This document shows, piece after piece, positions 1-64,000 of a stretch of 64,000 nucleotides of DNA. The DNA lies in assembly GCA_016214955.1 (NCBI GenBank), contig JACRMN010000010.1, positions 124,001 to 188,000 of the forward strand, given 5' to 3'. The stretch comes from Deltaproteobacteria bacterium. Lineage in GTDB: Bacteria; Myxococcota; Myxococcia; Myxococcales; Anaeromyxobacteraceae. The position numbers and the translations under genes were made by a program. The notes below the pieces were generated by a model. That model ran no database searches, was not told the DNA's origin, and was given only the letters and a program-made list of their open reading frames with translations. The first letter of the stretch is position 1; every line of letters starts with the position of its first letter.

Positions 1-745
1 CCAGCGCCGCCGCCAGCTCGGCGGCCGCCTGGTGGGCGTCGGAGAGCTGGCCCAGCACCTCCTGCAGCGCCTTCAATCCGCGCACCGCCTCGCCCGCGTC
101 GGCCCGGGCGTTGCCCCGCAGGGGCTCCAGCAGGTAGCGGAGCCGCTTCACCTCGATGCGGGCCCGGTGAGCCTCGGCGGCGTCGGCAGGCACCTCCACT
201 GCCTGCAGCGCCTCGCGGACCGCCAGCACGTGGCCCCGGAGGAGCCCCGCCAGCGAGGCGCCGAAGGTCTCTGTCGCGCCCCCCGGCGCGCCACCGGCCG
301 CCAGCCGCTGGGCCAGCGCCGGCGCCGCCTCGGCGAAGCGCGGCACCAGCCCCTCCTCCACCTGGTCGTAGGCCTCGCCGCGGGCCGCCTCCACCCGCGC
401 CGCCAACCAGTCGCGCGCCGGCCGGTAGCGCTCCGGGACCGCGTCGCCCAGGCCCGAGAGCCACCCGTGCAGCACCTCGGCGTCGCGCGCCGGCCCGGTG
501 GCCCGACCCAGCTCCCGGAGCTCCCTCCGCAGCGGCGCCGGCACCAGGTCGCCCAGCAGCGGCGCGAAGGCCCGCAGCGCCGAGCGCAGCCGCCGCAGCG
601 CCACCCGGAAGTCGTGCAGCGCCTCCTCGTCCTCGCCGCCGGCCACGCGGCGCCCCGCCTCCTCGGCGGCGGCGCACAGGGCCAGGCAGACCACGCGCGC
701 CCCCTCGTCGGGCAGGCGGTCCAGGGTCTCGGGGTCGAGCCTCAT
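1..745 (-). CDS. CHAD domain protein (3' end beyond window)
   Basis: Read on the minus strand from ATG at 745, with a GGAGG ribosome site 7 bases upstream. About 248 residues are visible before the window edge cuts the C-terminus. Two conserved helical CHAD motifs can be seen: HDFRVALRRLRSALRAF near residue 45 and RIEVKRLRYLLEPL near residue 192. CHAD domains are histidine- and arginine-rich alpha-helical modules; known members bind polyphosphate and often localise to polyphosphate granules. No CYTH (triphosphatase) domain is visible in the part present. The gene lies 70 bases downstream of the trehalose-6-phosphate synthase on the same strand and may be cotranscribed. Its cellular role here is unknown. 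Confidence 0.85.
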   Translation of the reverse strand, partial: MRLDPETLDRLPDEGARVVCLALCAAAEEAGRRVAGGEDEEALHDFRVALRRLRSALRAFAPLLGDLVPAPLRRELRELGRATGPARDAEVLHGWLSGLGDAVPERYRPARDWLAARVEAARGEAYDQVEEGLVPRFAEAAPALAQRLAAGGAPGGATETFGASLAGLLRGHVLAVREALQAVEVPADAAEAHRARIEVKRLRYLLEPLRGNARADAGEAVRGLKALQEVLGQLSDAHQAAAELAAAL

Positions 746-815
746 TCGGATCCCTCCGGTGGCGCCATCTTGGCCGGTGCGGAGGGGCTCGGCAACGTTC
801 GGGCCGCTCTCCCGG

Positions 816-3059
<2,244 letters not shown>

Positions 3060-3140
3060 TGGGGCCCCGGGAGTGCACTGTACTCTGCTTCTCGTTGGGT
3101 TAAGGGATCCGCGCAGCGGAAGCAACGACCGGATGGTCCC

Positions 3141-4904
3141 ATGCGACTCGAAGACCTCGGCCTCGTCGGCAACTGCCAGTTCGCGGCGCTGGTCCACCGC
3201 GACGGCAGCGTGGTCTGGTGCTGCCTGCCGCGATTCGACGCCGAGCCGGTCTTCGCCGCCCTGCTCGACGAGCGGGAGGGCGGGCGCTTCCGCGTGGCCC
3301 CGGCCTCGGGGGCACAGGGCGTGTCGCGCTACCTCACCAACACCAACGTCCTCGAGACCACCTTCGAGGACGCCGACGGCGCCTTCCGGGTGGTGGACTT
3401 CGCCCCGCGCTTCGAGCTCTACGACCGCTCCTTCCGGCCCACACAGCTCTTCCGGGTGGTGGAGCCGCTGCGCGGCCACCCGCGCATCCGGGTGGAGTGC
3501 GATCCGCGGATGGGCTGGAGCAAGCGGGTGCCGCCGGCGCTCCAGGGCTCCAACCACGTGCGCTTCGAGGGCTTCCCCGCCCCGCTCCGGCTGACCACCG
3601 ACGTGCCCGTCTCCTACCTGGGCGGCCAGCCCTTCGCCCTCACCGGCCGGCGCCACCTGGTGCTTGCCTGGGGCGCCCCCATCGAGGAGCCGCTGGCCCC
3701 GCTCTGCGACCGCTTCCTGGCCGAGACGGTCCGCCACTGGCAGCTGTGGGTGAAGCGCTGCACGGTGCCACCCCACTACCAGCCCGAGGTGATCCGCTCG
3801 GCGCTGGCGCTCAAGCTCCACTGCTTCGAGGACACCGGCGCCATCGTGGCCGCCACCACCACCTCCATCCCCGAGGCGCCCGGCTCGGGGCGAACATGGG
3901 ACTACCGCTACTGCTGGCTGCGCGACGCCTACTACACGCTGGGCGCGTTCGCCCTGCTGGGCCAGTTCGAGGAGCGGGAGCGCTTCATCCAGTGGCTCTT
4001 CGACGTGGCCGGGGGCAGCCCCGAGCTCGACCTGGCCCCCCTCTACCGCATCGACGGCAAGAGCGATCTCGCCGAGCGGGTGCTGGCCGACTGGCCGGGC
4101 TACCGCGGCGAGGGGCCGGTGCGAGTGGGAAACGGGGCCGCGGAGCACCGGCAGAACGACATCTTCGGCGAGACGGTACTGGCCCTGGCCCCGGTATTCC
4201 TCGACGAGCGCTTCCGGGACGAGCAGTCGGCCCACACCCTGGCGCTCCTCACCCGCCTGGCCCGCAAGGCGGTGAGCGTCGCCGGCACCCCCGACGCCGG
4301 CATCTGGGAGCACCGCACCGACTGGCGGCCCCAGACCTTCTCCAGCCTGATGAGCTGGGCCGCCGCCGACCGCATGGCGGTGGTGCTGGAGCGCCACCGG
4401 CCCGACGGCGTGGCCGAGTTCCGCGGCGCCGCGACCGCCATCCGCGCCCAGGTCCTGGAGCAGGCCTGGTCGGCGGGGCGCGGCGCCTTCGCCGCCACCT
4501 ACGGCGGCGAGGATCTCGACGCCTCGCTCCTGCAGATGGTGCCGCTGCGCTTCCTTCCCCGCGGCGATCCGCGGCTGGGCGCCACGGTGGACGCCATCGC
4601 CCGCGACCTGGGGCGGGACGGTTGGCTGTGGCGCTACCGGGTGGACGACGGCCTCGGCCGGCCCGAGGTGGCCTTCGTGCTCTGCACATTCTGGCTGGTG
4701 GAGGCGCTGGCGGGGCTGGGGCGGCTCGACGAGGCGCGGGCGGTCTTCGACAGGGCGCGGGGAGCCGCCTCGCCGCTCGGGCTACTCTCGGAGGACTACG
4801 CCCCCTCGGGCGAGCGCTGGGGCAACTTCCCCCAGGCCTACTCCCACGTCGGGCTCATCCACGGCGCCTTCGAGGCCTCACCGCGCTGGGCCGAGGTCTC
4901 CTGA
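3141..4904 (+). CDS. Glycoside hydrolase family 15 (glucoamylase/trehalase-like)
   Basis: A 587-residue cytoplasmic protein without a signal peptide. The N-terminal beta domain (about 1-240) begins LEDLGLVGNCQFAALVHRDG, as in many bacterial GH15 proteins. The (alpha/alpha)6 catalytic domain shows RTWDYRYCWLRDAYY, GIWEHRT (general acid Glu), LLSEDY (probable base) and GNFPQAYSHVGLIHGA. GH15 enzymes remove glucose from alpha-glucans, and some members are trehalases. Divergent pairing with the trehalose-6-phosphate synthase, 81 bases away, suggests trehalose or glycogen turnover; the substrate cannot be read from the sequence. The open frame continues upstream, but ATG at 3141 fits the family N-terminus. 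Confidence 0.88.
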   Translation: MRLEDLGLVGNCQFAALVHRDGSVVWCCLPRFDAEPVFAALLDEREGGRFRVAPASGAQGVSRYLTNTNVLETTFEDADGAFRVVDFAPRFELYDRSFRPTQLFRVVEPLRGHPRIRVECDPRMGWSKRVPPALQGSNHVRFEGFPAPLRLTTDVPVSYLGGQPFALTGRRHLVLAWGAPIEEPLAPLCDRFLAETVRHWQLWVKRCTVPPHYQPEVIRSALALKLHCFEDTGAIVAATTTSIPEAPGSGRTWDYRYCWLRDAYYTLGAFALLGQFEERERFIQWLFDVAGGSPELDLAPLYRIDGKSDLAERVLADWPGYRGEGPVRVGNGAAEHRQNDIFGETVLALAPVFLDERFRDEQSAHTLALLTRLARKAVSVAGTPDAGIWEHRTDWRPQTFSSLMSWAAADRMAVVLERHRPDGVAEFRGAATAIRAQVLEQAWSAGRGAFAATYGGEDLDASLLQMVPLRFLPRGDPRLGATVDAIARDLGRDGWLWRYRVDDGLGRPEVAFVLCTFWLVEALAGLGRLDEARAVFDRARGAASPLGLLSEDYAPSGERWGNFPQAYSHVGLIHGAFEASPRWAEVS

Positions 4905-4949
4905 CGCCGCCCTACCGCCGGCGGCGGCACGCGCGGTACAAGCGTGGCC

Positions 4950-6101
4950 ATGGCATCCCCCTGGCCCGCGCGCCTCACCTGGGCGGCCCTGGCGCTCCTC
5001 TTGCCGGCGGCCTCCGCCTGGCTGGCGCGGAACCGGCCCGTGCCTCCGGGGCGGCCGGCGGCGCTGCGGGTGGCGCGGCTCCCCGACCGCTGGGGTGGGC
5101 CCCTCCGCCCGGCGCCCCTCGTGTCCCGCGGACGGCGGGTGGCCTCCTCCCCGGCGGGCGGCGCCGCGCTGGTGGACGGCGTCTACAGGGCGCGCAGCTG
5201 GGACGGCGGCTTCCCCTCGCCGGAGAGGCCGGCCTGGGCGGCCATCGAGGTGGGGCCGGGCTTCGAGCGGCTGCTCCTCTCCTGGACCTCGTCCCACAAC
5301 CACGACTGGGAGGAGCGCTTCTACGGCGCCCCGGCCGACTACCGCATCGAGACCAGCGCCGACTCCCGCGACGGCGTCGGCGGCACCTGGCAGGTTGCCG
5401 TCTCGGTCGCCGGCAACCCGGTCCGCTCCCGCGCCCATGCCGTCCCCTTCACCGGCCAGCGCTGGGTGCGGATGGTGGTCACGCGACTGCCCGAGAAGGT
5501 GAACCAGTGGGGGCTCCACCTCGACGAGATCGACCTGCACGACCTCTCGGCCGGCGGCGACGACGTCTGGGTCTTCCTCGGCGACAGCATCACCGCCGGC
5601 GTGCTCGACCGCGCTCCCGGCCACCAGCCCAGCTTCGCCGAGCAGGTGGCGGCCCGATGGCCCGGCTTCCACCCGGCGATGATCGAGGCCGGCAAGGGAG
5701 CGATGCACACCCCCGAGGCGGTGGGCTACCTCGACCGGGTGCTGGCCCTCAACCCCGACGCGCGCGTGGTGGCCATCGGCATCGGCTCCAACGACTGGGA
5801 CCCGGTGTCCTTCCGCCGCGACCTCACCCTCCTCGTCCGCAAGGTGCAGGCCGCCGGGAAGATCGCCGTCGTGGCCCGCATCCCCTACCGCTCCGACGTG
5901 GGCGCCGAGGACTACCCCGAGCGGCTCTCCCGCGTGGTGGACGAGGTGACGCGCGAGCTGGGGCTCCTGCCGGGGCCGGACCTTTACGGCTGGTTCCGGG
6001 CGCACCCCGAGCGGCTCACCGACCACCTGCACATGGACGACAGGGGCTCGGTGGAGCTGATGCGGCTCTGGGTGGAGGCGGTGGCGCCGCTGTACGAATG
6101 A
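4950..6101 (+). CDS. Secreted SGNH/GDSL hydrolase with N-terminal beta-sandwich
   Basis: A 383-residue exported esterase-like protein. Residues 1-25 form a hydrophobic signal or anchor. Residues about 60-200 look like an F5/8-type (discoidin) beta-sandwich: VDGVYRARSWDGG, then alternating hydrophobic strands. The SGNH domain follows with block I FLGDSITAG (nucleophile Ser), block III IGIGSNDWD (oxyanion Asn), and block V TDHLHMDD (catalytic Asp/His). Such enzymes deacylate lipids, or deacetylate carbohydrates when joined to a sugar-binding module. The gene starts 45 bases after GH15, so cotranscription is possible. GTG at 4944 is an alternative start two codons earlier. Confidence 0.82.
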   Translation: MASPWPARLTWAALALLLPAASAWLARNRPVPPGRPAALRVARLPDRWGGPLRPAPLVSRGRRVASSPAGGAALVDGVYRARSWDGGFPSPERPAWAAIEVGPGFERLLLSWTSSHNHDWEERFYGAPADYRIETSADSRDGVGGTWQVAVSVAGNPVRSRAHAVPFTGQRWVRMVVTRLPEKVNQWGLHLDEIDLHDLSAGGDDVWVFLGDSITAGVLDRAPGHQPSFAEQVAARWPGFHPAMIEAGKGAMHTPEAVGYLDRVLALNPDARVVAIGIGSNDWDPVSFRRDLTLLVRKVQAAGKIAVVARIPYRSDVGAEDYPERLSRVVDEVTRELGLLPGPDLYGWFRAHPERLTDHLHMDDRGSVELMRLWVEAVAPLYE

Positions 6102-6107
6102 CTGGCC

Positions 6108-6614
6108 TCAGCCGTCGAGGATCTCGGAGCCCGAGACCCATGCCGCCTGGGCGAAGCCGCCCACGAAGCGGACCTCGGCGACGTCGAGCCGCCACAGGCC
6201 GAAGTCGAGGGCGAAGAAGGCCCCCGCCTTGGCGTGCCGCTGCAGGAAACGGGCGCGGCCGTCCTCGGCCTCCACCCCGCTCACCTGCACCGCCTTGCCG
6301 ATGAGGGCGGCACGCGGCGCCTGCTGCGGATCCTCGGCACCCGCCGCCGCCACCAGCAGGCAGGCGCGCGGATCGGCCAGCAGGTTCTTGGTGTGCTGGG
6401 CCAGCGCCGAGAGCAGGAGCATCGGCTCCCCCCGCGCTCCCTGCGCGTAGGGCACGAGCGAACCGAAGGGGTAGCCCTCCGGCTTCGTCGAGATGGTCGA
6501 GAGCACACCGAATCGGCCCTCGAAGAGGAGGCGCCGAACCGCGTCGGCCCGCTCCGCCCTCGGCGTTCCCCCCGGACTGCTGCTCGCCATGGCCGTCTCC
6601 TCGTGGGCTGACAT
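6108..6614 (-). CDS. HugZ-like pyridoxamine 5'-phosphate oxidase-fold protein
   Basis: A 168-residue FMN-binding split-barrel protein, convergent with the SGNH gene (6 bases between stops). It shows VRRLLFEGRFGVLSTIS, GYPFGSLVPYA, LLLSALAQHTKNLLADPRACLLV, and the C-terminal DFGLWRLDVAEVRFVGGFAQA that is typical of the HugZ/heme-utilisation branch. Members include heme-degrading enzymes and uncharacterised flavoproteins; sequence alone does not show the substrate. A second Met eight codons in (6590) could also be the start. Confidence 0.8.
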   Translation of the reverse strand: MSAHEETAMASSSPGGTPRAERADAVRRLLFEGRFGVLSTISTKPEGYPFGSLVPYAQGARGEPMLLLSALAQHTKNLLADPRACLLVAAAGAEDPQQAPRAALIGKAVQVSGVEAEDGRARFLQRHAKAGAFFALDFGLWRLDVAEVRFVGGFAQAAWVSGSEILDG

Positions 6615-6729
6615 CCGCCCGGTGAGATCCTAGCGCCGGCCGCGGGAGAGGACAGCAATTCCTGGCGCCGCCGGCGTCCCTTGCCAGGGGGGCGGGAAGA
6701 CGTGGGGCCGGAATTGGTAGGCTCGTCCG

Positions 6730-7545
6730 ATGACGGGATGTCGCGCCCGCGCCGCCGCCGCTCTGCTGCTCCTCCTCGGGCCTCAGCTCGCTCGGTCATT
6801 CCGCGGCATGCAGCCCGGCGAGCCGCTCCGCGACCGCTCGATGCCCACGCTCGACGGCGGGCAGGCCCCGCTCCTCGGCAAGGCGCGGGTGAGCGTGGTG
6901 GTCTTCTTCCGGACGGGCCAGGACCACTCGCTGCAGGTGCTCCGGCAGATGGCGGCGCTGGAGCGGGAGCTGGCCGGGCAGCCGGTGCGCTTCGTGGGCG
7001 TGGTCTCGGAGGGCGAGCCGAGGGGCGAGGTTCGGGCGCTGGTGACCGAGGCCGGCGTGAAGATGCCGATCCTCGTCGACCGCGGCGACGAGTTGTACGG
7101 CGAGTGGGCGGTGGCCCTCCACCCGGTGGTGGGGATCGCCGGCGCAGATCACCGGCTCGCCTCCTACCAGCACTTCCTCAAGATCAACATGCTCGACGCG
7201 GTGCGGGCCCGCATCCAGCACGCCCTGGGCACCATCGGCGACAGGGAGCTGGATCGGGCGCTTCACCCGCCGGCCGCCCCGCCCCGCCCCCCGAGCGTGG
7301 CCCACCACCGGGTGGCGCTCGGCCGGGCGCTCCTGGCGCGCGGCCGGGTGGACCAGGCGGTGGACAGCGCGCACAAGGCGGTGGAGGCCGACCCCCGGAG
7401 CGCGGAGGCGCAGGCCTTCCTCGCCGAGGCGCTCGCCGCCGCCGGCCGCTGCCCCGACGCGCTCGCCGCCCTCGCCCGGGCGCGCGCGCTCGACCCGGCC
7501 CTGCGCCCCGCCCCTCTGGCGCGCTGCCCCGCGCCGGAACGCTAG
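6730..7545 (+). CDS. Exported thioredoxin-fold protein with TPR repeats, no catalytic Cys
   Basis: A 271-residue protein with an N-terminal signal-like stretch (ALLLLLGPQLARS). Residues about 35-165 resemble the AhpC/TSA-thioredoxin fold (MPTLDGGQAPLLGKARVSVV, then VVFFRTGQDHSLQVLRQMAAL). The position that carries the redox CxxC or peroxidatic Cys in active members reads RTGQDHS, so there is no active-site Cys. Residues about 190-265 form TPR-like helices (ALGRALLARGRVDQAVDSAHKAVEADPRSAEAQAFLAEAL). It is probably a periplasmic scaffold rather than a redox enzyme. Its stop overlaps the stop of the convergent nuclease gene in a shared CTAG. Confidence 0.75.
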   Translation: MTGCRARAAAALLLLLGPQLARSFRGMQPGEPLRDRSMPTLDGGQAPLLGKARVSVVVFFRTGQDHSLQVLRQMAALERELAGQPVRFVGVVSEGEPRGEVRALVTEAGVKMPILVDRGDELYGEWAVALHPVVGIAGADHRLASYQHFLKINMLDAVRARIQHALGTIGDRELDRALHPPAAPPRPPSVAHHRVALGRALLARGRVDQAVDSAHKAVEADPRSAEAQAFLAEALAAAGRCPDALAALARARALDPALRPAPLARCPAPER

Positions 7546-9254
7546 TCCGCGTCCCCGTCGCAGGCCCGGCGGCAGCACCGCCCCAGGTGGCGGCCGCAGT
7601 CCCGGTGCTCCTTGCACCGATCCCTGTCGCCGCCCTTCTCCCCGCAGGCCTTCGCGCCGCCCTTCTCCTCGCAGGCCTCCCCCTCGCCCTTCCCGTCCCC
7701 GTCGCAGGCCCGGCGGCAGCACCAGCCCAGGTGGCGGCCGCAGTCCCGGTGCTCCCTGCACCGATCCCTGTCGCCGCCCTTCTCCCCGCAGGCCTTCGCG
7801 CCGCCCTTCTCGTCCCTGTCGCACGCCTGCCGCTCGCCCTCGTGATGCTCGCGGTCGCAGCCCCGGTCGCAGTCGCGATCCCGATCGCAGTCGCGGTCCC
7901 GGTCGCAGTCGTGGTCCCGGTCGCAGTCGTGGTCCCGGTCGCAGTCGTGGTCCCGGTCGCAGTCGTGGTCCCGGTCGCAGTCGTGGTCCCGGTCGCAGTC
8001 GCGGTCCCGGTCGCAGTCGCGGTCCCGGTCGCAGTCGTCGCGATCGCAGTCGTGGTGGTGGTCGCAGCGGCACGCGCAGGCGCAGGGGTCGTCCTCGGGC
8101 GGGCACTCGCCACCCCCTCCTCCCCCGCCGCCGGTGACGCCGAAGGTGGTGATGACGCCGGCGTGATCGGAGGGGTAGAGGCCCGGCTCGGTGTTCCGCG
8201 AGAGGCCGACGCGCTGGGCGCTCACGGGGACGAGGGTGCCGCCCTGGTAGAGCGTCAGGTCGATGCGCTGCGTGAGCGTGCCTCCGCGCAGGTTCTCGTC
8301 GAAGCAGCAGGTGAGCCCGGGGTCGTTCGGGAAGAGACCCGGCCACGGGTCCTGGTACCCGGCCGCCAGCAGGTCGTCGTAGGTGGTGGTGACCGTCGCG
8401 AGCTCCGGCCCGGCGTTGAAGTCGCCGGCCACGATGAGCGGCAGGGTCCCGAGGCCGTCGGCGGCCGCGGCCGCCAGCTCGGCGGCCTGTTCCTGCTGCA
8501 CGCTGGCGAAGCCCTCGACCTCGAGGTGCGTGGCCACGAAGCGCAGGTCGCCGATGGGCGAGGCCACGTCGACGCTGCCCCAGCCGCGCGGGATCGGCAG
8601 GCTGGCGCCGCCCGCCGGGAACTGCGCCGTGGCGGTGAAGTGGCCCGAGCGCGGGTTGGCGAAGGTCAGGTCGCCGCGCACCAGGATGACGTCGCGGTCG
8701 GTGAGCCGGATGTCGGCGTGGCTCTCGCTGCTGACCTGGGTACAGAGCTGGGCGTCGAAGTTCTCGACCTGCAGCGCCACCGCGTAGTCGACGTTGCGCA
8801 CCGCCAGGGCGTCCCGGAGGACCTGGAGGAAGTCGAGCCACACGTCGGTGGCCGGGACCTGCTTGCCCTCGCAGGCGTTGGGCGGGCCGCTCCGGTAGAG
8901 CGAGACCTCCTCGAGGGCCACCAGGTGCGGGGCGGCGGTGGCGATCTCGTCGGCCAGCGCCTCGGCGCGAGCGAAGAAGTCGTTCGCCAGGATCATCTCG
9001 TACATGCCGCCGGCCGCGGCGGGGATCTCGCTCGCCTGGGTGGCAGCGGCGATGCGGCGGATGTCGGCGCCCAGGTACAGGTTGCGGGTCATCACCGTCA
9101 GGGTCTCACCGGTCGCCGTCCCGCCGGTTCCACCGCCGGTGTCGGACGGCGCCGCCGCCGACGGGGCGACCTCCGGCCCCGACCGCGAAGCGGCTCCCGA
9201 GCAGGCCGCGAGGAGCACCAGACCTGCAGCGATGAGCGAAGACGAGCGAACCAT
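7542..9254 (-). CDS. Lipoprotein endonuclease/exonuclease/phosphatase with Cys-Asp repeat tail
   Basis: A 570-residue predicted lipoprotein (LVLLAACS lipobox). The EEP fold is complete: TRNLYLGADI, LVALEEVS (metal Glu), VATHLEVEG, VAGDFNAGP, RIDLTLY and SDHAGV hold the usual metal-binding and catalytic residues. A glycine run at about 375-384 links to a 185-residue tail of very unusual composition: CPPEDDPCACACRC, nine hexapeptides CDRD(R/H)D, then two 48-residue repeats, each with GGDRDRC(R/K)EHRDCGRH and CCRRACDGD. EEP enzymes cleave DNA or phosphodiesters such as sphingomyelin or inositol phosphates; the substrate is unknown. The tail could bind metals, or anions through its Arg residues. 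The stop shares CTAG with the convergent gene. Confidence 0.83.
   Translation of the reverse strand: MVRSSSLIAAGLVLLAACSGAASRSGPEVAPSAAAPSDTGGGTGGTATGETLTVMTRNLYLGADIRRIAAATQASEIPAAAGGMYEMILANDFFARAEALADEIATAAPHLVALEEVSLYRSGPPNACEGKQVPATDVWLDFLQVLRDALAVRNVDYAVALQVENFDAQLCTQVSSESHADIRLTDRDVILVRGDLTFANPRSGHFTATAQFPAGGASLPIPRGWGSVDVASPIGDLRFVATHLEVEGFASVQQEQAAELAAAAADGLGTLPLIVAGDFNAGPELATVTTTYDDLLAAGYQDPWPGLFPNDPGLTCCFDENLRGGTLTQRIDLTLYQGGTLVPVSAQRVGLSRNTEPGLYPSDHAGVITTFGVTGGGGGGGGECPPEDDPCACACRCDHHHDCDRDDCDRDRDCDRDRDCDRDHDCDRDHDCDRDHDCDRDHDCDRDHDCDRDRDCDRDRDCDRGCDREHHEGERQACDRDEKGGAKACGEKGGDRDRCREHRDCGRHLGWCCRRACDGDGKGEGEACEEKGGAKACGEKGGDRDRCKEHRDCGRHLGRCCRRACDGDAD
7551..7811. repeat. 117-bp direct duplication, period 144 bp, inside the lipoprotein tail
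   Basis: Bases 7551-7667 recur almost unchanged at 7695-7811. The period is 144 bases (48 codons), so the reading frame is kept. Each copy encodes a Cys-rich module ending CCRRACDGD. The near identity at DNA level points to recent duplication or gene conversion. Confidence 0.85.
7866..8045. repeat. 18-bp coding tandem repeat (CDRDxD hexapeptides)
   Basis: About ten near-identical 18-base units, variants of GGTCGCAGTCGTGGTCCC on the plus strand. The minus strand reads CDRD(R/H)D: two units with R, five with H, two with R, then a degenerate CDRG. There is no spacer variation, so this is a coding minisatellite likely to vary in copy number. Confidence 0.9.
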
Positions 9255-9430
9255 GCGTCACCCCGAATCGATTCCACGCGTGAGGGCGCCCGCCAGGAGG
9301 TCGAGGCCCACGCGGCGCCGCACACCCACCCTCTGGGCAGCGGAAGCCTACCAGCCCACAGGAACACCGGCTGTCCCACAGCCGAGGCGGCCCCCGCCGG
9401 GACGAGAGCCCCTCGCGATCGCCCCGGGTT

Positions 9431-9907
9431 TCAGCTCCCGAGCCGCTCGGCCAGGGCGCCGCTCGTCTGGCGCAGCCGCTGCGAAAGGAAGACGGCCAGC
9501 TTGCGCAGCACCTTCACCGCCAGCTTGGGCCGCTCCTCGCACAGCCGGTCGAGCCCCTCGCGCCCCAGGGCCAGCAGGAGCAGGTCCGTCGCCGCCACCA
9601 CCGTTGCCGACCGCGGCGAGCCGTCCACCAGCGCCATCTCCCCCAGGGTGTGGCCTGGCCCCAGGGTGGCGAGCGTCTGCTGCCGCCCCGTCCCGTCGTC
9701 CTTCACCACGCTGGCCGAGCCCTCCACCAGGATGAAGAGCGTGCCGTCCCGATCCCCCTCGCGGCACACCGGCTGGCCGGCCAGGCGGCGGTCGACCCGG
9801 AGGTAGCCGGCCAGCGTCTCCAGCTCCATGCCGTCGAAGTCGTTGGCCCACCGGGTCTGCTCCAGCAGGGCGGTCCTGGCTCGCGGGGTCTCGCCGGCCA
9901 CCGTCAC
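9431..9907 (-). CDS. Cyclic nucleotide-binding domain protein
   Basis: A 158-residue single-domain protein. It shows the beta-barrel of the CAP/PKA family: CREGDRDGTLFILVEGSASV and the phosphate-binding-cassette region LGEMALVDGSPRSATVVA, where Glu and Arg contact the cyclic nucleotide in active members. There is no DNA-binding helix-turn-helix, so it is unlikely to be a CRP-type regulator by itself. The GTG start at 9907 overlaps the TGA of the upstream gene in GTGA, which supports translational coupling. Last gene of the minus-strand operon that includes hutI and hutG. Confidence 0.83.
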   Translation of the reverse strand: MTVAGETPRARTALLEQTRWANDFDGMELETLAGYLRVDRRLAGQPVCREGDRDGTLFILVEGSASVVKDDGTGRQQTLATLGPGHTLGEMALVDGSPRSATVVAATDLLLLALGREGLDRLCEERPKLAVKVLRKLAVFLSQRLRQTSGALAERLGS

Positions 9908-10410
9908 CTCACCGCCAGCGCCTTCTGGTTCTGCTCGTAGCGCGCGAACAGGTGGGCCATCGCCTCGCGGTGCTCCGCCACGAAGCGCACGTTGGCCGGG
10001 TGCACCGCCTGCGACGCCTCGCCTGCCATCGGCCCCTCCGTCCAGCCCTGGGCGGCGAAGAGCGCCAGGGGCAGGAGCAGCAGGTCGCGCGCGCTGGTGC
10101 CGTGCCGCTGGATGCGCTCCTGCAGCGCCGGCTCGGCCTCCATCACCTGCAGCGTGCGGGAGAGTGGCGCGCTGGCGCCGAGCTTCCGGTTGATGCGGCG
10201 GACCTCGGCGGGGTTCTTCTGCGCCCAGCTTCCCAGCTCGTCCATGCAGTGCGCCACACGCTCGGCCTGGTCGAGCGTGATGACGTAGCCAGCCACGGCC
10301 CGGGAGAGCTCTGCGTCGGTGGCGGCTCCCTCCGCCCGCGCCGCAGGGGCCCAGAGCAGGCAGGCGAGCGCGGCGCCACGGAGGCAGGCGAAGGCGTGGC
10401 GGGCGAGCAC
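9904..10410 (-). CDS. Small secreted protein of unknown function
   Basis: 168 residues with a clear signal peptide (GAALACLLWAPAARAEG). The mature part is helical, with ITLDQAERVAHCMDELGSWAQKNP and a C-terminal VAEHREAMAHLFARYEQNQK. I do not recognise a family. It is translationally coupled to the cyclic-nucleotide-binding protein downstream and begins 10 bases after hutG, so it belongs to the same operon. It contains a single Cys in the mature part and no heme or metal motif. Confidence 0.7.
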   Translation of the reverse strand: MLARHAFACLRGAALACLLWAPAARAEGAATDAELSRAVAGYVITLDQAERVAHCMDELGSWAQKNPAEVRRINRKLGASAPLSRTLQVMEAEPALQERIQRHGTSARDLLLLPLALFAAQGWTEGPMAGEASQAVHPANVRFVAEHREAMAHLFARYEQNQKALAVR

Positions 10411-10419
10411 GGGGGAAGC

Positions 10420-11370
10420 TTACCAAACGCCGGGGGCGGGCCGCTGCGACAGTCCGCGCAGGATCTCCCATGCCGTCAGCGCCGCCAGCCGCGCGGTGCG
10501 CCCCCCCTCGTCGTGGGCCGGGCAGAGCTCGCAGACGTCGGCCGAGGCCACCGCCGCCGTCGCGCCGGCCAGGAAGGCCGCCTCCAGCCACGGCGCCGGA
10601 GCCAGGCCGCGCGCCGCCGGGGCCGACACCCCGGGGGCGTACGCCTGGTCGAGGGCGTCGAGGTCGAAGGTGCAGAGGGCCGGATGCGAGAGGCCCGCGA
10701 ACAGGCCGGCCACCCGCTCGGCGTCGATGGCCGAAGCCGTCCAGCCCCTCCCGCCCCGCGCCTCCAGCCAGGCCAGGTGGTCGCGCGCCACCGACTGCGG
10801 CGCCAGCCCCGCGACCCGGTAGCGGCGGCAGGCGCCCGAGGGGTGCAGCAGCGCCTGGCGGAACGGGGACCCGGAGTGGCCCTTCCCCCCCTCGAGCTCG
10901 CGGACGTCGGCGTGGGCGTCCAGGTTCAGGATCTCCACCCGGTTGCCAGCGGCGGCGTGTCCCAGGAAGTGCCCATAGGCCGTCTCGTGCCCGCCGCCGA
11001 GCACCAGGACGAAGCTGCCCTGGCGCAGCCACGGCGCCAGCGCCTCGCCCAGCGCCGCCTGGTCGGCCTCGAGGTCGCTCCCCGCGACCAGGTCGCCCGC
11101 GTCCACCGTGCGGCGCAGCAGCGCCACGTGCCGCTCGAAGTCGCCGGCGTCGGGCGTCATGCGGTACAGGGCCCGGCGGATGGCTCCCGGCCCCTCGGCG
11201 GCGCCGGGGCGCCCGCCGTTGCGGCGCACTCCTTCGTCGGTGGGGAAGCCCACGATCACCGCCGCCGGCGCCTCGCCGGGCGCGAGGCCGGTGCCGAGGA
11301 GCTGGCCCACCCGCGGGTCGCTGGCGGCGGTGGCCGGCGGCGCGATCTCGACCTTGCGGAGCGTGGGCAC
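10420..11370 (-). CDS. hutG: Formimidoylglutamase-like ureohydrolase
   Basis: 316 residues of the arginase/agmatinase fold. The manganese-binding motifs are present: GGGHE (about 126-130), NLDAHADVR (about 150-158) and FDLDALD (about 240-246). With hutI directly upstream (9-base gap), the best role is N-formimidoyl-L-glutamate to glutamate plus formamide, the last step of histidine degradation. GTG start with GAGAGG upstream. The arginase family is hard to separate by sequence, but the hutI neighbour supports hutG. Confidence 0.85.
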   Translation of the reverse strand: MPTLRKVEIAPPATAASDPRVGQLLGTGLAPGEAPAAVIVGFPTDEGVRRNGGRPGAAEGPGAIRRALYRMTPDAGDFERHVALLRRTVDAGDLVAGSDLEADQAALGEALAPWLRQGSFVLVLGGGHETAYGHFLGHAAAGNRVEILNLDAHADVRELEGGKGHSGSPFRQALLHPSGACRRYRVAGLAPQSVARDHLAWLEARGGRGWTASAIDAERVAGLFAGLSHPALCTFDLDALDQAYAPGVSAPAARGLAPAPWLEAAFLAGATAAVASADVCELCPAHDEGGRTARLAALTAWEILRGLSQRPAPGVW

Positions 11371-11379
11371 TCGGTCCTC

Positions 11380-12597
11380 TCAGGCGCGCCAGGCGGCCCG
11401 GCCGCCGGCGACGGTGAGGACGCAGGCGTTGGGGCGCAGGTGGTAGAGCCACTCGTCGGGGGTGGCCGCGTCGATGACCGCCAGGTCGGCCGACTTGCCG
11501 GCCTCGACGGAGCCGCACACCGCCTCCAGCCCCAGGGCGCGGGCCGCCACCTGGGTGGCGCCCTTCAGCGCCTCGGCGGGGGTGAGCCGCTGGACGGTGC
11601 AGGCCAGCGTCAGCGCCAGCGGCAGGTGGTAGCTGGGCGCGGTTCCGGGGTTGAAGTCGGTGGAGACCGCCACCGGGACGCCGGCCTCCACCAGGCTCCT
11701 CGCGGGCAGCGGCGGCGTCGCCAGGTAGAGGGCGGCGATGGGCAGGCTGACGGCCACCGTGCCGGCGGCCGCCAGGGCGGCGATGCCGGATGCGGAGACG
11801 AACTCCAGGTGGTCGGCCGAGCGGGCCCCCAGCTCCGCCGCCAGGGCGGCGCCGCCGCGATCGCCGTGCTGGTCGGCGTGCAGGTGCAGGTCGAGCCCCA
11901 GGGCCCGGGCCCGCGAGAGCAGGCGGCGGGCCTCGGCCACCGAGAAGGCTCCCTCGTCCACGTAGGCATCGGCGGCGTCGGCCAGCCGCTCGCGGGCCAC
12001 GAGCGGCAGCAGCTCCTCGACGAGCCGCAGGTACTCCTCGCGCTGCCCCACGTGCTCGGGCGGGACCAGGTGGGCGCCCAGGTAGGTGGAGACCACGCGC
12101 ATGGGGGTCTCGCGGTGGAGGCGGCGGTGCACCCGCAGCAGGCGAAGCTCGGTCTCGCGGTCGAGGCCGTAGCCGCTCTTGGCCTCCACGGTGGTCACGC
12201 CCAGCTTCCCCATCTCCTCCAGGAACCCGGCCGCCCGCGCGAAGAGCGCCTCCTCGGAGAGCTCGCGGGTGCGGGCCACGGTGCTGGCGATGCCGCCGCC
12301 GCGCCGGGCGATCTCCAGGTAGCCGACGCCGCGGATGCGGTCGGCGAACTCGTCGGCCCGCCAGCCGCCGAAGCACAGGTGGGTATGGCAGTCCACCAGG
12401 CCGGGGATCACCAGCCGCCCGCCGGCGTCCCAGCGCTCCTCGGCGCGCCAGCGCGCCGGCAGGTCCGCCTCCGGCCCCGCCCAGCCGATGGTCTCGCCCT
12501 CCCAGGCCACCGCGGCGCGCGGCACGGGGTGCAGCTCCCCCTGGCCGCCGGGGCCGGCACAGGTGGCGAGGAGGCCGATGTTGGCGAGGACCGGCAC
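11380..12597 (-). CDS. hutI: Imidazolonepropionase
   Basis: 405-residue amidohydrolase of normal length for HutI, hydrolysing imidazolone-5-propionate to N-formimidoyl-glutamate. Visible motifs: VIPGLVDCHTHLCFGG (metal HxH), VTTVEAKSGYGLD, LDLHLHADQHGDRGG and VAVSTDFNPGT. GTG start at 12597, 9 bases after the stop of the FAD oxidoreductase, so the two are probably cotranscribed. hutH and hutU are not in this window; they would be needed elsewhere for a complete pathway. Confidence 0.93.
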   Translation of the reverse strand: MPVLANIGLLATCAGPGGQGELHPVPRAAVAWEGETIGWAGPEADLPARWRAEERWDAGGRLVIPGLVDCHTHLCFGGWRADEFADRIRGVGYLEIARRGGGIASTVARTRELSEEALFARAAGFLEEMGKLGVTTVEAKSGYGLDRETELRLLRVHRRLHRETPMRVVSTYLGAHLVPPEHVGQREEYLRLVEELLPLVARERLADAADAYVDEGAFSVAEARRLLSRARALGLDLHLHADQHGDRGGAALAAELGARSADHLEFVSASGIAALAAAGTVAVSLPIAALYLATPPLPARSLVEAGVPVAVSTDFNPGTAPSYHLPLALTLACTVQRLTPAEALKGATQVAARALGLEAVCGSVEAGKSADLAVIDAATPDEWLYHLRPNACVLTVAGGRAAWRA

Positions 12598-12606
12598 CCC
12601 GGGATT

Positions 12607-14202
12607 CTAGCCCCGCCGCGCGTCCCGCAGGATCTCGCGTGCGGCGTTGTGGCCGCAGGCCCCCATCACCCCGCCGCCGGGGTGGGTCGCGGCGCCGCAG
12701 AGGTAGAGCCCGGGCACCGGCGTGCGGTAGTCGGCGTAGCCGGGCACCGGCCGCATGAAGAAGAGCTGCGAGAGCGGCATCGCCCCCTGGAAGATGTTGC
12801 CCCCGGTGAGGCCGAAGCGCCGCTCCAGGTCGAGCGGCGAGAGCACCTCGCGGTGCAGCACCGAGCGGGCGAAGCCGGGCGCATGGGCGTCGAACAGGGC
12901 CACGCACCGGTCGGCGAAGGCTTCCTTGTGGCCGTCCCAGGTGCCCTCGGCCAGCCGGTAGGGCGCGTACTGGACGAACATCGACATCAGGTGCTTCCCC
13001 GGCGGCGCCACGCTGGGATCCACCGCCGAGGGGATGGTGGCCTCGAGGATGGGCTCCTGCGAGGGGCGGCCGGCCCGGGCGTCGTCGAAGGCCCGCTCCA
13101 TGTAGTCGAGCGAGGGGCAGACGTGGATGGTGCCGCGGTGCTGCGGCGCGGGGCCGGGCCCCTCGTGCGGCAGCGCGGTGAAGCGCGGCAGCTCCGAGAG
13201 CGCCAGGTTGATCTTGAGCGAGGCGCTGGCGTAGTCGATGCCCCGCACCGCCTCGGCGAAGTCGGCCGGCAGCCTCTCGGCCCCGAGCAGCCGCAGGAAG
13301 GTGACGCTGGCGTCGGCGTTGGAGACCACCCGCCGGGCCCGCACCTCCTCGCCGCCGGCCAGCGCCACGCCCACGGCCCGCCCGCTCTCGGTGAGGATGC
13401 GCTCCACCCTGGCGCCGGTACGGATCTCGGCGCCTGCCTCGCACGCCGCCGCGGCGATGGCCTGCGACAGGCTCCCCATGCCCCCCTGCACGTAGCCCCA
13501 GACGCCGCGGGCGCCGTTGCACTCCCCCATGACGTGGTGGAAGAGCACGTAGGCGGTGCCGGGCAGCGAGGGAGAGGCCATGGCCCCGATGATGGCGTCG
13601 GTGGCCAGCGTGGCCTTGAGCTCGTCCGACTCGAACCAGCGGTCGAGGATGGCGCGGGCCGAGCCGGTGAGCACCTCGACTGCGCGCGGGCCGTCCCGCC
13701 CCAGCCGGAGGAATCGCCAGCCGGTCCGCAGGAGCGACCAGAGGTCGCGCGGGCGCCGGGCGAAGGGGTCGGGCGGCGTCTCGGTGAGCGTGGGCTCGAT
13801 GGCGGTGGCGATGCGCAGCAGCATGGCCTCGTACTCGGGGAGACGGGCCGCGTCGCGGGTGGAGAACTTCGACACCTGGCTCCGGTTGAGCTCCGGGTCC
13901 GGCCCCATGAGCAGCGATCGCCCGCCGGGCAGCGGCGTGAAGCTGGAGGGGTTGCGCGGCAGGAGGCGGTAGCCGTGGCGCGCCAGCTCCAGGTCCCGCT
14001 CGATCTCGGGGCGGAGGAGGCTGACCACGTAGGCGGCGCTGGAGACGCGGTAGCCGGGCCAGGTCTCCTCGGTGGTGGCGGCGCCGCCGACCCGGTCGCG
14101 GGCCTCCAGCACCAGCACCCGGTGGCCGGCGCGGGCCAGGTAGGCCGCGGCCACCAGCCCGTTGTGCCCTGCGCCGATGATCACCTCGTCGAGCGCCCGC
14201 AT
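12607..14202 (-). CDS. PYROXD2/phytoene-desaturase-like FAD oxidoreductase
   Basis: 531 residues. N-terminal dinucleotide-binding motif EVIIGAGHNGLVAAAYLARA followed by VLVLEARDRVGGAA. C-terminal FAD motif PGLYLCGAATHPGGGVMGACGHNAA, typical of PYROXD2-like proteins. Substrate unknown; relatives include carotenoid desaturases and uncharacterised NAD(P)/FAD oxidoreductases. ATG at 14202 puts the FAD motif at the expected distance; the frame stays open about 110 bases upstream but that part is low-complexity. First gene of the hutI-hutG operon, so its promoter lies in the 219-base divergent gap before the histidine kinase gene. Confidence 0.85.
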   Translation of the reverse strand: MRALDEVIIGAGHNGLVAAAYLARAGHRVLVLEARDRVGGAATTEETWPGYRVSSAAYVVSLLRPEIERDLELARHGYRLLPRNPSSFTPLPGGRSLLMGPDPELNRSQVSKFSTRDAARLPEYEAMLLRIATAIEPTLTETPPDPFARRPRDLWSLLRTGWRFLRLGRDGPRAVEVLTGSARAILDRWFESDELKATLATDAIIGAMASPSLPGTAYVLFHHVMGECNGARGVWGYVQGGMGSLSQAIAAAACEAGAEIRTGARVERILTESGRAVGVALAGGEEVRARRVVSNADASVTFLRLLGAERLPADFAEAVRGIDYASASLKINLALSELPRFTALPHEGPGPAPQHRGTIHVCPSLDYMERAFDDARAGRPSQEPILEATIPSAVDPSVAPPGKHLMSMFVQYAPYRLAEGTWDGHKEAFADRCVALFDAHAPGFARSVLHREVLSPLDLERRFGLTGGNIFQGAMPLSQLFFMRPVPGYADYRTPVPGLYLCGAATHPGGGVMGACGHNAAREILRDARRG

Positions 14203-14421
14203 GGCGAGACGGTCGGCCGCAGCCGGCCGGCCGGTCCACCTCCCTTTTGGGCCCGGCGAGATCACGCGGAAACGGCGCAGCGGGTGGGGCAGCCGCCGGG
14301 AACGAGATCCTCGCAATAGGTGGCTTTCCCGCCCGGTGCGCCTGCCTCTCCGGGGCGGATTTCGCTACCATGCCCGGCCGGGGCCCGGGCCGACTCGGCG
14401 GTCGGGCCTCCAGGGGGATCG

Positions 14422-15612
14422 ATGGCCAACGACACCACGGGCGGCACCACCGTGGCGACCCACTTCGCGAGCCCGGAGCGCTCCAGTCCGGACGCGATCC
14501 GCGGCCAGGTTGCCCAGCTGACGCAGCATCCGGTGGCGGACGCGGTCCTTCGCGCGGTCGGCGGGGCGGCCGTCCTCCTCAACGCCAACCGCCAGATCAT
14601 CTCCGCCAACGCCCGCTACCTCGAGGCGCTCGGGATCGACCGCGCCGAGCAGATCCTGGGCATGCGGCCCGGCGAGTCGCTCGACTGCGTCCACGCCTGG
14701 GACCACCCGGCCGGCTGCGGCACTGGCCCGTCGTGCGCCTCCTGCGGCGCGGCCATCGCCATGGTGGCGGCCCAACAGGGCGGGAGCGCCGAGGAACGCG
14801 ACTGCGTGGTCACCTGCGGCAAGGACGACTCGCTCCGCGACATCGACCTGCGGGTGCGGGCCAGCCCGCTGCGGATCGGCGGCGAGGAGTACCTGCTCTT
14901 CCTCCTCCAGGACGTGAGCGTCGAGAAGCGGCGCGAGGCGCTGGAGCGGGCCTTCTTCCACGACGTGGCCGACCTGGCCGCCGGCCTCAACCTGGCCGCG
15001 GTTCAGCTCGAGCCCACCAACCCCGACGAGGTGCGGGCCGTCGCCGGCGACATCCGCCTGCTGGCCTCGCGGCTGGCGCGCGAGCTGCTCATCCAGCGCA
15101 GCCTGGCGGAGTCGCGCCCGGGCGCCGGGGAGCCGATGCTCGAGCCCATCGATCTCCAGGCGCTGCTCGACAGCCTGCGGGCCCTCGGGGTCAACCACCC
15201 GGCCGCGGCCGGCAAGGAGGTGCTCGTCACCTCCTCGCTGCGCGAGCTGGAGTCGGACCGGATGCTGCTGGAGCGCATCTTGGGCTGCATGGTGGTGAAC
15301 GCCCTCGAGGCGTCGCCGCGCGGCAGCCAGGTGCGGCTCGAGGTCACCGTCCGCGACGGCGAGGTCTGCTTCGAGGTCTGGAACCCGGGCGCCATCCCCG
15401 AGGCCGCGACCGCGCGCATCTTCCAGCGCTACTTCAGCACCAAGTCCGGGCCGGGCCGCGGCCAGGGCACGTTCCTGATGAAGCTGTTCGGCGAGCGCTG
15501 GCTCGGCGGCAAGGTGGGCTTCCAGACCGGGGCCGAGGGCACCACCTTCTGGCTCCGCCTGCCGGCGCGGGTCCGCGCCGGGCCCGAGCCCGGGCTGCCG
15601 CTGGCGCACTGA
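14422..15612 (+). CDS. PAS-domain sensor histidine kinase with Cys cluster
   Basis: 396 residues, apparently soluble. A PAS-like domain (about 40-175) contains LDCVHAWDHPAGCGTGPSCASCGAA, shown here only by its key Cys residues (five in about 25 positions, ending CASC), a possible metal or redox site. The phosphoacceptor region reads RAFFHDVADLAAGL, resembling the FFHDVLN type of HisKA. The HATPase part has NALEAS (N box), EVWNPGAIPEAATARIFQRY (G1/F box) and GRGQGTFLMKLFGER (G2). No response regulator is adjacent. ATG at 14422 follows a GGGGGA ribosome site. Confidence 0.82.
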   Translation: MANDTTGGTTVATHFASPERSSPDAIRGQVAQLTQHPVADAVLRAVGGAAVLLNANRQIISANARYLEALGIDRAEQILGMRPGESLDCVHAWDHPAGCGTGPSCASCGAAIAMVAAQQGGSAEERDCVVTCGKDDSLRDIDLRVRASPLRIGGEEYLLFLLQDVSVEKRREALERAFFHDVADLAAGLNLAAVQLEPTNPDEVRAVAGDIRLLASRLARELLIQRSLAESRPGAGEPMLEPIDLQALLDSLRALGVNHPAAAGKEVLVTSSLRELESDRMLLERILGCMVVNALEASPRGSQVRLEVTVRDGEVCFEVWNPGAIPEAATARIFQRYFSTKSGPGRGQGTFLMKLFGERWLGGKVGFQTGAEGTTFWLRLPARVRAGPEPGLPLAH

Positions 15613-15658
15613 AGGGCCGCGCCCGGATCGGAAGGCGAGTCGCGGGCCCCGGTGTGGT

Positions 15659-17068
15659 TCAGGCGAGGAGCTGGGCGATGGCGTTGGCGTAGTAGCGCAG
15701 CAGCGGCAGCTCGCCCTCCACCGGCGCCCAGCCTCCGCCCCGCTCCTCCACCAGGCGGCGCTGCACCAGCATCCGCAGGCCCACCTCCACCGCGTACTCC
15801 TCGTCGGCGCGGGGCACGTAGACGTGGGCCCCGGCCGCACCCAGCCGGCGCGCCAGCCCCTGTGTCCGGGCGTGGAGCTCGAAGGTGCCCACCGACTCGC
15901 CGCCTCCGCCCTGCAGGAGCGCCGCCGCCACCAGCGACACCGGCAGCACCGGGACCACCCGCCCCACCGCGCCCATGAGCTCCTGGCCCAGTGCCTCGAG
16001 CTGCGCCGCCCGGGCCTCGCGCGGGAGGCCGCGCAGGTCCACGCCGCGCCGGAGCGACCACTCCCGCATGGAGATGGGCGTGCCGAAGTTGACGGCGGCG
16101 TAGCCGAAGCGGTGCCAGCGGCCGAGCAGGAGCAGCACCGCCTGGCGCAGGCCGAACCGGGTGGCGCCGGTGGCGGTCCGCAGCACCCCGCGCTTCCCCT
16201 CACCGGACGCCTGGGCCAGCAGGGCCCGGTCCTCCAGCACGCGGTCGTAGTTGATGCCCACCGGCACGAAGCACAGGTCGCGCCCGCCGGCCGGGTCGAA
16301 GGTGCGCAGCATGTAGTCGAGCAGCCCCAGGCGCGGGGCCCGCAGCGCGCCGTCTCGCGAGAGGCCGCCCTCCGGGAACACCGCCTGCACCACCCCCGAC
16401 TCGGTGGCCATCTGCACGTAGCGCTCCAGCACCCGGCGGTAGAGCGGGTCGGAGGAGTTGCGCCGGATGAAGTAGGCCCCCATGGAACGGATGAGCGTGT
16501 GGAGCGGCCAGACCTGGGCCCACTCCCCCACCGCGTAGGAGAGCGCGGTCCGCTCGGCGGCCAGGTAGGCAACCAGCACGTAGTCCATGTTGGAGCGGTG
16601 GTTCATGACGAAGACCACGCTGGAGCGCGGGTCCACGCGGGAGAGCCCCTCGTCGTCCGAGTAGCCGATGCGGACGCGGTAGAGGGCCCGGGCCACGGTG
16701 CGGGCGATGCCGTAGCCCAGTCGGAAGTAGGCGTAGGGCCGGAAGGCGGGGACGATCTCGCGGGCGTAGGCCGCCACCCGGCGCATCACCGCCGCCTGGG
16801 GCTGCCCGGTCTCGCGGGCGTGGGCCTCGGCCGCCTCCAGGATGCGCGGGTCGTAGGTGAGCCGATCGACGAGCACCTCGCGCCGCGTGAGCTTGAAGGG
16901 CTGGATGGAGAGGTGGAGCCGCTGGTTGAGGCGCCCGATGACCAGGTTGAGCCGCCTCCGCAGGATCCAGCGCGCCCCGGGGACCAAGAACCGGTCCAGC
17001 AGGGCCACCGCCGCCAGCAGCACCACCAGTGAAGCGGCCCAGAGCGGGACGGCGATGGTGCGATCCAT
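15659..17068 (-). CDS. PlsB-like acyltransferase
   Basis: 469-residue glycerol-3-phosphate acyltransferase-family protein. N-terminal membrane segment (ASLVVLLAAVALLDRFLV). The acyltransferase blocks are clear: block I NHRSNMDYV (HX4D), block II GAYFIRR, block III FPEGGLSRDG and block IV VPVGINYDRV. It should transfer an acyl group to a lysolipid or glycerol-3-phosphate at the inner membrane. It is shorter than E. coli PlsB (about 800 residues), so the substrate is not certain. It lies 105 bases downstream of the penicillin-acylase gene on the same strand. Confidence 0.85.
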   Translation of the reverse strand: MDRTIAVPLWAASLVVLLAAVALLDRFLVPGARWILRRRLNLVIGRLNQRLHLSIQPFKLTRREVLVDRLTYDPRILEAAEAHARETGQPQAAVMRRVAAYAREIVPAFRPYAYFRLGYGIARTVARALYRVRIGYSDDEGLSRVDPRSSVVFVMNHRSNMDYVLVAYLAAERTALSYAVGEWAQVWPLHTLIRSMGAYFIRRNSSDPLYRRVLERYVQMATESGVVQAVFPEGGLSRDGALRAPRLGLLDYMLRTFDPAGGRDLCFVPVGINYDRVLEDRALLAQASGEGKRGVLRTATGATRFGLRQAVLLLLGRWHRFGYAAVNFGTPISMREWSLRRGVDLRGLPREARAAQLEALGQELMGAVGRVVPVLPVSLVAAALLQGGGGESVGTFELHARTQGLARRLGAAGAHVYVPRADEEYAVEVGLRMLVQRRLVEERGGGWAPVEGELPLLRYYANAIAQLLA

Positions 17069-17173
17069 CCGCGGAGGATACGGGCCCGGTGCCGCCCGCA
17101 GCGAGCCCCCGGCCCCGAGCGGGCCGGGGAGCCGCGCCGCCTCCCCCGGGTCGACCCACGGTGGACGGGTGGC

Positions 17174-19561
17174 TCAGGGGGTGAGCTGGAGCCGGTGGGC
17201 TGGCGGCCCGGGCAGGAAGGGCGTGGGCTCTCCGTTCACCCATGCCTCGTGGCCGGCCCGGTAGAAGGGCGAGAGCGGGTGGCCGCTCTGACCGCCGGGC
17301 ATGTGGAAGATGCCGGACTCCTCGCTGCCGGGGGAGACCACGAAGCGCTCCGAGGCACCGAAGTCCGGCGCGGCCACCCGGGGCATGTCGCCGTCGCCGG
17401 GCACCGCGTCGGCCGGCATGTCGAGGAGCGGGCCCAGGAGCGGCAGGGCCCGCGACAGCGGGTGGCGGATGGCGGTGGTGTTGCGCTCGCCCCAGGTGCG
17501 GACCGCGAGCCGGTCGCCCCCGCCGGGGAGCGAGCGCAGCGCGTCGTCGAGCGCGGCGAGGAGCAGCTGGTCCCAGGCGGCGTTGCCCGGCGGGAGGAGG
17601 TGGGCGGGCCGCTCCTGGACCAGCCTCCAGGCCACGCCCTCGGCCTGGGTGAGTTGCGCCGGGTCGTAGCGCGGGTCGCGAGCCCGGGCGAGGGCGTGGA
17701 ACGGCGCCAGCACCCGCGCCAGCGCGGCGAGCCGGAAGGCCCGGACCAGCCGGTAGCCCACCGAGCCCACCGACGCGCGCCCGCCCCAGGCGAGGAGCTG
17801 GCGGCGGACCTCGGCCCGCCGCGCGTCGGCGGCCACCGCCTCGGGCGAGAGCAGGCCGAGCAGGAGCCCGTGCCAGCGCTCCAGGAACAGGGCCCGGTCG
17901 TCGAGCTGGATGGCCAGGAGGTCCCGCTCGGTGAAGTGCTCGGCGGCCCGCAGGTCGTCCCGGATCTGGCGCGCCCGGGCCCCCAGGGCGTAGCCACCGT
18001 CGCCCAGGGTGCGCAGCCCCTCCCCGTCCAGCGTCCGGGCGTTGGCCGTCCAGAGCCGCCCGCCCGGCGGGTCGGTCAGGCGCGGGATCTCCTCCGGCTG
18101 GAGCCAGCCGTCCCAGCGCCGCCGGCCGTCGGCCCATGAGGCCGGGAGCCGCCCGTCGAGCCCCACGCGCCGGGGGAAGACCCCGGCGATGGTCCAGCCG
18201 ATGCGGCCGGTGCGGTCTGCGCAGACGAAGTTCTGCGGCGGCAGCCCGGAGCGGTTGGCGACGGCCAGCGCCTCGTCGAGCGTGCCGGCCCCCTCGAGCC
18301 GCAGGAGCTCCAGGTTCACCGCCTCCGGGTGGTGCGCGGTCCAGGCCAGGGCCCGCTGCCTGCCGCCCGGCAGATCGGGCAGGAGGGGTCCCCACATCGT
18401 GCCGACCACCTCCAGCGTCTCGTCGGGCAGCCCCTTCACCTTGATGATCTCGGCCACGCGCGTGAAGGCGCGCGGCCCGCCCGGCGCCAGGTAGCGGCCG
18501 GGGTCGGCGGGGTCGCGCTCCACCGCCACCAGGTCCTGCCAGTCGCCGTAGCTGTTGGTGAAGCCCCAGGCCACCTGGCCGTTGGAGCCGGCCACCACGG
18601 CCGGCGTGCCCGGCAGCGTGACTCCGGTCACCCGCCGCCGCGCACCCTCCTCCGGCCAGCTCAGCGAGGCGCGGTACCAGATGTTGGGCACCGCCAGCCG
18701 CAGGTGCATGTCGTCGGCGACCATGGCACCGCCGTGGGCCGAGAGGCTCCCGGCCACCGCCCAGGCGTTGCTCCCTGGCGACGGGCGCTCGCGGGGCTCG
18801 ACGGGCGGAGCCGGGGCGGAGCCGCGCAGGTCGAGCACGCCGGGGCCGGGCAGCGGCGGAGTCGCGAAGGGCGCGCCGGTGAGCGGGGCGTCCCACTCGG
18901 TGCCCGGGGCCGCCAGGAGCGCGAACCAGGGGGCCGGCAACGCCTCGGCCAGCGCCGCCAGCGAGGCCTCGCGGGCGCCCTCCTCCCCGTGCAGGTCGAT
19001 GAACATGGCCAGGATCACCAGCACCGAGTCCTCGGGGCGCCACGGCGCCGGCTGGGTGCCCACCACCAGGTACTCGAAGGGGCGCGCGGCCAGGGAGCCC
19101 AGGCCGGCGTTGACGCCGTCGGCGTAGGCGGAGAGCTGGTCGCGCTGCCAGCCGGGCGCGCCGGCCACCACCCGGCTGGCCACGTCGCGGAAGCGGTTGC
19201 GCCGCGTGCGCCGGTCCAGCGGCAGCGCCACCTTGCCGAAGAGCTCGGAGAGCTCCCCGGCGGCCCGCCGCCGCAGCAGGTCCATCTGGAAGAAGCGGTC
19301 CTGCGCGTGGAGGAAGCCGAGCGACCGCGCCACGTCGAGCCGGCGCTCCCCGCGGACGCTGGGCACGCCGAGGGCGTCCCGCTCCACCTCGACCGGCGCG
19401 CCCAGCCCGGGGAGCCGTGCCGCGCCCTCGATCTGGGGCAGGCTGGCCCGCATCCGGGAGAAGGCCCAGGCGGCCACGAGCCCGAGCACCACCGCCAGCA
19501 CCAGGCCGGCGACGGCCAGCCTGTTGAACCAGCGTCGCAGCGCCGCTCGGGGCTCCGCCAT
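17174..19561 (-). CDS. Penicillin acylase-family N-terminal-nucleophile hydrolase
   Basis: 795 residues. A single N-terminal membrane segment or signal (VAGLVLAVVLGLVAAWAF), then the alpha-chain region with FLHAQDRFFQMDLLRRRAAG, a spacer, and the beta chain starting at Ser264 in GSNAWAVAG, the autocatalytic cleavage site and nucleophile. Further family motifs: MVADDMHLRL, SNGQVAWGFTNS and NVRTWGERNTT-like PAVRTWGERNTT near the C-terminus. The family cleaves amides, including penicillins, acyl-homoserine lactones and cephalosporins; the substrate is not readable here. It is in the same orientation as the acyltransferase downstream. Confidence 0.9.
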   Translation of the reverse strand: MAEPRAALRRWFNRLAVAGLVLAVVLGLVAAWAFSRMRASLPQIEGAARLPGLGAPVEVERDALGVPSVRGERRLDVARSLGFLHAQDRFFQMDLLRRRAAGELSELFGKVALPLDRRTRRNRFRDVASRVVAGAPGWQRDQLSAYADGVNAGLGSLAARPFEYLVVGTQPAPWRPEDSVLVILAMFIDLHGEEGAREASLAALAEALPAPWFALLAAPGTEWDAPLTGAPFATPPLPGPGVLDLRGSAPAPPVEPRERPSPGSNAWAVAGSLSAHGGAMVADDMHLRLAVPNIWYRASLSWPEEGARRRVTGVTLPGTPAVVAGSNGQVAWGFTNSYGDWQDLVAVERDPADPGRYLAPGGPRAFTRVAEIIKVKGLPDETLEVVGTMWGPLLPDLPGGRQRALAWTAHHPEAVNLELLRLEGAGTLDEALAVANRSGLPPQNFVCADRTGRIGWTIAGVFPRRVGLDGRLPASWADGRRRWDGWLQPEEIPRLTDPPGGRLWTANARTLDGEGLRTLGDGGYALGARARQIRDDLRAAEHFTERDLLAIQLDDRALFLERWHGLLLGLLSPEAVAADARRAEVRRQLLAWGGRASVGSVGYRLVRAFRLAALARVLAPFHALARARDPRYDPAQLTQAEGVAWRLVQERPAHLLPPGNAAWDQLLLAALDDALRSLPGGGDRLAVRTWGERNTTAIRHPLSRALPLLGPLLDMPADAVPGDGDMPRVAAPDFGASERFVVSPGSEESGIFHMPGGQSGHPLSPFYRAGHEAWVNGEPTPFLPGPPAHRLQLTP

Positions 19562-19659
19562 GCCACCTCCCTGGGGGCGACGAGCCTACCCGGCAGCGAG
19601 GCGTGCGCCTACGCCCAACCCGGGGAGAAGCCCACGAGAATGTCGGTGGGAACGCGCTG

Positions 19660-19905
19660 CTAGCGGATGGCCAGCTCGCCCTTCCAGGCGTCCCGGCGCT
19701 GCCCCTGCGTCAGGGCCTCGTTGGCGTGGGCGGTGGCGCGGAACCAGGCGGCGATGATGGCAGTTGCCGCGATCGAGATGGCGGTCCAGACGCCGAGGAA
19801 GACGAGCACGCTGCGGAGCCAGGACGGGGGCGTGCCGAAGGCGACGCCGACCACCGCTGCGACGGCGGTCGCGGCGACGAGAACGGCGGGAAGCTTTCCT
19901 CTCAT
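19660..19905 (-). CDS. Small two-helix membrane protein
   Basis: 81 residues with two hydrophobic helices (LPAVLVAATAVAAVVGVAFG and LVFLGVWTAISIAATAIIAAW) and a polar C-terminus. No family recognised. The frame has the codon bias of its neighbours and lies 98 bases upstream of the penicillin-acylase gene on the same strand. Moderate confidence because of its size. Confidence 0.5.
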   Translation of the reverse strand: MRGKLPAVLVAATAVAAVVGVAFGTPPSWLRSVLVFLGVWTAISIAATAIIAAWFRATAHANEALTQGQRRDAWKGELAIR

Positions 19906-20039
19906 GGCTGCCCCTTCGGCCCCTGCGGGTGGGCTGGAAACGCCAGGACCAGAAGCAAGAACAGGGCCCGTATGCCGATTTTTCCGGATCCTGTGGTCTT
20001 GAGCCTCTAGGACTGCTGCGCCAATCGATCCTCTCGGGT

Positions 20040-20059
20040 AGTACCAAACCCAGGGTACT
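20040..20059. promoter_or_regulatory. Perfect 6-bp dyad, possible operator
   Basis: AGTACC, 8-base spacer, GGTACT in the low-GC part of the divergent gap. The size and spacing would suit a dimeric repressor. This is a pattern only; no regulator is identified. Confidence 0.3.
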
Positions 20060-20112
20060 CACGAACCGCAAAAAGTCGCAATTATCGTCCCCATCAGGGG
20101 TGACAGGACGCA

Positions 20113-20139
20113 GATCCTGCGGCGTCCTGCCGCAGGGTC
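20113..20139. promoter_or_regulatory. Hairpin upstream of the acuI-like gene
   Basis: GATCCTGCGGC and GCCGCAGGGTC pair over 11 bp (one G-T) around a 5-base loop, about 85 bases before the start codon. There is no T-tract, so it may be a leader structure rather than a terminator. Confidence 0.35.
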
Positions 20140-20224
20140 GCTCCGCAGGAGCAGCCCTCCGGGTTGAATCGCCGCCGCCTCTCTGCGACCCTTCGCGCTC
20201 CCCGCCTGCACACCGAGGTCGAGG

Positions 20225-21208
20225 ATGTTCCGAGCCATCTACATCGAGAAGACCGCTTCCGGCACCGAGGCCCGCGTGGCGAGCCTCGACGAGTCCCAGC
20301 TTCCGGAAGGCGACGTCGACGTCCGCGTCGCCTACTCGACCCTCAACTACAAGGACGGCCTGGCCATCACCGGCAAGTCCCCGGTGGTCAGGAAGTTCCC
20401 CATGGTGGCCGGCATCGACCTGGCCGGCGCCGTGGAGGCGAGCCGCTCGCCCGACTTCAAGCCCGGCGACGCGGTGGTGGTGACCGGCTCGGGCCTGGGC
20501 GAGCTGCACTTCGGAGGCCTGGCTCAGAAGGCCCGCGTCCCCGCCGGCTGGGTGGTGCCCATCCCCGCCCCCCTCACCGCGCGCCACGCGGCCGCCATCG
20601 GCACGGCCGGATTCACCGCCATGCTCTCGGTGCTGGCACTGGAGCGCCACGGCGTGACCCCGGAGCAGGGCGAGGTGCTCGTCACCGGCGCCGGAGGCGG
20701 GGTGGGCGGCGTGGCCGTGGCCCTGCTGGCGAGGCGCGGCTTCCAGGTGGTGGCCTCCACCGGCAGGCCGGGCGAGGCCGCCTACCTGAAGGCCCTGGGC
20801 GCCGCCGAGATCATCGACCGGGCCACCCTCTCCGCGCCGGGCAAGCCGCTGGGCCGCGAGCGCTGGGCGGGCGTCATCGACTCGGTGGGCAGCCACACGC
20901 TGGCCAACGCCTGCGCCGCCACCAAGGTGCACGGCGCGGTGGCGGCCTGCGGCCTGGCCCAGGGAATGGACTTCCCGGCCACCGTGGCTCCCTTCATCCT
21001 CCGCGGCGTCTGCCTCTACGGCATCGACAGCGTCGCCTGCCCGGGGCCGCTGCGCCGCCAGGCCTGGGCCCGGCTGGCCACCGACCTCGACCTCGCCCGG
21101 CTCGAGTCCATGGTCCGGGTCATCCCGCTTGCCGAGAGCCTCCCGGCCGCCGCCGACCTGCTCGCCGGCAAGGTGCGCGGCCGGCTGGTCGTCGACGTCA
21201 ACGCCTGA
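20225..21208 (+). CDS. acuI: Acrylyl-CoA reductase / YhdH-type quinone oxidoreductase
   Basis: 327 residues of the zinc-free medium-chain reductase family. It shows [25 protein letters not shown] and the NADPH-binding loop [19 protein letters not shown]. These features match YhdH/AcuI, which reduces acryloyl-CoA to propionyl-CoA with NADPH. The ribosome site GAGGTCGAGG lies just before ATG. Length is normal for AcuI. Other enoyl reductase roles are possible; no DMSP or propionate genes are next to it. Confidence 0.85.
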
Positions 21209-21219
21209 CGGGTGACGCG

Positions 21220-21594
21220 GTGGAGGACCCGTCCCGGCGCGAGGCGGCGCGGCGCGCCGTGCGGCTCCCCGCCGAGGCGCTCCTCGCCGAGTGCCGCGAG
21301 GAGTTCTTCGTGGGCGGCGGCCCGGGGGGCCAGCACCGCAACAAGACCGCCTCGGCAGTGCGGCTCCTCCACCTCCCCACCGGCATCCTGGTCACCGCCA
21401 CCGAGCGCCGCAGCCAGGCCCAGAACCGGAATGCGGCGCTGCAGCGGCTGCGGGAGCGGCTCGCCGCCCTCTCCTTCGTGCCCAAGGTGCGCCGGCCCAC
21501 CCGCGCCACGCGGGGCTCGCAGGAGCGGCGGCTGGCGGAGAAGCGCGTGCGGTCCCGCACCAAGGCCGGGCGGCGCGGCGACCACGGCGACTAG
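21220..21594 (+). CDS. Short GGQ release-factor-domain protein
   Basis: 124 residues consisting of an RF-1 domain with GGGPGGQHRNKTASAVRL; the GGQ reaches the peptidyl-transferase centre and hydrolyses peptidyl-tRNA. A basic C-terminal tail (RRLAEKRVRSRTKAGRRG) resembles the ribosome-rescue factor ArfB, which uses such a tail to sense empty mRNA channels. There is no codon-recognition domain, so it is not RF1 or RF2. GTG at 21220, 11 bases after acuI, is the best start in frame. ArfB versus another short RF-like family is not settled. Confidence 0.78.
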   Translation: MEDPSRREAARRAVRLPAEALLAECREEFFVGGGPGGQHRNKTASAVRLLHLPTGILVTATERRSQAQNRNAALQRLRERLAALSFVPKVRRPTRATRGSQERRLAEKRVRSRTKAGRRGDHGD

Positions 21595-21603
21595 CACCTG
21601 CTC

Positions 21604-21631
21604 GAGCGGCGGCCGGAGCCGCCGCCCGCTC
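21604..21631. terminator. Hairpin between convergent genes
   Basis: GGCGGC-CGGA-GCCGCC with flanking AGC/GCT pairing across one bulge, in the 43-base gap between two convergent stops. No T-tract; possibly a bidirectional terminator. Confidence 0.35.
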
Positions 21632-21637
21632 TGGGCG

Positions 21638-23776
21638 CTAGCTCGGGCCGAACGGCCACGAGCGGTAATAGCGCGCCGCCGCCAGCGCCGCTGCCACCAG
21701 GAGCAGGAGCAGCGTCACCATGCGGCGCCGCGCCCGGGCGTCCTTGTCCTCGAAGGGGTCCTCGAGCGAACGCGTGGCGCCGCGCGGCAGGACCGCGCGC
21801 CCGGTGAGGGCGGTGCCGAGCGGCAGGTTCACCCGGACGCGGCCGTTGACGGCCCAGCCGGTGGCGTCGAGCACCGGGCCGAGCGTGCGCTGGCGCAGCT
21901 TGAGCGCGGCGATGAGCATCGAAGGGCCGGAGACGACCATCACCGCCCCGAAGACCGCCGCCACCTTGGCCCACCAGGGCTGGAGAGCCATGAAGCCCGA
22001 GACGAACCCGCCGAAGACGGCGCCCAGGGCGCCGGCGCCCACGCCCAGGGCGGCGATGATCCCGACCATCCTGCCCACGTCGACCGGCTCGGCCTTGGGC
22101 GGGGGGACCCGGGCGCCGGTCACCGCGTCCGTCGCGCCGGCGGCCGCGCTGGCCAGCTTGGCGTCGGACTCCTTCTCCTTGGCGGCGGCGAACTTCCCCA
22201 CCTGCTCCTCGATCATCCGCAGCACCTTCTTGTAGGGCGAGAGGAAGGCCTGGCGGATGGAGATGGGGTTCTCGACGATGCGGGTGATGGTGGCGTCCCA
22301 GTCCCGCCCCTTGCGATCGTAGAAGATGCCGTTGCGCCCGGCGCGCAGGAAGTCGGAGTCACCCTGGGTGAAGGCGGCGACGATCTTCATGGCCTCGCCG
22401 CCCGGCCGGCGCAGGTCGCAGTAGGCCAGGTACATGCGGGAGAGGCCGGCCAGCGCCGCGTGGGCGGCCGGGTCCTCCACCTTGATGCAGAGGTCGCAGC
22501 TGCGCCCGTCGAGGTACAGGGTCCCGGCCTGAAAGATGGCCGGCACCCTGGGGTCGTAGAAGTCGGCGAAGGAGACGAAGTTGCGCAGCAGGGTGTGCAG
22601 GTCGCGGTGGTAACGGACCATGCGTTCCACCTCGGCCACGGCGCCGGCCTCGGCCTCCACCGCCTTGTCCCTGGCGAGGAGCGCCTCGACCGCCGCCTTG
22701 CCGCCGCCCGCCAGGAGCGCGCGCACCCGGGCGATGCCCAGCTTCTCGACGCTGGCGCCCTTCTTCTCGCCCATCCAGGCGGCGTGAGGCGCGAGCCTGG
22801 CCTGCAGCTCCGCCCACTCCGCGGCGGTGATGGCGCTCTTGCCCCCCAGCGCCCTGGCCAGCGCGGCGACGCGCCCGGCCCAGGCCGGGTTGACGCCGTC
22901 GCCCAGGGGCAGGGCCCGGCCGGCCTCGACCCGGGCGATCGGGAAGGAGGCCACGTCGCTGCCGGAGGCCGACAGGTCCCGCGAGGCCAGGGCCGCCAGC
23001 TCGGCGTCGGCCCGGTTGAGGAGCACGCCGCGCGGGTCCATCGCCGCCAGGCGGCAGCGGGTGAAGAAGTCGTCCACCTTGGCCTCGAGGGCCGACACCG
23101 CCGCATGGACCGCGCCCGTGTCGGGGCCGAGGGGCAGCAGCGCCGGCGCCTCGCCCCGGCGGGCCCACTCGTCGAAGGCCGCCAGCTCGGCGAAGAAGGC
23201 GTCGAGCCGCTTCGCGTCGATGCCGGGGCGGCCGCTCCGGTCCGGCTCGGACCCGGCGCAGGCCACCGCGTCGGCGATGACCTGGCGGGTCTCGGCGTCG
23301 TCGCCGGCCGCCTCGGGCGGCACGATGCCGTCGCCGTTGAAGTCGCTGCCCTCCCAGACGCCGGAGAGGTCCGCCACGTCGGCCGGGAGCACCTCGGTGG
23401 CGTCCGGCTTCCGGGCGACGGCCAGGATGCGCTTCGCCGCCTGGAGGAGCGCCTTGCCCTCGGGCCGGGTGTCGTCGATGGCCGAGAGCGGCAGCGCCTC
23501 CTTGCCGGCGAGGAGCGCGCCCAGGTCCTTCAGCCGGGCGTCGCACCACTTCACCGCGGCGATGATCTCGGGGGCGCGGACGCGCGCGTCCTTGTCGAGG
23601 TCGAGCAGCTCGAGCGTGCGGGCGTCGAGCTCGAGCCCGCGGGTCGGGCAGGAGAGCGCCACCCAGAGCTTCTGATCCAGCGCCTCCAGGTTGCGGAGAT
23701 CGGCGGCGGTCTGCAGCGCCACCTGATCGAGCCCACCCACGCGGTGGAACATCCAGCGGTGCGTCGTCTCGGCCAT
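21638..23776 (-). CDS. Large membrane protein of unknown function with EF-hand-like loops
   Basis: 712 residues, no family recognised. Two calcium-loop-like motifs occur in the N-terminal part: LDLDKDARVRAPEI (about 58-71) and DFNGDGIVPPE (about 144-154). A long soluble region follows (with YHRDLHTLLRNFVSFADFYDP and RSCDLCIKVED), then membrane segments near the C-terminus (IIAALGVGAGALGAVFGGFV, VAAVFGAVMVVSGPSMLIAA, VTLLLLLVAAALAAA). There is no signal peptide, so most of the protein is probably cytoplasmic. It stands alone, convergent with the GGQ gene. No catalytic motif is visible. Confidence 0.8.
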   Translation of the reverse strand: MAETTHRWMFHRVGGLDQVALQTAADLRNLEALDQKLWVALSCPTRGLELDARTLELLDLDKDARVRAPEIIAAVKWCDARLKDLGALLAGKEALPLSAIDDTRPEGKALLQAAKRILAVARKPDATEVLPADVADLSGVWEGSDFNGDGIVPPEAAGDDAETRQVIADAVACAGSEPDRSGRPGIDAKRLDAFFAELAAFDEWARRGEAPALLPLGPDTGAVHAAVSALEAKVDDFFTRCRLAAMDPRGVLLNRADAELAALASRDLSASGSDVASFPIARVEAGRALPLGDGVNPAWAGRVAALARALGGKSAITAAEWAELQARLAPHAAWMGEKKGASVEKLGIARVRALLAGGGKAAVEALLARDKAVEAEAGAVAEVERMVRYHRDLHTLLRNFVSFADFYDPRVPAIFQAGTLYLDGRSCDLCIKVEDPAAHAALAGLSRMYLAYCDLRRPGGEAMKIVAAFTQGDSDFLRAGRNGIFYDRKGRDWDATITRIVENPISIRQAFLSPYKKVLRMIEEQVGKFAAAKEKESDAKLASAAAGATDAVTGARVPPPKAEPVDVGRMVGIIAALGVGAGALGAVFGGFVSGFMALQPWWAKVAAVFGAVMVVSGPSMLIAALKLRQRTLGPVLDATGWAVNGRVRVNLPLGTALTGRAVLPRGATRSLEDPFEDKDARARRRMVTLLLLLVAAALAAARYYRSWPFGPS

Positions 23777-23976
23777 GTGCCCCCCCTCGGGCGTCCGCGC
23801 CTTTCGTTCACTCCTCGAGAACCTCGCTCGTCGGTTTCGCGCCCTCTGTTATCAGGCCCTTGCCAGGTGCGCACGCCCGGAGTGCAGAGTCCCGGACGGG
23901 GCGTGCGATGGGATGCGGCGGGCTTGACCCGGATTCTCCCGCCCGGCGGGGTCCGCCGTTGCGCACCCTCCCCCGG

Positions 23977-26532
23977 GTGGTACGGTGGATCGGTTTGGGC
24001 GCGTCGAGGAGAGTGCCCGCTGCGGCGCTGCTCGCTCTGCTGGCGCTGTCGGCCGCGGGCCAGGAGACGGGGGGCGGCGAGGCTCGGCCCGCCGCGGCCT
24101 CCCGCATCCCCCTCTCCCAGCATGTTCACGATCGGTGGACCCAGCGCGACGGGCTCCCCCACAACGTCGTCGAGACCGTGCTCGTCTCGCGGAGCGGCTA
24201 CCTGTGGCTGGGCACGCAGGAGGGGCTGGTCCGCTTCGACGGCGCGCGGTTCGCGGTCGTCGACCGCGCCGCCAGCGCCGGCCTCGCCGGCGACCAGATC
24301 CAGGCCCTCTGCGAGGACGCGGCCGGCGACCTGTGGATCGGCACCTCCGCGGGCCTTTCCCGGCTGCGCCGCGGCACCTTCGAGCAGGTGGCCACGGGCG
24401 GCCCGCCCGCCGAGGCCGTCCACCTCATCGTCCGCGACGGCGACGACCTCTGGGCCTCCGCCGCCACCGGCCTGCGGCGCTACCGGGCCGGCGCCTGGAC
24501 CGCCGTCGGGCCGGCCTGGACCACGCTGGAGCAGCGGGTGTCCGCGCTCGCCCCGGCGCGCGGCGGCGGCGTGTGGCTGGGCGGAATGGGCTGGATCGGA
24601 CGGATGCGGGACGGCGTGACCGAGCCCCTCCCGGCCGGACTCCCGCCGTCGGAGCGGGTGAGCGCGCTCCTCGAGGACGCGGGCGGAACCCTGTGGGCCG
24701 GGACCTCGCGCGGGCTGGCGCGACGCGCGCCGGGAGCGGCGGCCTTCACGCAGGTGCGGGGCATCGACGCGGTGGAGATCCGGTCGCTGACCTCGGCCCA
24801 CGACCGCGAGGTCTGGGCCTCCACCTCCTCGGGCCTCCTCCGCGTGGCCGGCGACGAGGTGGAGCCGGTCCCGGGCCTCATCGGCTCCGTCAACGGCGCC
24901 CTGGTGGATGCCGATGGCTCGATCTGGTTCGGGACCGGCACCGACGGCCTCCACCGCCTGCGGCTGGGGACGGTCCGCACCCTCTCGCCGGCCGAGGGGC
25001 TCTCCTCCCGGGCGGTGTGGGCGGTGGCGGCCAGTGCCGACGGCTCGGTCCTGGTGGCGGGTGACAGCGGCCTCGACCGCGTCACCGGCGACCGCCCGAC
25101 GCCGGTGCTCCCGGAGGTGCTGGCCGGGCTCGGGCTGACGGGCCTGCTCGAGGACCGCGCCGGGCAGCTCTGGATCGGCACCGACACCCGCGGCGTGCTG
25201 CGGGCCGGCCGGGGCGGCGTTCGCTGGTACGGGGCGGCCGAGGGGCTCACGAGCCAGCCGCGCGCCCTGCTCCAGGACGCGGCCGGCAGCGTCTGGGTGG
25301 GCGCCAGGGACGGGCTCTACCGGTTGCGCGGCGAGCGCTTCGAGCTGCTGGCCGCCTCTCCCGGCCCGGTGAGCGCCCTGCTGGAGGGGCCCGCGGGCGC
25401 GCTCTGGGTGGGCACCAGCGTGGGGCTGCTGCGCCGCGAGGGCAGCAGGCTGGAGCCCATCCCGCTCGCCGCGGCGGGGGAGCCCGTGGACGTGACCGCA
25501 CTGCTCCTCGATCCCGACGGGACGCTCTGGGTGGGCACGGTCGGCTCGGGGCTCTGGGTCCTGCGCGACGGCCGGGCGCGGCGCCTGACGCGCCGCGAGG
25601 GGCTCCACGAGAACACCGTCTTCGCCGTCGCCGACGACGGGCGCGGCCACCTCTGGCTCTCGGGCAACCACGGGCTCACCCGGGTGGCGCGCGCCGACGT
25701 CGAGCACGTGGTGGCGGGCGCCGTCGCGACCCTGGCGGCCTCGGCGCTGGGGCGCGGCGACGGCATGCTGGAGTCGGAGTGCAGCGGCGGCGTCCAGCCG
25801 TCGTCGGCGCGCTCGGCCGACGGGCGGCTCTGGTTCCCCACCATCAACGGCGTGGTGGTGGTCGATCCGGCGCGGGTGCTGCCCACCCCCGAGCCGCCGC
25901 GCCTGGTCTTCGAGGAGGTGATCGTGGACGGCGCGCGCCAGCCGCTCGAGGCGTCGCTGCTCCTGCCGCCGGGCACCCGCCGCGTCGAGATCCGCTACAC
26001 CGCGGCCGCGCTGGCCGGCGCCGACCGGGTGCGCTTCCGCCACCGTCTCCTGGGCATCGACCCCACCTTCGTGGACGTCGGCAGCGAGCGGGCCGTCCAC
26101 TATGCCGGCCTCGGGCCCGGTCGCTACCTCTTCGAGCTCTCGGCCGCCAACGCGAGCGGCGTGTGGAGCGCCGCCCCGGCCACCCTCTCCTTCGAGATCG
26201 CGCCGCGCTTCTGGCAGACGAACGGCTTCGCCGCCCTGGTCGTCGTCGCCCTCGCCCTCCTGGGCTTCGTGGTCGTGCAGCTCCGCACCCGCCAGCTGCG
26301 CGCGCAGCAGCTCGCCCTGGCGCACCGGGTGGAGGAGGAGGCGGCCAAGGTGAAGGCGCTGACCGGCCTGGTCCCGGTCTGCGCCTGGTGCAGGCGCATC
26401 AGGGACCAGGAGGGCTCGTGGCTGTCCCTCGAGCGCTTCATCTCCCGCAGCCAGAAGGCGGAGGTGACGCACGCCCTCTGTCCCGACTGCTTCCGGAAGC
26501 AGGAGGAGGGGTTCCCCGGGGAGCCGCCGTAG
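23977..26532 (+). CDS. Propeller-type sensor without a kinase domain, CxxC-CxxC C-terminus
   Basis: 851 residues from GTG 23977, chosen so that a signal peptide (VPAAALLALLALSAAG) is N-terminal; ATG 23908 is an alternative. At least ten two-component-regulator propeller repeats follow (motif LWIGTSAGLSRL), then a Y_Y_Y domain (about 660-730), one membrane helix (FAALVVVALALLGFVVVQL) and a short coiled coil. The protein then ends with LVPVCAWCRRIRDQEG ... HALCPDCFRK, a four-Cys module found at the ends of various bacterial signalling proteins. The histidine kinase or GGDEF output normally fused to this architecture is absent. It may pass its signal through a partner or through a metal-bound C-terminus. 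Confidence 0.85.
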   Translation: MVRWIGLGASRRVPAAALLALLALSAAGQETGGGEARPAAASRIPLSQHVHDRWTQRDGLPHNVVETVLVSRSGYLWLGTQEGLVRFDGARFAVVDRAASAGLAGDQIQALCEDAAGDLWIGTSAGLSRLRRGTFEQVATGGPPAEAVHLIVRDGDDLWASAATGLRRYRAGAWTAVGPAWTTLEQRVSALAPARGGGVWLGGMGWIGRMRDGVTEPLPAGLPPSERVSALLEDAGGTLWAGTSRGLARRAPGAAAFTQVRGIDAVEIRSLTSAHDREVWASTSSGLLRVAGDEVEPVPGLIGSVNGALVDADGSIWFGTGTDGLHRLRLGTVRTLSPAEGLSSRAVWAVAASADGSVLVAGDSGLDRVTGDRPTPVLPEVLAGLGLTGLLEDRAGQLWIGTDTRGVLRAGRGGVRWYGAAEGLTSQPRALLQDAAGSVWVGARDGLYRLRGERFELLAASPGPVSALLEGPAGALWVGTSVGLLRREGSRLEPIPLAAAGEPVDVTALLLDPDGTLWVGTVGSGLWVLRDGRARRLTRREGLHENTVFAVADDGRGHLWLSGNHGLTRVARADVEHVVAGAVATLAASALGRGDGMLESECSGGVQPSSARSADGRLWFPTINGVVVVDPARVLPTPEPPRLVFEEVIVDGARQPLEASLLLPPGTRRVEIRYTAAALAGADRVRFRHRLLGIDPTFVDVGSERAVHYAGLGPGRYLFELSAANASGVWSAAPATLSFEIAPRFWQTNGFAALVVVALALLGFVVVQLRTRQLRAQQLALAHRVEEEAAKVKALTGLVPVCAWCRRIRDQEGSWLSLERFISRSQKAEVTHALCPDCFRKQEEGFPGEPP

Positions 26533-26594
26533 GGCCCGGGGCGGCGCGGCCGGTCGGGCCCGATCGCCCAGCGCCGCCCGCGCGCGAGGCGCCC

Positions 26595-27239
26595 TCAGCG
26601 CGACGCCGGCCGGTGGCGCGGGCTGCGGCGCGGCCCGCGGGCGCAGGAGAGCTGCCGCTCCACCACTTCCCGGAAGCGCGTCCGCATGGGCTCGAAGCGG
26701 GCCGGGTCGCCCTCCAGCGCCCCCAGCGCCTGCGCCACCGCCTCGATGGTGGGGAGGTGCTCGGGGCCGGGCTCGCGCCGCAGCTCGCCGTAGCCGCTCG
26801 GCAGGTCGGGCTGCACCGCCAGGCGCGGCAGCGCCGCCAGGAAGGGGTTGTCGCGGAGCATCCGCTCCGCCTGGAGCCAGGTCCCGTCGATCACCAGGAG
26901 CGCCGGGGGCGGGGCCGCGGCTGCCGCCGCGGCGGGCGTGGCGCCGGGCCCGGGGTAGAGGAGCGCCGCACCGGGCTCGGCGGCGACCTCGCGCACGCGC
27001 GGGTGGTCGCCGAAGCGGACGCCGCGGTGCAGCTCGGCGCTGGCCAGCGCCAGCCGGGTCATGAAGGCGCTGCAGATGGCGAGCCGCGCCTCGCGGGGGT
27101 GCTGCAGGATCACCACCCGCGTGCGCGCCTGGAGCGGCTCGCCCGGCAGGCAGAGGCAGAAGGCGCTCGGGCGCAGGCAGCGCGGGCAGGTGGGGCGCAC
27201 GGGGCGACGGAGGAAAGCACCTCCGCCGCCCGGCCGCAA
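26595..27239 (-). CDS. DTW-domain tRNA-uridine aminocarboxypropyltransferase-like protein
   Basis: 214 residues. An N-terminal CPRCLRPSAFCLC knuckle, VVILQHPREARL, and the signature VIDGTWLQAERMLRDNP, as in the DTW family. E. coli members TapT/TuaA make acp3U in tRNA from SAM. The start is uncertain: TTG at 27239, or GTG at 27200, which removes 13 residues and still keeps the CPRC knuckle. An alanine-rich insertion (about residues 100-110) is not conserved in the family as I know it. Confidence 0.8.
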   Translation of the reverse strand: MRPGGGGAFLRRPVRPTCPRCLRPSAFCLCLPGEPLQARTRVVILQHPREARLAICSAFMTRLALASAELHRGVRFGDHPRVREVAAEPGAALLYPGPGATPAAAAAAAPPPALLVIDGTWLQAERMLRDNPFLAALPRLAVQPDLPSGYGELRREPGPEHLPTIEAVAQALGALEGDPARFEPMRTRFREVVERQLSCARGPRRSPRHRPASR

Positions 27240-27332
27240 CGGCGCCCGAAGGTGCGCCCTTGCGCCGGCGCCCCTCCCCTGTCAGGTTGCGCTCACGAAA
27301 CGGGCCTGGACTGGCCCGCAGGAGCTTCCCTC

Positions 27333-28100
27333 ATGAAGCGCGAGCCGCTCGACCAGCGCATCGCCCTGTTCATCGACTTCGAGAACCTCGTCACCCGCAC
27401 CGGCCTGGAGGCCGCCACCTTCGACCTGCAGCCGGCGCTCGACACCCTGCTGGAGAAGGGCAAGGTGGTCTTCCGGCGGGCCTACGCCGACTGGACTCGC
27501 TTCCCCGAGGCCACGCAGCGGCTCCACGACAAGGGCGTGGAGCTGGTGGACGTGCCCCCCTCGACCCGCGCCGGCAAGAACGGCGCCGACGTGCGGCTGG
27601 TGATCGACGCCCTGGAGCTCGCCTACCTGCGCGAGCACATCGACACCTTCGTGCTGGCCTCGGGCGACTCCGACTTCTGCCCGCTGGCCTACAAGCTCCG
27701 CGAGAACGACCGGACCGTGATCGGCATGGCGGTGAAGGAGTCCACCAGCCCGCTCTTCGTCAAGGCCTGCGACGAGTTCATCTACCTGCGCGCCGGCGGC
27801 AGCCGGAGGCGCGAGGCCCCCGGCAAGGAGCGCGGCGGCGGCGAGAAGGCCAAGGAGAAGGTCATCCCCGAGGTGGCGCGCGAGTCGCTCGCCGCCATCC
27901 TGGCCCGCTCCACCGCTCCGGTGAACCCCTCGGCCATCAAGGCGGCCATCGTCCGCCGCGAGCCCGACTTCGACGAGCGCGACCACGGCTTCTCCACCTT
28001 CTCGCGCCTCCTCGAGGCGCTGGAGAAGGAGGGGCTGTGCCGCCGCGAGCAGGGGGCCAAGGGGCAGTGGTACGTGCTTCCGGCGGAGCCTGCGGCCTAG
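27333..28100 (+). CDS. NYN-domain ribonuclease-like protein with C-terminal LOTUS-like domain
   Basis: 255 residues. The PIN-like NYN domain (1-155) holds the acidic residues of the active site in LFIDFEN, KNGADVRLVIDAL and LASGDSDFCPLAYKLRE. A charged Lys/Glu/Gly linker follows, then a winged-helix region (about 175-250) resembling OST-HTH/LOTUS. NYN-LOTUS proteins (LabA, MARF1-like) act on RNA. ATG at 27333 follows AGGAGCT. It is divergent from the DTW gene and stands alone. Confidence 0.87.
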   Translation: MKREPLDQRIALFIDFENLVTRTGLEAATFDLQPALDTLLEKGKVVFRRAYADWTRFPEATQRLHDKGVELVDVPPSTRAGKNGADVRLVIDALELAYLREHIDTFVLASGDSDFCPLAYKLRENDRTVIGMAVKESTSPLFVKACDEFIYLRAGGSRRREAPGKERGGGEKAKEKVIPEVARESLAAILARSTAPVNPSAIKAAIVRREPDFDERDHGFSTFSRLLEALEKEGLCRREQGAKGQWYVLPAEPAA

Positions 28101-28153
28101 GGATGGTCCGCTGCGGCGCCTGGTCCGTGCGGCGGGGCCCCGCAGGGCGCCCT

Positions 28154-28190
28154 GGAGTGCGGTCCCACCCCGCGGAGTGCAGTCCCACCC
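28154..28190. repeat. Two tandem copies of GGAGTGCRGTCCCACCC
   Basis: 17-base direct repeats at 28154-28170 and 28174-28190, spaced exactly 20 bases apart (about two helix turns), 80-117 bases upstream of the binding protein start. They lie in an intergenic region, so this could be a two-site regulator-binding element. Confidence 0.45.
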
Positions 28191-28270
28191 GCGGCAATTC
28201 TCTCTGCAGGCCGCTGTTCGCGGCGCCCGGACCGTGACAGCATGATGGGCCACCGCCGCGGAACGACGCC

Positions 28271-29113
28271 GTGACCACTCCGACCCCGACCCGCCGCCTC
28301 GCCGTCCCGCTCCTCCTCCTCGCGCTGCCCGCCGCGGCGCCGGGCGCCGACGCGGCGCCCATCCGGATCACCGGCACCGGCTCCGCCATCGGCCTCCTCG
28401 AGCGGGTCAGCCGCGCCTTCGAGCAGGCCCATCCCGGCAGCAAGGTGCAGCTGCTCCCCAGCGTGGGCAGCGCCGGCGCCATCCGCGCCGTGGCCGCCGG
28501 GGCGCTGGACGTGGGCCTCTCGGGTCGCGAGCTGCAGCCGGACGAGCGGCAGGCACCGGTGCGCCTCCTCGGATTCGCCCGCACCCCGTTCCTCTTCGCC
28601 GCCGCCCCCGGCGTCGCCGTCCGCAGCCTCACGGCCGCCGAGGTGGTTCGCATCTACCGCGGCCAGCAGATCCGCTGGGCCGGAGGCGAGCGCATCCGGC
28701 TGGTGCTGCGCCCTAGGGCCGACGCCGACACCGCCTTCCTGCGGGCCATCTCGCCGGAGATGGCCGCGGCCGTGGACGCGGCCCAGGGGCGGCCCGGCAT
28801 GCTGGTGGCCACCACCAACCAGGAGTGCGACCAGACGGTGGCCACCACGCCCGGAGGCCTCGGCCCCTCCACACTGGCCCAGCTCCTGACCGAGCCCCGC
28901 GGCCTCCAGCCGCTCGCCTGGGAGGGGGTCGAGCCCACCCTCGCCAACCTGGCGGCGGGCCGCTACCCGCTCTCGAAGCCGCTGTACCTGGTCCTGCCGC
29001 GTGCACCCTCGCCCGCGGTCCGCGAGCTGGTGGCCTTCCTGGGTTCGCCCGGAGGGCGCCGCCTCCTCGAGGAGAGCGGCTGCCTGCCGCTCCCCTTGCC
29101 TCCCCTGGACTGA
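28271..29113 (+). CDS. PstS-like periplasmic substrate-binding protein
   Basis: 280 residues with a signal peptide (LAVPLLLLALPAAAPGADA). The mature start IRITGTGSAIGLLERVSRAF and LLPSVGSAGAIRAVAAGALDVGLSGREL resemble the phosphate-binding PstS family, with lobes that bind an oxyanion. No transporter permease or ATPase is adjacent. Instead a histidine kinase begins 3 bases after its stop, so it probably serves as the ligand-binding part of a sensor. GTG start at 28271. The ligand is unknown. Confidence 0.8.
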   Translation: MTTPTPTRRLAVPLLLLALPAAAPGADAAPIRITGTGSAIGLLERVSRAFEQAHPGSKVQLLPSVGSAGAIRAVAAGALDVGLSGRELQPDERQAPVRLLGFARTPFLFAAAPGVAVRSLTAAEVVRIYRGQQIRWAGGERIRLVLRPRADADTAFLRAISPEMAAAVDAAQGRPGMLVATTNQECDQTVATTPGGLGPSTLAQLLTEPRGLQPLAWEGVEPTLANLAAGRYPLSKPLYLVLPRAPSPAVRELVAFLGSPGGRRLLEESGCLPLPLPPLD

Positions 29114-29116
29114 CCC

Positions 29117-30469
29117 TTGGCCCCCGGAACGACCGCCGTCGATCGCCTGCTGGCCGCCCTGGCCGCGGTCCTGGCCGCGGTGGCGGTGCTGGTGCCGTCG
29201 GGCGCCTACTTCCTCTTCGCCCACCGCTACGCCCAGGGCAGCCTGGAGACCGAGGCAGCCACCACGGCCCGCGCCGTCACCCGGGTGGTCTCGGCCAACC
29301 CCACCATGTGGCGCTTCGAGACGGTGCGGCTCCGCGAGCTCCTGGCGCTGCGGCCGCCGGGCAACCCGGTCGAGACCCGGCGCCTGGTGGACCTCGAGGG
29401 CGCGCTGGTGGCGGAGTCGGCCGAGCCCCTCGACGGCCCCGTCATCCGCACCAGCCAGCCGGTGCTCGACTCGGGCGTGGTGGTGGCCCGCGTCCAGATC
29501 TCCCGATCGCTCCGGCCGGCGATGCTGCGCGCCGCCCTGCTCGCGCTCCTGCTCCTGCCGGTGGCCGGCGCCGCCTACCTGCTCCTGCGCGTCCTGCCGG
29601 CGCGCGCCATCCGGCGGGCCGAGGAGGCGCGCCTCCGCTTCGAGGAGCAGGCGCGCCACGCCCAGCGGCTCGAGGCCATCGGGCGGCTGGCCGGCGGCGT
29701 GGCCCACGACTTCAACAACCTCCTGGCCGCCATCCTCGCCTTCGCCCGCGGGCTCCAGGACGACCTGCCGGCCGGCTCGCCGTCGCGCGAGTACGCCGAC
29801 GAGATCGTGGCCGCCGCCCGCCGCGGCGCCCAGGTGACGCGGAGCCTGCTGGCCTTCAGCCGGCGGCAGGACCTGGAGCTGCACCGGCTCGACGTCAACG
29901 ACCTGGTGCGCCGCGCCGAGGCGCTCCTGCGCACCACCGTGGGGCCCAAGGTGGAGCTGGGGATCAAGCTGGGGGTCGAGCCGCTGCCGGTGCTGGGCGA
30001 TGGGGTGCAGCTCGAGCTGGTGCTGCTCAACCTCGCCAGCAACGCCCGCGACGCCCTGGCCCCGGGCGGCCGCGTCGAGGTGTCCACCCGGCGCCTGGAC
30101 GTGGAGCAGGGCGGCGCCCCGCGCGTGCGGCTGCGCCCCGGCGCCTACGCCGCGCTCTCGGTGGCCGACACCGGGACCGGCATGGACGCCGAGACCCAGC
30201 AGCGCGTCTTCGACCCCTTCTTCACCACCAAGGAGGTCGGCAAGGGAACCGGCCTCGGCCTCTCCATGGCCCACGGCGTGCTGCGCCAGCACGGCGGCTC
30301 CATCCAGGTGGAGAGCACGCCCGGGCAGGGCTCGCGCTTCACCCTCTACCTGCCGCTCGCCACCGGCGGCCCGGTGCAGCCCAGCCTCTTCGAGGAGGAG
30401 ACGCTGACCGGCGAGACCCCTGCCGCCGGGACGCCGCTGGCGCAGGCGCCGCGGAAGCAGCCGCACTGA
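29117..30469 (+). CDS. Sensor histidine kinase paired with the binding protein
   Basis: 450 residues from TTG 29117. A membrane segment at about 10-35, a periplasmic part of about 100 residues and a second membrane segment (MLRAALLALLLLPVAGAAYLL) lead into a coiled coil. The kinase core has the His in AIGRLAGGVAHDFNNLLAA, NLASNARDAL (N box), VADTGTGMDAETQQRVFDPF (G1/F) and GKGTGLGLSMAHGV (G2). The AHDFNNLL type is common in hybrid kinases, but no receiver domain is present here. Only 3 bases separate it from the binding protein gene. No response regulator is adjacent. Confidence 0.87.
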   Translation: MAPGTTAVDRLLAALAAVLAAVAVLVPSGAYFLFAHRYAQGSLETEAATTARAVTRVVSANPTMWRFETVRLRELLALRPPGNPVETRRLVDLEGALVAESAEPLDGPVIRTSQPVLDSGVVVARVQISRSLRPAMLRAALLALLLLPVAGAAYLLLRVLPARAIRRAEEARLRFEEQARHAQRLEAIGRLAGGVAHDFNNLLAAILAFARGLQDDLPAGSPSREYADEIVAAARRGAQVTRSLLAFSRRQDLELHRLDVNDLVRRAEALLRTTVGPKVELGIKLGVEPLPVLGDGVQLELVLLNLASNARDALAPGGRVEVSTRRLDVEQGGAPRVRLRPGAYAALSVADTGTGMDAETQQRVFDPFFTTKEVGKGTGLGLSMAHGVLRQHGGSIQVESTPGQGSRFTLYLPLATGGPVQPSLFEEETLTGETPAAGTPLAQAPRKQPH

Positions 30470-30555
30470 CGGCCGCACCCTCTCCTCGCCGCATCTGCCA
30501 CCGGATGTCGGGTCCCGGAGGTAGTATCCGCGGCCCCCGTTGAGGGCCCACCCCC

Positions 30556-32076
30556 GTGACCGCACCCCGGCTCGAGCTCTCGCACGTCACGAAGCGCTTC
30601 GGCGACGTCGTGGCCTGCGACGACGTGGCCCTCTCCGTCCAGCCCGGAGAGATCCACGCCGTCCTGGGCGAGAACGGGGCCGGCAAGTCCACCCTGATGA
30701 AGGTCATCTACGGCGCGCTCCGGCCCGACGCCGGCGAGATGCGCTGGAACGGCGAGCCGGTGGCCCTGCAGAGCCCGCACCAGGCCCGCGAGCTGGGCAT
30801 CGCCATGGTGTTCCAGCACTTCTCCCTCTTCGACACCCTCACCGTGGCCGAGAACGTCTGGCTGGGCCAGGCGCCGGGCAGGCCGCTCCAGGCGGTGCGC
30901 GAGGGCATCCGGCGCACGGGCGAGACCTACGGGCTGGAGCTCGATCCGGAGCGGCCGGTGCACGTGCTCTCGGTGGGCGAGCGGCAGCGGGTGGAGATCG
31001 TCCGGGCGCTGCTCGGCGAGCCGCGCCTCCTCATCCTCGACGAGCCCACCTCGGTGCTGACCCCGCAGGCGGTGGAGAGGCTGTTCACCACGCTGCGCAA
31101 GCTCGCCGCCACCGGCTGCTCCATCCTCTACATCAGCCACAAGCTCGACGAGATCCGGGCCCTGTGCCACCGCTGCACCGTCCTGCGGGCCGGACGCGTC
31201 ACCGGCACCTGCGACCCCACGCGGGAGACCAACGCCAGCCTCTCGCGGCTCATGATCGGCCGCGAGCCGCCGCGTCTCACCCAGCGCGCGCCCAGGCCGG
31301 GCGAGGTGGCGCTCCGGGTCCACGACCTGCACCTCCCCAGGCCCGACCGCTTCGGCACCAGCCTGGCGGGCATCGACCTCACCGTCCGCACCGGCGAGGT
31401 GGTGGGCATCGCCGGCGTCTCCGGCAACGGGCAGCAGGAGCTGCTGGCGGCCCTCTCCGGCGAGGACCCGCGGGCCGACGCCGGCGCGGTGCAGCTCCTC
31501 GGCGCCCCCATCGGCCGCAAGGGGGCCTCTGCGCGGCGCAAGCTCGGGCTCCACTTCGTGCCCGAGGAGCGGCTGGGGCGCGGGGCGGTGCCCACGCTGA
31601 CGCTGGCCGCCAACCTGCTCCTCACCCGCCACGAGGCGCTGCGCAGGCTGGGCTTCATCGACCGCCGCGCGCTGCGCTCCCAGGCCGAGGGGATCATCGG
31701 CCGCTTCCGGGTGGCCACCTCGGGGCCGGCGGCGGTGGCCCGCAGCCTCTCCGGCGGCAACCTGCAGAAGTACATCGTCGGGCGGGAGATCGACGCCGTG
31801 CCGCGGGTGCTCATCGTCGCCCAGCCGACCTGGGGCGTGGACGTGGGGGCCTCGGCCCAGATCCGCGCCGAGCTGCTGGCGCTGGCCGACGCCGGCTGCG
31901 CCGTGCTGGTGGTCTCCGAGGACCTCGACGAGCTCTTCGAGATCTCCGACCGCATGTACGTCATCGCCCGCGGCCGCCTCTCCCCGTCGATAGACACGCA
32001 CCAGGCGACGGTGGAGCAGATCGGCGAGTGGATGAGCGGCCTGTGGCCGGCGCCGGCCGCCGAGGTGATCCCGTGA
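30556..32076 (+). CDS. Nucleoside (BMP-type) ABC transporter ATPase, duplicated
   Basis: 506 residues with two ABC domains in tandem, as in RbsA and YufO/NupO. First half: Walker A GENGAGKSTLMK, signature LSVGERQRVEIVRAL and Walker B LLILDEPTS. Second half: degenerate Walker A VSGNGQQELL, signature LSGGNLQKYIVGREI and RVLIVAQPTWGVDVGA. The LSVGE variant is typical of the BMP/nucleoside branch. It powers the two permeases that follow. GTG start; its TGA overlaps the next GTG. Confidence 0.9.
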   Translation: MTAPRLELSHVTKRFGDVVACDDVALSVQPGEIHAVLGENGAGKSTLMKVIYGALRPDAGEMRWNGEPVALQSPHQARELGIAMVFQHFSLFDTLTVAENVWLGQAPGRPLQAVREGIRRTGETYGLELDPERPVHVLSVGERQRVEIVRALLGEPRLLILDEPTSVLTPQAVERLFTTLRKLAATGCSILYISHKLDEIRALCHRCTVLRAGRVTGTCDPTRETNASLSRLMIGREPPRLTQRAPRPGEVALRVHDLHLPRPDRFGTSLAGIDLTVRTGEVVGIAGVSGNGQQELLAALSGEDPRADAGAVQLLGAPIGRKGASARRKLGLHFVPEERLGRGAVPTLTLAANLLLTRHEALRRLGFIDRRALRSQAEGIIGRFRVATSGPAAVARSLSGGNLQKYIVGREIDAVPRVLIVAQPTWGVDVGASAQIRAELLALADAGCAVLVVSEDLDELFEISDRMYVIARGRLSPSIDTHQATVEQIGEWMSGLWPAPAAEVIP

Positions 32077-33152
32077 TCCGCCTCGAGGTGCGCTCCACCC
32101 CCTCGCGCCTGGCGAGCGCCCTCTCGCCGCTGGCGGCGCTCCTCTTCACGGTGGCGGTGGCCGGCCTCATCTTCTGGGCGCTGGGCAAGGACCCGGTGCG
32201 CGGCCTGAAGGTCTTCCTCTGGGAGCCGCTCCACGGCACCCGGGGCCTCACCGAGCTGGGGCTCAAGGCCACGCCGCTCACCCTCTGCGCCCTCGGCCTC
32301 ACCGTCTGCTTCCGCTCCAACGTCTGGAACATCGGCGCCGAGGGGCAGTACCTCATGGGCGCCATCGGCGGCGGCGGCCTGGCCCTCTGGTTCACCAACG
32401 CCGGCCTCGACGTGGGCCGCTGGGGCTTCTTCCCGCTGCTGCTGCTGGCCGGCGCCCTTGCCGGCGCCGCCTGGGCGGCGGTGGTGGCGCTCCTCCGGGA
32501 TCGCTTCAACGCCAGCGAGATCCTGGTGAGCCTGATGCTGGTCTACGTGGCCAACCTCTTCCTCACCTGGCTGGTCTTCGGCCCCTGGAAGGACCCCAAG
32601 GGCTTCAACTTCCCCCAGACCACCAGCTTCGCCGCCTTCACCGAGGTGCCGCGCCTGGTTCCCGGGATGCGGCTCCACCTGGGCTACCCGGTGGCGCTGC
32701 TCCTGGCGGTGGCCGTCTGGGTCTTCATGTTCCGGACCCACCGGGGCCTGCAGCTCCAGGTGGGCGGCCCGGCGCCGCTGGCGGCCCGCTACGCCGGCTT
32801 CTCGGCGCGGGCGGCGCTGTGGATGGTGCTGCTCGGCTCCGGCGCGCTGGCCGGCGTGGCCGGGGCCTTCGAGGCGGCCGGCCCCATGGGCCAGCTCACC
32901 CCCCACGTCTCCATGGGCTACGGGTTCACCGCCATCATCGTGGCCTTCGTGGGCCGCCTCCACCCGCTGGGCGCTGTGCTCTCCAGCCTGCTGCTGGCCG
33001 TCTTCGTCATCGGCGGTGAGCTGGCCCAGTCGCGCATCGGCCTGCCGGCGGCGCTGTCGGGCATCTTCCAGGGCGTGCTGCTCTTCTCGCTGCTGGCCTG
33101 CGACACCCTCATCAACCACCGCGTCCGCTGGGGCGGGAGCCGGGGCCGGTGA
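32073..33152 (+). CDS. Nucleoside ABC transporter permease 1
   Basis: 359 residues, about eight to ten membrane helices of the BPD_transp_2 family. It shows CFRSNVWNIGAEGQYLMGAIGGG, where the EGQ motif is typical of YufP-type permeases, and YGFTAIIVAFVGRLHP. GTG at 32073 overlaps the ATPase stop by 4 bases (GTGA). The frame stays open far upstream but that is shadow of the ATPase gene. Confidence 0.9.
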   Translation: MIRLEVRSTPSRLASALSPLAALLFTVAVAGLIFWALGKDPVRGLKVFLWEPLHGTRGLTELGLKATPLTLCALGLTVCFRSNVWNIGAEGQYLMGAIGGGGLALWFTNAGLDVGRWGFFPLLLLAGALAGAAWAAVVALLRDRFNASEILVSLMLVYVANLFLTWLVFGPWKDPKGFNFPQTTSFAAFTEVPRLVPGMRLHLGYPVALLLAVAVWVFMFRTHRGLQLQVGGPAPLAARYAGFSARAALWMVLLGSGALAGVAGAFEAAGPMGQLTPHVSMGYGFTAIIVAFVGRLHPLGAVLSSLLLAVFVIGGELAQSRIGLPAALSGIFQGVLLFSLLACDTLINHRVRWGGSRGR

Positions 33153-34069
33153 ACGACCTGGCCCTGCTCCTCGCCGCCACCCTCTCGGCGGGCACCCCGC
33201 TGGCCCTCGCCGGCCTGGGGCTGTGCATCAACGAGCGGGCCGGGGTGGTCAACCTGGGCGCCGAGGGCATGATGCTGGTGTCGGCGGTCACCGGCTTCGC
33301 GGTCGCCTTCCACACCGGCAGCGACCTCCTCGGCTTCGCCGCCGGGGCAGCGGCCGGCGCCCTGGTGGCGGCGGGCTTCGGGTTCCTGGTCATCTGGCTC
33401 AACACCAACCAGTACGCCACCGGCCTGGCGGTGAGCCTCTTCGGCGGCGGCATCTCGGCCTTCGCCGGCATCGACTACGTGGGCCGCCAGCTCACCGAGC
33501 GGCTGGAGCACGCCGTGCCCGGCCTCTCCCGCATCCCCTTCCTGGGCCCGGCGCTCTTCCGCCAGCACGCCCTGGCCTACGGCGCCATGGCGGCGGCCCT
33601 GGCCATCGCCGCCTTCTTCTACCGGACCCGCGCCGGGCTGGTGCTGCGGGCGGTGGGCGAGTCGCCCGACGCCGCCCACGCCCTCGGCTACCCGGTGCGG
33701 CGCATCCGGCTGGCGGCGGTGGCGCTGGGCGGCGCGCTCTGCGGCCTCTCCGGAGCCTACCTCTCGGTGATCTACACGCCGCTCTGGGTGGAGGGCATGG
33801 TGGCCGGCCGGGGCTGGATCGCGCTGGCGCTCACCACCTTCGCCTCCTGGCGGCCGGGCCGGGTGCTCCTCGGCGCCTACCTCTTCGGCGGCGTCACCAT
33901 GCTGCAGTTCCGCCTCCAGGCCCAGGGGGTGCAGCTCCCCAGCGAGTTCCTGGGGATGCTGCCCTACCTCTCCACCGTGGTGGTGCTGGTGCTCATCTCC
34001 CGCAACCCGCTCCGCATCCGCCTCGACATGCCCGCCTCACTGGGCAAGCCCTTCTTCCCAGGAACGTGA
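33149..34069 (+). CDS. Nucleoside ABC transporter permease 2
   Basis: 306 residues, multi-helix permease of the YufQ type. It has GTPLALAGLGLCINERAGVV, LGAEGMMLVSAVTGF and GRGWIALALTTFASWRPG, the coupling-loop region. GTG at 33149 overlaps the permease 1 stop by 4 bases. It forms the second half of the membrane channel. Confidence 0.9.
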   Translation: MNDLALLLAATLSAGTPLALAGLGLCINERAGVVNLGAEGMMLVSAVTGFAVAFHTGSDLLGFAAGAAAGALVAAGFGFLVIWLNTNQYATGLAVSLFGGGISAFAGIDYVGRQLTERLEHAVPGLSRIPFLGPALFRQHALAYGAMAAALAIAAFFYRTRAGLVLRAVGESPDAAHALGYPVRRIRLAAVALGGALCGLSGAYLSVIYTPLWVEGMVAGRGWIALALTTFASWRPGRVLLGAYLFGGVTMLQFRLQAQGVQLPSEFLGMLPYLSTVVVLVLISRNPLRIRLDMPASLGKPFFPGT

Positions 34070-34125
34070 CCGCGGGTGCTGGCCCGCGGCCGCCGCAGCC
34101 TCCCCCAGCCACAAGGAACGACACC

Positions 34126-35256
34126 ATGAAGATCCGCTCGCTGCTCTCCACGATCCTCGCGGCCGTGGCCGCGCTGGGCCTCGCCGCCTGCTCCGAGGAG
34201 AAGAAGCCGGCTGCCGCGCCGGCGGCGGCCCCCGCCCCGGCCAAGCCCGAGCCGCTCAAGATCGGCTTCGTCTACGTGGGCCCGGTGGGCGACGCCGGCT
34301 GGACCTTCGCCCACGACCTGGGTCGCAAGGCCATCGAGGCCAGGTTCGGCGACAGGATCAAGACCACCTACGTGGAGAAGGTGCCCGAGGGGCCCGACGC
34401 CGAGCGCGTCATCCGCGATCTCGTGGCCCAGGGCAACAAGCTGGTCTTCGCCACCTCCTTCGGCTTCGGCGACTCGATGGCCAAGGTGGCCAAGGACCAC
34501 CCCGACGTGTTCTTCGAGCACGCCACCGGATTCAAGACCGCCCCCAACCTGCGGGTCTACGAGGGGCGCTTCTACGAGGACGCCTACCTCGCGGGCGTGA
34601 TGGCGGGCCTGATGACCAAGACCAACACCCTGGGCTTCGTGGCCTCCTTCCCCATCCCCGAGGTGCTCCGCAACATCAACGCGTACACCCTCGGCGCCCA
34701 GAGCGTGAACCCCAAGGTGAAGACCAAGGTGGTCTGGGTCAGCGCCTGGTTCGACCCGCCCAAGGAGACCGAGGCCGCCATGTCGCTCATCGACCAGGGC
34801 GCCGACGTGCTGCTCCAGAACACCGACTCCACCGCCGTGCTCCAGGCCGCCGAGAAGCGCGGCAAGTACGCCTTCGGCTGGGACAGCGACATGAGCGCCG
34901 TGGCCCCCAAGGCTCACCTCGGCTCCTGCGTGCTGAACTGGGGCGTGTACTACGAGAAGGCGGTCGGCGAGGTGCTGGCCAAGACCTGGAAGACCGAGGA
35001 GACGAAGTGGGGCATCAAGGAGGGCGTCAACGACTTCGTGAAGATCCCCGAGTTCGTGCCGGCCGAGGTGAAGAAGAAGGTGGAGGAGGCCAAGGCCTTC
35101 CTGGTCGCCAACCCCGGCGCCGTCTTCCGCGGCCCCATCACCGACAACACCGGCAAGGTGGTGCTGCAGAAGGACCAGGTGGCCGACGACAAGTGGAAGG
35201 GCGAGGTCAACTTCTACGTGAAGGGCGTCGAGGGCAAGGTGCCCTCGGGCAAGTAG
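34126..35256 (+). CDS. BMP-family nucleoside-binding lipoprotein
   Basis: 376 residues. Lipoprotein signal (VAALGLAACSEE) and an Ala/Pro linker, then the binding fold: KIGFVYVGPVGDAGWTFAHD, FATSFGFGDSMAKVAKDHPD, YEGRFYEDAYLAGVMAG, ADVLLQNTDSTAVLQAAE and FGWDSDMS. BMP-family proteins (Med/PnrA) bind purine and other nucleosides. The permease and ATPase genes upstream and the Gpt gene downstream support nucleoside uptake. The ribosome site is AAGGAA, 6 bases before ATG. Confidence 0.92.
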   Translation: MKIRSLLSTILAAVAALGLAACSEEKKPAAAPAAAPAPAKPEPLKIGFVYVGPVGDAGWTFAHDLGRKAIEARFGDRIKTTYVEKVPEGPDAERVIRDLVAQGNKLVFATSFGFGDSMAKVAKDHPDVFFEHATGFKTAPNLRVYEGRFYEDAYLAGVMAGLMTKTNTLGFVASFPIPEVLRNINAYTLGAQSVNPKVKTKVVWVSAWFDPPKETEAAMSLIDQGADVLLQNTDSTAVLQAAEKRGKYAFGWDSDMSAVAPKAHLGSCVLNWGVYYEKAVGEVLAKTWKTEETKWGIKEGVNDFVKIPEFVPAEVKKKVEEAKAFLVANPGAVFRGPITDNTGKVVLQKDQVADDKWKGEVNFYVKGVEGKVPSGK

Positions 35257-35321
35257 CCACCGCCCGCCGGCGGGGAGGCGCGGCTCCGGCCGCCCTCCCC
35301 GTCCCCCGCGAGGAGCCCGCC

Positions 35322-35840
35322 ATGTCCGAGGAAGCCACCCCCGGCGATTCGCCCTACAAGGACGAGATCGTCATCTCCTGGCCCGAGCTGCACCGGGACG
35401 CCCGCTACCTCTCCCGCGTCCTCCACGACCTGGGGGAGTGGAAGGGCATCATCGCCATCACCCGCGGCGGCCTGGTGCCGGCGGCGCTCATCGCCCGCGA
35501 GCTGGAGATCCGGCTCATCGACACCGTCTGCCTCGTCAGCTACGGGGCGGAGGAGGGCGGAGGCGCCGAGCAGCAGCGCGGCACGGTCCGCTGGCTCAAG
35601 TCGGTCGAGGGCGACGGCGAGGGCTGGCTCCTCGTCGACGACCTGGTGGACACCGGGGCCACCGCCCGCGCCGTGCGCGAGCGGCTGCCCAGGGCCCACT
35701 TCGCCACGCTCTACGCCAAGCCCCAGGGGCGCCCGCTGGTGGACACCTTCGTGAAGGAGTTCCGACAGGAGAAGTGGATCTACTTCCCCTGGGACATCGA
35801 CTACCGCTTCGTCTCGCCCATCAAGCGACAGGGGAAGTAG
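35322..35840 (+). CDS. gpt: Xanthine-guanine phosphoribosyltransferase
   Basis: 172 residues. PRPP-binding motif WLLVDDLVDTGATARAV, base-binding region ITRGGLVPAALIAREL and C-terminal EKWIYFPWDID, as in E. coli Gpt. It converts guanine, xanthine and perhaps hypoxanthine plus PRPP to nucleotides in the cytoplasm. The gene follows the nucleoside transporter by 65 bases, with AGGAG before ATG at 35322. Confidence 0.9.
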   Translation: MSEEATPGDSPYKDEIVISWPELHRDARYLSRVLHDLGEWKGIIAITRGGLVPAALIARELEIRLIDTVCLVSYGAEEGGGAEQQRGTVRWLKSVEGDGEGWLLVDDLVDTGATARAVRERLPRAHFATLYAKPQGRPLVDTFVKEFRQEKWIYFPWDIDYRFVSPIKRQGK

Positions 35841-35920
35841 CCCCCCGCGCTGTCAGACCGCTGCCGTAGCTTCCGCGCCCGTCGCCACGCACGCACCACC
35901 AACGGAGGGTTCACCACACC

Positions 35921-36709
35921 ATGGCCCGCTCGAACCTCACGGCCCGCCTGAAGACGCTCGTCGCCGTCCTGACCCTGGCGCTGTTCCTCGCCCCGTCCGC
36001 CGCCCGGGCCGAGTTCGGCACCACGAACTTCCAGCTGCTGCAGGGCTGGAGCTTCAAGAAGGACGCCAACGACCCCAACAGCACCAGCGACGAGAAGCTG
36101 ACCACCGTCACCGTCAACCACTTCCACACCTGGGCCTACGGCGACAACTTCTTCTTCGCCGACTTCGCCCGCGGCAAGTTCGGCGCCTCCACCGAGGTGG
36201 GCTCCGGCGTCTACGCCGAGTGGCACCCGCGCCTGTTCCTCAACAGGGTCTTCGGCCTGGGCTCGGGCTCGATCATCCGCAACTGGGGCCTGGCGGGCGA
36301 GGTCAACCAGAGCGGCGGCTTCTACGCCTACCTGGGCGGCGCCGGCCTCGACCTCGCCATCCCCGGCTTCCAGGTGGCGGGCCTGAACCTCTTCTACCGC
36401 TACGACAACTTCGCCCTGCACACCTGGCAGGTGAGCCCGTACTGGGACATCCCCTTCTCCCTCGGCCCGGTGAAGCTGGTGTTCAACGGCTTCGCCGACT
36501 TCACCACCAACCGCAACGGCGACCTGGACATCATGACCCAGCCCGAGCTGCTCATCGACGTCGGCGCCTTCGCCGGCGCCCCGGGCAAGCTCCACGCCGG
36601 CGTCGAGCTCTACCTGCACAGGTTCACCGACTTCCTGGGCAAGGGTCAGACGGTGGTGGCGCCGCAGCTGATGGTGCAGTGGACGCCGTTCACCCAGTTC
36701 GTTCCGTAG
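35921..36709 (+). CDS. Tsx/DUF5020-like outer-membrane channel
   Basis: 262 residues with a signal peptide (LVAVLTLALFLAPSAARA). The mature start FGTTNFQLLQGWSFKKD is typical of DUF5020/Tsx-like barrels, followed by alternating beta strands and a C-terminal aromatic strand ending QWTPFTQFVP. Tsx is the nucleoside-specific porin of enteric bacteria. Placement between gpt and a uracil permease supports a nucleoside or nucleobase channel. GGAGGG upstream of ATG. Confidence 0.8.
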   Translation: MARSNLTARLKTLVAVLTLALFLAPSAARAEFGTTNFQLLQGWSFKKDANDPNSTSDEKLTTVTVNHFHTWAYGDNFFFADFARGKFGASTEVGSGVYAEWHPRLFLNRVFGLGSGSIIRNWGLAGEVNQSGGFYAYLGGAGLDLAIPGFQVAGLNLFYRYDNFALHTWQVSPYWDIPFSLGPVKLVFNGFADFTTNRNGDLDIMTQPELLIDVGAFAGAPGKLHAGVELYLHRFTDFLGKGQTVVAPQLMVQWTPFTQFVP

Positions 36710-36787
36710 CGAGGCCGCCACACCAGGACCTCCGGGGCGGCCATCGGTGAGTCCGGTGGTCGCCCTTCTGGCACCGGGGAGCACGCC

Positions 36788-38098
36788 ATGACGACGCCGC
36801 GCACCATCCAGATCGAGGAGCGGGTACCGCTCCTCCAGTCCATCCCCCTCTCCCTGCAGCACCTGTTCGCCATGTTCGGCGCCACGGTGCTGGTGCCCTT
36901 CCTGGTGGGGCTCGACACCTCGGTCACCCTGTTCACGAGCGGCGTGGGCACGCTGCTCTACATCCTCATCACCAAGGGGAAAATCCCCGCCTACCTGGGC
37001 TCCTCCTTCGCCTTCATCGCCGCGCTCTCGGCCATCCTGGGCGTGAAGCCGGGCCAGATCGCCTCCGACCAGCGCATCGCCGTCGCCATGGGCGGCTGCG
37101 TGGTTGTCGGCGCCATCTACATCGCGGTGGCGCTGGCCATCGGCAGGTTCGGCACCGGCTGGATCGATCGCCTGCTCCCACCGGTGGTCATCGGCCCGGT
37201 GGTGATGGTGATCGGCCTGGGCCTGGCCCGGGTTGCGGTCGAGGTCATGGCCATGCAGGGGGGCACCGGCAGCTACAGGCCGGAGTTCTTCTACGTGGCG
37301 CTGGCTGCCCTGGCCATCGCGGTGCTGGCGGCCCAGTACCTGAAGGGCTTCCTGGGTGTGATCCCCATCCTCATCGGCATCGTCGGCGGCTACCTGGTGG
37401 CGCTGGCGGCCGGCCAGGTGAACCTCTCGGGCCTGGGCCAGGCCCCGGCCTTCGCCGTGCCCCACTTCGTGCTCCCGGTCTTCGACGCCAGCGCCATCCT
37501 CTCCCTGGCCCCCATCTCGCTGGTGGTCATCACCGAGCACATCGGGCACCTCATCGTCACCAACAACGTGGTGGGGCGCGACCTGGTGAAGGACCCGGGC
37601 CTGCACCGCTCGCTGGCCGGCGACGGCGTGGCCACCGCGGTCTCGGGCTTCCTGGGCGGCCCCCCCAACACCACCTACGGCGAGAACATCGGTGTCATGG
37701 CGGTCACCCGGGTCTTCAGCGTCTGGGTCATCGGCGGCGCCGCGGTGATGGCCGTCGTCATGAGCTTCCTGCCGATGGTCGGGGCCCTGATCCGCTCCAT
37801 CCCCACCCAGGTGATGGGGGGCATCTGCATCCTGCTCTTCGGCATCATCGCCGCCGCGGGCGTGCGCATGCTGGTCGAGGCCCGGATCGACTACGCCGAG
37901 AAGCGCAACCTCATCATCACCTCGGTGATCCTGATCATCGGCATCGGCGGCGCCAAGATCCACCTGGGCTCGGTGGAGCTGGGCGAGATGTCGCTCGCCA
38001 CCTACGTGGGCGTGCTGCTCAACCTGGTGCTGCCCCACGGCAGGGCCAGCGACGCCGAGCACGACGCGGTGGTGGCCGCGACCCAGCCGGACGCGTAG
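36788..38098 (+). CDS. uraA: Uracil/xanthine permease (NCS2)
   Basis: 436 residues, 12 to 14 membrane segments. NCS2 motifs: SLQHLFAMFGATVLVPFLVG, TKGKIPAYLGSSFAFIAAL, EHIGHLIVTNNVVGRDL (the conserved Glu binds the base) and GFLGGPPNTTYGENIGV. UraA-type proteins are proton symporters for uracil. Xanthine transport cannot be excluded, but TTYGENIGV and the length favour UraA. It ends the salvage cluster, followed by a strong terminator. Confidence 0.9.
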   Translation: MTTPRTIQIEERVPLLQSIPLSLQHLFAMFGATVLVPFLVGLDTSVTLFTSGVGTLLYILITKGKIPAYLGSSFAFIAALSAILGVKPGQIASDQRIAVAMGGCVVVGAIYIAVALAIGRFGTGWIDRLLPPVVIGPVVMVIGLGLARVAVEVMAMQGGTGSYRPEFFYVALAALAIAVLAAQYLKGFLGVIPILIGIVGGYLVALAAGQVNLSGLGQAPAFAVPHFVLPVFDASAILSLAPISLVVITEHIGHLIVTNNVVGRDLVKDPGLHRSLAGDGVATAVSGFLGGPPNTTYGENIGVMAVTRVFSVWVIGGAAVMAVVMSFLPMVGALIRSIPTQVMGGICILLFGIIAAAGVRMLVEARIDYAEKRNLIITSVILIIGIGGAKIHLGSVELGEMSLATYVGVLLNLVLPHGRASDAEHDAVVAATQPDA

Positions 38099-38118
38099 AC
38101 TCTGCGGCCGAGCCACCC

Positions 38119-38157
38119 GGGCCCGCGGATCGAGAGGTCCGCGGGCCCTTTCTCATT
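38119..38157 (+). terminator. Intrinsic terminator after uraA
   Basis: Perfect 11-bp stem GGGCCCGCGGA/TCCGCGGGCCC with an 8-base loop, followed by TTTCTCATT. It lies 20 bases after the uraA stop. Confidence 0.85.
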
Positions 38158-38416
38158 CCGCGATCGGGATGGCCTGCCCTCGCCGTTGCGCCGCACGCGT
38201 CGGGTCCCGGCGCCTTCGCTCGGGGCGCGGCTGCGGTGCGCCCCGGAGCTTCGACGCCACCCGCCGCGGCGGCGGGGTTCCGCGGGCGAATCGACGATCG
38301 AGGATGGCCTGCGCGACGCGGGGCTTCGGAACTCGGGACGACGCTGATCACTTGAGACCGGAGCAGCCACGGTGAGCGAACCAGGCGGCGGCGTCCTGAC
38401 CGTCGATGAGAGGAAG

Positions 38417-38848
38417 TCAGCTCCCCGGGATGGGTGCGGCGGGCGAGGTGCTATCGAATCTCAGCTTCTCGTCCAGCTTATCGAGGATTGGTGACTGCCA
38501 GTCGGGTCCGAACACGGTGGTGGCCAGGACCCGCTTGGACACGACCTCAACGCGTGTCCCCGGCTCACCGTTCATCGCATCGACAAAAACGGCGACTCGT
38601 TCGCCGTAGCTGAAGCCGCTCCACCCGTTCTCAGCGAGGAAGCAACCCTCGGCAGAGTCCTCCTTCACGAGAGTGAGCTTCAGGTCGGAGAGGACATCGG
38701 GGACGGCCTTCCAGACCGCCTCGCGCGATGCCGGGTAGATGCGCGCCAAGCCAGTGCCTTTGGCCGCCCGGGCGTCGGCGAGCGTGGCGCACCCCGAAGA
38801 GGCGGAGAGGACTCCCACCAGGAGGAGGAGCACGGGGGGTCTGGGCAT
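38417..38848 (-). CDS. Small lipoprotein of unknown function
   Basis: 143 residues, lipobox VLSASSGC, so probably anchored to a membrane. The rest has IYPASREAVWKAVPDVLSDL and RVEVVSKRVLATTVFGPDWQ, an alpha/beta arrangement that recalls small periplasmic DUF-type lipoproteins, but no family is named. Start at 38848 is set by AGGAG 6 bases upstream (plus strand CTCCT at 38855-38859); ATG at 38872 is an alternative. Confidence 0.65.
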   Translation of the reverse strand: MPRPPVLLLLVGVLSASSGCATLADARAAKGTGLARIYPASREAVWKAVPDVLSDLKLTLVKEDSAEGCFLAENGWSGFSYGERVAVFVDAMNGEPGTRVEVVSKRVLATTVFGPDWQSPILDKLDEKLRFDSTSPAAPIPGS

Positions 38849-39211
38849 CGCGTGCTCCTGGGACGGCCGCATAGTGGATCGGGCATTCTACCTCCCCAAG
38901 CTTCCGGCGTGGCGGGGAGCCATGCCACGTTCCGTGACGACTGCACAGCCATGGGGGCCGGGACGCCACCCGGTGCGGGCGTACGGGCCTTCGTCCCCGC
39001 CCGCAGGGTCCGCGCGTGCGCTTCTCGGCCCGCTGCTCCCGCGGAGCGGTATGCATCGAGCGAGCGCCACGGCCGGGACAGCGAAGAGGACAGTCGCAGT
39101 GGCGAAGCGAGATGCCCGGGTCTGCGGACGGAACCGGTCGCCGGCCGCTGCCGTGAAGTCGCGGCCCGAGGACGGGGACGAAGGCCCGGGAGCCCGCCCT
39201 CGCCTCCGCGC
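38849..39211. other. 363-base gene-free gap with long inverted repeat
   Basis: Gap downstream of the uracil phosphoribosyltransferase gene and upstream of the lipoprotein gene, both on the minus strand. No convincing ORF was found. A 25-bp inverted repeat pair at 38975-38999 and 39173-39197 encloses 173 bases with no recognised RNA or protein gene. Confidence 0.55.
38975..39197. repeat. 25-bp inverted repeats enclosing 173 bases
   Basis: The inner 16 bases (CGGGCCTTCGTCCCCG at 38984-38999 against 39173-39188) pair perfectly; three mismatches follow, then 6 more paired bases. It could be a small non-autonomous element or the base of a structured RNA. No target-site duplication was seen. Confidence 0.5.
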
Positions 39212-40027
39212 CTACACGAACGCGTTGTTCATGATCTCCCCGAAGCCGCCGCCGCCGGGGACGATGTACTGGTGGTCGTCGAGGCCGCGCTCCTCGTCCC
39301 AGCGGGAGCCCGGGACGGTGTCGAGGACGTCGGGTGCCGAGAGGCCGCGGTCGAGCCGCAGCGCGTAGACGAGCACGTCGGGGTGCGCCCGGGTCATGTT
39401 GCGCAGGTACTCGGGGGTGACGATGAGGTGGATGTTGATGATGCGGCGGGCGGTGCCGGGGACGTTCTTCTTGTAGGTCTCGATGGCGGTGGCCAGCGAG
39501 CTGCCGGTGGCGCCCATCGGGTCGGGGAAGAGCAGGAAGGCGCCGTCCACGTCGCCGCCGATCTTCATGCCGCCGATGCCGGCGCCCACCACCTCCTGTT
39601 GCGAGCCCAGCATGCGGCTCATGATGATGTGGTCCTGGCGCACCAGCGCGGGGTCGAGGGTCTCGTTGAGGAGGTCGTAGGCCTCCTGCGACGGCACCGC
39701 GCCCGCCCGGGCGATGTTGACGGTGACGGCTCGCACGTCGCGGTCCACCACCTCGCCCTCGAAGATGGCGCGAGGCGAGCTGTCGATCATGCGGGTGGGC
39801 ACCGAGATGCGGCGGCGTGGGAACTCGGCGGCGATCACGGTGCGCAGGAGGTCCTGGTAGAGGAGGCGCACCAGGTTGTTGATGACCGGCTGCCGGGTGT
39901 CCTTGGCGCACAGGGTGGCGAGGTGGCCCAGCAGGAAGGGATTGGAGAGGATGTGGATGCCCGGGCCGTAGCGGTGCTCGATCTCCGTGGGCCGGAAGGG
40001 GACGTGCTCGTAGGCGCGGTCTCGCAT
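39212..40027 (-). CDS. upp: Uracil phosphoribosyltransferase-like protein
   Basis: 271 residues, longer than E. coli Upp (208). C-terminal part matches UPRT: VNIARAGAVPSQEAYDLLN, PDPMGATGSSLATAIETYKK (PRPP loop; usual form DPMLATGGS) and VTPEYLRNMTRAHPDVLVYAL, ending YIVPGGGGFGEI. It converts uracil plus PRPP to UMP. The extra length includes about 25 residues before the C-terminus (LDTVPGSRWDEERGLDDH). ATG at 40027 begins MRDRAYEHV; an earlier Met is possible. It lies about 1 kb from uraA, convergent to it. Confidence 0.82.
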   Translation of the reverse strand: MRDRAYEHVPFRPTEIEHRYGPGIHILSNPFLLGHLATLCAKDTRQPVINNLVRLLYQDLLRTVIAAEFPRRRISVPTRMIDSSPRAIFEGEVVDRDVRAVTVNIARAGAVPSQEAYDLLNETLDPALVRQDHIIMSRMLGSQQEVVGAGIGGMKIGGDVDGAFLLFPDPMGATGSSLATAIETYKKNVPGTARRIINIHLIVTPEYLRNMTRAHPDVLVYALRLDRGLSAPDVLDTVPGSRWDEERGLDDHQYIVPGGGGFGEIMNNAFV

Positions 40028-40113
40028 GGGCCGGGAACATACACCACACGACATCGCCCCAGGGCCCTCACCGAGCGCTTGAACGGCGCCGGTGCCGGTG
40101 GCAGCTTCCGGCC

Positions 40114-40758
40114 ATGATCCGCGCACCTCACCGCCTCGCCCTCGCGGCCGCCGCCGCCCTCTCGCTCCTCGCGGCCGCGCCGGCCGCGGCCCAGTCGGGC
40201 GGGAAGCGCACCCCCTCCGAGAAGGTGGCCGCGGTCCGCGATCCCTCGACCGCGCTCCTCGGCCGCTGGGAGCTCGCGGGCGCCCTGGGCTTCGCCATCC
40301 CCTTCGAGAACCAGCTCGGCACCGGGTTCAAGCTGGCGGCCACCGGCCTCCACGGCCAGGCCTCGCTGGCCAGCGGCACCGTGCTCCAGCTCGGCGGGAC
40401 GCTGGCCTGGACCTACAACGGGTACGGCAGCGGCGTCGACGGCTCCCTCGACACCGTCGACCTCCTGCCGCTGGCCCGGGTGCGTTTCACGCTCAACCCG
40501 CAGCTCTTCGCCTTCGCCGACGGCGGCATCGGCCTGGCCATCGTCCACGGGAGCGTGAGCATCCCCAACCAGGCGCCGGCTCCGCCCACCCGGAGCACCA
40601 GCACCGACGCGGCGCTGCTGGTGAAGCTGGGCGGCGGCCTGGGCTTCGAGCTGCAGCCCAGCCTGGCGATCACCCTGGAGCCGGCGTTCCACTTCTACGC
40701 CAAGAGCGGCTCCATCACCCAGTTCACCCTGCTGGCCGGGGCCGTCTACCGCCCGTAG
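40114..40758 (+). CDS. Predicted outer-membrane beta-barrel protein
   Basis: 214 residues with a signal peptide (ALAAAAALSLLAAAPAAAQS). The mature protein has alternating-residue beta strands such as WELAGALGFAIPFENQ, VRFTLNPQLFAFADGGIG and AITLEPAFHFYAKSG, ending with YRP. No family named. It is divergent from the uracil phosphoribosyltransferase gene (86 bases). Role unknown. Confidence 0.7.
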   Translation: MIRAPHRLALAAAAALSLLAAAPAAAQSGGKRTPSEKVAAVRDPSTALLGRWELAGALGFAIPFENQLGTGFKLAATGLHGQASLASGTVLQLGGTLAWTYNGYGSGVDGSLDTVDLLPLARVRFTLNPQLFAFADGGIGLAIVHGSVSIPNQAPAPPTRSTSTDAALLVKLGGGLGFELQPSLAITLEPAFHFYAKSGSITQFTLLAGAVYRP

Positions 40759-40839
40759 GCGGGAGCCCGTCTCGTCCCGTCTCCCCGCCTTCGCTCCGCG
40801 CGGCGGCGGGGACGAGCCTCCGCTCGAGAGCGCTCCTTC

Positions 40840-40868
40840 CCCTCTCCCCCGCTCGGCGGGGGAGAGGG
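40840..40868. repeat. 13-bp inverted repeat with 3-base loop
   Basis: CCCTCTCCCCCGC, TCG, GCGGGGGAGAGGG lies between two convergent genes. Such pyrimidine-rich palindromes are common dispersed elements in GC-rich proteobacteria and may also stop transcription, though no T-tract follows on either strand. Confidence 0.6.
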
Positions 40869-40895
40869 AAAGGGTGAGGGGGGCGAGGAGGGCGG

Positions 40896-42518
40896 CTACA
40901 GCCCCAGCTTCTTGAAGAAGTCGTTCCCCTTGTCGTCCACCAGGATGAAGGCCGGGAAGTTCTCGACCTCGATCTTCCAGACCGCCTCCATGCCCAGCTC
41001 GGGGAAGTCGAGGACCTCCACCTTCTTGATGTTCTCCTCGGCCAGCACCGCCGCCGGGCCGCCGATGGAGCCGAGGTAGAAACCGCCGTGCTTCTTGCAG
41101 GCGTCGGTCACCTGCTGGCTGCGGTTGCCCTTGGCGATCATCACCAGCGAGGCGCCGTTGGCCTGCAGCAGGTCCACGTAGGAGTCCATGCGGCCGGCCG
41201 TCGTCGGGCCGAAGGAGCCCGAGGGCTTGCCCGGCGGCGTCTTGGCCGGGCCGGCGTAGTAGACCGGGTGCTTCTTCAGGTACTCGGGCACGCCCTTGCC
41301 CTGGTCGATGAGCTGCTTGAACTTGGCGTGGGCGATGTCGCGGGCCACCACCAGCGTGCCGGTGAGCAGGAGCGGCGTCGAGACCGGGTGCCGGGAGAGC
41401 TCGGCCACGATCTCCTTCATGGGCCGGTTGAGGTCGACCTTCACCCCGTGCTCGTGCTTGCCGGTGCGGTAGGGCGCCGGGATGAGCCGGCCCGGGTCGT
41501 GGTCCAGGTCCTCCACCCAGAGGCCGTCCTTGTCGATCTTGGCCTTGATGTTCCGATCGGCCGAGCAGGAGACCCCCATGCCCACCGGGCAGGAGGCGCC
41601 ATGGCGCGGCAGGCGAACCACGCGGACGTCGTGGGCGAAGTACTTGCCACCGAACTGGGCGCCGACGCCCAGCTTGTTGGCGGCCTCGAGCAGCGCCGCC
41701 TCCAGCCCCAGGTCGCGGAAGGCCACGCCGAAGTCGCCGCCGGTGGTGGGCAGGGCGTCGTAGTACTTGGTCGAGGCCAGCTTCACCGTCTTCAGGTTGG
41801 TCTCGGCCGAGGTGCCGCCGATGACCACGGCGATGTGGTAGGGCGGGCAGGCTGCGGTGCCCAGGTACTTCATCTTGTCGACGAGGAACTTCTCCAGCTT
41901 GCCGGGCTCGAGGAGCGCCTTGGTCTCCTGCCAGAGCATGGTCTTGTTGGCCGAGCCGCCGCCCTTGGCCACGAAGAGGAACTTGTACTCGGCGCCCTTG
42001 GCCGCGTAGAGGTCGATCTGCGCCGGCAGGTTGTTGCCGGTGTTCTTCTCCTCGAAGACATTGAGGGCGGTGGTCTGGGAGTAGCGGAGGTTCTCCTTGA
42101 CGTAGGTCTCCCAGATGCCCTGGGAGATGAACTCCTCGTCCTTCACCCCCGTCCAGACCTGCTGGCCCTTCTTGCCCACCACCGTGGCGGTGCCGGTGTC
42201 CTGGCAGATGGGCAGCTCGCCGCGGGCGGCGATCTCGGCGTTGCGCAGGAAGGCCAGGGCCACGCCCTTGTCGTTCTGCGAGGCTTCCGGGTCGCCGAGG
42301 ATCTTGGCCACCTGCTCGTTGTGCTCCTTGCGCAGGAAGAAGGAGCACTCGCGCATGGCCTCCCGGGCCAGCCGCGCCAGCGCCGACGGCTCGACCTTGA
42401 GCATCTCCTTGCCCTCGAAGCTGCCGACCGAGACGCCCTCCTTGCTGACCAGCCGGTAGCGGGTCTCGTCCTTCGAGAGCGGGAAGGGGTCGTGGTACTC
42501 GAACACGGGCGCGGCCAT
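40896..42518 (-). CDS. fumA: Fumarate hydratase class I (iron-sulfur)
   Basis: 540 residues, the usual length of FumA/FumB-type enzymes that interconvert fumarate and malate in the TCA cycle. The three cluster Cys are visible in [24 protein letters not shown] and [10 protein letters not shown]. Other motifs: [12 protein letters not shown] and [17 protein letters not shown] at the C-terminal beta part. ATG at 42518 follows GGAG. Class I fumarases are oxygen-sensitive, fitting an organism with anaerobic capacity. fumA and fumB cannot be told apart here. Confidence 0.92.
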
Positions 42519-43042
42519 GGCATCTCCTCCGACGTGAAGGCGCCCGCAGGGCGGGCGCGAAGGTGGGTGAGCCCCGGGAGGGTGTAGCTAACCACAGCGA
42601 GCGGCCAGCCGTCGAACGAAAGCGTCCGGCTGCTGCGGGCGCCGCGCGCCGCATCCGCTCTGCCTCCTGCCCGCCACCGGGAGGCGTTCGCGGGAGGACC
42701 CGGCGACCTCCGCTCCAGCGCGCCCGCCCGCCGGCTCCTGACCTCCGCGAACCTCACCGGCCCGGTGAGCACGAGCGCCAGGCGCGGGCCCGACGGGAAT
42801 GGGTCGGGCCCGCATCACCTGGACATGGCTCGGGTAACAAGCACTCCGCGTCGAATGACGTACCTCGCGCGCGGGGCAAAACGGATTTGATCTGCGTCAT
42901 ATCCATCTGGGTGCTCCCGGCCTCCGCCACTCGTCAGCAAGGTGACGACACCTGGGACCACCCGGCTCCAGGAGGGCATCCGATCCGGGCGGGGCACGAC
43001 CCGGGGGACGCAGGCAGCAGGACGAGCTGGAGGGCTCGACAC
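42519..43042. other. 524-base divergent gap upstream of the multicopper gene
   Basis: Regulatory space between the fumarase gene (minus) and the multicopper oxidase gene (plus). It holds an 11-bp perfect inverted repeat at 42784-42813. No clear -35/-10 pair was found on either strand, and no copper-regulator box was recognised. The last 20 bases include the GGAGG ribosome site for the multicopper gene. No ORF is supported. Confidence 0.55.
42784..42813. promoter_or_regulatory. 11-bp perfect inverted repeat
   Basis: GCGGGCCCGAC, 8-base loop, GTCGGGCCCGC, 230 bases before the multicopper start. It could be an operator or a terminator for minor transcripts. Confidence 0.35.
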
Positions 43043-46000
43043 ATGACCCGATACCTTGCGGGCGCCCATGCGGCGTTCACGGCCGTGCTCTGCGCGGCAT
43101 TCTCCGCCATCCCCTCGACCGCACAGGCCGCCGTCAGCTGCGTGCGCACCGTCACCGCCGACGTCGTCGCCCTCGACCAGCCGCTGATGTGGAACCGGCT
43201 CGGGGCCCAGAACATCAACGGCGCCGTCTTCGCGCTGCGCAGCGACGTGCGCAACCGCGACTCCGGCCTCCTGCTCGGCCAGGGCGGCGCGCCCATCCCC
43301 GGCCGCGTCGCCATCCGCGCCGACAAGCGGCCGCGCCCGCTGGTGCTCCGCGTCGCCGCCGGCGACTGCCTGCAGGTGACCTTCCAGAACCTGCTCACGC
43401 CGGCCGCCGCCAACCCCTTCAACCCCCTCCTCACCGTCGAGGGCCAGACCTTCGCGGTGCCCCTCATCGACGACCAGGTGGCCGACCGCTACGCCAGCTT
43501 CACCGTCTACGGGATGCAGCCCCTGAACTCCATCGCCGACACCGCCTCCTACGTGGGCGTGAACATCAACAGCGTCGCCGCCCCCGGCGAGACCCGCACC
43601 TACACCTGGTACGCCGAGAAGGAGGGCACGCACCTGGTGAACAGCCACGGCGCCACCTTCGGCGGCCAGGCCGGCGCCGGCAACAGCTCCTCGGGCCTCT
43701 TCGGGCAGGTGAACGTCGAGCCCCCCGGCGCCCGCGTCTACCGCTCCGACGTCACCGAGGAGGAGTTCCGGCTCGCCACCCGCTTCACCGACCCGGCCTC
43801 GGGCCTGCCGGTCATCGACTACGAGGCCCGCTACCCGAACGTCGAGCCCTGGATCACCGAGGGGAGGGCCGGCCTGCCGGTACTCAACCTGATCGACCCG
43901 GCCACCAACCGGACCATCCACACCGAGATCAACGCCATCGTCGCCGGCCCCAACCCCGACGGCACCTTCCCGGCCTCGACCTACCCGCTGGAGAGCGTCG
44001 GCAAGCGCAACCCCACCGTGCCCAACCGGCTCGAGCCCTTCCGCGAGTTCGCCTCGGTCTTCCACGACGAGGTGGCGACCTCGCAGGCCTTCCCCGCCTT
44101 CTACAACCACCCGGTGCTGCGCCACACGCTCAAGGGCGTGGGCGACAACTTCATGATCAACTACGGGTCGGGCGGCATCGGCTCGGAGATCATCTCCAAC
44201 AGGCTGGGCGTCGGCCCCATGCACGACTGCCTCGACTGCTCCTACGAGGAGTTCTTCCTCACCAGCTACGCGGTCGGCGACCCTGCCCTGCTGGTGGACG
44301 TCCCCGCCAACACCGGCCTCGAGGCCTGCGCCCCCGGCGGCGCCGGCTGCGCCGCGGTGGGCCCCAAGGCCACCCGGGCCCTGTTCCCCGGCGACCCCTC
44401 CAACGTGCACCACTCCTACACCGGGGACTTCACCAAGTTCCGCAACGTCCACACCGGCAAGGAGCACCACATCTTCCACCTGCACAACCACCAGTGGCTC
44501 TTCAACGCCTCCGACGACAACGGCAACTACCTCGACGCCCAGGCCATCGGGCCCGGCTCCGGGTACACGTACGAGATCAACTTCGGCGGGTCCGGCAACC
44601 GCAACAAGAGCGCCGGCGACGCCATCTACCACTGCCACCTGTACCCGCACTTCGCCATGGGCATGTGGTACCTGTGGCGCAACCACGACGTGCTCGAGAC
44701 CGGCACCCGGCTGGCGGTGACCCCGGTGGACGCCGGCGGCAACCCCGGCTACCACACCACGCCCTTCGCGCTCCAGGACGGCACCCCGGCGGCCGGCGCG
44801 CGCGCCCTGCCCGACGGCGAGATCGAGGTGGGCGTGCCCATCTCGGCGCTCGTCCCCCTGCCCGGCAAGCCCCTGCCTCCCCTGCCCGGCCGCGTCGAGG
44901 TGGTGCCCAAGGTGGCCACCGACCTCGCCGGCGTGCAGCGCGTGGTCGGTAGCCTGGCCCGGGTGGTGGACCGCAACGTGAACCCCGGCTTCCCGTTCTG
45001 GGTGGCCAGCATCGAGGACGTGGTCGGCCAGCGGCCCACCACTCCGCCGCTCGACATGTGGGCCGGCGCCGGCGGCTGGGACGGCGGCCTGCCGCGCCAC
45101 GCACTCCAGGGCGTCGCCGACGGCGGCACCACCCACATCAACAACGTCAGCCCGCACAGCTTCGACAAGGTGATGGCCCAGGCCAAGCCGGTCTTCTTCC
45201 CCGAGGAGGGTACCGACGTCGAGAAGACGGCGATGGCCTTCCACGCCCGCAAGTACCACCCCAGCATCCAGTACGACATGGCCGGCAACGTCACCAGCCT
45301 CGACGGCACCGAGGCCCAGGGCGGCTTCCGCACCAACGGCAACGGCCTCCCGGTCACCGCCGCCAGCAACGACCTCCGCGCCGGCGGCCCCTTCTCCGTT
45401 CCCTGCATCGACGACAACGGCAGTCTGCTGCGCTCGGGCGTGGTGGGCAGCTTCTTCAGCGGCGAGACCCTGGCCGGCAGCCCCAAGAGCGTCAGCGGCA
45501 GCTCGCCCTACAACATCGACCGGCCCCGCATCTACAAGGGCGCCAACTTCCAGTACGACGCGGTGCTCAACAAGGCCGGCTACCACTACCCGCAGCAGCG
45601 CATCGTCGGGCTGTGGGAAGACGTGATGCCGACCATCCTCAAGCAGCGGCCCGGCGAGCCGCTGGTGATGCGCAACAACACCTTCGACTGCACCCTCTAC
45701 CACCACACCAACCTGGTCCCGACCAAGTTCCAGCTCGACGACTTCGAGGTCGAGACGCCCACCGACATCATCGGCCAGCACATCCACCTGCCCAAGTGGG
45801 ACCTGACCACCACCGATGGCGCGGCCAACGGCTGGAACTACGAGGACGGGACCCTGGCCGCCCAGGCGGTGCAGGAGCGCATCCACGCCATCAACGCCTG
45901 GAACGGCGCCGCGGCCCAGGCCGCCGCCGCCCTGCCCGGCGCCGGCATCGCCCCGGTGGCCACCCTCGACGGCCAGACCTCGCTGACCGCCAAGCCCCAC

Positions 46001-48937
46001 CCCTTCTTCGGCGCCTTCGGGCGGCCCGACTGGCTGGGCGCCCGCGTCACCCTGCAGCGCTGGTTCTTCGACCCGGTGGTGAACGTGGACGGCGTCGATC
46101 GCGGCCTGGGCATCATCTTCACCCACGACCACTACGGCCCCTCCACGCACCAGCAGATCGGTCTCTACTCCACGGTGCTGGTGGAGCCGGCCGGCTCGCG
46201 CTGGGTCCACAACGAGACCGGCCAGGCGCTCCACACCCGCGCCGACGGCGGCCCCACCAGCTGGCAGGCGGCCATCCTCACCGGCCAGACCCCGGGCTAC
46301 ACCTACCAGTACTCGGGCGCCGACATCGACGGCGACGGCCTCAACGACAGCTACCGCGAGTTCTACTTCGAGTACTCCGACTTCCAGAGCGCCTACCTGC
46401 CGGGCGTCTACGTCGGCGCCAACCAGGACGGCACCACCGGCGAGGCCGCCGGCAAGGCGCCGGGCGCCCCGGGCGGCTCGACGCCGATCGGCCCCAACAC
46501 CTTCCGCGCCGCCATCAAGCCCTCCACCGAGATCGCGGTGGGCGCTGCCGAGATGTTCCCGCTGCTCACCCGCTCCTCGCCGGTCTGCCTGGGCGGCGTG
46601 CCGCGCCCCTGCCCCGAGGCCATCTCCCTCGACGACCCGGGCACCTGGGTGGTGAACTACCGGAACGAGCCGCTGGGCCTGCGCGTCTACGACCCCAACA
46701 AGCTCGGCCCGGATGGCAAGCGCGGCATGCAGTCCGACGGCTTGGCGGGCGACCTGGCCTACGCGCTCGACAGCCGCACCGACCGCCGGTTCGAGGCCAC
46801 CGCCACCTTCGGCCCCATCAACCGGCAGAACGGGCGGCGGCAGGTGCTGAACGCCCAGCCGCGGGCCGGCGACACCATCGTCGCCGCCCAGCTGCCCGCC
46901 GGCGTCACCGTGGAGCCCACCCGCTTCCCGCCGCCCATCAACGCCGGCGGCGTCAACCCCGGCGACCCCTTCACGCCCATGGTCCGCGGCTACTTCGGCG
47001 ACCGCATGCGCATCAAGGTCCAGGCCGGCGGCGACGAGGAGACCCACAACGTCGTCATCCACGGGCTGAAGTGGCTCCAGTCCGGCTCCGGGTTCGGCTA
47101 CTCGCCCAACTCCGGCTGGCGCAACGCCCAGCAGGCCGGCATCTCCGAGCAGTTCACCTTCGCCGCCCCCATCACGCCGCTGCTCCGCAACGGCGGTTTG
47201 GCCGACTACGCCTACACCATGTCCAACGACCAGGACGGCTGGTGGTACGGCGTCTGGGGCCTGCTCCGCACCTACCGCGACGCCCGCGCCGACCTCTTCC
47301 GGCTGCCCAACACCACCACCCTGACGGTGGCCAACCGGACCGACTTCCGCTTCGGCGTCTGCCCCCAGACCGCCCCGGTCCGCACCTACGACGTCAGCGC
47401 GGTGCTGGCCAACAGCGTCATGCCCAACAACATCGACGGTCTGGGGACCCGGGCCACCATCCCGGTGGCGGCCACCTCGCGCATCGCCCAGATGCAGGTG
47501 GGCGCCGCGCTCAACGCCAGCGGCGGGACGCTGGTCTACAACCCGCGCCAGACGCAGGTGAGCTTCCCGGTGGCGGCCGAGCCCGGCCTGCCGCCTCCGC
47601 CTGCCCAGGCGCCGCAGTTCGGCCCGCTCCACGACCCGACAGCCATGATGTACGTCCGCACCGCCGACCTCGACGCCGCCGGCAAGCTGCTGCCCGGCGC
47701 CCCCGTCGAGCCACTGGTGCTCCGCGCCCGGGCCGGCGAGTGCCTCCGCATCACCCTGCGCAACAGGCTGCCCGCCCTGGCCCCCGACCTGGCCGGCTAC
47801 CGGCAGGTCGCCCACGTGGTCCCGCGCGACGTCAACGACCCGCAGGGTGTGACCCAGTTCGAGTACAACCTCATGCGCCCCTCGAGCTTCGTCGGCCTGC
47901 ACCCGCAGCTCCTGAACTTCGACATCGAGAACGGCGGCGTGGCCGTGGGCAGCAACCCCCCGGGCAACGCACTGACCTCGCCGAATCTCACCACGGTGGT
48001 CACCTGGTACGCCGGCGACGTCAGCCTGGTCCCGACGGCCACTCCCGGCACCTTCCTGGCGCAGGGCACTCCGGTGGAGTTCGGCGCCGTGGGCCTGAGC
48101 CCGGCCGACATGCTGAAGCAGGCCACCAAGGGGCTCTACGGCTCGCTCATCGTCGAGCCCGCCGGCGCCCTCTGGGAGGAGACCGACGTGGCCATCGACA
48201 GGCAGAACAACCTGGGCGGCCTCCGCGCCAGCCGGGCCTCGGTCACCGTCAACGGCTCGGTCCGCAGCCTCTCCAACATGTGGCACAAGGGGCTCAGCCT
48301 GCTCTACCGCAGCGGCGCCCCCGTCGGCAGCGTCATGGGCGAGGGCCCGGTGGCCGAGGACACCTACGAGGGCGGCAGCTACAGCGTGAACTACGGCGCC
48401 GAGCCGCTCTGGTTCCGCTTCGGCGTGGCTCCGGAGACGCCGCTCACCGGACCGGGCAGCCTCGCCAAGATCCCCAACGCCCACGAGGCCTACTCCAACG
48501 TCCTCACCGGCGGCCTGGACCCGGTCACCCCGGTCTTCACCGCCCTGCGCGGAACGCCGGTGAAGATGCACCTCACCCAGCCGGCCTCCAACGGACGCGG
48601 CTCGGTCTTCACGCTTGCCGGCCACTCCTGGCAGCGGGCGCCCTACGTCTGCCCCGGCTCCTCGAAGGACGGGCTGCCAGGCCGCTGCCAGCCCTCGGGC
48701 TTCTACCCGTCGATGACCGGCGCCGGCGGAGCGTACGAGGTCGGCTCGCGGGCCCTGGGCGACAACCTGCAGTCCCAGGTCCTGTCGGCCCAGGAGTCGG
48801 TCCTGCCGGGCGCCCACTTCGACTTCGTGCTCCCGAGCGCGGGCGGAGCCAACGCCATCCCGGGCGACTACCTGTTCCACGACCGGGCGGCCACGGGAAA
48901 CCTGCAGGGCCTGTGGGGCATCCTCCGCGTCGAGTAA
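43043..48937 (+). CDS. Giant exported multicopper oxidase-like protein (MofA/OmpB type)
   Basis: 1964 residues with a signal peptide ending AQA (about residue 29). Copper motifs: HHIFHLHNHQW (475-485) and AIYHCHLYPHFAMGMW, where Cys531, His536 and Met541 would form a type 1 site and the His pairs a trinuclear site. Further candidate motifs: YHHTNLVPTKFQ, GQHIHLPKWD, FTHDHYGPSTHQQIGLYSTV, ETHNVVIHGLKW and, near the C-terminus, FTLAGHSWQ and GDYLFHDRAATGNLQGLWGI. Very long multicopper proteins of this kind include Leptothrix MofA, Pseudomonas MnxG (manganese oxidation) and Geobacter OmpB (reduction of insoluble metal oxides). A role in extracellular metal redox is inference. Start chosen for signal peptide and GGAGG upstream. 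A terminator follows, so it can be made independently of the downstream operon. Confidence 0.82.
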   Translation: MTRYLAGAHAAFTAVLCAAFSAIPSTAQAAVSCVRTVTADVVALDQPLMWNRLGAQNINGAVFALRSDVRNRDSGLLLGQGGAPIPGRVAIRADKRPRPLVLRVAAGDCLQVTFQNLLTPAAANPFNPLLTVEGQTFAVPLIDDQVADRYASFTVYGMQPLNSIADTASYVGVNINSVAAPGETRTYTWYAEKEGTHLVNSHGATFGGQAGAGNSSSGLFGQVNVEPPGARVYRSDVTEEEFRLATRFTDPASGLPVIDYEARYPNVEPWITEGRAGLPVLNLIDPATNRTIHTEINAIVAGPNPDGTFPASTYPLESVGKRNPTVPNRLEPFREFASVFHDEVATSQAFPAFYNHPVLRHTLKGVGDNFMINYGSGGIGSEIISNRLGVGPMHDCLDCSYEEFFLTSYAVGDPALLVDVPANTGLEACAPGGAGCAAVGPKATRALFPGDPSNVHHSYTGDFTKFRNVHTGKEHHIFHLHNHQWLFNASDDNGNYLDAQAIGPGSGYTYEINFGGSGNRNKSAGDAIYHCHLYPHFAMGMWYLWRNHDVLETGTRLAVTPVDAGGNPGYHTTPFALQDGTPAAGARALPDGEIEVGVPISALVPLPGKPLPPLPGRVEVVPKVATDLAGVQRVVGSLARVVDRNVNPGFPFWVASIEDVVGQRPTTPPLDMWAGAGGWDGGLPRHALQGVADGGTTHINNVSPHSFDKVMAQAKPVFFPEEGTDVEKTAMAFHARKYHPSIQYDMAGNVTSLDGTEAQGGFRTNGNGLPVTAASNDLRAGGPFSVPCIDDNGSLLRSGVVGSFFSGETLAGSPKSVSGSSPYNIDRPRIYKGANFQYDAVLNKAGYHYPQQRIVGLWEDVMPTILKQRPGEPLVMRNNTFDCTLYHHTNLVPTKFQLDDFEVETPTDIIGQHIHLPKWDLTTTDGAANGWNYEDGTLAAQAVQERIHAINAWNGAAAQAAAALPGAGIAPVATLDGQTSLTAKPHPFFGAFGRPDWLGARVTLQRWFFDPVVNVDGVDRGLGIIFTHDHYGPSTHQQIGLYSTVLVEPAGSRWVHNETGQALHTRADGGPTSWQAAILTGQTPGYTYQYSGADIDGDGLNDSYREFYFEYSDFQSAYLPGVYVGANQDGTTGEAAGKAPGAPGGSTPIGPNTFRAAIKPSTEIAVGAAEMFPLLTRSSPVCLGGVPRPCPEAISLDDPGTWVVNYRNEPLGLRVYDPNKLGPDGKRGMQSDGLAGDLAYALDSRTDRRFEATATFGPINRQNGRRQVLNAQPRAGDTIVAAQLPAGVTVEPTRFPPPINAGGVNPGDPFTPMVRGYFGDRMRIKVQAGGDEETHNVVIHGLKWLQSGSGFGYSPNSGWRNAQQAGISEQFTFAAPITPLLRNGGLADYAYTMSNDQDGWWYGVWGLLRTYRDARADLFRLPNTTTLTVANRTDFRFGVCPQTAPVRTYDVSAVLANSVMPNNIDGLGTRATIPVAATSRIAQMQVGAALNASGGTLVYNPRQTQVSFPVAAEPGLPPPPAQAPQFGPLHDPTAMMYVRTADLDAAGKLLPGAPVEPLVLRARAGECLRITLRNRLPALAPDLAGYRQVAHVVPRDVNDPQGVTQFEYNLMRPSSFVGLHPQLLNFDIENGGVAVGSNPPGNALTSPNLTTVVTWYAGDVSLVPTATPGTFLAQGTPVEFGAVGLSPADMLKQATKGLYGSLIVEPAGALWEETDVAIDRQNNLGGLRASRASVTVNGSVRSLSNMWHKGLSLLYRSGAPVGSVMGEGPVAEDTYEGGSYSVNYGAEPLWFRFGVAPETPLTGPGSLAKIPNAHEAYSNVLTGGLDPVTPVFTALRGTPVKMHLTQPASNGRGSVFTLAGHSWQRAPYVCPGSSKDGLPGRCQPSGFYPSMTGAGGAYEVGSRALGDNLQSQVLSAQESVLPGAHFDFVLPSAGGANAIPGDYLFHDRAATGNLQGLWGILRVE

Positions 48938-48955
48938 GCGCGGGTTGACGAGTGA

Positions 48956-48991
48956 CGACAGGCGTGCCCTGCGGGGCACGCCTGTCGCTTT
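48956..48991 (+). terminator. Strong terminator after the multicopper gene
   Basis: Perfect 14-bp stem CGACAGGCGTGCCC/GGGCACGCCTGTCG with a 4-base loop, followed by CTTT. It lies 19 bases after the stop codon and would separate the multicopper transcript from the downstream operon, or lower its readthrough. Confidence 0.85.
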
Positions 48992-49066
48992 CCGGCGAGA
49001 GCCCCCGGGGATCGTGGGGCTGCGGTGGCCGGCTGGGCTCCCTTAGATTGACGGTCACCAACGGTT

Positions 49067-49076
49067 GGAGGAGGGG
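49067..49076 (+). promoter_or_regulatory. Ribosome site setting a TTG start
   Basis: GGAGGAGGGG ends 4 bases before TTG at 49081. It supports the TTG start over the in-frame open region that begins at 48952 and overlaps the terminator. Confidence 0.7.
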
Positions 49077-49080
49077 CACC

Positions 49081-51081
49081 TTGGCGAGCACGAGAACGAT
49101 GGCGGCCGGCATCCTGATGTCGGTCGGCCCGTGGGTCTGGGCCGGGTGCAAGCCCACCCCGCCCCCGGCCCCTCCGCCCTCCGCCGAGACCGCCGCGGAA
49201 CCCTCGCCCGGCGCGCGGAGCGTGACACGCAACGGCGTCACGGTGGACTTCACCCTGGCCCCGTCCGGTGCTCCCGCCGGCGAGTCCCAGGCCCGGCTCC
49301 TCGAGGGGGACTGGGCCGAGGTCCGCTTCCGCATCCGCGACGAGGCCACCGGCCAGCCGGTGCGCGGCCTCAAGCCGGCCGCCTGGATGGACATGGGCGA
49401 GGTCATCGAGGGCAAGGGCGGCGACCGGAAGGACTGCCGGGAGAAGATCGGTCTCTACCTCAAGGGCATCGTCGGCATCCGCCCGCTCATCGACCTCAAC
49501 GCCTACTACCTGCTGGTGATGAACCAGGCGCCCAGCATCTCGGTCATCGACCCGGTGGTGAGCATGACCGGGACCACCAGCCTCTACGCGCAGGTGTTTC
49601 TGAAGCGCCCGGGCGAGGACTGGGTGAAGAGCCGGAACGGCCGCCGCCTCTTCGTCTCCATGCCTCTCGCCGACGAGGTGGCGGTGGTGGACACCGAGAC
49701 CTTCCGGCTGGAGGCCTCGCTGCCGTCCGGCGCCCGGCCCGTCCGCACCGCCGTCCAGCCCGACGGCCGCTACCTGTGGGTGGGCAACGACGCCGCCTCC
49801 GCCGGCGCCAGCGGCGTCACCGTCCTCGACGCCGAGAAGCTCGTCCGGGTGAAGTTCCTGCCCACCGGCCGTGGCCACCACGAGATCGCCTTCAGCGGCG
49901 ACGACCGCTGGGCCTTCGTCACCAACCGCGACGACGGCACCGTCTCGGTGGTGGACGTGCGCAAGCTCCGGAAGGTGAAGGACCTGCGCACCGGACCGCT
50001 GCCCATCTCCGCGGCCCACTCCCCGCTCTCGGGCGCGATCTACGTCGCCGACGGGCGCGAGGGGAGCGTGGCGGTCATCGATCCCGAGCGGCTCGAGGTG
50101 ACGGCGCGGGTGGCGCTCCAGCCCGGGCTCGGGCCGCTGCGCATCTCGCCCGACGGCCGCTGGGCCTTCGTGGTGAACACCGCCGAGAACGCCGTCCACG
50201 TCATCGACACCACCGTTAACCGGGCGCTCCACACCATCCCGGTGCCGGGCAAGCCCTACCAGGTGATCTTCACCCGGGCCTTCGCCTACGTGCGCCTCCT
50301 CGACTCGGAGCGGGTGCAGATGATCAACCTGTCGCTCGTCGGCGAGGGCAAGGCGCCGGGCACCCAGAGCTTCGTCGCCGGCAACGTGGCCCCGCGCCAG
50401 GCCGGCACGCTGGCCATCGCCGACTCCATCGCGCCGGCCAACCTGGAGGCCGCGGTCTTCGTCACCAACCCGGGCGACAGCTTCACCTACTACTACATGG
50501 AGGGCATGAACGCCCCCATGGGCAGCTTCTCCGGCTACGGGCAGCGCACCCGCGCCTCGACGGTGGTGGACCGCAGCGTCAAGGAGGTGGAGCCCGGGAC
50601 CTACCTGGCCCGCGTCCGCCTCCCGGCCGCCGGCCGCTACGACGTGGCCCTGCTCCTCGACAGCCCGCGCCTGCTCCACTGCTTCTCCGCCGAGGCCGGC
50701 GAGAACCCCGCCCTGCACGTGGGCGAGCGGCCGCTGCGGGTGGAGTTCCTCGACCCGCCCGCCGAGGCAGCGGCCGGCGGCAAGGTGGCGCTCCGCTTCA
50801 AGCTGGTGGAGGCGCGCACCGGCAAGGTCCAGGCCGGCGTCACCGACGTCGCCGTGCTCTCCTTCCGGGCCCCGGGCTTCGACCGCGAGCAGACCGCCGC
50901 GCGCGAGGAGAGCCCGGGCGTGTACCAGGCCCAGGTCGCCCTCCCCGCCGCCGGCACCTACTACGCCTACGTCGGCGCCCCCTCCCTCGGCCTCCGGCCC
51001 GAGGAGACCCCCTACCGCACCATCCGCGCCACGGCCCCCGCCGCCGGCGGAAAGGACAGCCATGCCGCTCGCGCTCCCTAA
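49081..51081 (+). CDS. YVTN-type beta-propeller lipoprotein
   Basis: 666 residues from TTG 49081, with a lipobox-like SVGPWVWAGC. After a Pro-rich linker comes a small domain (about 50-190), then a seven-bladed YVTN-like propeller (about 190-430): RRLFVSMPLADEVAVVDTET, YLWVGND, WAFVTNRDDGTVSVVDVRKL, IYVADGREGSVAVIDPERL and WAFVVNTAENAVHVIDTTVN. The C-terminal third has two Ig/FixH-like beta domains. Cytochrome d1-like propellers without heme are common next to copper redox proteins. First gene of the SCO/cytochrome operon; it overlaps the next gene by 20 bases. Possibly a docking or scaffold protein. Confidence 0.83.
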   Translation: MASTRTMAAGILMSVGPWVWAGCKPTPPPAPPPSAETAAEPSPGARSVTRNGVTVDFTLAPSGAPAGESQARLLEGDWAEVRFRIRDEATGQPVRGLKPAAWMDMGEVIEGKGGDRKDCREKIGLYLKGIVGIRPLIDLNAYYLLVMNQAPSISVIDPVVSMTGTTSLYAQVFLKRPGEDWVKSRNGRRLFVSMPLADEVAVVDTETFRLEASLPSGARPVRTAVQPDGRYLWVGNDAASAGASGVTVLDAEKLVRVKFLPTGRGHHEIAFSGDDRWAFVTNRDDGTVSVVDVRKLRKVKDLRTGPLPISAAHSPLSGAIYVADGREGSVAVIDPERLEVTARVALQPGLGPLRISPDGRWAFVVNTAENAVHVIDTTVNRALHTIPVPGKPYQVIFTRAFAYVRLLDSERVQMINLSLVGEGKAPGTQSFVAGNVAPRQAGTLAIADSIAPANLEAAVFVTNPGDSFTYYYMEGMNAPMGSFSGYGQRTRASTVVDRSVKEVEPGTYLARVRLPAAGRYDVALLLDSPRLLHCFSAEAGENPALHVGERPLRVEFLDPPAEAAAGGKVALRFKLVEARTGKVQAGVTDVAVLSFRAPGFDREQTAAREESPGVYQAQVALPAAGTYYAYVGAPSLGLRPEETPYRTIRATAPAAGGKDSHAARAP

Positions 51082-51733
51082 TCCCCGCCTCGCCGCCGCG
51101 CTCCTCGCCCTGCTCGCCGCCCCGCCGGGCCTAGCCGGGGAGGCGGCCGGCAAGGAGGGCTGCGCCCACTGCGACGCCGAGAAGGCCCGGGCGGCGGAGC
51201 GGCGCCCCGCCTCGGCGGCCGACGCCTCGGTCACCCTGGTGGACCGCACCCTCCGCGATCAGGACGGCAGGGCGGTGCGCTTCCCGCGAGACGTCATCGG
51301 CAGGGACGTGGTGGTGATGGACTTCGTCTTCACCCACTGCACCACCGTCTGCCCGGTGCTCTCCGCCAAGATGGCCCGCCTGCAGCAGCTCCTCGGCGAC
51401 CGGCTGGGCAAGGGCGTGCGGCTCGCCAGCCTGAGCCTGGACCCGGTGCGCGACACCCCCGAGCGGCTCAAGGCCTGGGGCGCCCGCTTCCGCGCCGGCC
51501 CCCACTGGCAGCTCGTCACCGGCGCCCAGCCGGACCAGGAGGAGGTGCTCCGCGGGCTCGGGGCCTACGTCCCCGACTTCGCCAGCCACTCGCCGCTGCT
51601 GCTGGTCGGCGACGGAGCAACCGGCCGCTGGGTCCGGGTCAACGGCTTCCCCGACCCGCAGAAGGTGGTGGCTCTGGTGGACGAGCTCCGGGCCGGCCGC
51701 CACGCCAGCGCCGCGCGGCCGGAGAGGAACTGA
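51062..51733 (+). CDS. SCO1/SenC-family copper chaperone 1
   Basis: 223 residues, exported. The SCO copper site is complete: Cys93 and Cys97 in FTHCTTVCPV, and His176 in FASHSPLLLV. SCO proteins insert copper or reduce thiols in cytochrome oxidase CuA and other copper proteins. No cytochrome oxidase genes are nearby, so the multicopper protein is the likely client. Unusual: a second pair of Cys (Cys34, Cys37 in GCAHCDAE) just after the signal peptide. ATG follows GGAAAGGA. Confidence 0.88.
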   Translation: MPLALPNPRLAAALLALLAAPPGLAGEAAGKEGCAHCDAEKARAAERRPASAADASVTLVDRTLRDQDGRAVRFPRDVIGRDVVVMDFVFTHCTTVCPVLSAKMARLQQLLGDRLGKGVRLASLSLDPVRDTPERLKAWGARFRAGPHWQLVTGAQPDQEEVLRGLGAYVPDFASHSPLLLVGDGATGRWVRVNGFPDPQKVVALVDELRAGRHASAARPERN

Positions 51734-51735
51734 CG

Positions 51736-52362
51736 GTGGGCCGCCCCTTCCTGGCGCTCGCCGCGCTCCTGCTCTGGGCACCCGCCGCTCAGGCGGCGCC
51801 CCGGGCCGCCCGCCCCCTCACCGAGGCCGAGTCGGAGGCCAAGGCCCGCAAGTACTTCACCGACACCGTGCTCCTCACCCAGCAGGGCAAGAAGGTCCGC
51901 TTCTACAGCGACGTGCTCAAGGACCGCGTGGTGGTGGTGAGCTTCATGTTCTCGCAGTGCACCGACGCCTGCCCGCTCCTCACCCAGAAGCTCCGCCGGG
52001 TGAAGGACGGCCTGGGCGACCTCTTCGGCAAGCCGGTGCGCTTCGTCACCATCAGCGTGGACCCGGTCAACGACACGCCCGAGGCCTGGCGCAAGTACGC
52101 GGAGCGCAACCAGGCCGTCCACCCCGAGTGGCTCTTCCTCACCGGCAAGAAGGCGCAGGTGGAGGCGGTGATCCGCAAGCTGGGCGAGCTCGGCCCCTCG
52201 GTGGAGGCCCACTCCACCACCTTCCTGGCCGGCAACACCATGACCCGCCACTGGACCAAGATCCGCCCGGACGCGCCCGCCGAGGCGGTGGTGGAGCACG
52301 TGCGCCGGCTCGCCGGCGAGGGGCTGGGCGGCGCGCCGGCCGAGGCGCGCGCCAACCGGTAG
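51736..52362 (+). CDS. SCO1/SenC-family copper chaperone 2
   Basis: 208 residues with a signal peptide ([14 protein letters not shown]). Cys75 and Cys79 in [11 protein letters not shown] and His159 in [11 protein letters not shown] complete the copper site. It differs clearly from the first SCO protein, so this is not a recent duplication. It may handle a different copper centre or act as the thiol reductant for its partner. GTG start 2 bases after the preceding stop, with GGAGAGGA before it. Confidence 0.87.
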
Positions 52363-52364
52363 CC

Positions 52365-53912
52365 ATGCGCCGCGCCCTGGCCCTGGCCCTGCTCCCACTG
52401 GCCGCGGCCGCGGCCGACGGACCCCTCCTCTCCCCCCAGGAGGAGGCCGGCCGGCTCATCTACACCCAGGGGCGCAGCCCCTCGGGCGCCGAGCTCCGCG
52501 GGCTGGTGGGCCAGGAGGGCACCGCCGTGCCGGCCGAGGCAGTGACCTGCGCCGGCTGCCACGGCGACGACGGCCTGGGGCGGCCCGAGGGAGCCGTCGA
52601 GCCCTCGGTCATCACCTGGTCGAAGCTCACCACGCCCTACGGCGTCACCCACGGCGCCGGCCGCAGCCACCCTCCGTACGACGAGAAGGCGGTGGCGCGG
52701 GCCATCACCGCCGGCGTCGACCCGGCCGGCAACACCCTCGACTGGACCATGCCGCGCTACTCGATGCCGGCCGAGGACGTGCGCGCCCTGGTGGCCTACC
52801 TCAAGCGGCTCGAGACCCGCTCCGATCCCGGCATCACGCAGGCCTCCGTCCGCCTGGGTACGGTGCTCCCCGACCGCGGCCGCCTGGCGCCCACCGGGCT
52901 GGCGCTGCGGGCCGTGCTCGAGGGCTTCCTCGCCGACGTGAACGGCGAGGGGGGTATCAACGGGCGCCGGCTGCTGCTGGAGGTGGCCGGTTACGACAGC
53001 GACGCCGGCGACGGGCTGGCCGAGGCGCGCCGGCTGGTGGAGGGCGGCCGGGTGACGGCGCTGCTCTCGCCCTACGCGCCCGGCGCCGAGCGCGCGCTCC
53101 GGGAGCTGGCCGAGGCGGCCCGCATCCCGGTGGTCGGCCCCTTCACGCCGCTCACCCCGCCTCGCCCCGGCACCCACGTCTTCTACGTGGTGGCCGGGAT
53201 CGGGGAGCAGGCCCGCGCCCTGGCCGAGCACCTGGCGCGCGCTCCTGGCGGTGGCCGCGTCGCCCTGCTCCACGCCCGCGAGGAGCCGCTCGAGGAGGCC
53301 GCCCGCGCCGCCCGCGCCCAGCTCGCGGCGCGCGGGGGCGGCGAGCCGCTGGTGCGGAGCTTCCCGGGCGGCAGGCTGGAGCCGGCCCTGGCCCGGCGGC
53401 TGGCGGCCAGCGGGGTGAAGCGGCTGCTCTTCCTCGGCGGCGACGCCGACCTCTCCACCCTGCTCCGCGCCTGCGCCGGCGCCGGCTTCGCGCCCCAGGT
53501 CCTGGTTCCGGGCGTGCTGGTCTCCGGCGCCATCGCCGGCGCGCCGCCCGACTTCAGGGGCGGGCTGCTGGTCGCCTACCCCACCGGGCCGGCCGACGAG
53601 CGGCCCGCGGCGGCCACCCGCTTCGCCCGAATGCAGGGCCCGTCGCGCGCCGAGCCGCGGCTCCGGGGGGCGCAGGTCTCTGCCTACGCCTCGGCAGCGG
53701 CGCTGGCCGAGGCCCTGCGCCGGACGGGCCGCAACCTGAGCCGCGAGCGGCTGCTGAAGAGCCTGGAGGGGCTGGTCGAGTACGACACCGGGCTCGCCCC
53801 CCGCCTCACCTTCGGGCCGGGCCGGCGGGTGGGCGTGCAGGGCGCCCACCTGGTGGCCGTGGATCCCCGGGCGCGCACCCTCTCACCCGTCGGCTTCCAG
53901 CGAGCCGACTGA
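52365..53912 (+). CDS. Cytochrome c fused to a periplasmic ligand-binding domain
   Basis: 515 residues, signal peptide first. Residues about 25-150 are a monoheme class I cytochrome c: CAGCH at 62-66, axial Met likely 129 or 134 in MPRYSM. Residues about 160-510 are a type I periplasmic binding protein (LIVBP/Peripla_BP_6): [33 protein letters not shown] and [19 protein letters not shown]. No ABC permease is adjacent. The binding domain may position the heme near a partner or sense a ligand. Leptothrix mofC is, as I recall, also heme-binding. Its TGA overlaps the next ATG by one base. Confidence 0.85.
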
Positions 53913-54883
53913 TGCGCGCGCGCCGCCTCGCCCCCGCCCTGCTGCTCCTCGGCCTGCTGGCGCCGCCGGCCCGGGCCCAGATCCCGGGGCTGGCCGCCCG
54001 GGTGAACGGACGGCCCATCACCAACGAGCGGCTGGAGCGCTTCTTCGAGGAGTACGCCACGGAGAAGGGGCGCAGCCCGGCCGCCATCTGGCAGCCGGGC
54101 CCCTTCAAGAAGGCGAAGCGGGAGGCGCTCGATCAGCTCGTCGAGCAGGAGGTGCTGTACCAGGAGGCCGAGCGCCGGAGGCTCACCGCCACACCCGCCG
54201 AGGCCGAGCAGGCGGTGGCCGTCCTCCGGGCGAGGTTCAAGAAGCCCGACGCCTTCGCCCGACGCCTGGAGCGGAGCGGCTTCGACCAGGCCGGCTACCA
54301 GGAGTACGTCCGGCGACAGCTCTCGATCCGCAAGCTCCTCGAGCAGGAGACCGCGGCTGCGCGCCTCTCGGTGGACGACGACGAGGTGCGAGCCTTCTAC
54401 GCCGCGCGCCCCGACCTCTTCACGGAGCCGGAGCGGATCCAGGTGCGCCACGTGCTCCTGGCCGCGCCCGCAGGCGCGTCCGAGGTCGAGCGCAAGAAGG
54501 CCCGCCGGGCCGCCGAGAAGGTCCGCACCGCCGCCCGCCGGCCGGGCGCGGACTTCGCCGCCCTGGCCCGCGCCCACTCGCAGGACCCGAGCGCCGCCGC
54601 GGGGGGCGACCTGGGCTTCATCGCGCGCGGACAGATGGTGGCGCCGTTCGAGGCCGCCGCCTTCGCGCTCCGGCCCGGGGAGATCTCCCCGGTGGTGGAG
54701 ACCGTCTTCGGCTTCCACGTTATCCAGGGCGGGGAGCGCCGCCCCGGCGGCCAGGTGCCCGAGGAGCGGGCCCGTGAGCCCATCCGGCAGCGGCTGCTGG
54801 GCGAGAAGATCGAGCGCCACCGCCAGGACCGCATCGCCGCCCTTCGCGGCGCGGCGCGGATCGAGATCCTGGTCCCCCTCTAG
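53912..54883 (+). CDS. PpiC/SurA-type peptidyl-prolyl isomerase
   Basis: 323 residues, exported ([16 protein letters not shown]). N-terminal SurA-like helical part ([18 protein letters not shown]), then a parvulin domain (about 170-270): [51 protein letters not shown] and [10 protein letters not shown]. It helps fold exported proteins. In this operon the obvious client is the 1964-residue multicopper protein. A prolyl isomerase gene (mofB) also follows mofA in Leptothrix, as I recall. Confidence 0.88.
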
Positions 54884-54899
54884 CCCGCAGCGAGCGTCC

Positions 54900-55664
54900 A
54901 TGAACCGGAAGACCGTCGCCCTCGCCGCCGCCGCCGTCCTCGCCCTCGGGGCCGTGGCCGGCTGGCTGGTCGCTCGCGAGCCGCAGGGCCCCAGCGCCCC
55001 GGACGCCCCGCCCCGCCCTGCCCCGCCCGTCGAGATCGCCCGCGAGCGGCCGCCCCCACCGGTGGATCCGGCCCAGCTCGATCGGCAGGCGCAGATCAAC
55101 GCCTCCCGCGACCAGTTCCTCTCGCTGCGGGTGGCGTTCGAGGGCGGCCGGCCCGACGAGCGCTCGCGCGCCCGGCTCGAGCCGGCGCTGCGCCAGCTCT
55201 GGCCCGGCCCCGCCCCGCGCTGGAGCGCCCCGTGCCGCAGCCGGGTCTGCCGGGTGGCCGTCGAGCAGGCGCCGCCCGGCTGGGCGGAGGCGCTCCGCGA
55301 CGCGCCGGCGGTGAGGGCCATGGCCGACCGGGTGGCCCCCGACCCCGACGGGCCAGAGGCCGTCGCCTTCGTGCTCCTGGCGGCCGAGAACGCCCCCAGC
55401 GGCGCGCCGGCCCTCGAGGAGGTGGAGCAGCGCCTGGCGGCCTCGTCGCGGGTCGGCGAGTGCCTCCGCTCCGCGACCCAGGCGGGCACGGTCGAGTACG
55501 AGCTCTTCGTCGACACCACCGGCATCACCTACGTGCGCGGCGGGACGGCCGACGTGGCCACCCAGACGTGCGTCGAGGATCAGCTCGCCGAGATCATCAA
55601 CACGACGGCAACTCCGGCGAAGGTGAAGAGCGAATCGCGCCGCATCTCCCTGCGCACCCGCTGA
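54900..55664 (+). CDS. AgmX/PglI-like C-terminal domain protein
   Basis: 254 residues. One N-terminal membrane helix (VALAAAAVLALGAVAGWLVA), a Pro-rich linker, and a C-terminal region GTVEYELFVDTTGITYVRGG then CVEDQLAEI, resembling the TonB-like C-terminal domain seen in myxobacterial AgmX/PglI proteins. Two conserved-looking Cys pairs (CRSRVC near 112; C near 202 and 235). Last gene of the tight operon; 16 bases after the isomerase. Function unknown; periplasm-spanning is possible. Confidence 0.68.
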   Translation: MNRKTVALAAAAVLALGAVAGWLVAREPQGPSAPDAPPRPAPPVEIARERPPPPVDPAQLDRQAQINASRDQFLSLRVAFEGGRPDERSRARLEPALRQLWPGPAPRWSAPCRSRVCRVAVEQAPPGWAEALRDAPAVRAMADRVAPDPDGPEAVAFVLLAAENAPSGAPALEEVEQRLAASSRVGECLRSATQAGTVEYELFVDTTGITYVRGGTADVATQTCVEDQLAEIINTTATPAKVKSESRRISLRTR

Positions 55665-55931
55665 CCCCGCCCTTGCGCCCTCTCGGCGCCGGGCCGTCGC
55701 TCGCCGCGGACCCGCCGCGCCTGGGTCGCGTGGGCAAGCCTGGATCCCATGCGCAGCGCGCCCTGGGAACCCGCGGCCACGGAGTCCCCCTTTCCCGACG
55801 GAAAACAACCGTTTGAAGCCTCGTGGGTCCTTTGTCCTAGGGACTCCCGCTTGACGCAGATCATTCCCACCTTGTGCGCAACGCAGGATACGGCGCGAGG
55901 AGGGCTCGCGCGATCGCTGGAGGGCGATCAT

Positions 55932-58127
55932 ATGACATTCACCAACGGTGTATCCCGCCTGGGCGTTGCCCTGGCCGGGCTGGCCATCTGCATGCCTGCA
56001 CTCGCCGCGCTGAAGGACCGCGGTCCCGTCGATCCCGCCACCGGCTTCCCCGTCTGGTACCGCGACAGCGGCATCCCCGCGACCGCGACCGGCGCCGCCG
56101 TTCCACCCCAGGCGCTCGAGCTCTGCCTGGCGCAGACCCCCTCGCCCAACCCCGGTGCCGGCGGCGCCCCCATGTGCTTCCCCTGGGCCCCCGACCCGGC
56201 CGGCTTCCCCGGCAACCTGGGGGACGAGCAGTTCTGGGCCGTGGCCGACGCCATCGCCGTCGGCGGGTTCGGCTCCGCCCGCCTGGTGACCGCCCTCGAG
56301 GCGGCCTACGCCACCGGGACCCCGGTGCGCGGCCAGGAGATCTCCTTCGCCCGCATCCGCCTCGTCGTCGACGTCAATCCCGGGTTCGAGGGCACCTACG
56401 TCATCACGCACCCCTACGGAGTCGAGATCTTCCCCGGGGTCGGGGCCGGCAACCGGGCGATCACCTTCACCAACGACGTGGGCGCCACCGGCGTGCAGTT
56501 CGACGGCGCTCTCGCCGGCGCCGTCGGACCGTTCCTGCGCTGGGACTCCATCCCGCCGGGCATGACGCTGACCATCGCCACCGCCAGCGGGCTCGAGGAG
56601 TACCTGGGCGATCCCAACCTGCTGCACACCGTCACCGGCAGCCCCTTCGGGACCAACTTCTTCCGGGTCGACGTCTTCGACGCCGGCGGCGTGCTCATCG
56701 ACTCGGTGACGCAGCCCGAGTTCACGGTGGTGGGCAAGAAGTACCTGCAGCCCATCGCCACGCCGCTGAAGATCCAGCGGGCCACCTACTCGCGCACCGC
56801 CACCGACTCCTCGGTGGACGTCTTCGCCCTGGCCAACCCCGGCCAGCAGCTGGTGCTCTCCGGCACCGGGCTCGCCAACACCGTCATGACCACCAGCGGC
56901 ACCTCCTACCTCTCCCACAGCGTGCTGCCCTTCGACGCCCTGCTGCCGCAGTCGATCACGGTGACCAACACCACCGACGTCCCTGCCAGCGCCTTCTCCG
57001 CCCCGGTCACCGACCTCGTGACCATCACCGACGCCGTCTACGATCCGGCGGGCGGCTCGCTGGTCGTCACCGCCACCTCCAGCGACGCCTCGGCCGCGCC
57101 GCCGGGCCTGGTGGTCTCCGGCCTCGGGCCCATGGTCGGCGGCCTCTTCACCAGCACCACCGCCGGGCCGGTGCCGCCGGAGAGCGTCACCGTGGTCTCC
57201 TCCGCCGGCGGCAGCGCCACCCGCCCCGTCCGCCTGCTGCTCACCGCCGGTGGCGGGGCAGGCAGCGCCGACGTGGCCGTCAACGACAGCGCCTCCACCG
57301 ACTTCAACACCGCCGTCACCATCGACGTGCTCGGGAACGACAGCCAGCCGGTGCCGGTGGCCGCCGTGGTCATCACCTCGCCGCCCCAGCACGGCACCGC
57401 CGTGGCCGGGACCGGCGCGGCCCTGGGCACCGTCGTCTACACGCCGGCGGTCAACTACTCCGGCCCCGATGCCTTCGCCTACGTCCTCCAGGACACCGCC
57501 GGCGCCCTCTCCAACACCGCCTCGGTGACCGTCACGGTGGTCTTCGTCCCGGTGGCCCCGACCGCCAACCCCGACACCGCCGCCACCGCCGCCGGCATCG
57601 CCGTCACCATCCCGCTGCTCGCCAACGACACGGCGGCGGTCGGCACCACCATCCTCCCGGCCACCGTCGCGCTCGGCGCGGTCTCGCCCGCCGGCGCTGG
57701 CACGCTGACATGGTCGGCCGCCACCGGACTCGCCACCTTCACCCCGGCCGCCGGCTTCAGCGGCACCGCCACCTCGAGCTACACGGTTCAGAACAACTAC
57801 GCGCAGACCTCGGCGCCGGCGAGCATCACCGTGAACGTGGCCCCGGCGGCCGACGTCATCAACATCACCCGCGCCGAGTACCGCACTCGCACCGGGATCT
57901 GGCGCGTGGACGGCACCTCGACCAGCACCGCGGCCGGGACCACCGTCACCATCTACAACGGCTCCACCACCGCGGCGCCCGTCCTGGCCGCCGACGTTCC
58001 TGTGGTGGCGGGAGCCTTCTCCTGGACCTCGGCCACCGGCGCCCCGGCGCCCTCGGCCACCCGCCTCATCCTCATCCGCTCCACCGCGGGCGGGAGCCGC
58101 GTGGCCGCAGTGACTGTCCGCAACTGA
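55932..58127 (+). CDS. Large secreted protein with cadherin/Ig-like repeats
   Basis: 731 residues with a signal peptide (GVALAGLAICMPALAA). Residues about 30-280 form a domain I do not recognise, with WYRDSGIPATA and FLRWDSIPPGMTLTIATASG. Several Ig-like or cadherin-like domains follow: VNDSASTDFNTAVTIDVLGN, YTPAVNYSGPDAFAYVLQD and a second copy PDTAATAAGIAVTIPLLAND. Such proteins sit on the cell surface or are secreted. It follows the multicopper operon by 267 bases, with its own ribosome site GGAGGG. Mature protein is very low in Cys. Confidence 0.8.
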   Translation: MTFTNGVSRLGVALAGLAICMPALAALKDRGPVDPATGFPVWYRDSGIPATATGAAVPPQALELCLAQTPSPNPGAGGAPMCFPWAPDPAGFPGNLGDEQFWAVADAIAVGGFGSARLVTALEAAYATGTPVRGQEISFARIRLVVDVNPGFEGTYVITHPYGVEIFPGVGAGNRAITFTNDVGATGVQFDGALAGAVGPFLRWDSIPPGMTLTIATASGLEEYLGDPNLLHTVTGSPFGTNFFRVDVFDAGGVLIDSVTQPEFTVVGKKYLQPIATPLKIQRATYSRTATDSSVDVFALANPGQQLVLSGTGLANTVMTTSGTSYLSHSVLPFDALLPQSITVTNTTDVPASAFSAPVTDLVTITDAVYDPAGGSLVVTATSSDASAAPPGLVVSGLGPMVGGLFTSTTAGPVPPESVTVVSSAGGSATRPVRLLLTAGGGAGSADVAVNDSASTDFNTAVTIDVLGNDSQPVPVAAVVITSPPQHGTAVAGTGAALGTVVYTPAVNYSGPDAFAYVLQDTAGALSNTASVTVTVVFVPVAPTANPDTAATAAGIAVTIPLLANDTAAVGTTILPATVALGAVSPAGAGTLTWSAATGLATFTPAAGFSGTATSSYTVQNNYAQTSAPASITVNVAPAADVINITRAEYRTRTGIWRVDGTSTSTAAGTTVTIYNGSTTAAPVLAADVPVVAGAFSWTSATGAPAPSATRLILIRSTAGGSRVAAVTVRN

Positions 58128-58151
58128 CGGCGCGGGGGTGCAGCACCGCCG

Positions 58152-58190
58152 GCCCCGGTCCCCGTCCGCGGGGGCCGGGGCTTCACCCTC
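58152..58190 (+). terminator. Intrinsic terminator after the Ig-like gene
   Basis: GCCCCGGTCCCC and GGGGGCCGGGGC pair over 12 bp (one G-T) around GTCCGC, followed by TTCACCCTCTTC. It lies 24 bases after the stop codon. Confidence 0.7.
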
Positions 58191-58197
58191 TTCGCCT

Positions 58198-58225
58198 CCC
58201 GGGCCCGCACCTCCGCGGGCCCGGG
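58198..58225. terminator. Second GC-rich hairpin
   Basis: Perfect 11-bp stem CCCGGGCCCGC/GCGGGCCCGGG, loop ACCTCC, just after the first terminator. No T-tract. Tandem hairpins may reinforce termination before the IPT gene. Confidence 0.45.
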
Positions 58226-58326
58226 CGCAGGTGGCTCCGCCGCTCCACCGCTCCCAGGACCCCGGTGGGCCTGGCGGCCGGGCGGGCCCACCGGTGTCAT
58301 CCAGGTGCCCACGGGAGGGCTCCACC

Positions 58327-59253
58327 ATGGCCATCCGCACCTCCGCCGCGACCGCCGCCTCGCTCCTGGCCCTGCTCGCCGCCTGCGGCGGCGGCGACCC
58401 CGCCATGCCCGCGGCGAACCCTCCGCCGCCCTCCACCTCACCGCAGGTCCAGGGGATCTCGCCCGGCGCTGGCCCCACCGCGGGCGGGACCACCGTCACC
58501 ATCGCCGGCAGCGGCTTCGTGACCGGGAGCACCGTGACCTTCGGCGGCGTCGCCGCCCCGGTGGCCGGGCCGGCCACCGCCACCTCCCTCTCGGTCGTGG
58601 CGCCGGCCCACGCCGCCGGCCCGGTGGACGTGCGGGTGGTGAACCCCGACGGCCAGGCCAGCACCTCGGCCAGCCCCTACACCTACCTCTCGCCCGCGCC
58701 CCAGATCCTGGCCCTCAACGTCCGCGGCGGGCCGCCGGCCGGCGGCACCCAGGTGCTGGCGGTGGGCTCGGGCTTCGAGCCGGGCGTGACGGTCGCGGTG
58801 GGCGGCCTGGCGGCCACCGGCGCCACCATCGTCGCCCTGGGGCCAGGCTCGCTGGCGGTGAGCTTCTTCACCCCGCCGCACGCCGAGGGGTTCGCCGAGG
58901 TGGTGATCACCAACCCCGACGGCCAGGGCGCCAGCTACTCCAGCTTCCACTACGGGCCGCCTCCGGCCGTGGACGCCGTGGCCTGCAGCGCGGGCTGCGG
59001 CTCGGTCCGCCGGGACGACCTCGTCACCTTCACCGGCAGCGGGTTCACCACCGCGGCCGGCGAGGGCGTGCAGGTCCTCTTCAGCTCGGTGGACCGCCCG
59101 CAGAAGGCGGTGGCGGTCCTGGTCTCGGCGAGCCCCACCGAGCTGGTGGTCCAGGCGCCGCGGCTCGACCCCGGGCTCTACTCGCTGGTGGTCTCCAACT
59201 TCGACGGCCAGTACGACGTGGCCGCCGCGCAGCTCACCTACCCGGCGCCGTAG
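58327..59253 (+). CDS. IPT/TIG-domain lipoprotein
   Basis: 308 residues with a lipobox ([11 protein letters not shown]). Three IPT/TIG beta-sandwich repeats follow: [40 protein letters not shown] and [18 protein letters not shown], each with the typical GxGF strand. Such repeats mediate surface binding or assembly. The ribosome site GGAGGG lies upstream of ATG. It ends the run of secreted proteins next to the metal-redox operon. Confidence 0.83.
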
Positions 59254-59285
59254 CCCGGCCGGGCCCGGGGCCCCAGACGCACGAA

Positions 59286-59312
59286 GGCCCCGACCGGAAG
59301 CCGGCCAGGGCC
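59286..59312. terminator. Hairpin between the IPT gene and the cold shock gene
   Basis: GGCCCCGACCGG and CCGGCCAGGGCC pair over 12 bp with two G-T pairs, loop AAG, in the 83-base gap between convergent genes. It may end transcription from both sides. Confidence 0.55.
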
Positions 59313-59336
59313 CTCGCCGCTGTTCAGTGGCTCAGC

Positions 59337-59540
59337 TCAGACCGCGCGCACGTTCGCAGCCTGGAGGCCCTTCGGCCCCTTCTGCACGTCGAACGAGACC
59401 TTCTGCCCCTCCTGCAGGGAGCGGAAGCCCTCGGCCTGAATCGCAGTGTGGTGGCAGAAAACGTCCTCGCCGCCGTTGTCCTGCGTGATGAAGCCGAAGC
59501 CCTTCGCGTCGTTGAACCACTTCACGGTACCAGTAGCCAT
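59337..59540 (-). CDS. cspA: Cold shock protein
   Basis: 67 residues, the standard CspA length. RNP1 KGFGFITQD and RNP2-like [10 protein letters not shown] (usual form VFVHFSAI) are visible after [10 protein letters not shown]. It binds single-stranded RNA and DNA and acts as an RNA chaperone. ATG at 59540; a GTG two codons upstream (59546) is an alternative. Isolated gene, convergent with the IPT gene and divergent from the FKBP gene. Confidence 0.93.
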
Positions 59541-59729
59541 TTGCACTTCTTTCGTGTTCGGGCGGCGACCTGCCGACCCGGTTCCACCGCCTCAAAGCTG
59601 ACGTGGAGTGCGGGGAACTTAATCGAACGGTGCACCAATGTCCAGGGGTTCACCCGGATTTGGGTTCCCGGTTGGGATCCGGCGGCACCCCGGCTACATT
59701 GCCGCCTTCCCACAGGCGGAGGTGGCGAC

Positions 59730-60053
59730 ATGGCGAAGCCCAAGATCGAGGAGCTGGTGAAGGGCCAGGGGCCGGAGGCGGTGCGCGGCAAGACGGTCGA
59801 GGTCCACTACACCGGCTGGCTCACCGACGGCACCAAGTTCGACTCCTCGGTGGGCGGGGAGCCCTTCTCCTTCCGGCTCGGCGCCGGAGAGGTCATCGAG
59901 GGCTGGGACCGCGGCGTCGCCGGCATGAAGGTGGGCGGCAAGCGCAAGCTCACCCTGCCCCCGGAGCTGGGCTACGGCGCGCGCGGGGCGCCGCCGGCCA
60001 TCCCCGGCAACGCCACGCTGGTCTTCGAGGTCGAGCTGCTCGGCGTGGTCTAG
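59730..60053 (+). CDS. FKBP-type peptidyl-prolyl isomerase
   Basis: 107 residues, a single FKBP domain: [38 protein letters not shown] and [20 protein letters not shown], with the usual FK506-site aromatic residues. No signal peptide, so cytoplasmic. The ribosome site GGCGGAGG precedes ATG at 59730. Convergent with the acyl-CoA dehydrogenase gene, 12 bases away. Confidence 0.93.
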
Positions 60054-60065
60054 GCGCGCCCGCGC

Positions 60066-61847
60066 CTACGCCCAGGCCAGCGGGTACTTCCCCGCCTCCA
60101 GCGTCGGGCCGACGATGGCCTCGCGCCACGCGGCCACGTCGCCCGGCTCCTCGTCGCGCAGCCTGGCCAGGCGGGAGAGGTGCTTCTTGGCCGCGGCCGG
60201 GTCCTTCACCGCCGAGAGCACCGCCGCCCGGGCCCGGGCGAAGGCCCGCTGGTGCGCCTCCTCGGCGTAGAGCGAGGCGCAGGCCTGGGCCACCGGCCCG
60301 GGCTGCTGCAGGGCGCGGGTCACGGCGCTGTCCACCGCGAAGGCCTCGATGGCCACGTCGGCCAGCGCCCCCAGCACCTCCTGCTTCTCGGCCACGCCGG
60401 GCCCGAAGGCCTCCACCGCCACCTGGGTGGCGTAGGCGAAGAGGTACTTGTTGAGCTCGGCGATGCGCTTCTCGCGGGCCAGGGGCCCGCTGCCGGCGGC
60501 CGGTAGCCCCTCGCCCTGCAGCGCCGCGCCCACGCCCTTGGCCATGTCCATCATGGGGAAGGCGCCCTTGGCGGCCCGCTTCAGCAGGGTGCCGGGGATG
60601 AGCAGGCGGTTGATCTCGTTGGTGCCTTCGAAGATGCGGTTCACCCGGTTGTCCCGGAAGATGCGCTCGATGGGGTACTCCTCCACGAAGCCGTAGCCGC
60701 CGTGGATCTGCACCCCCTCGTCGGCCGCCTGGAAGAGCGCCTCCGAGCCCCAGACCTTCAGGATCGAGGCCTCGATGTTGTACTCCTCGACGGCGGCGAT
60801 GAGGTCCTGCTGGAAGGCGGGGGTGCCGTGGGCGTGGCCGCCCAGCGCCGCACGCCTGTCGATGAGGCCGGTGGTGCGGTAGCCCATGGCCTCGCCGGCG
60901 TAGGCCAGCGCCACCATCCGGGCCAGCTTCTCGCGGATGAGCCCGAAGTCGGAGATGGGCTTGCCGAAGGCCTTGCGCTCCTTGGCGTAGCCGGTCGACA
61001 GGGCGATGACGTGGCGCACCGCGGTGACGCAGGTGACGCCCAGCTTGAGCCTGCCGATGTTGAGGATGTTGAAGGCGATGCGGTGGCCCTTGCCGATCTC
61101 GCCGAGCAGGTTCTCGACCGGCACCATGGCGTCCTCGAAGACGAGCGGGCAGGTGGAGCTGCCGCGGATGCCCATCTTGTGCTCCTCCGGGCCGACGCTG
61201 AAGCCCGGGGTGCCCTTCTCGACGATGAAGGTGCTGAACTTGTCGCCGTCCACCTTGGCGAAGACGATGAACAGGTCGGCGAAGCCGCCGTTGGAGATCC
61301 ACTGCTTGGAGCCGTTCAGGATCCAGTGCTTCTTGTCGGGCGAGAGCACTGCCCGGGTGCGGGCCGCCATGGCGTCGGAGGCCGAGGAGGCCTCGGAGAG
61401 CGCGTAGGCGCAGGCGATCTCGCCGGTGGCGATGCGCGGCAGGTAGCGGGCCTGCTGCTCCGGGGTGCCGAAGTAGACGATGGGCAGGCTGCCGATGCCC
61501 ACCTGGGCGCCGATGATCACCGACCAGGAGCCGAGCACCGTCATCGCCTCGGCCACCAGCACGCTGGCGGTCAGGTCCTGGGCCAGGCCGCCGTGGGCCT
61601 CCGGGATGTCGAGCCCGAGGAAGCCCAGCTCGCCGGCCTCCCGCAGGAGCTGGCGCACCAGCGGGAACTCCTTGGCCTCGATCCGGGCGGCGTTGGCGTA
61701 GACCCGGTCCATCGCGAACTTGTAGGCGGCCCTGTAGAACTCGCGCTGCTCGTCGCTGAAGTCCTCGGCGGTGTCGATGCGCTGCGAGCCGACGGGAGCG
61801 AGGAGGAATCCGCCTCCGGGCGGAGTGCTCTGGGGGTCGCTGGCCAT
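60066..61847 (-). CDS. Acyl-CoA dehydrogenase
   Basis: 593 residues, longer than short/medium-chain enzymes because of a C-terminal extension, as in VLCAD/ACAD9 types. FAD-binding motifs ACAYALSEASSASDAM, WILNGSKQWISNGG, and the catalytic Glu in IFEGTNEINR. It oxidises acyl-CoA to enoyl-CoA in beta-oxidation. ATG at 61847, preceded by GGAG. Divergent from an acyl-CoA ligase gene, so the two share a 199-base control region. Confidence 0.9.
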   Translation of the reverse strand: MASDPQSTPPGGGFLLAPVGSQRIDTAEDFSDEQREFYRAAYKFAMDRVYANAARIEAKEFPLVRQLLREAGELGFLGLDIPEAHGGLAQDLTASVLVAEAMTVLGSWSVIIGAQVGIGSLPIVYFGTPEQQARYLPRIATGEIACAYALSEASSASDAMAARTRAVLSPDKKHWILNGSKQWISNGGFADLFIVFAKVDGDKFSTFIVEKGTPGFSVGPEEHKMGIRGSSTCPLVFEDAMVPVENLLGEIGKGHRIAFNILNIGRLKLGVTCVTAVRHVIALSTGYAKERKAFGKPISDFGLIREKLARMVALAYAGEAMGYRTTGLIDRRAALGGHAHGTPAFQQDLIAAVEEYNIEASILKVWGSEALFQAADEGVQIHGGYGFVEEYPIERIFRDNRVNRIFEGTNEINRLLIPGTLLKRAAKGAFPMMDMAKGVGAALQGEGLPAAGSGPLAREKRIAELNKYLFAYATQVAVEAFGPGVAEKQEVLGALADVAIEAFAVDSAVTRALQQPGPVAQACASLYAEEAHQRAFARARAAVLSAVKDPAAAKKHLSRLARLRDEEPGDVAAWREAIVGPTLEAGKYPLAWA

Positions 61848-62046
61848 GGGGAGCTCCGTGGGGTGGCGCGGGTGGGCTGATTCGCGTGTCAACGAACGAT
61901 GCCCGGCGTGACACCTCGCGTCAAGGGGTCGGGGCGCGACTTCCCCGTTTCGGGGGTGCGCCTGGCCGGGTCCGGGACAGCCGCCTCCCGCCGCGCTAAC
62001 GTCCCCCCGGGCGCTCGGTCCCCACTCTTCACGGAGGGTCACCACC
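61848..62046. promoter_or_regulatory. Divergent control region of fatty-acid genes
   Basis: 199 bases between acyl-CoA dehydrogenase and acyl-CoA ligase. It contains GTGTCA (61886-61891) and TGACAC (61909-61914) as an inverted pair, and TTGACA on the minus strand at 61892-61887 without a clear -10. A common regulator is plausible but none is identified. Confidence 0.3.
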
Positions 62047-63669
62047 ATGGACGGCCTGATGATGGACTTCCCGCTGACCCTGGCTCACCTCTTCGAGCGG
62101 GCGGCGGCCTACTTCCCCGACACCGAGCTCGTCACCCGGCGGCCCGACAAGACCATCCACCGCTCCACCTACCGCGAGTTCCACGCCCGGGTGCAGCGCT
62201 TCGCCAACGCCCTGAAGCGGCTCGGGCTGCGGCCCGGCGAGCGGGTGGCCACGCTGGCCTGGAACTCCACCCGCCACCTCGAGGCCTACTTCGCGGTCCC
62301 GCTGGCCGGCGGCGTGCTCCACACCCTCAACCCGCGCCTCTCGCCGGCCGACCTCACCTACATCATGAACGACGCCGACGACCGCATCCTGCTCGTCGAC
62401 GACGTGCTGGTGCCGGCCTGGGAGCGCTTCCGCAAGGACGTCCGCCCCCAGCACGTGATCGTCTGGGGCCACGGCGCCGCGGCCCCCGAGGGCACCGTCG
62501 ACTACGAGGCGCTCATCGCCCCGGAGCTGCCGGTCTTCGCCATCCCCCGCCTCGAGGAGGGGCAGGCGGCGGCCATGTGCTACACCAGCGGCACCACCGG
62601 GCGGCCCAAGGGCGTCCTCTACTCGCACCGGGCGCTGGTGCTCCACTCGCTGGCCTCCGCCCTGCCCGACGCGCTCGGCCTCTCGGCCAGCGACGTGATG
62701 ATGCCGGTGGTCCCCATGTTCCACGTCAACGCCTGGGGCCTGCCCTACACCGCGGTGATGACCGGGACCAAGCAGGTGTTCCCCGGCCCGCACCTCGATC
62801 CCCAGAGCCTGCTGTCGCTGGTGCAGGAGGAGAAGGTCACCTTCACCGCCGGCGTCCCCACCATCTGGCTCGGCATCCTCGAGGCCCTCGACAAGGCGCC
62901 CAAGGCCTTCGACACCTCCAGCCTCAAGGTCATGGTGGTGGGCGGCGCCGCCGCGCCCCAGTCGATGATCGAGGGGTTCGAGAGGCGCCACGGCCTCCAC
63001 GTGCTCCACGCCTGGGGCATGACCGAGATGACGCCGCTGGGCACGGTGTGCCGCCTGAAGCCCCACCTGCAGCGGAGGCCCGAGGAGGAGCGCTTCCGCA
63101 TCCGGGCCTCGCAGGGCCTCCCCGCCCCGCTCGTCGAGGTGCGGGCCGTGGGCGAGGACGGGGCGGCGGTGGCCTGGGACGGCAAGGCCATGGGCGAGCT
63201 GCACGTCCGCGGCCCCTGGGTGGCGAGGAGCTACTTCCAGAACCCGGCCGAGGCCGACAAGTTCACCATGGACGGCTGGTTCCGCACCGGCGACATCGTC
63301 ACTATCGACGCCGAGGGCTACATGCGGATCACCGACCGCTCCAAGGACCTCATCAAGTCGGGCGGCGAGTGGATCAGCTCGGTGGACCTGGAGAACGCGC
63401 TCATGGGGCACCCGGCCGTGAAGGAGGCGGCGGTCATCGGCGCCCCGCACCCGAAGTGGAGCGAGCGGCCGGTGGCCTGCGTGGTGCTGCGGGAGGGGGC
63501 ACGGGCCACGGAGAACGAGCTGCGCGAGTACCTGGAGCCCCTCTTCGCCCGCTTCTGGCTGCCCGAGGCCTTCGTCTTCGTGGAGGCCATCCCGCGCACC
63601 GCCGCCGGCAAGTTCAAGAAATCGGCGCTGCGGGAGCAGCTCAAGGACTTCCGCTTCGCCGGCACCTGA
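62047..63669 (+). CDS. Medium/long-chain acyl-CoA ligase
   Basis: 540 residues of the AMP-forming family. P-loop [18 protein letters not shown]5 motif [12 protein letters not shown], hinge [20 protein letters not shown] and the C-terminal catalytic Lys in [10 protein letters not shown]. It activates fatty acids to CoA thioesters through an acyl-AMP. GGAGGG lies upstream of ATG. Together with the divergent dehydrogenase it starts beta-oxidation. Exact chain length is not known. Confidence 0.9.
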
Positions 63670-63704
63670 GGGCGCCCGGCACAGGTGGGCCGGCGCGCGC
63701 CGCC

Positions 63705-64000
63705 TCAGCCGCGGGGCAGGACCTTGCGCATCGAGACGTGCGGCACGCCCTGCTCGGCGAAGACCGTGCCCTCGCGCCGGTAGCCGCGGGCGGCGTAGAA
63801 GGGCTCGGCGGGGAGCTGGGAGTGAACCACCAGCTCGCCCACGCCGCGCAGCGTCGCCATCCGCTCCAGCGCCTCCAGGACCTTGGCCCCGATGCCGTGG
63901 CGGCGATGGGTGCTGGCCACGGCCATCCGGCCGATCTGGCAGGTGCGCTGGTCGAGGCGCACCATCCGGCCCGTGCCGACGCAGCGCCCCTCGGGGTCGA
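63705..64000 (-). CDS. GNAT N-acetyltransferase (5' end beyond window)
   Basis: About 98 residues visible. The acetyl-CoA motif A reads GRMAVASTHRRHGIGAKVLEAL, followed by ELVVHSQLPAEPFYAARGYRR and a C-terminal HVSMRKVL. The frame remains open to the window end, so the N-terminus is missing. Resembles the ElaA/YjdJ-type GNAT proteins; substrate unknown. Confidence 0.82.
   Translation of the reverse strand, partial: DPEGRCVGTGRMVRLDQRTCQIGRMAVASTHRRHGIGAKVLEALERMATLRGVGELVVHSQLPAEPFYAARGYRREGTVFAEQGVPHVSMRKVLPRG

Follow-up and report, generated by a model that had tools for sequence, protein, structure and literature searches.

An MnxG-type operon, probably for manganese(II) oxidation, in the Anaeromyxobacteraceae and the unnamed secreted protein family that co-occurs with it

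Bacteria that oxidise manganese have a part in shaping the cycles of metals and carbon. In Bacillus, the Mnx complex includes the small partners MnxE and MnxF besides MnxG, a giant multicopper oxidase with a chain of 1227 aa (PDB 9bxa). Leptothrix discophora has the mof genes (mofA, mofB, mofC), in which an isomerase gene and a cytochrome c gene are close to that of a giant multicopper protein (PMC8218464). In Pseudomonas putida GB-1, deletion work designated MnxG as the dominant Mn oxidase (PMC11930936); the operon comprises mnxG, a YVTN propeller, two SCO1/SenC proteins, an ABC substrate-binding protein with cytochrome c and SurA (PMC11409713, Table 4), the same kind of operon being drawn in PMC8218464 (Fig. 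2c).

Such a gene run is found in the window, i.e. the whole stretch of 64,000 nucleotides analysed here, which comes from a genome of the Anaeromyxobacteraceae (Table 1). From 43043 to 55664, the genes are all present, all on the plus strand and tightly packed, and their translations correspond to exported products, the export and lipoprotein signals being seen by inspection. The sequence-only reading had described this run as a giant multicopper protein, a propeller, two SCO proteins, a fusion and a PpiC isomerase, and translations together with Pfam and NCBIfam domains confirm every one of these parts. Regarding gene starts, the propeller most likely begins at 49099, where a lipobox (VWAGC) is encoded, rather than at 48952, where the frame opens, while the refined start of the fusion gene lies 2 bp past the second SCO gene and that of the 54900 gene 16 bp past the PpiC gene. 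Both SCO proteins combine the SCO1/SenC domain match with a CxxxC motif, as expected of the family, and the fusion protein contains a single CXXCH motif (CAGCH). The last gene of the run had been labelled TonB-like at its C-terminus, for which there is no backing as the protein has no Pfam or NCBIfam match above cut-off. Its homologues (37-43% identity) are restricted to mnx operons of the window's own bacterial family, where the gene is placed elsewhere, between the second SCO gene and the cytochrome fusion, and none was found among the Pseudomonas loci.

Table 1. Coordinates of the predicted features of the mnxG-type locus and of the adjacent genes in the window
Feature	Coordinates	Strand	Evidence and remarks
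MnxG-type giant multicopper oxidase	43043..48937	+	1964 aa, exported; NF041487 match, Bacillus MnxG 9bxa, 12 putative Cu ligands
Lipoprotein YVTN beta-propeller with C-terminal YtkA domain	49099..51081	+	Domain matches; same slot in P. putida operon
SCO1/SenC copper chaperone 1	51062..51733	+	E 4.1e-15; CxxxC = CTTVC
SCO1/SenC copper chaperone 2	51736..52362	+	E 2.5e-18; CxxxC = CTDAC
Monohaem cytochrome c / type I periplasmic binding protein fusion	52365..53912	+	Peripla_BP_6 6.4e-39; Cytochrom_C 9.7e-6
SurA/PpiC-type peptidyl-prolyl isomerase	53912..54883	+	Rotamase 4e-24; SurA_N_3 6.7e-15
Exported protein of no known family	54900..55664	+	Homologues in L042, L043, L044/L051
Secreted protein, unnamed ~440-aa N-terminal region and Big_9/cadherin-like repeats	55932..58127	+	Candidate new MnxG partner
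IPT/TIG-repeat lipoprotein	58327..59253	+	TIG 8.8e-27; adjacent, membership uncertain

The oxidase has an N-terminus resembling a signal peptide and matches the NCBIfam MnxG model (NF041487) over its full length, residues 33-1964 aligning with model positions 1-1894 (E 0, 2262.6 bits). This score is below the equivalog cut-off of 3100 bits, which is passed by all 59 Pseudomonas proteins (about 3800-3930 bits) and by no Myxococcota or Burkholderiaceae protein; judging from its sequence, the protein is best designated as MnxG-type, with no claim to membership in the strict NCBI equivalog. It is about 50-55% identical to Pseudomonas and other MnxG over the full length, and among solved structures its best relative is Bacillus MnxG 9bxa (E 1.5e-60; E 1.8e-132 in a profile search), likewise a giant multicopper oxidase but shorter than the 1964 aa of the window protein. 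No other NF041487 match occurs in the window's genome (5.3 Mb), the other multicopper oxidases found there (L036, L037) not being MnxG-like. One of them, a frame of 1006 aa of another type, lies just past the window end (L036:1274-4294, minus strand); on contig 12 of the same genome (L037:2311-15943), three smaller multicopper oxidase frames form a run together with an SdrD/TIG-domain protein of 1716 aa and a Big_9-repeat subtilase.

The copper motifs HxxHxH (476-481), HCHxxxHxxxxM (530-541), HxH (913-915) and HxH (1028-1030) occur along the chain in the C-D-A-B order of multicopper oxidase motifs, and the HxxHxH, HCH and HxH motifs align to Bacillus MnxG 9bxa. Twelve putative ligands (H476, H479, H481, H530, C531, H532, H536, M541, H913, H915, H1028 and H1030) are invariant in the 29 sequences aligned, and also in a smaller set of 8 relatives. 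From general knowledge of multicopper oxidase motifs and fold, these residues are taken here to form the type 1 and trinuclear copper sites, the predicted ligand set of which is complete. The sequence-only reading had made its proposal conditional on such a trinuclear set: the ligands are all there by sequence, while the AlphaFold2 model of residues 31-1215 (pLDDT 60.3) is too poor for the site to be seen.

Compared with the P. putida GB-1 operon, the window has the same six genes in identical order and strand, with full-length oxidase homology; it differs by an identity of about 50%, by the sub-cut-off score, by the lack of a sigma-54 site and by two additional genes, at 54900 and 55932, that follow the operon, and no curlin gene was found in the genome. 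In a scan of named genomes, for which 80 loci were kept, the order mnxG-propeller-SCO-SCO-cytochrome/binding protein-PpiC appeared in 55, mostly from Pseudomonas, with Stutzerimonas, Aromatoleum/Azoarcus, Caldimonas and Ramlibacter among the other genera; the remaining loci are mostly cut at contig ends, devoid of the isomerase gene or rearranged. Found 55 times among 80 loci, this six-gene order goes far beyond chance. In the relatives from the Myxococcota, the first five genes are conserved and an isomerase gene was found for L043 alone. Gene order, which the sequence-only reading had proposed as a check, is conserved on both counts. This is an already known system, namely an MnxG-type operon, well preserved, in an unexpected phylum. 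That reading was right in relating the giant multicopper protein to manganese oxidases and in placing it in an operon together with the SCO copper chaperones, the PpiC isomerase and the cytochrome, as the NF041487 match and the domains indicate. Its likeness to MnxG stands, whereas OmpB and the Leptothrix mof genes are not the nearest counterparts, Pseudomonas MnxG being the closest system in a comparison that OmpB and MofA sequences lay outside. The idea of a new assembly is ruled out by the published GB-1 operon and the recurrence in 55 of 80 loci; the propeller and the cytochrome-binding protein fusion, then seen as new parts, are not new, since both are annotated as standard members of that operon (PMC11409713, PMC8218464).

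Other giant-oxidase systems are further apart. Beside the window mnxG, no MnxE/MnxF small partner genes were found, the neighbours belonging to other families (propeller, SCO, cytochrome, isomerase). The likeness with Leptothrix lies in gene content, MofA being outside direct sequence comparison, and MofB is a mip-type isomerase whereas that of the window is of the SurA/PpiC type. Sister operons (L045, L046, L048, L049, L181) share the oxidase-propeller-SCO-SCO-cytochrome/binding protein order, but their oxidases (about 1660-1840 aa) are 35-40% identical to that of the window and, in the five cases tested, fall in a clade of their own; in L181, a gene similar to the one at 55932 comes after. 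Regarding the SCO pair, several Myxococcota (L039, L040, L046, L050), sister operons included, encode both proteins as a single fused frame of about 375-407 aa. On the other side of the window mnxG, a class I fumarate hydratase gene (40896-42518, minus strand) is divergent from it; in Pseudomonas DSV-1, a transposon in a fumarate hydratase-type gene slightly lowers Mn oxidation (PMC11409713). This neighbourhood is probably a coincidence.

While the operon parts themselves were already known, what makes the locus interesting is the unnamed, co-inherited family represented by the adjacent gene, at 55932-58127 in the window. The gap of 267 bp between the mnx operon and this gene weighs against assuming co-transcription. 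Neither the N-terminal region of about 440 residues nor any part of the short Pseudomonas form of the family has a Pfam or NCBIfam match (over cut-off for the former). An AlphaFold2 model of 413 residues of this region, built with 27 relatives, is nearly all beta with a pLDDT of 89.8; a Foldseek search of the model against the PDB retrieved weak beta-sandwich/adhesin and Ig-type chains only (query TM about 0.23 or less), and searching PDB sequences with a profile yielded no match. Within the region, C40, C57, E74, E98, H135, D157, D202, D336 and D360 are invariant, for which a metal role would be a guess. A cell-surface or matrix role may be inferred for the protein. A second copy of the family, in a longer frame, is present in the window's genome (G000:C19:378880-380163; L138, L143), and a TIG-repeat protein like the one following the gene in the window also adjoins the homologue of Anaeromyxobacter oryzae (L144:9330-10784).

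The family follows mnxG across distant bacteria. In one sample of 199 Pseudomonas genomes, it is present in all 59 mnxG carriers vs. 2 of 140 non-carriers (Fisher p 9e-49), and these two genomes contain no weaker MnxG match either. In the Myxococcota, it occurs in 5 of 7 genomes with a complete mnxG vs. 2 of about 182 others (p 2e-7), the mnxG and partner samples differing slightly, and in the Burkholderiaceae-level family sample of Caldimonas (351 genomes), in 3 of 5 carriers vs. 1 of 346, a weak match (p 6e-6); all these p-values ignore phylogeny. Among the named mnxG genomes, 23 of 30 have it and all four Hyphomonadaceae lack it. Judging from the association alone, the 55932 family is rather likely to be a dedicated, as yet unnamed, extracellular partner of MnxG-type oxidases in several phyla, e.g. 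a surface scaffold retaining the oxidase or nucleating the oxide, and its genes in Pseudomonas would share the sigma-54 (MnxR) regulon with mnxG. Such a partner of mnxG appears new, the literature search having returned no paper in which Mn oxidation is connected with the 55932 family, curli or cadherin-like proteins. It could still be, as a less probable though serious alternative, that the protein is unrelated to manganese and that the co-occurrence reflects shared ancestry or one co-carried genomic island: both genes lie within about 25 kb in many Pseudomonas, the counts are blind to phylogeny and the Hyphomonas-type mnxG genomes do without the partner. Against this, the association appears in three distant clades and holds where the genes are unlinked (G033, G046, G047), several Pseudomonas having the two genes on different contigs or more than 100 kb apart; besides, the partner gene is inside a giant-oxidase operon in G060 and L052.

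The neighbourhoods are of the same tenor as a dedicated partnership with MnxG. A 55932-type gene is beside mnxG in four other loci; in L052 it comes directly after mnxG, and in G060 (L181:1347-13425) it is the last gene behind those for the oxidase, the propeller, the two SCO proteins and the cytochrome/binding protein, on the same strand after a gap of 86 bp. This latter genome carries at least three giant-oxidase loci. In P. putida 700447 (L173), a pair of 55932-type genes, for proteins of 471 and 753 aa, adjoins curlin and CsgE genes at a distance of about 20 kb from mnxG and is divergent from a histidine kinase and sigma-54 response regulator pair, which by its architecture fits MnxS2/MnxR; in strain DSV-1, MnxS2/MnxR are 26-27 gene numbers away from mnxG (PMC11409713). 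Type II secretion genes lie upstream of mnxG and between mnxG and the curli genes in P. putida 700447, and in GB-1 a Gsp-related pathway is reported, in the title of a paper cited by PMC3056050, as necessary for secreting the Mn-oxidising factor. In G046 and G047, the 55932-type gene also comes after a kinase/regulator pair, a weak point given how common such regulators are. As in L173, the 55932-type gene pairs of L176 and L179 have curlin genes as neighbours and a histidine kinase/sigma-54 regulator in divergent orientation. As for curli being itself a shared mnxG partner, no Curlin repeat was found in the 7 Myxococcota mnxG genomes, including that of the window, which rules this candidate out and therefore makes the curli link a Pseudomonas matter.

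Regarding regulation, rpoN is necessary for Mn oxidation in strain MS-1 (PMC11409713). With a -24/-12 site scored as at least 9 of 11 positions and shuffled sequences as control, 35 of 43 loci have a sigma-54 site in the 400 bp preceding mnxG (vs. 4% of shuffles). For the partner gene, the 600 bp preceding it include such a site in 11 of 22 loci, nearly all from Pseudomonas (vs. 6% of shuffles). In the window, no such site was found upstream of mnxG (best 7/11) or of the 55932 gene.

In the window's family, 4 of the 24 listed genomes carry mnxG, including Anaeromyxobacter oryzae Red232, and the literature search on MnxG in Anaeromyxobacter returned nothing beyond two community studies containing both words. 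In a quick tree with SH-aLRT support only, the window gene groups (92) with those of A. oryzae, two more genomes of the family and a Methylococcaceae record (MnB_9), while other Myxococcota mnxG genes are placed near Beta- and Gammaproteobacteria (83). Such a topology suggests, without proving it, horizontal transfer of mnxG.

Taken with the operon, the sequence makes manganese oxidation the best reading of the locus, and it is very likely that the window contains an MnxG-type manganese(II)-oxidase operon. The apo-oxidase would be exported and kept foldable by the SurA/PpiC isomerase, then loaded with copper by the SCO pair. Electrons from Mn(II) would enter the mature enzyme at the type 1 copper (H476, C531, H536, M541) and reach the putative trinuclear site (H479, H481, H530, H532, H913, H915, H1028, H1030), where O2 would be reduced; the product, Mn(III/IV) oxide, would stay outside the cell. 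The cytochrome c/binding protein fusion and the propeller lipoprotein would probably serve in electron transfer or maturation, no tested role for either having been found in Pseudomonas itself. With less certainty, the 55932-58127 protein could act as an extracellular matrix or scaffold partner that keeps the enzyme, or the mineral it produces, at the surface of the cell.

Related multicopper oxidases accept other substrates, and the myxobacterial enzyme might follow the same operon logic with e.g. Fe(II), Cu(I) or phenolics instead of Mn(II), as its 50-55% identity to other MnxG, its score below the equivalog cut-off and the absence of a Pseudomonas-type sigma-54 promoter would allow; yet the accessory genes and putative copper ligands are all kept, and MnB_9, named as a Mn isolate or bin, nests beside the window gene in the tree, which makes such a change of substrate improbable. 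Anaeromyxobacter is known for metal reduction, and the metal-oxide reduction part of the sequence-only reading, i.e. an OmpB-like protein acting on insoluble Fe(III)/Mn(IV) oxides, could draw on this kinship and on the c-type cytochrome of the operon, but it is unsupported and very improbable as the end-to-end match is to MnxG (the OmpB sequence itself being outside the comparison), the operon is found mostly in aerobic Pseudomonas, its sole cytochrome has one haem and the gene is missing from most sampled genomes of the family.

With manganese(II) oxidation as the preferred reading, the completeness of a Pseudomonas-type operon in the family of a metal reducer suggests that one lineage may have both halves of the manganese cycle, while the co-inherited unnamed secreted family offers a concrete gene pair for Pseudomonas genetics. 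Besides, mnxG-type genes can occur in tandem, as two or three copies, in L069 and L098 (Pseudomonas jinjuensis and a gammaproteobacterial bin).
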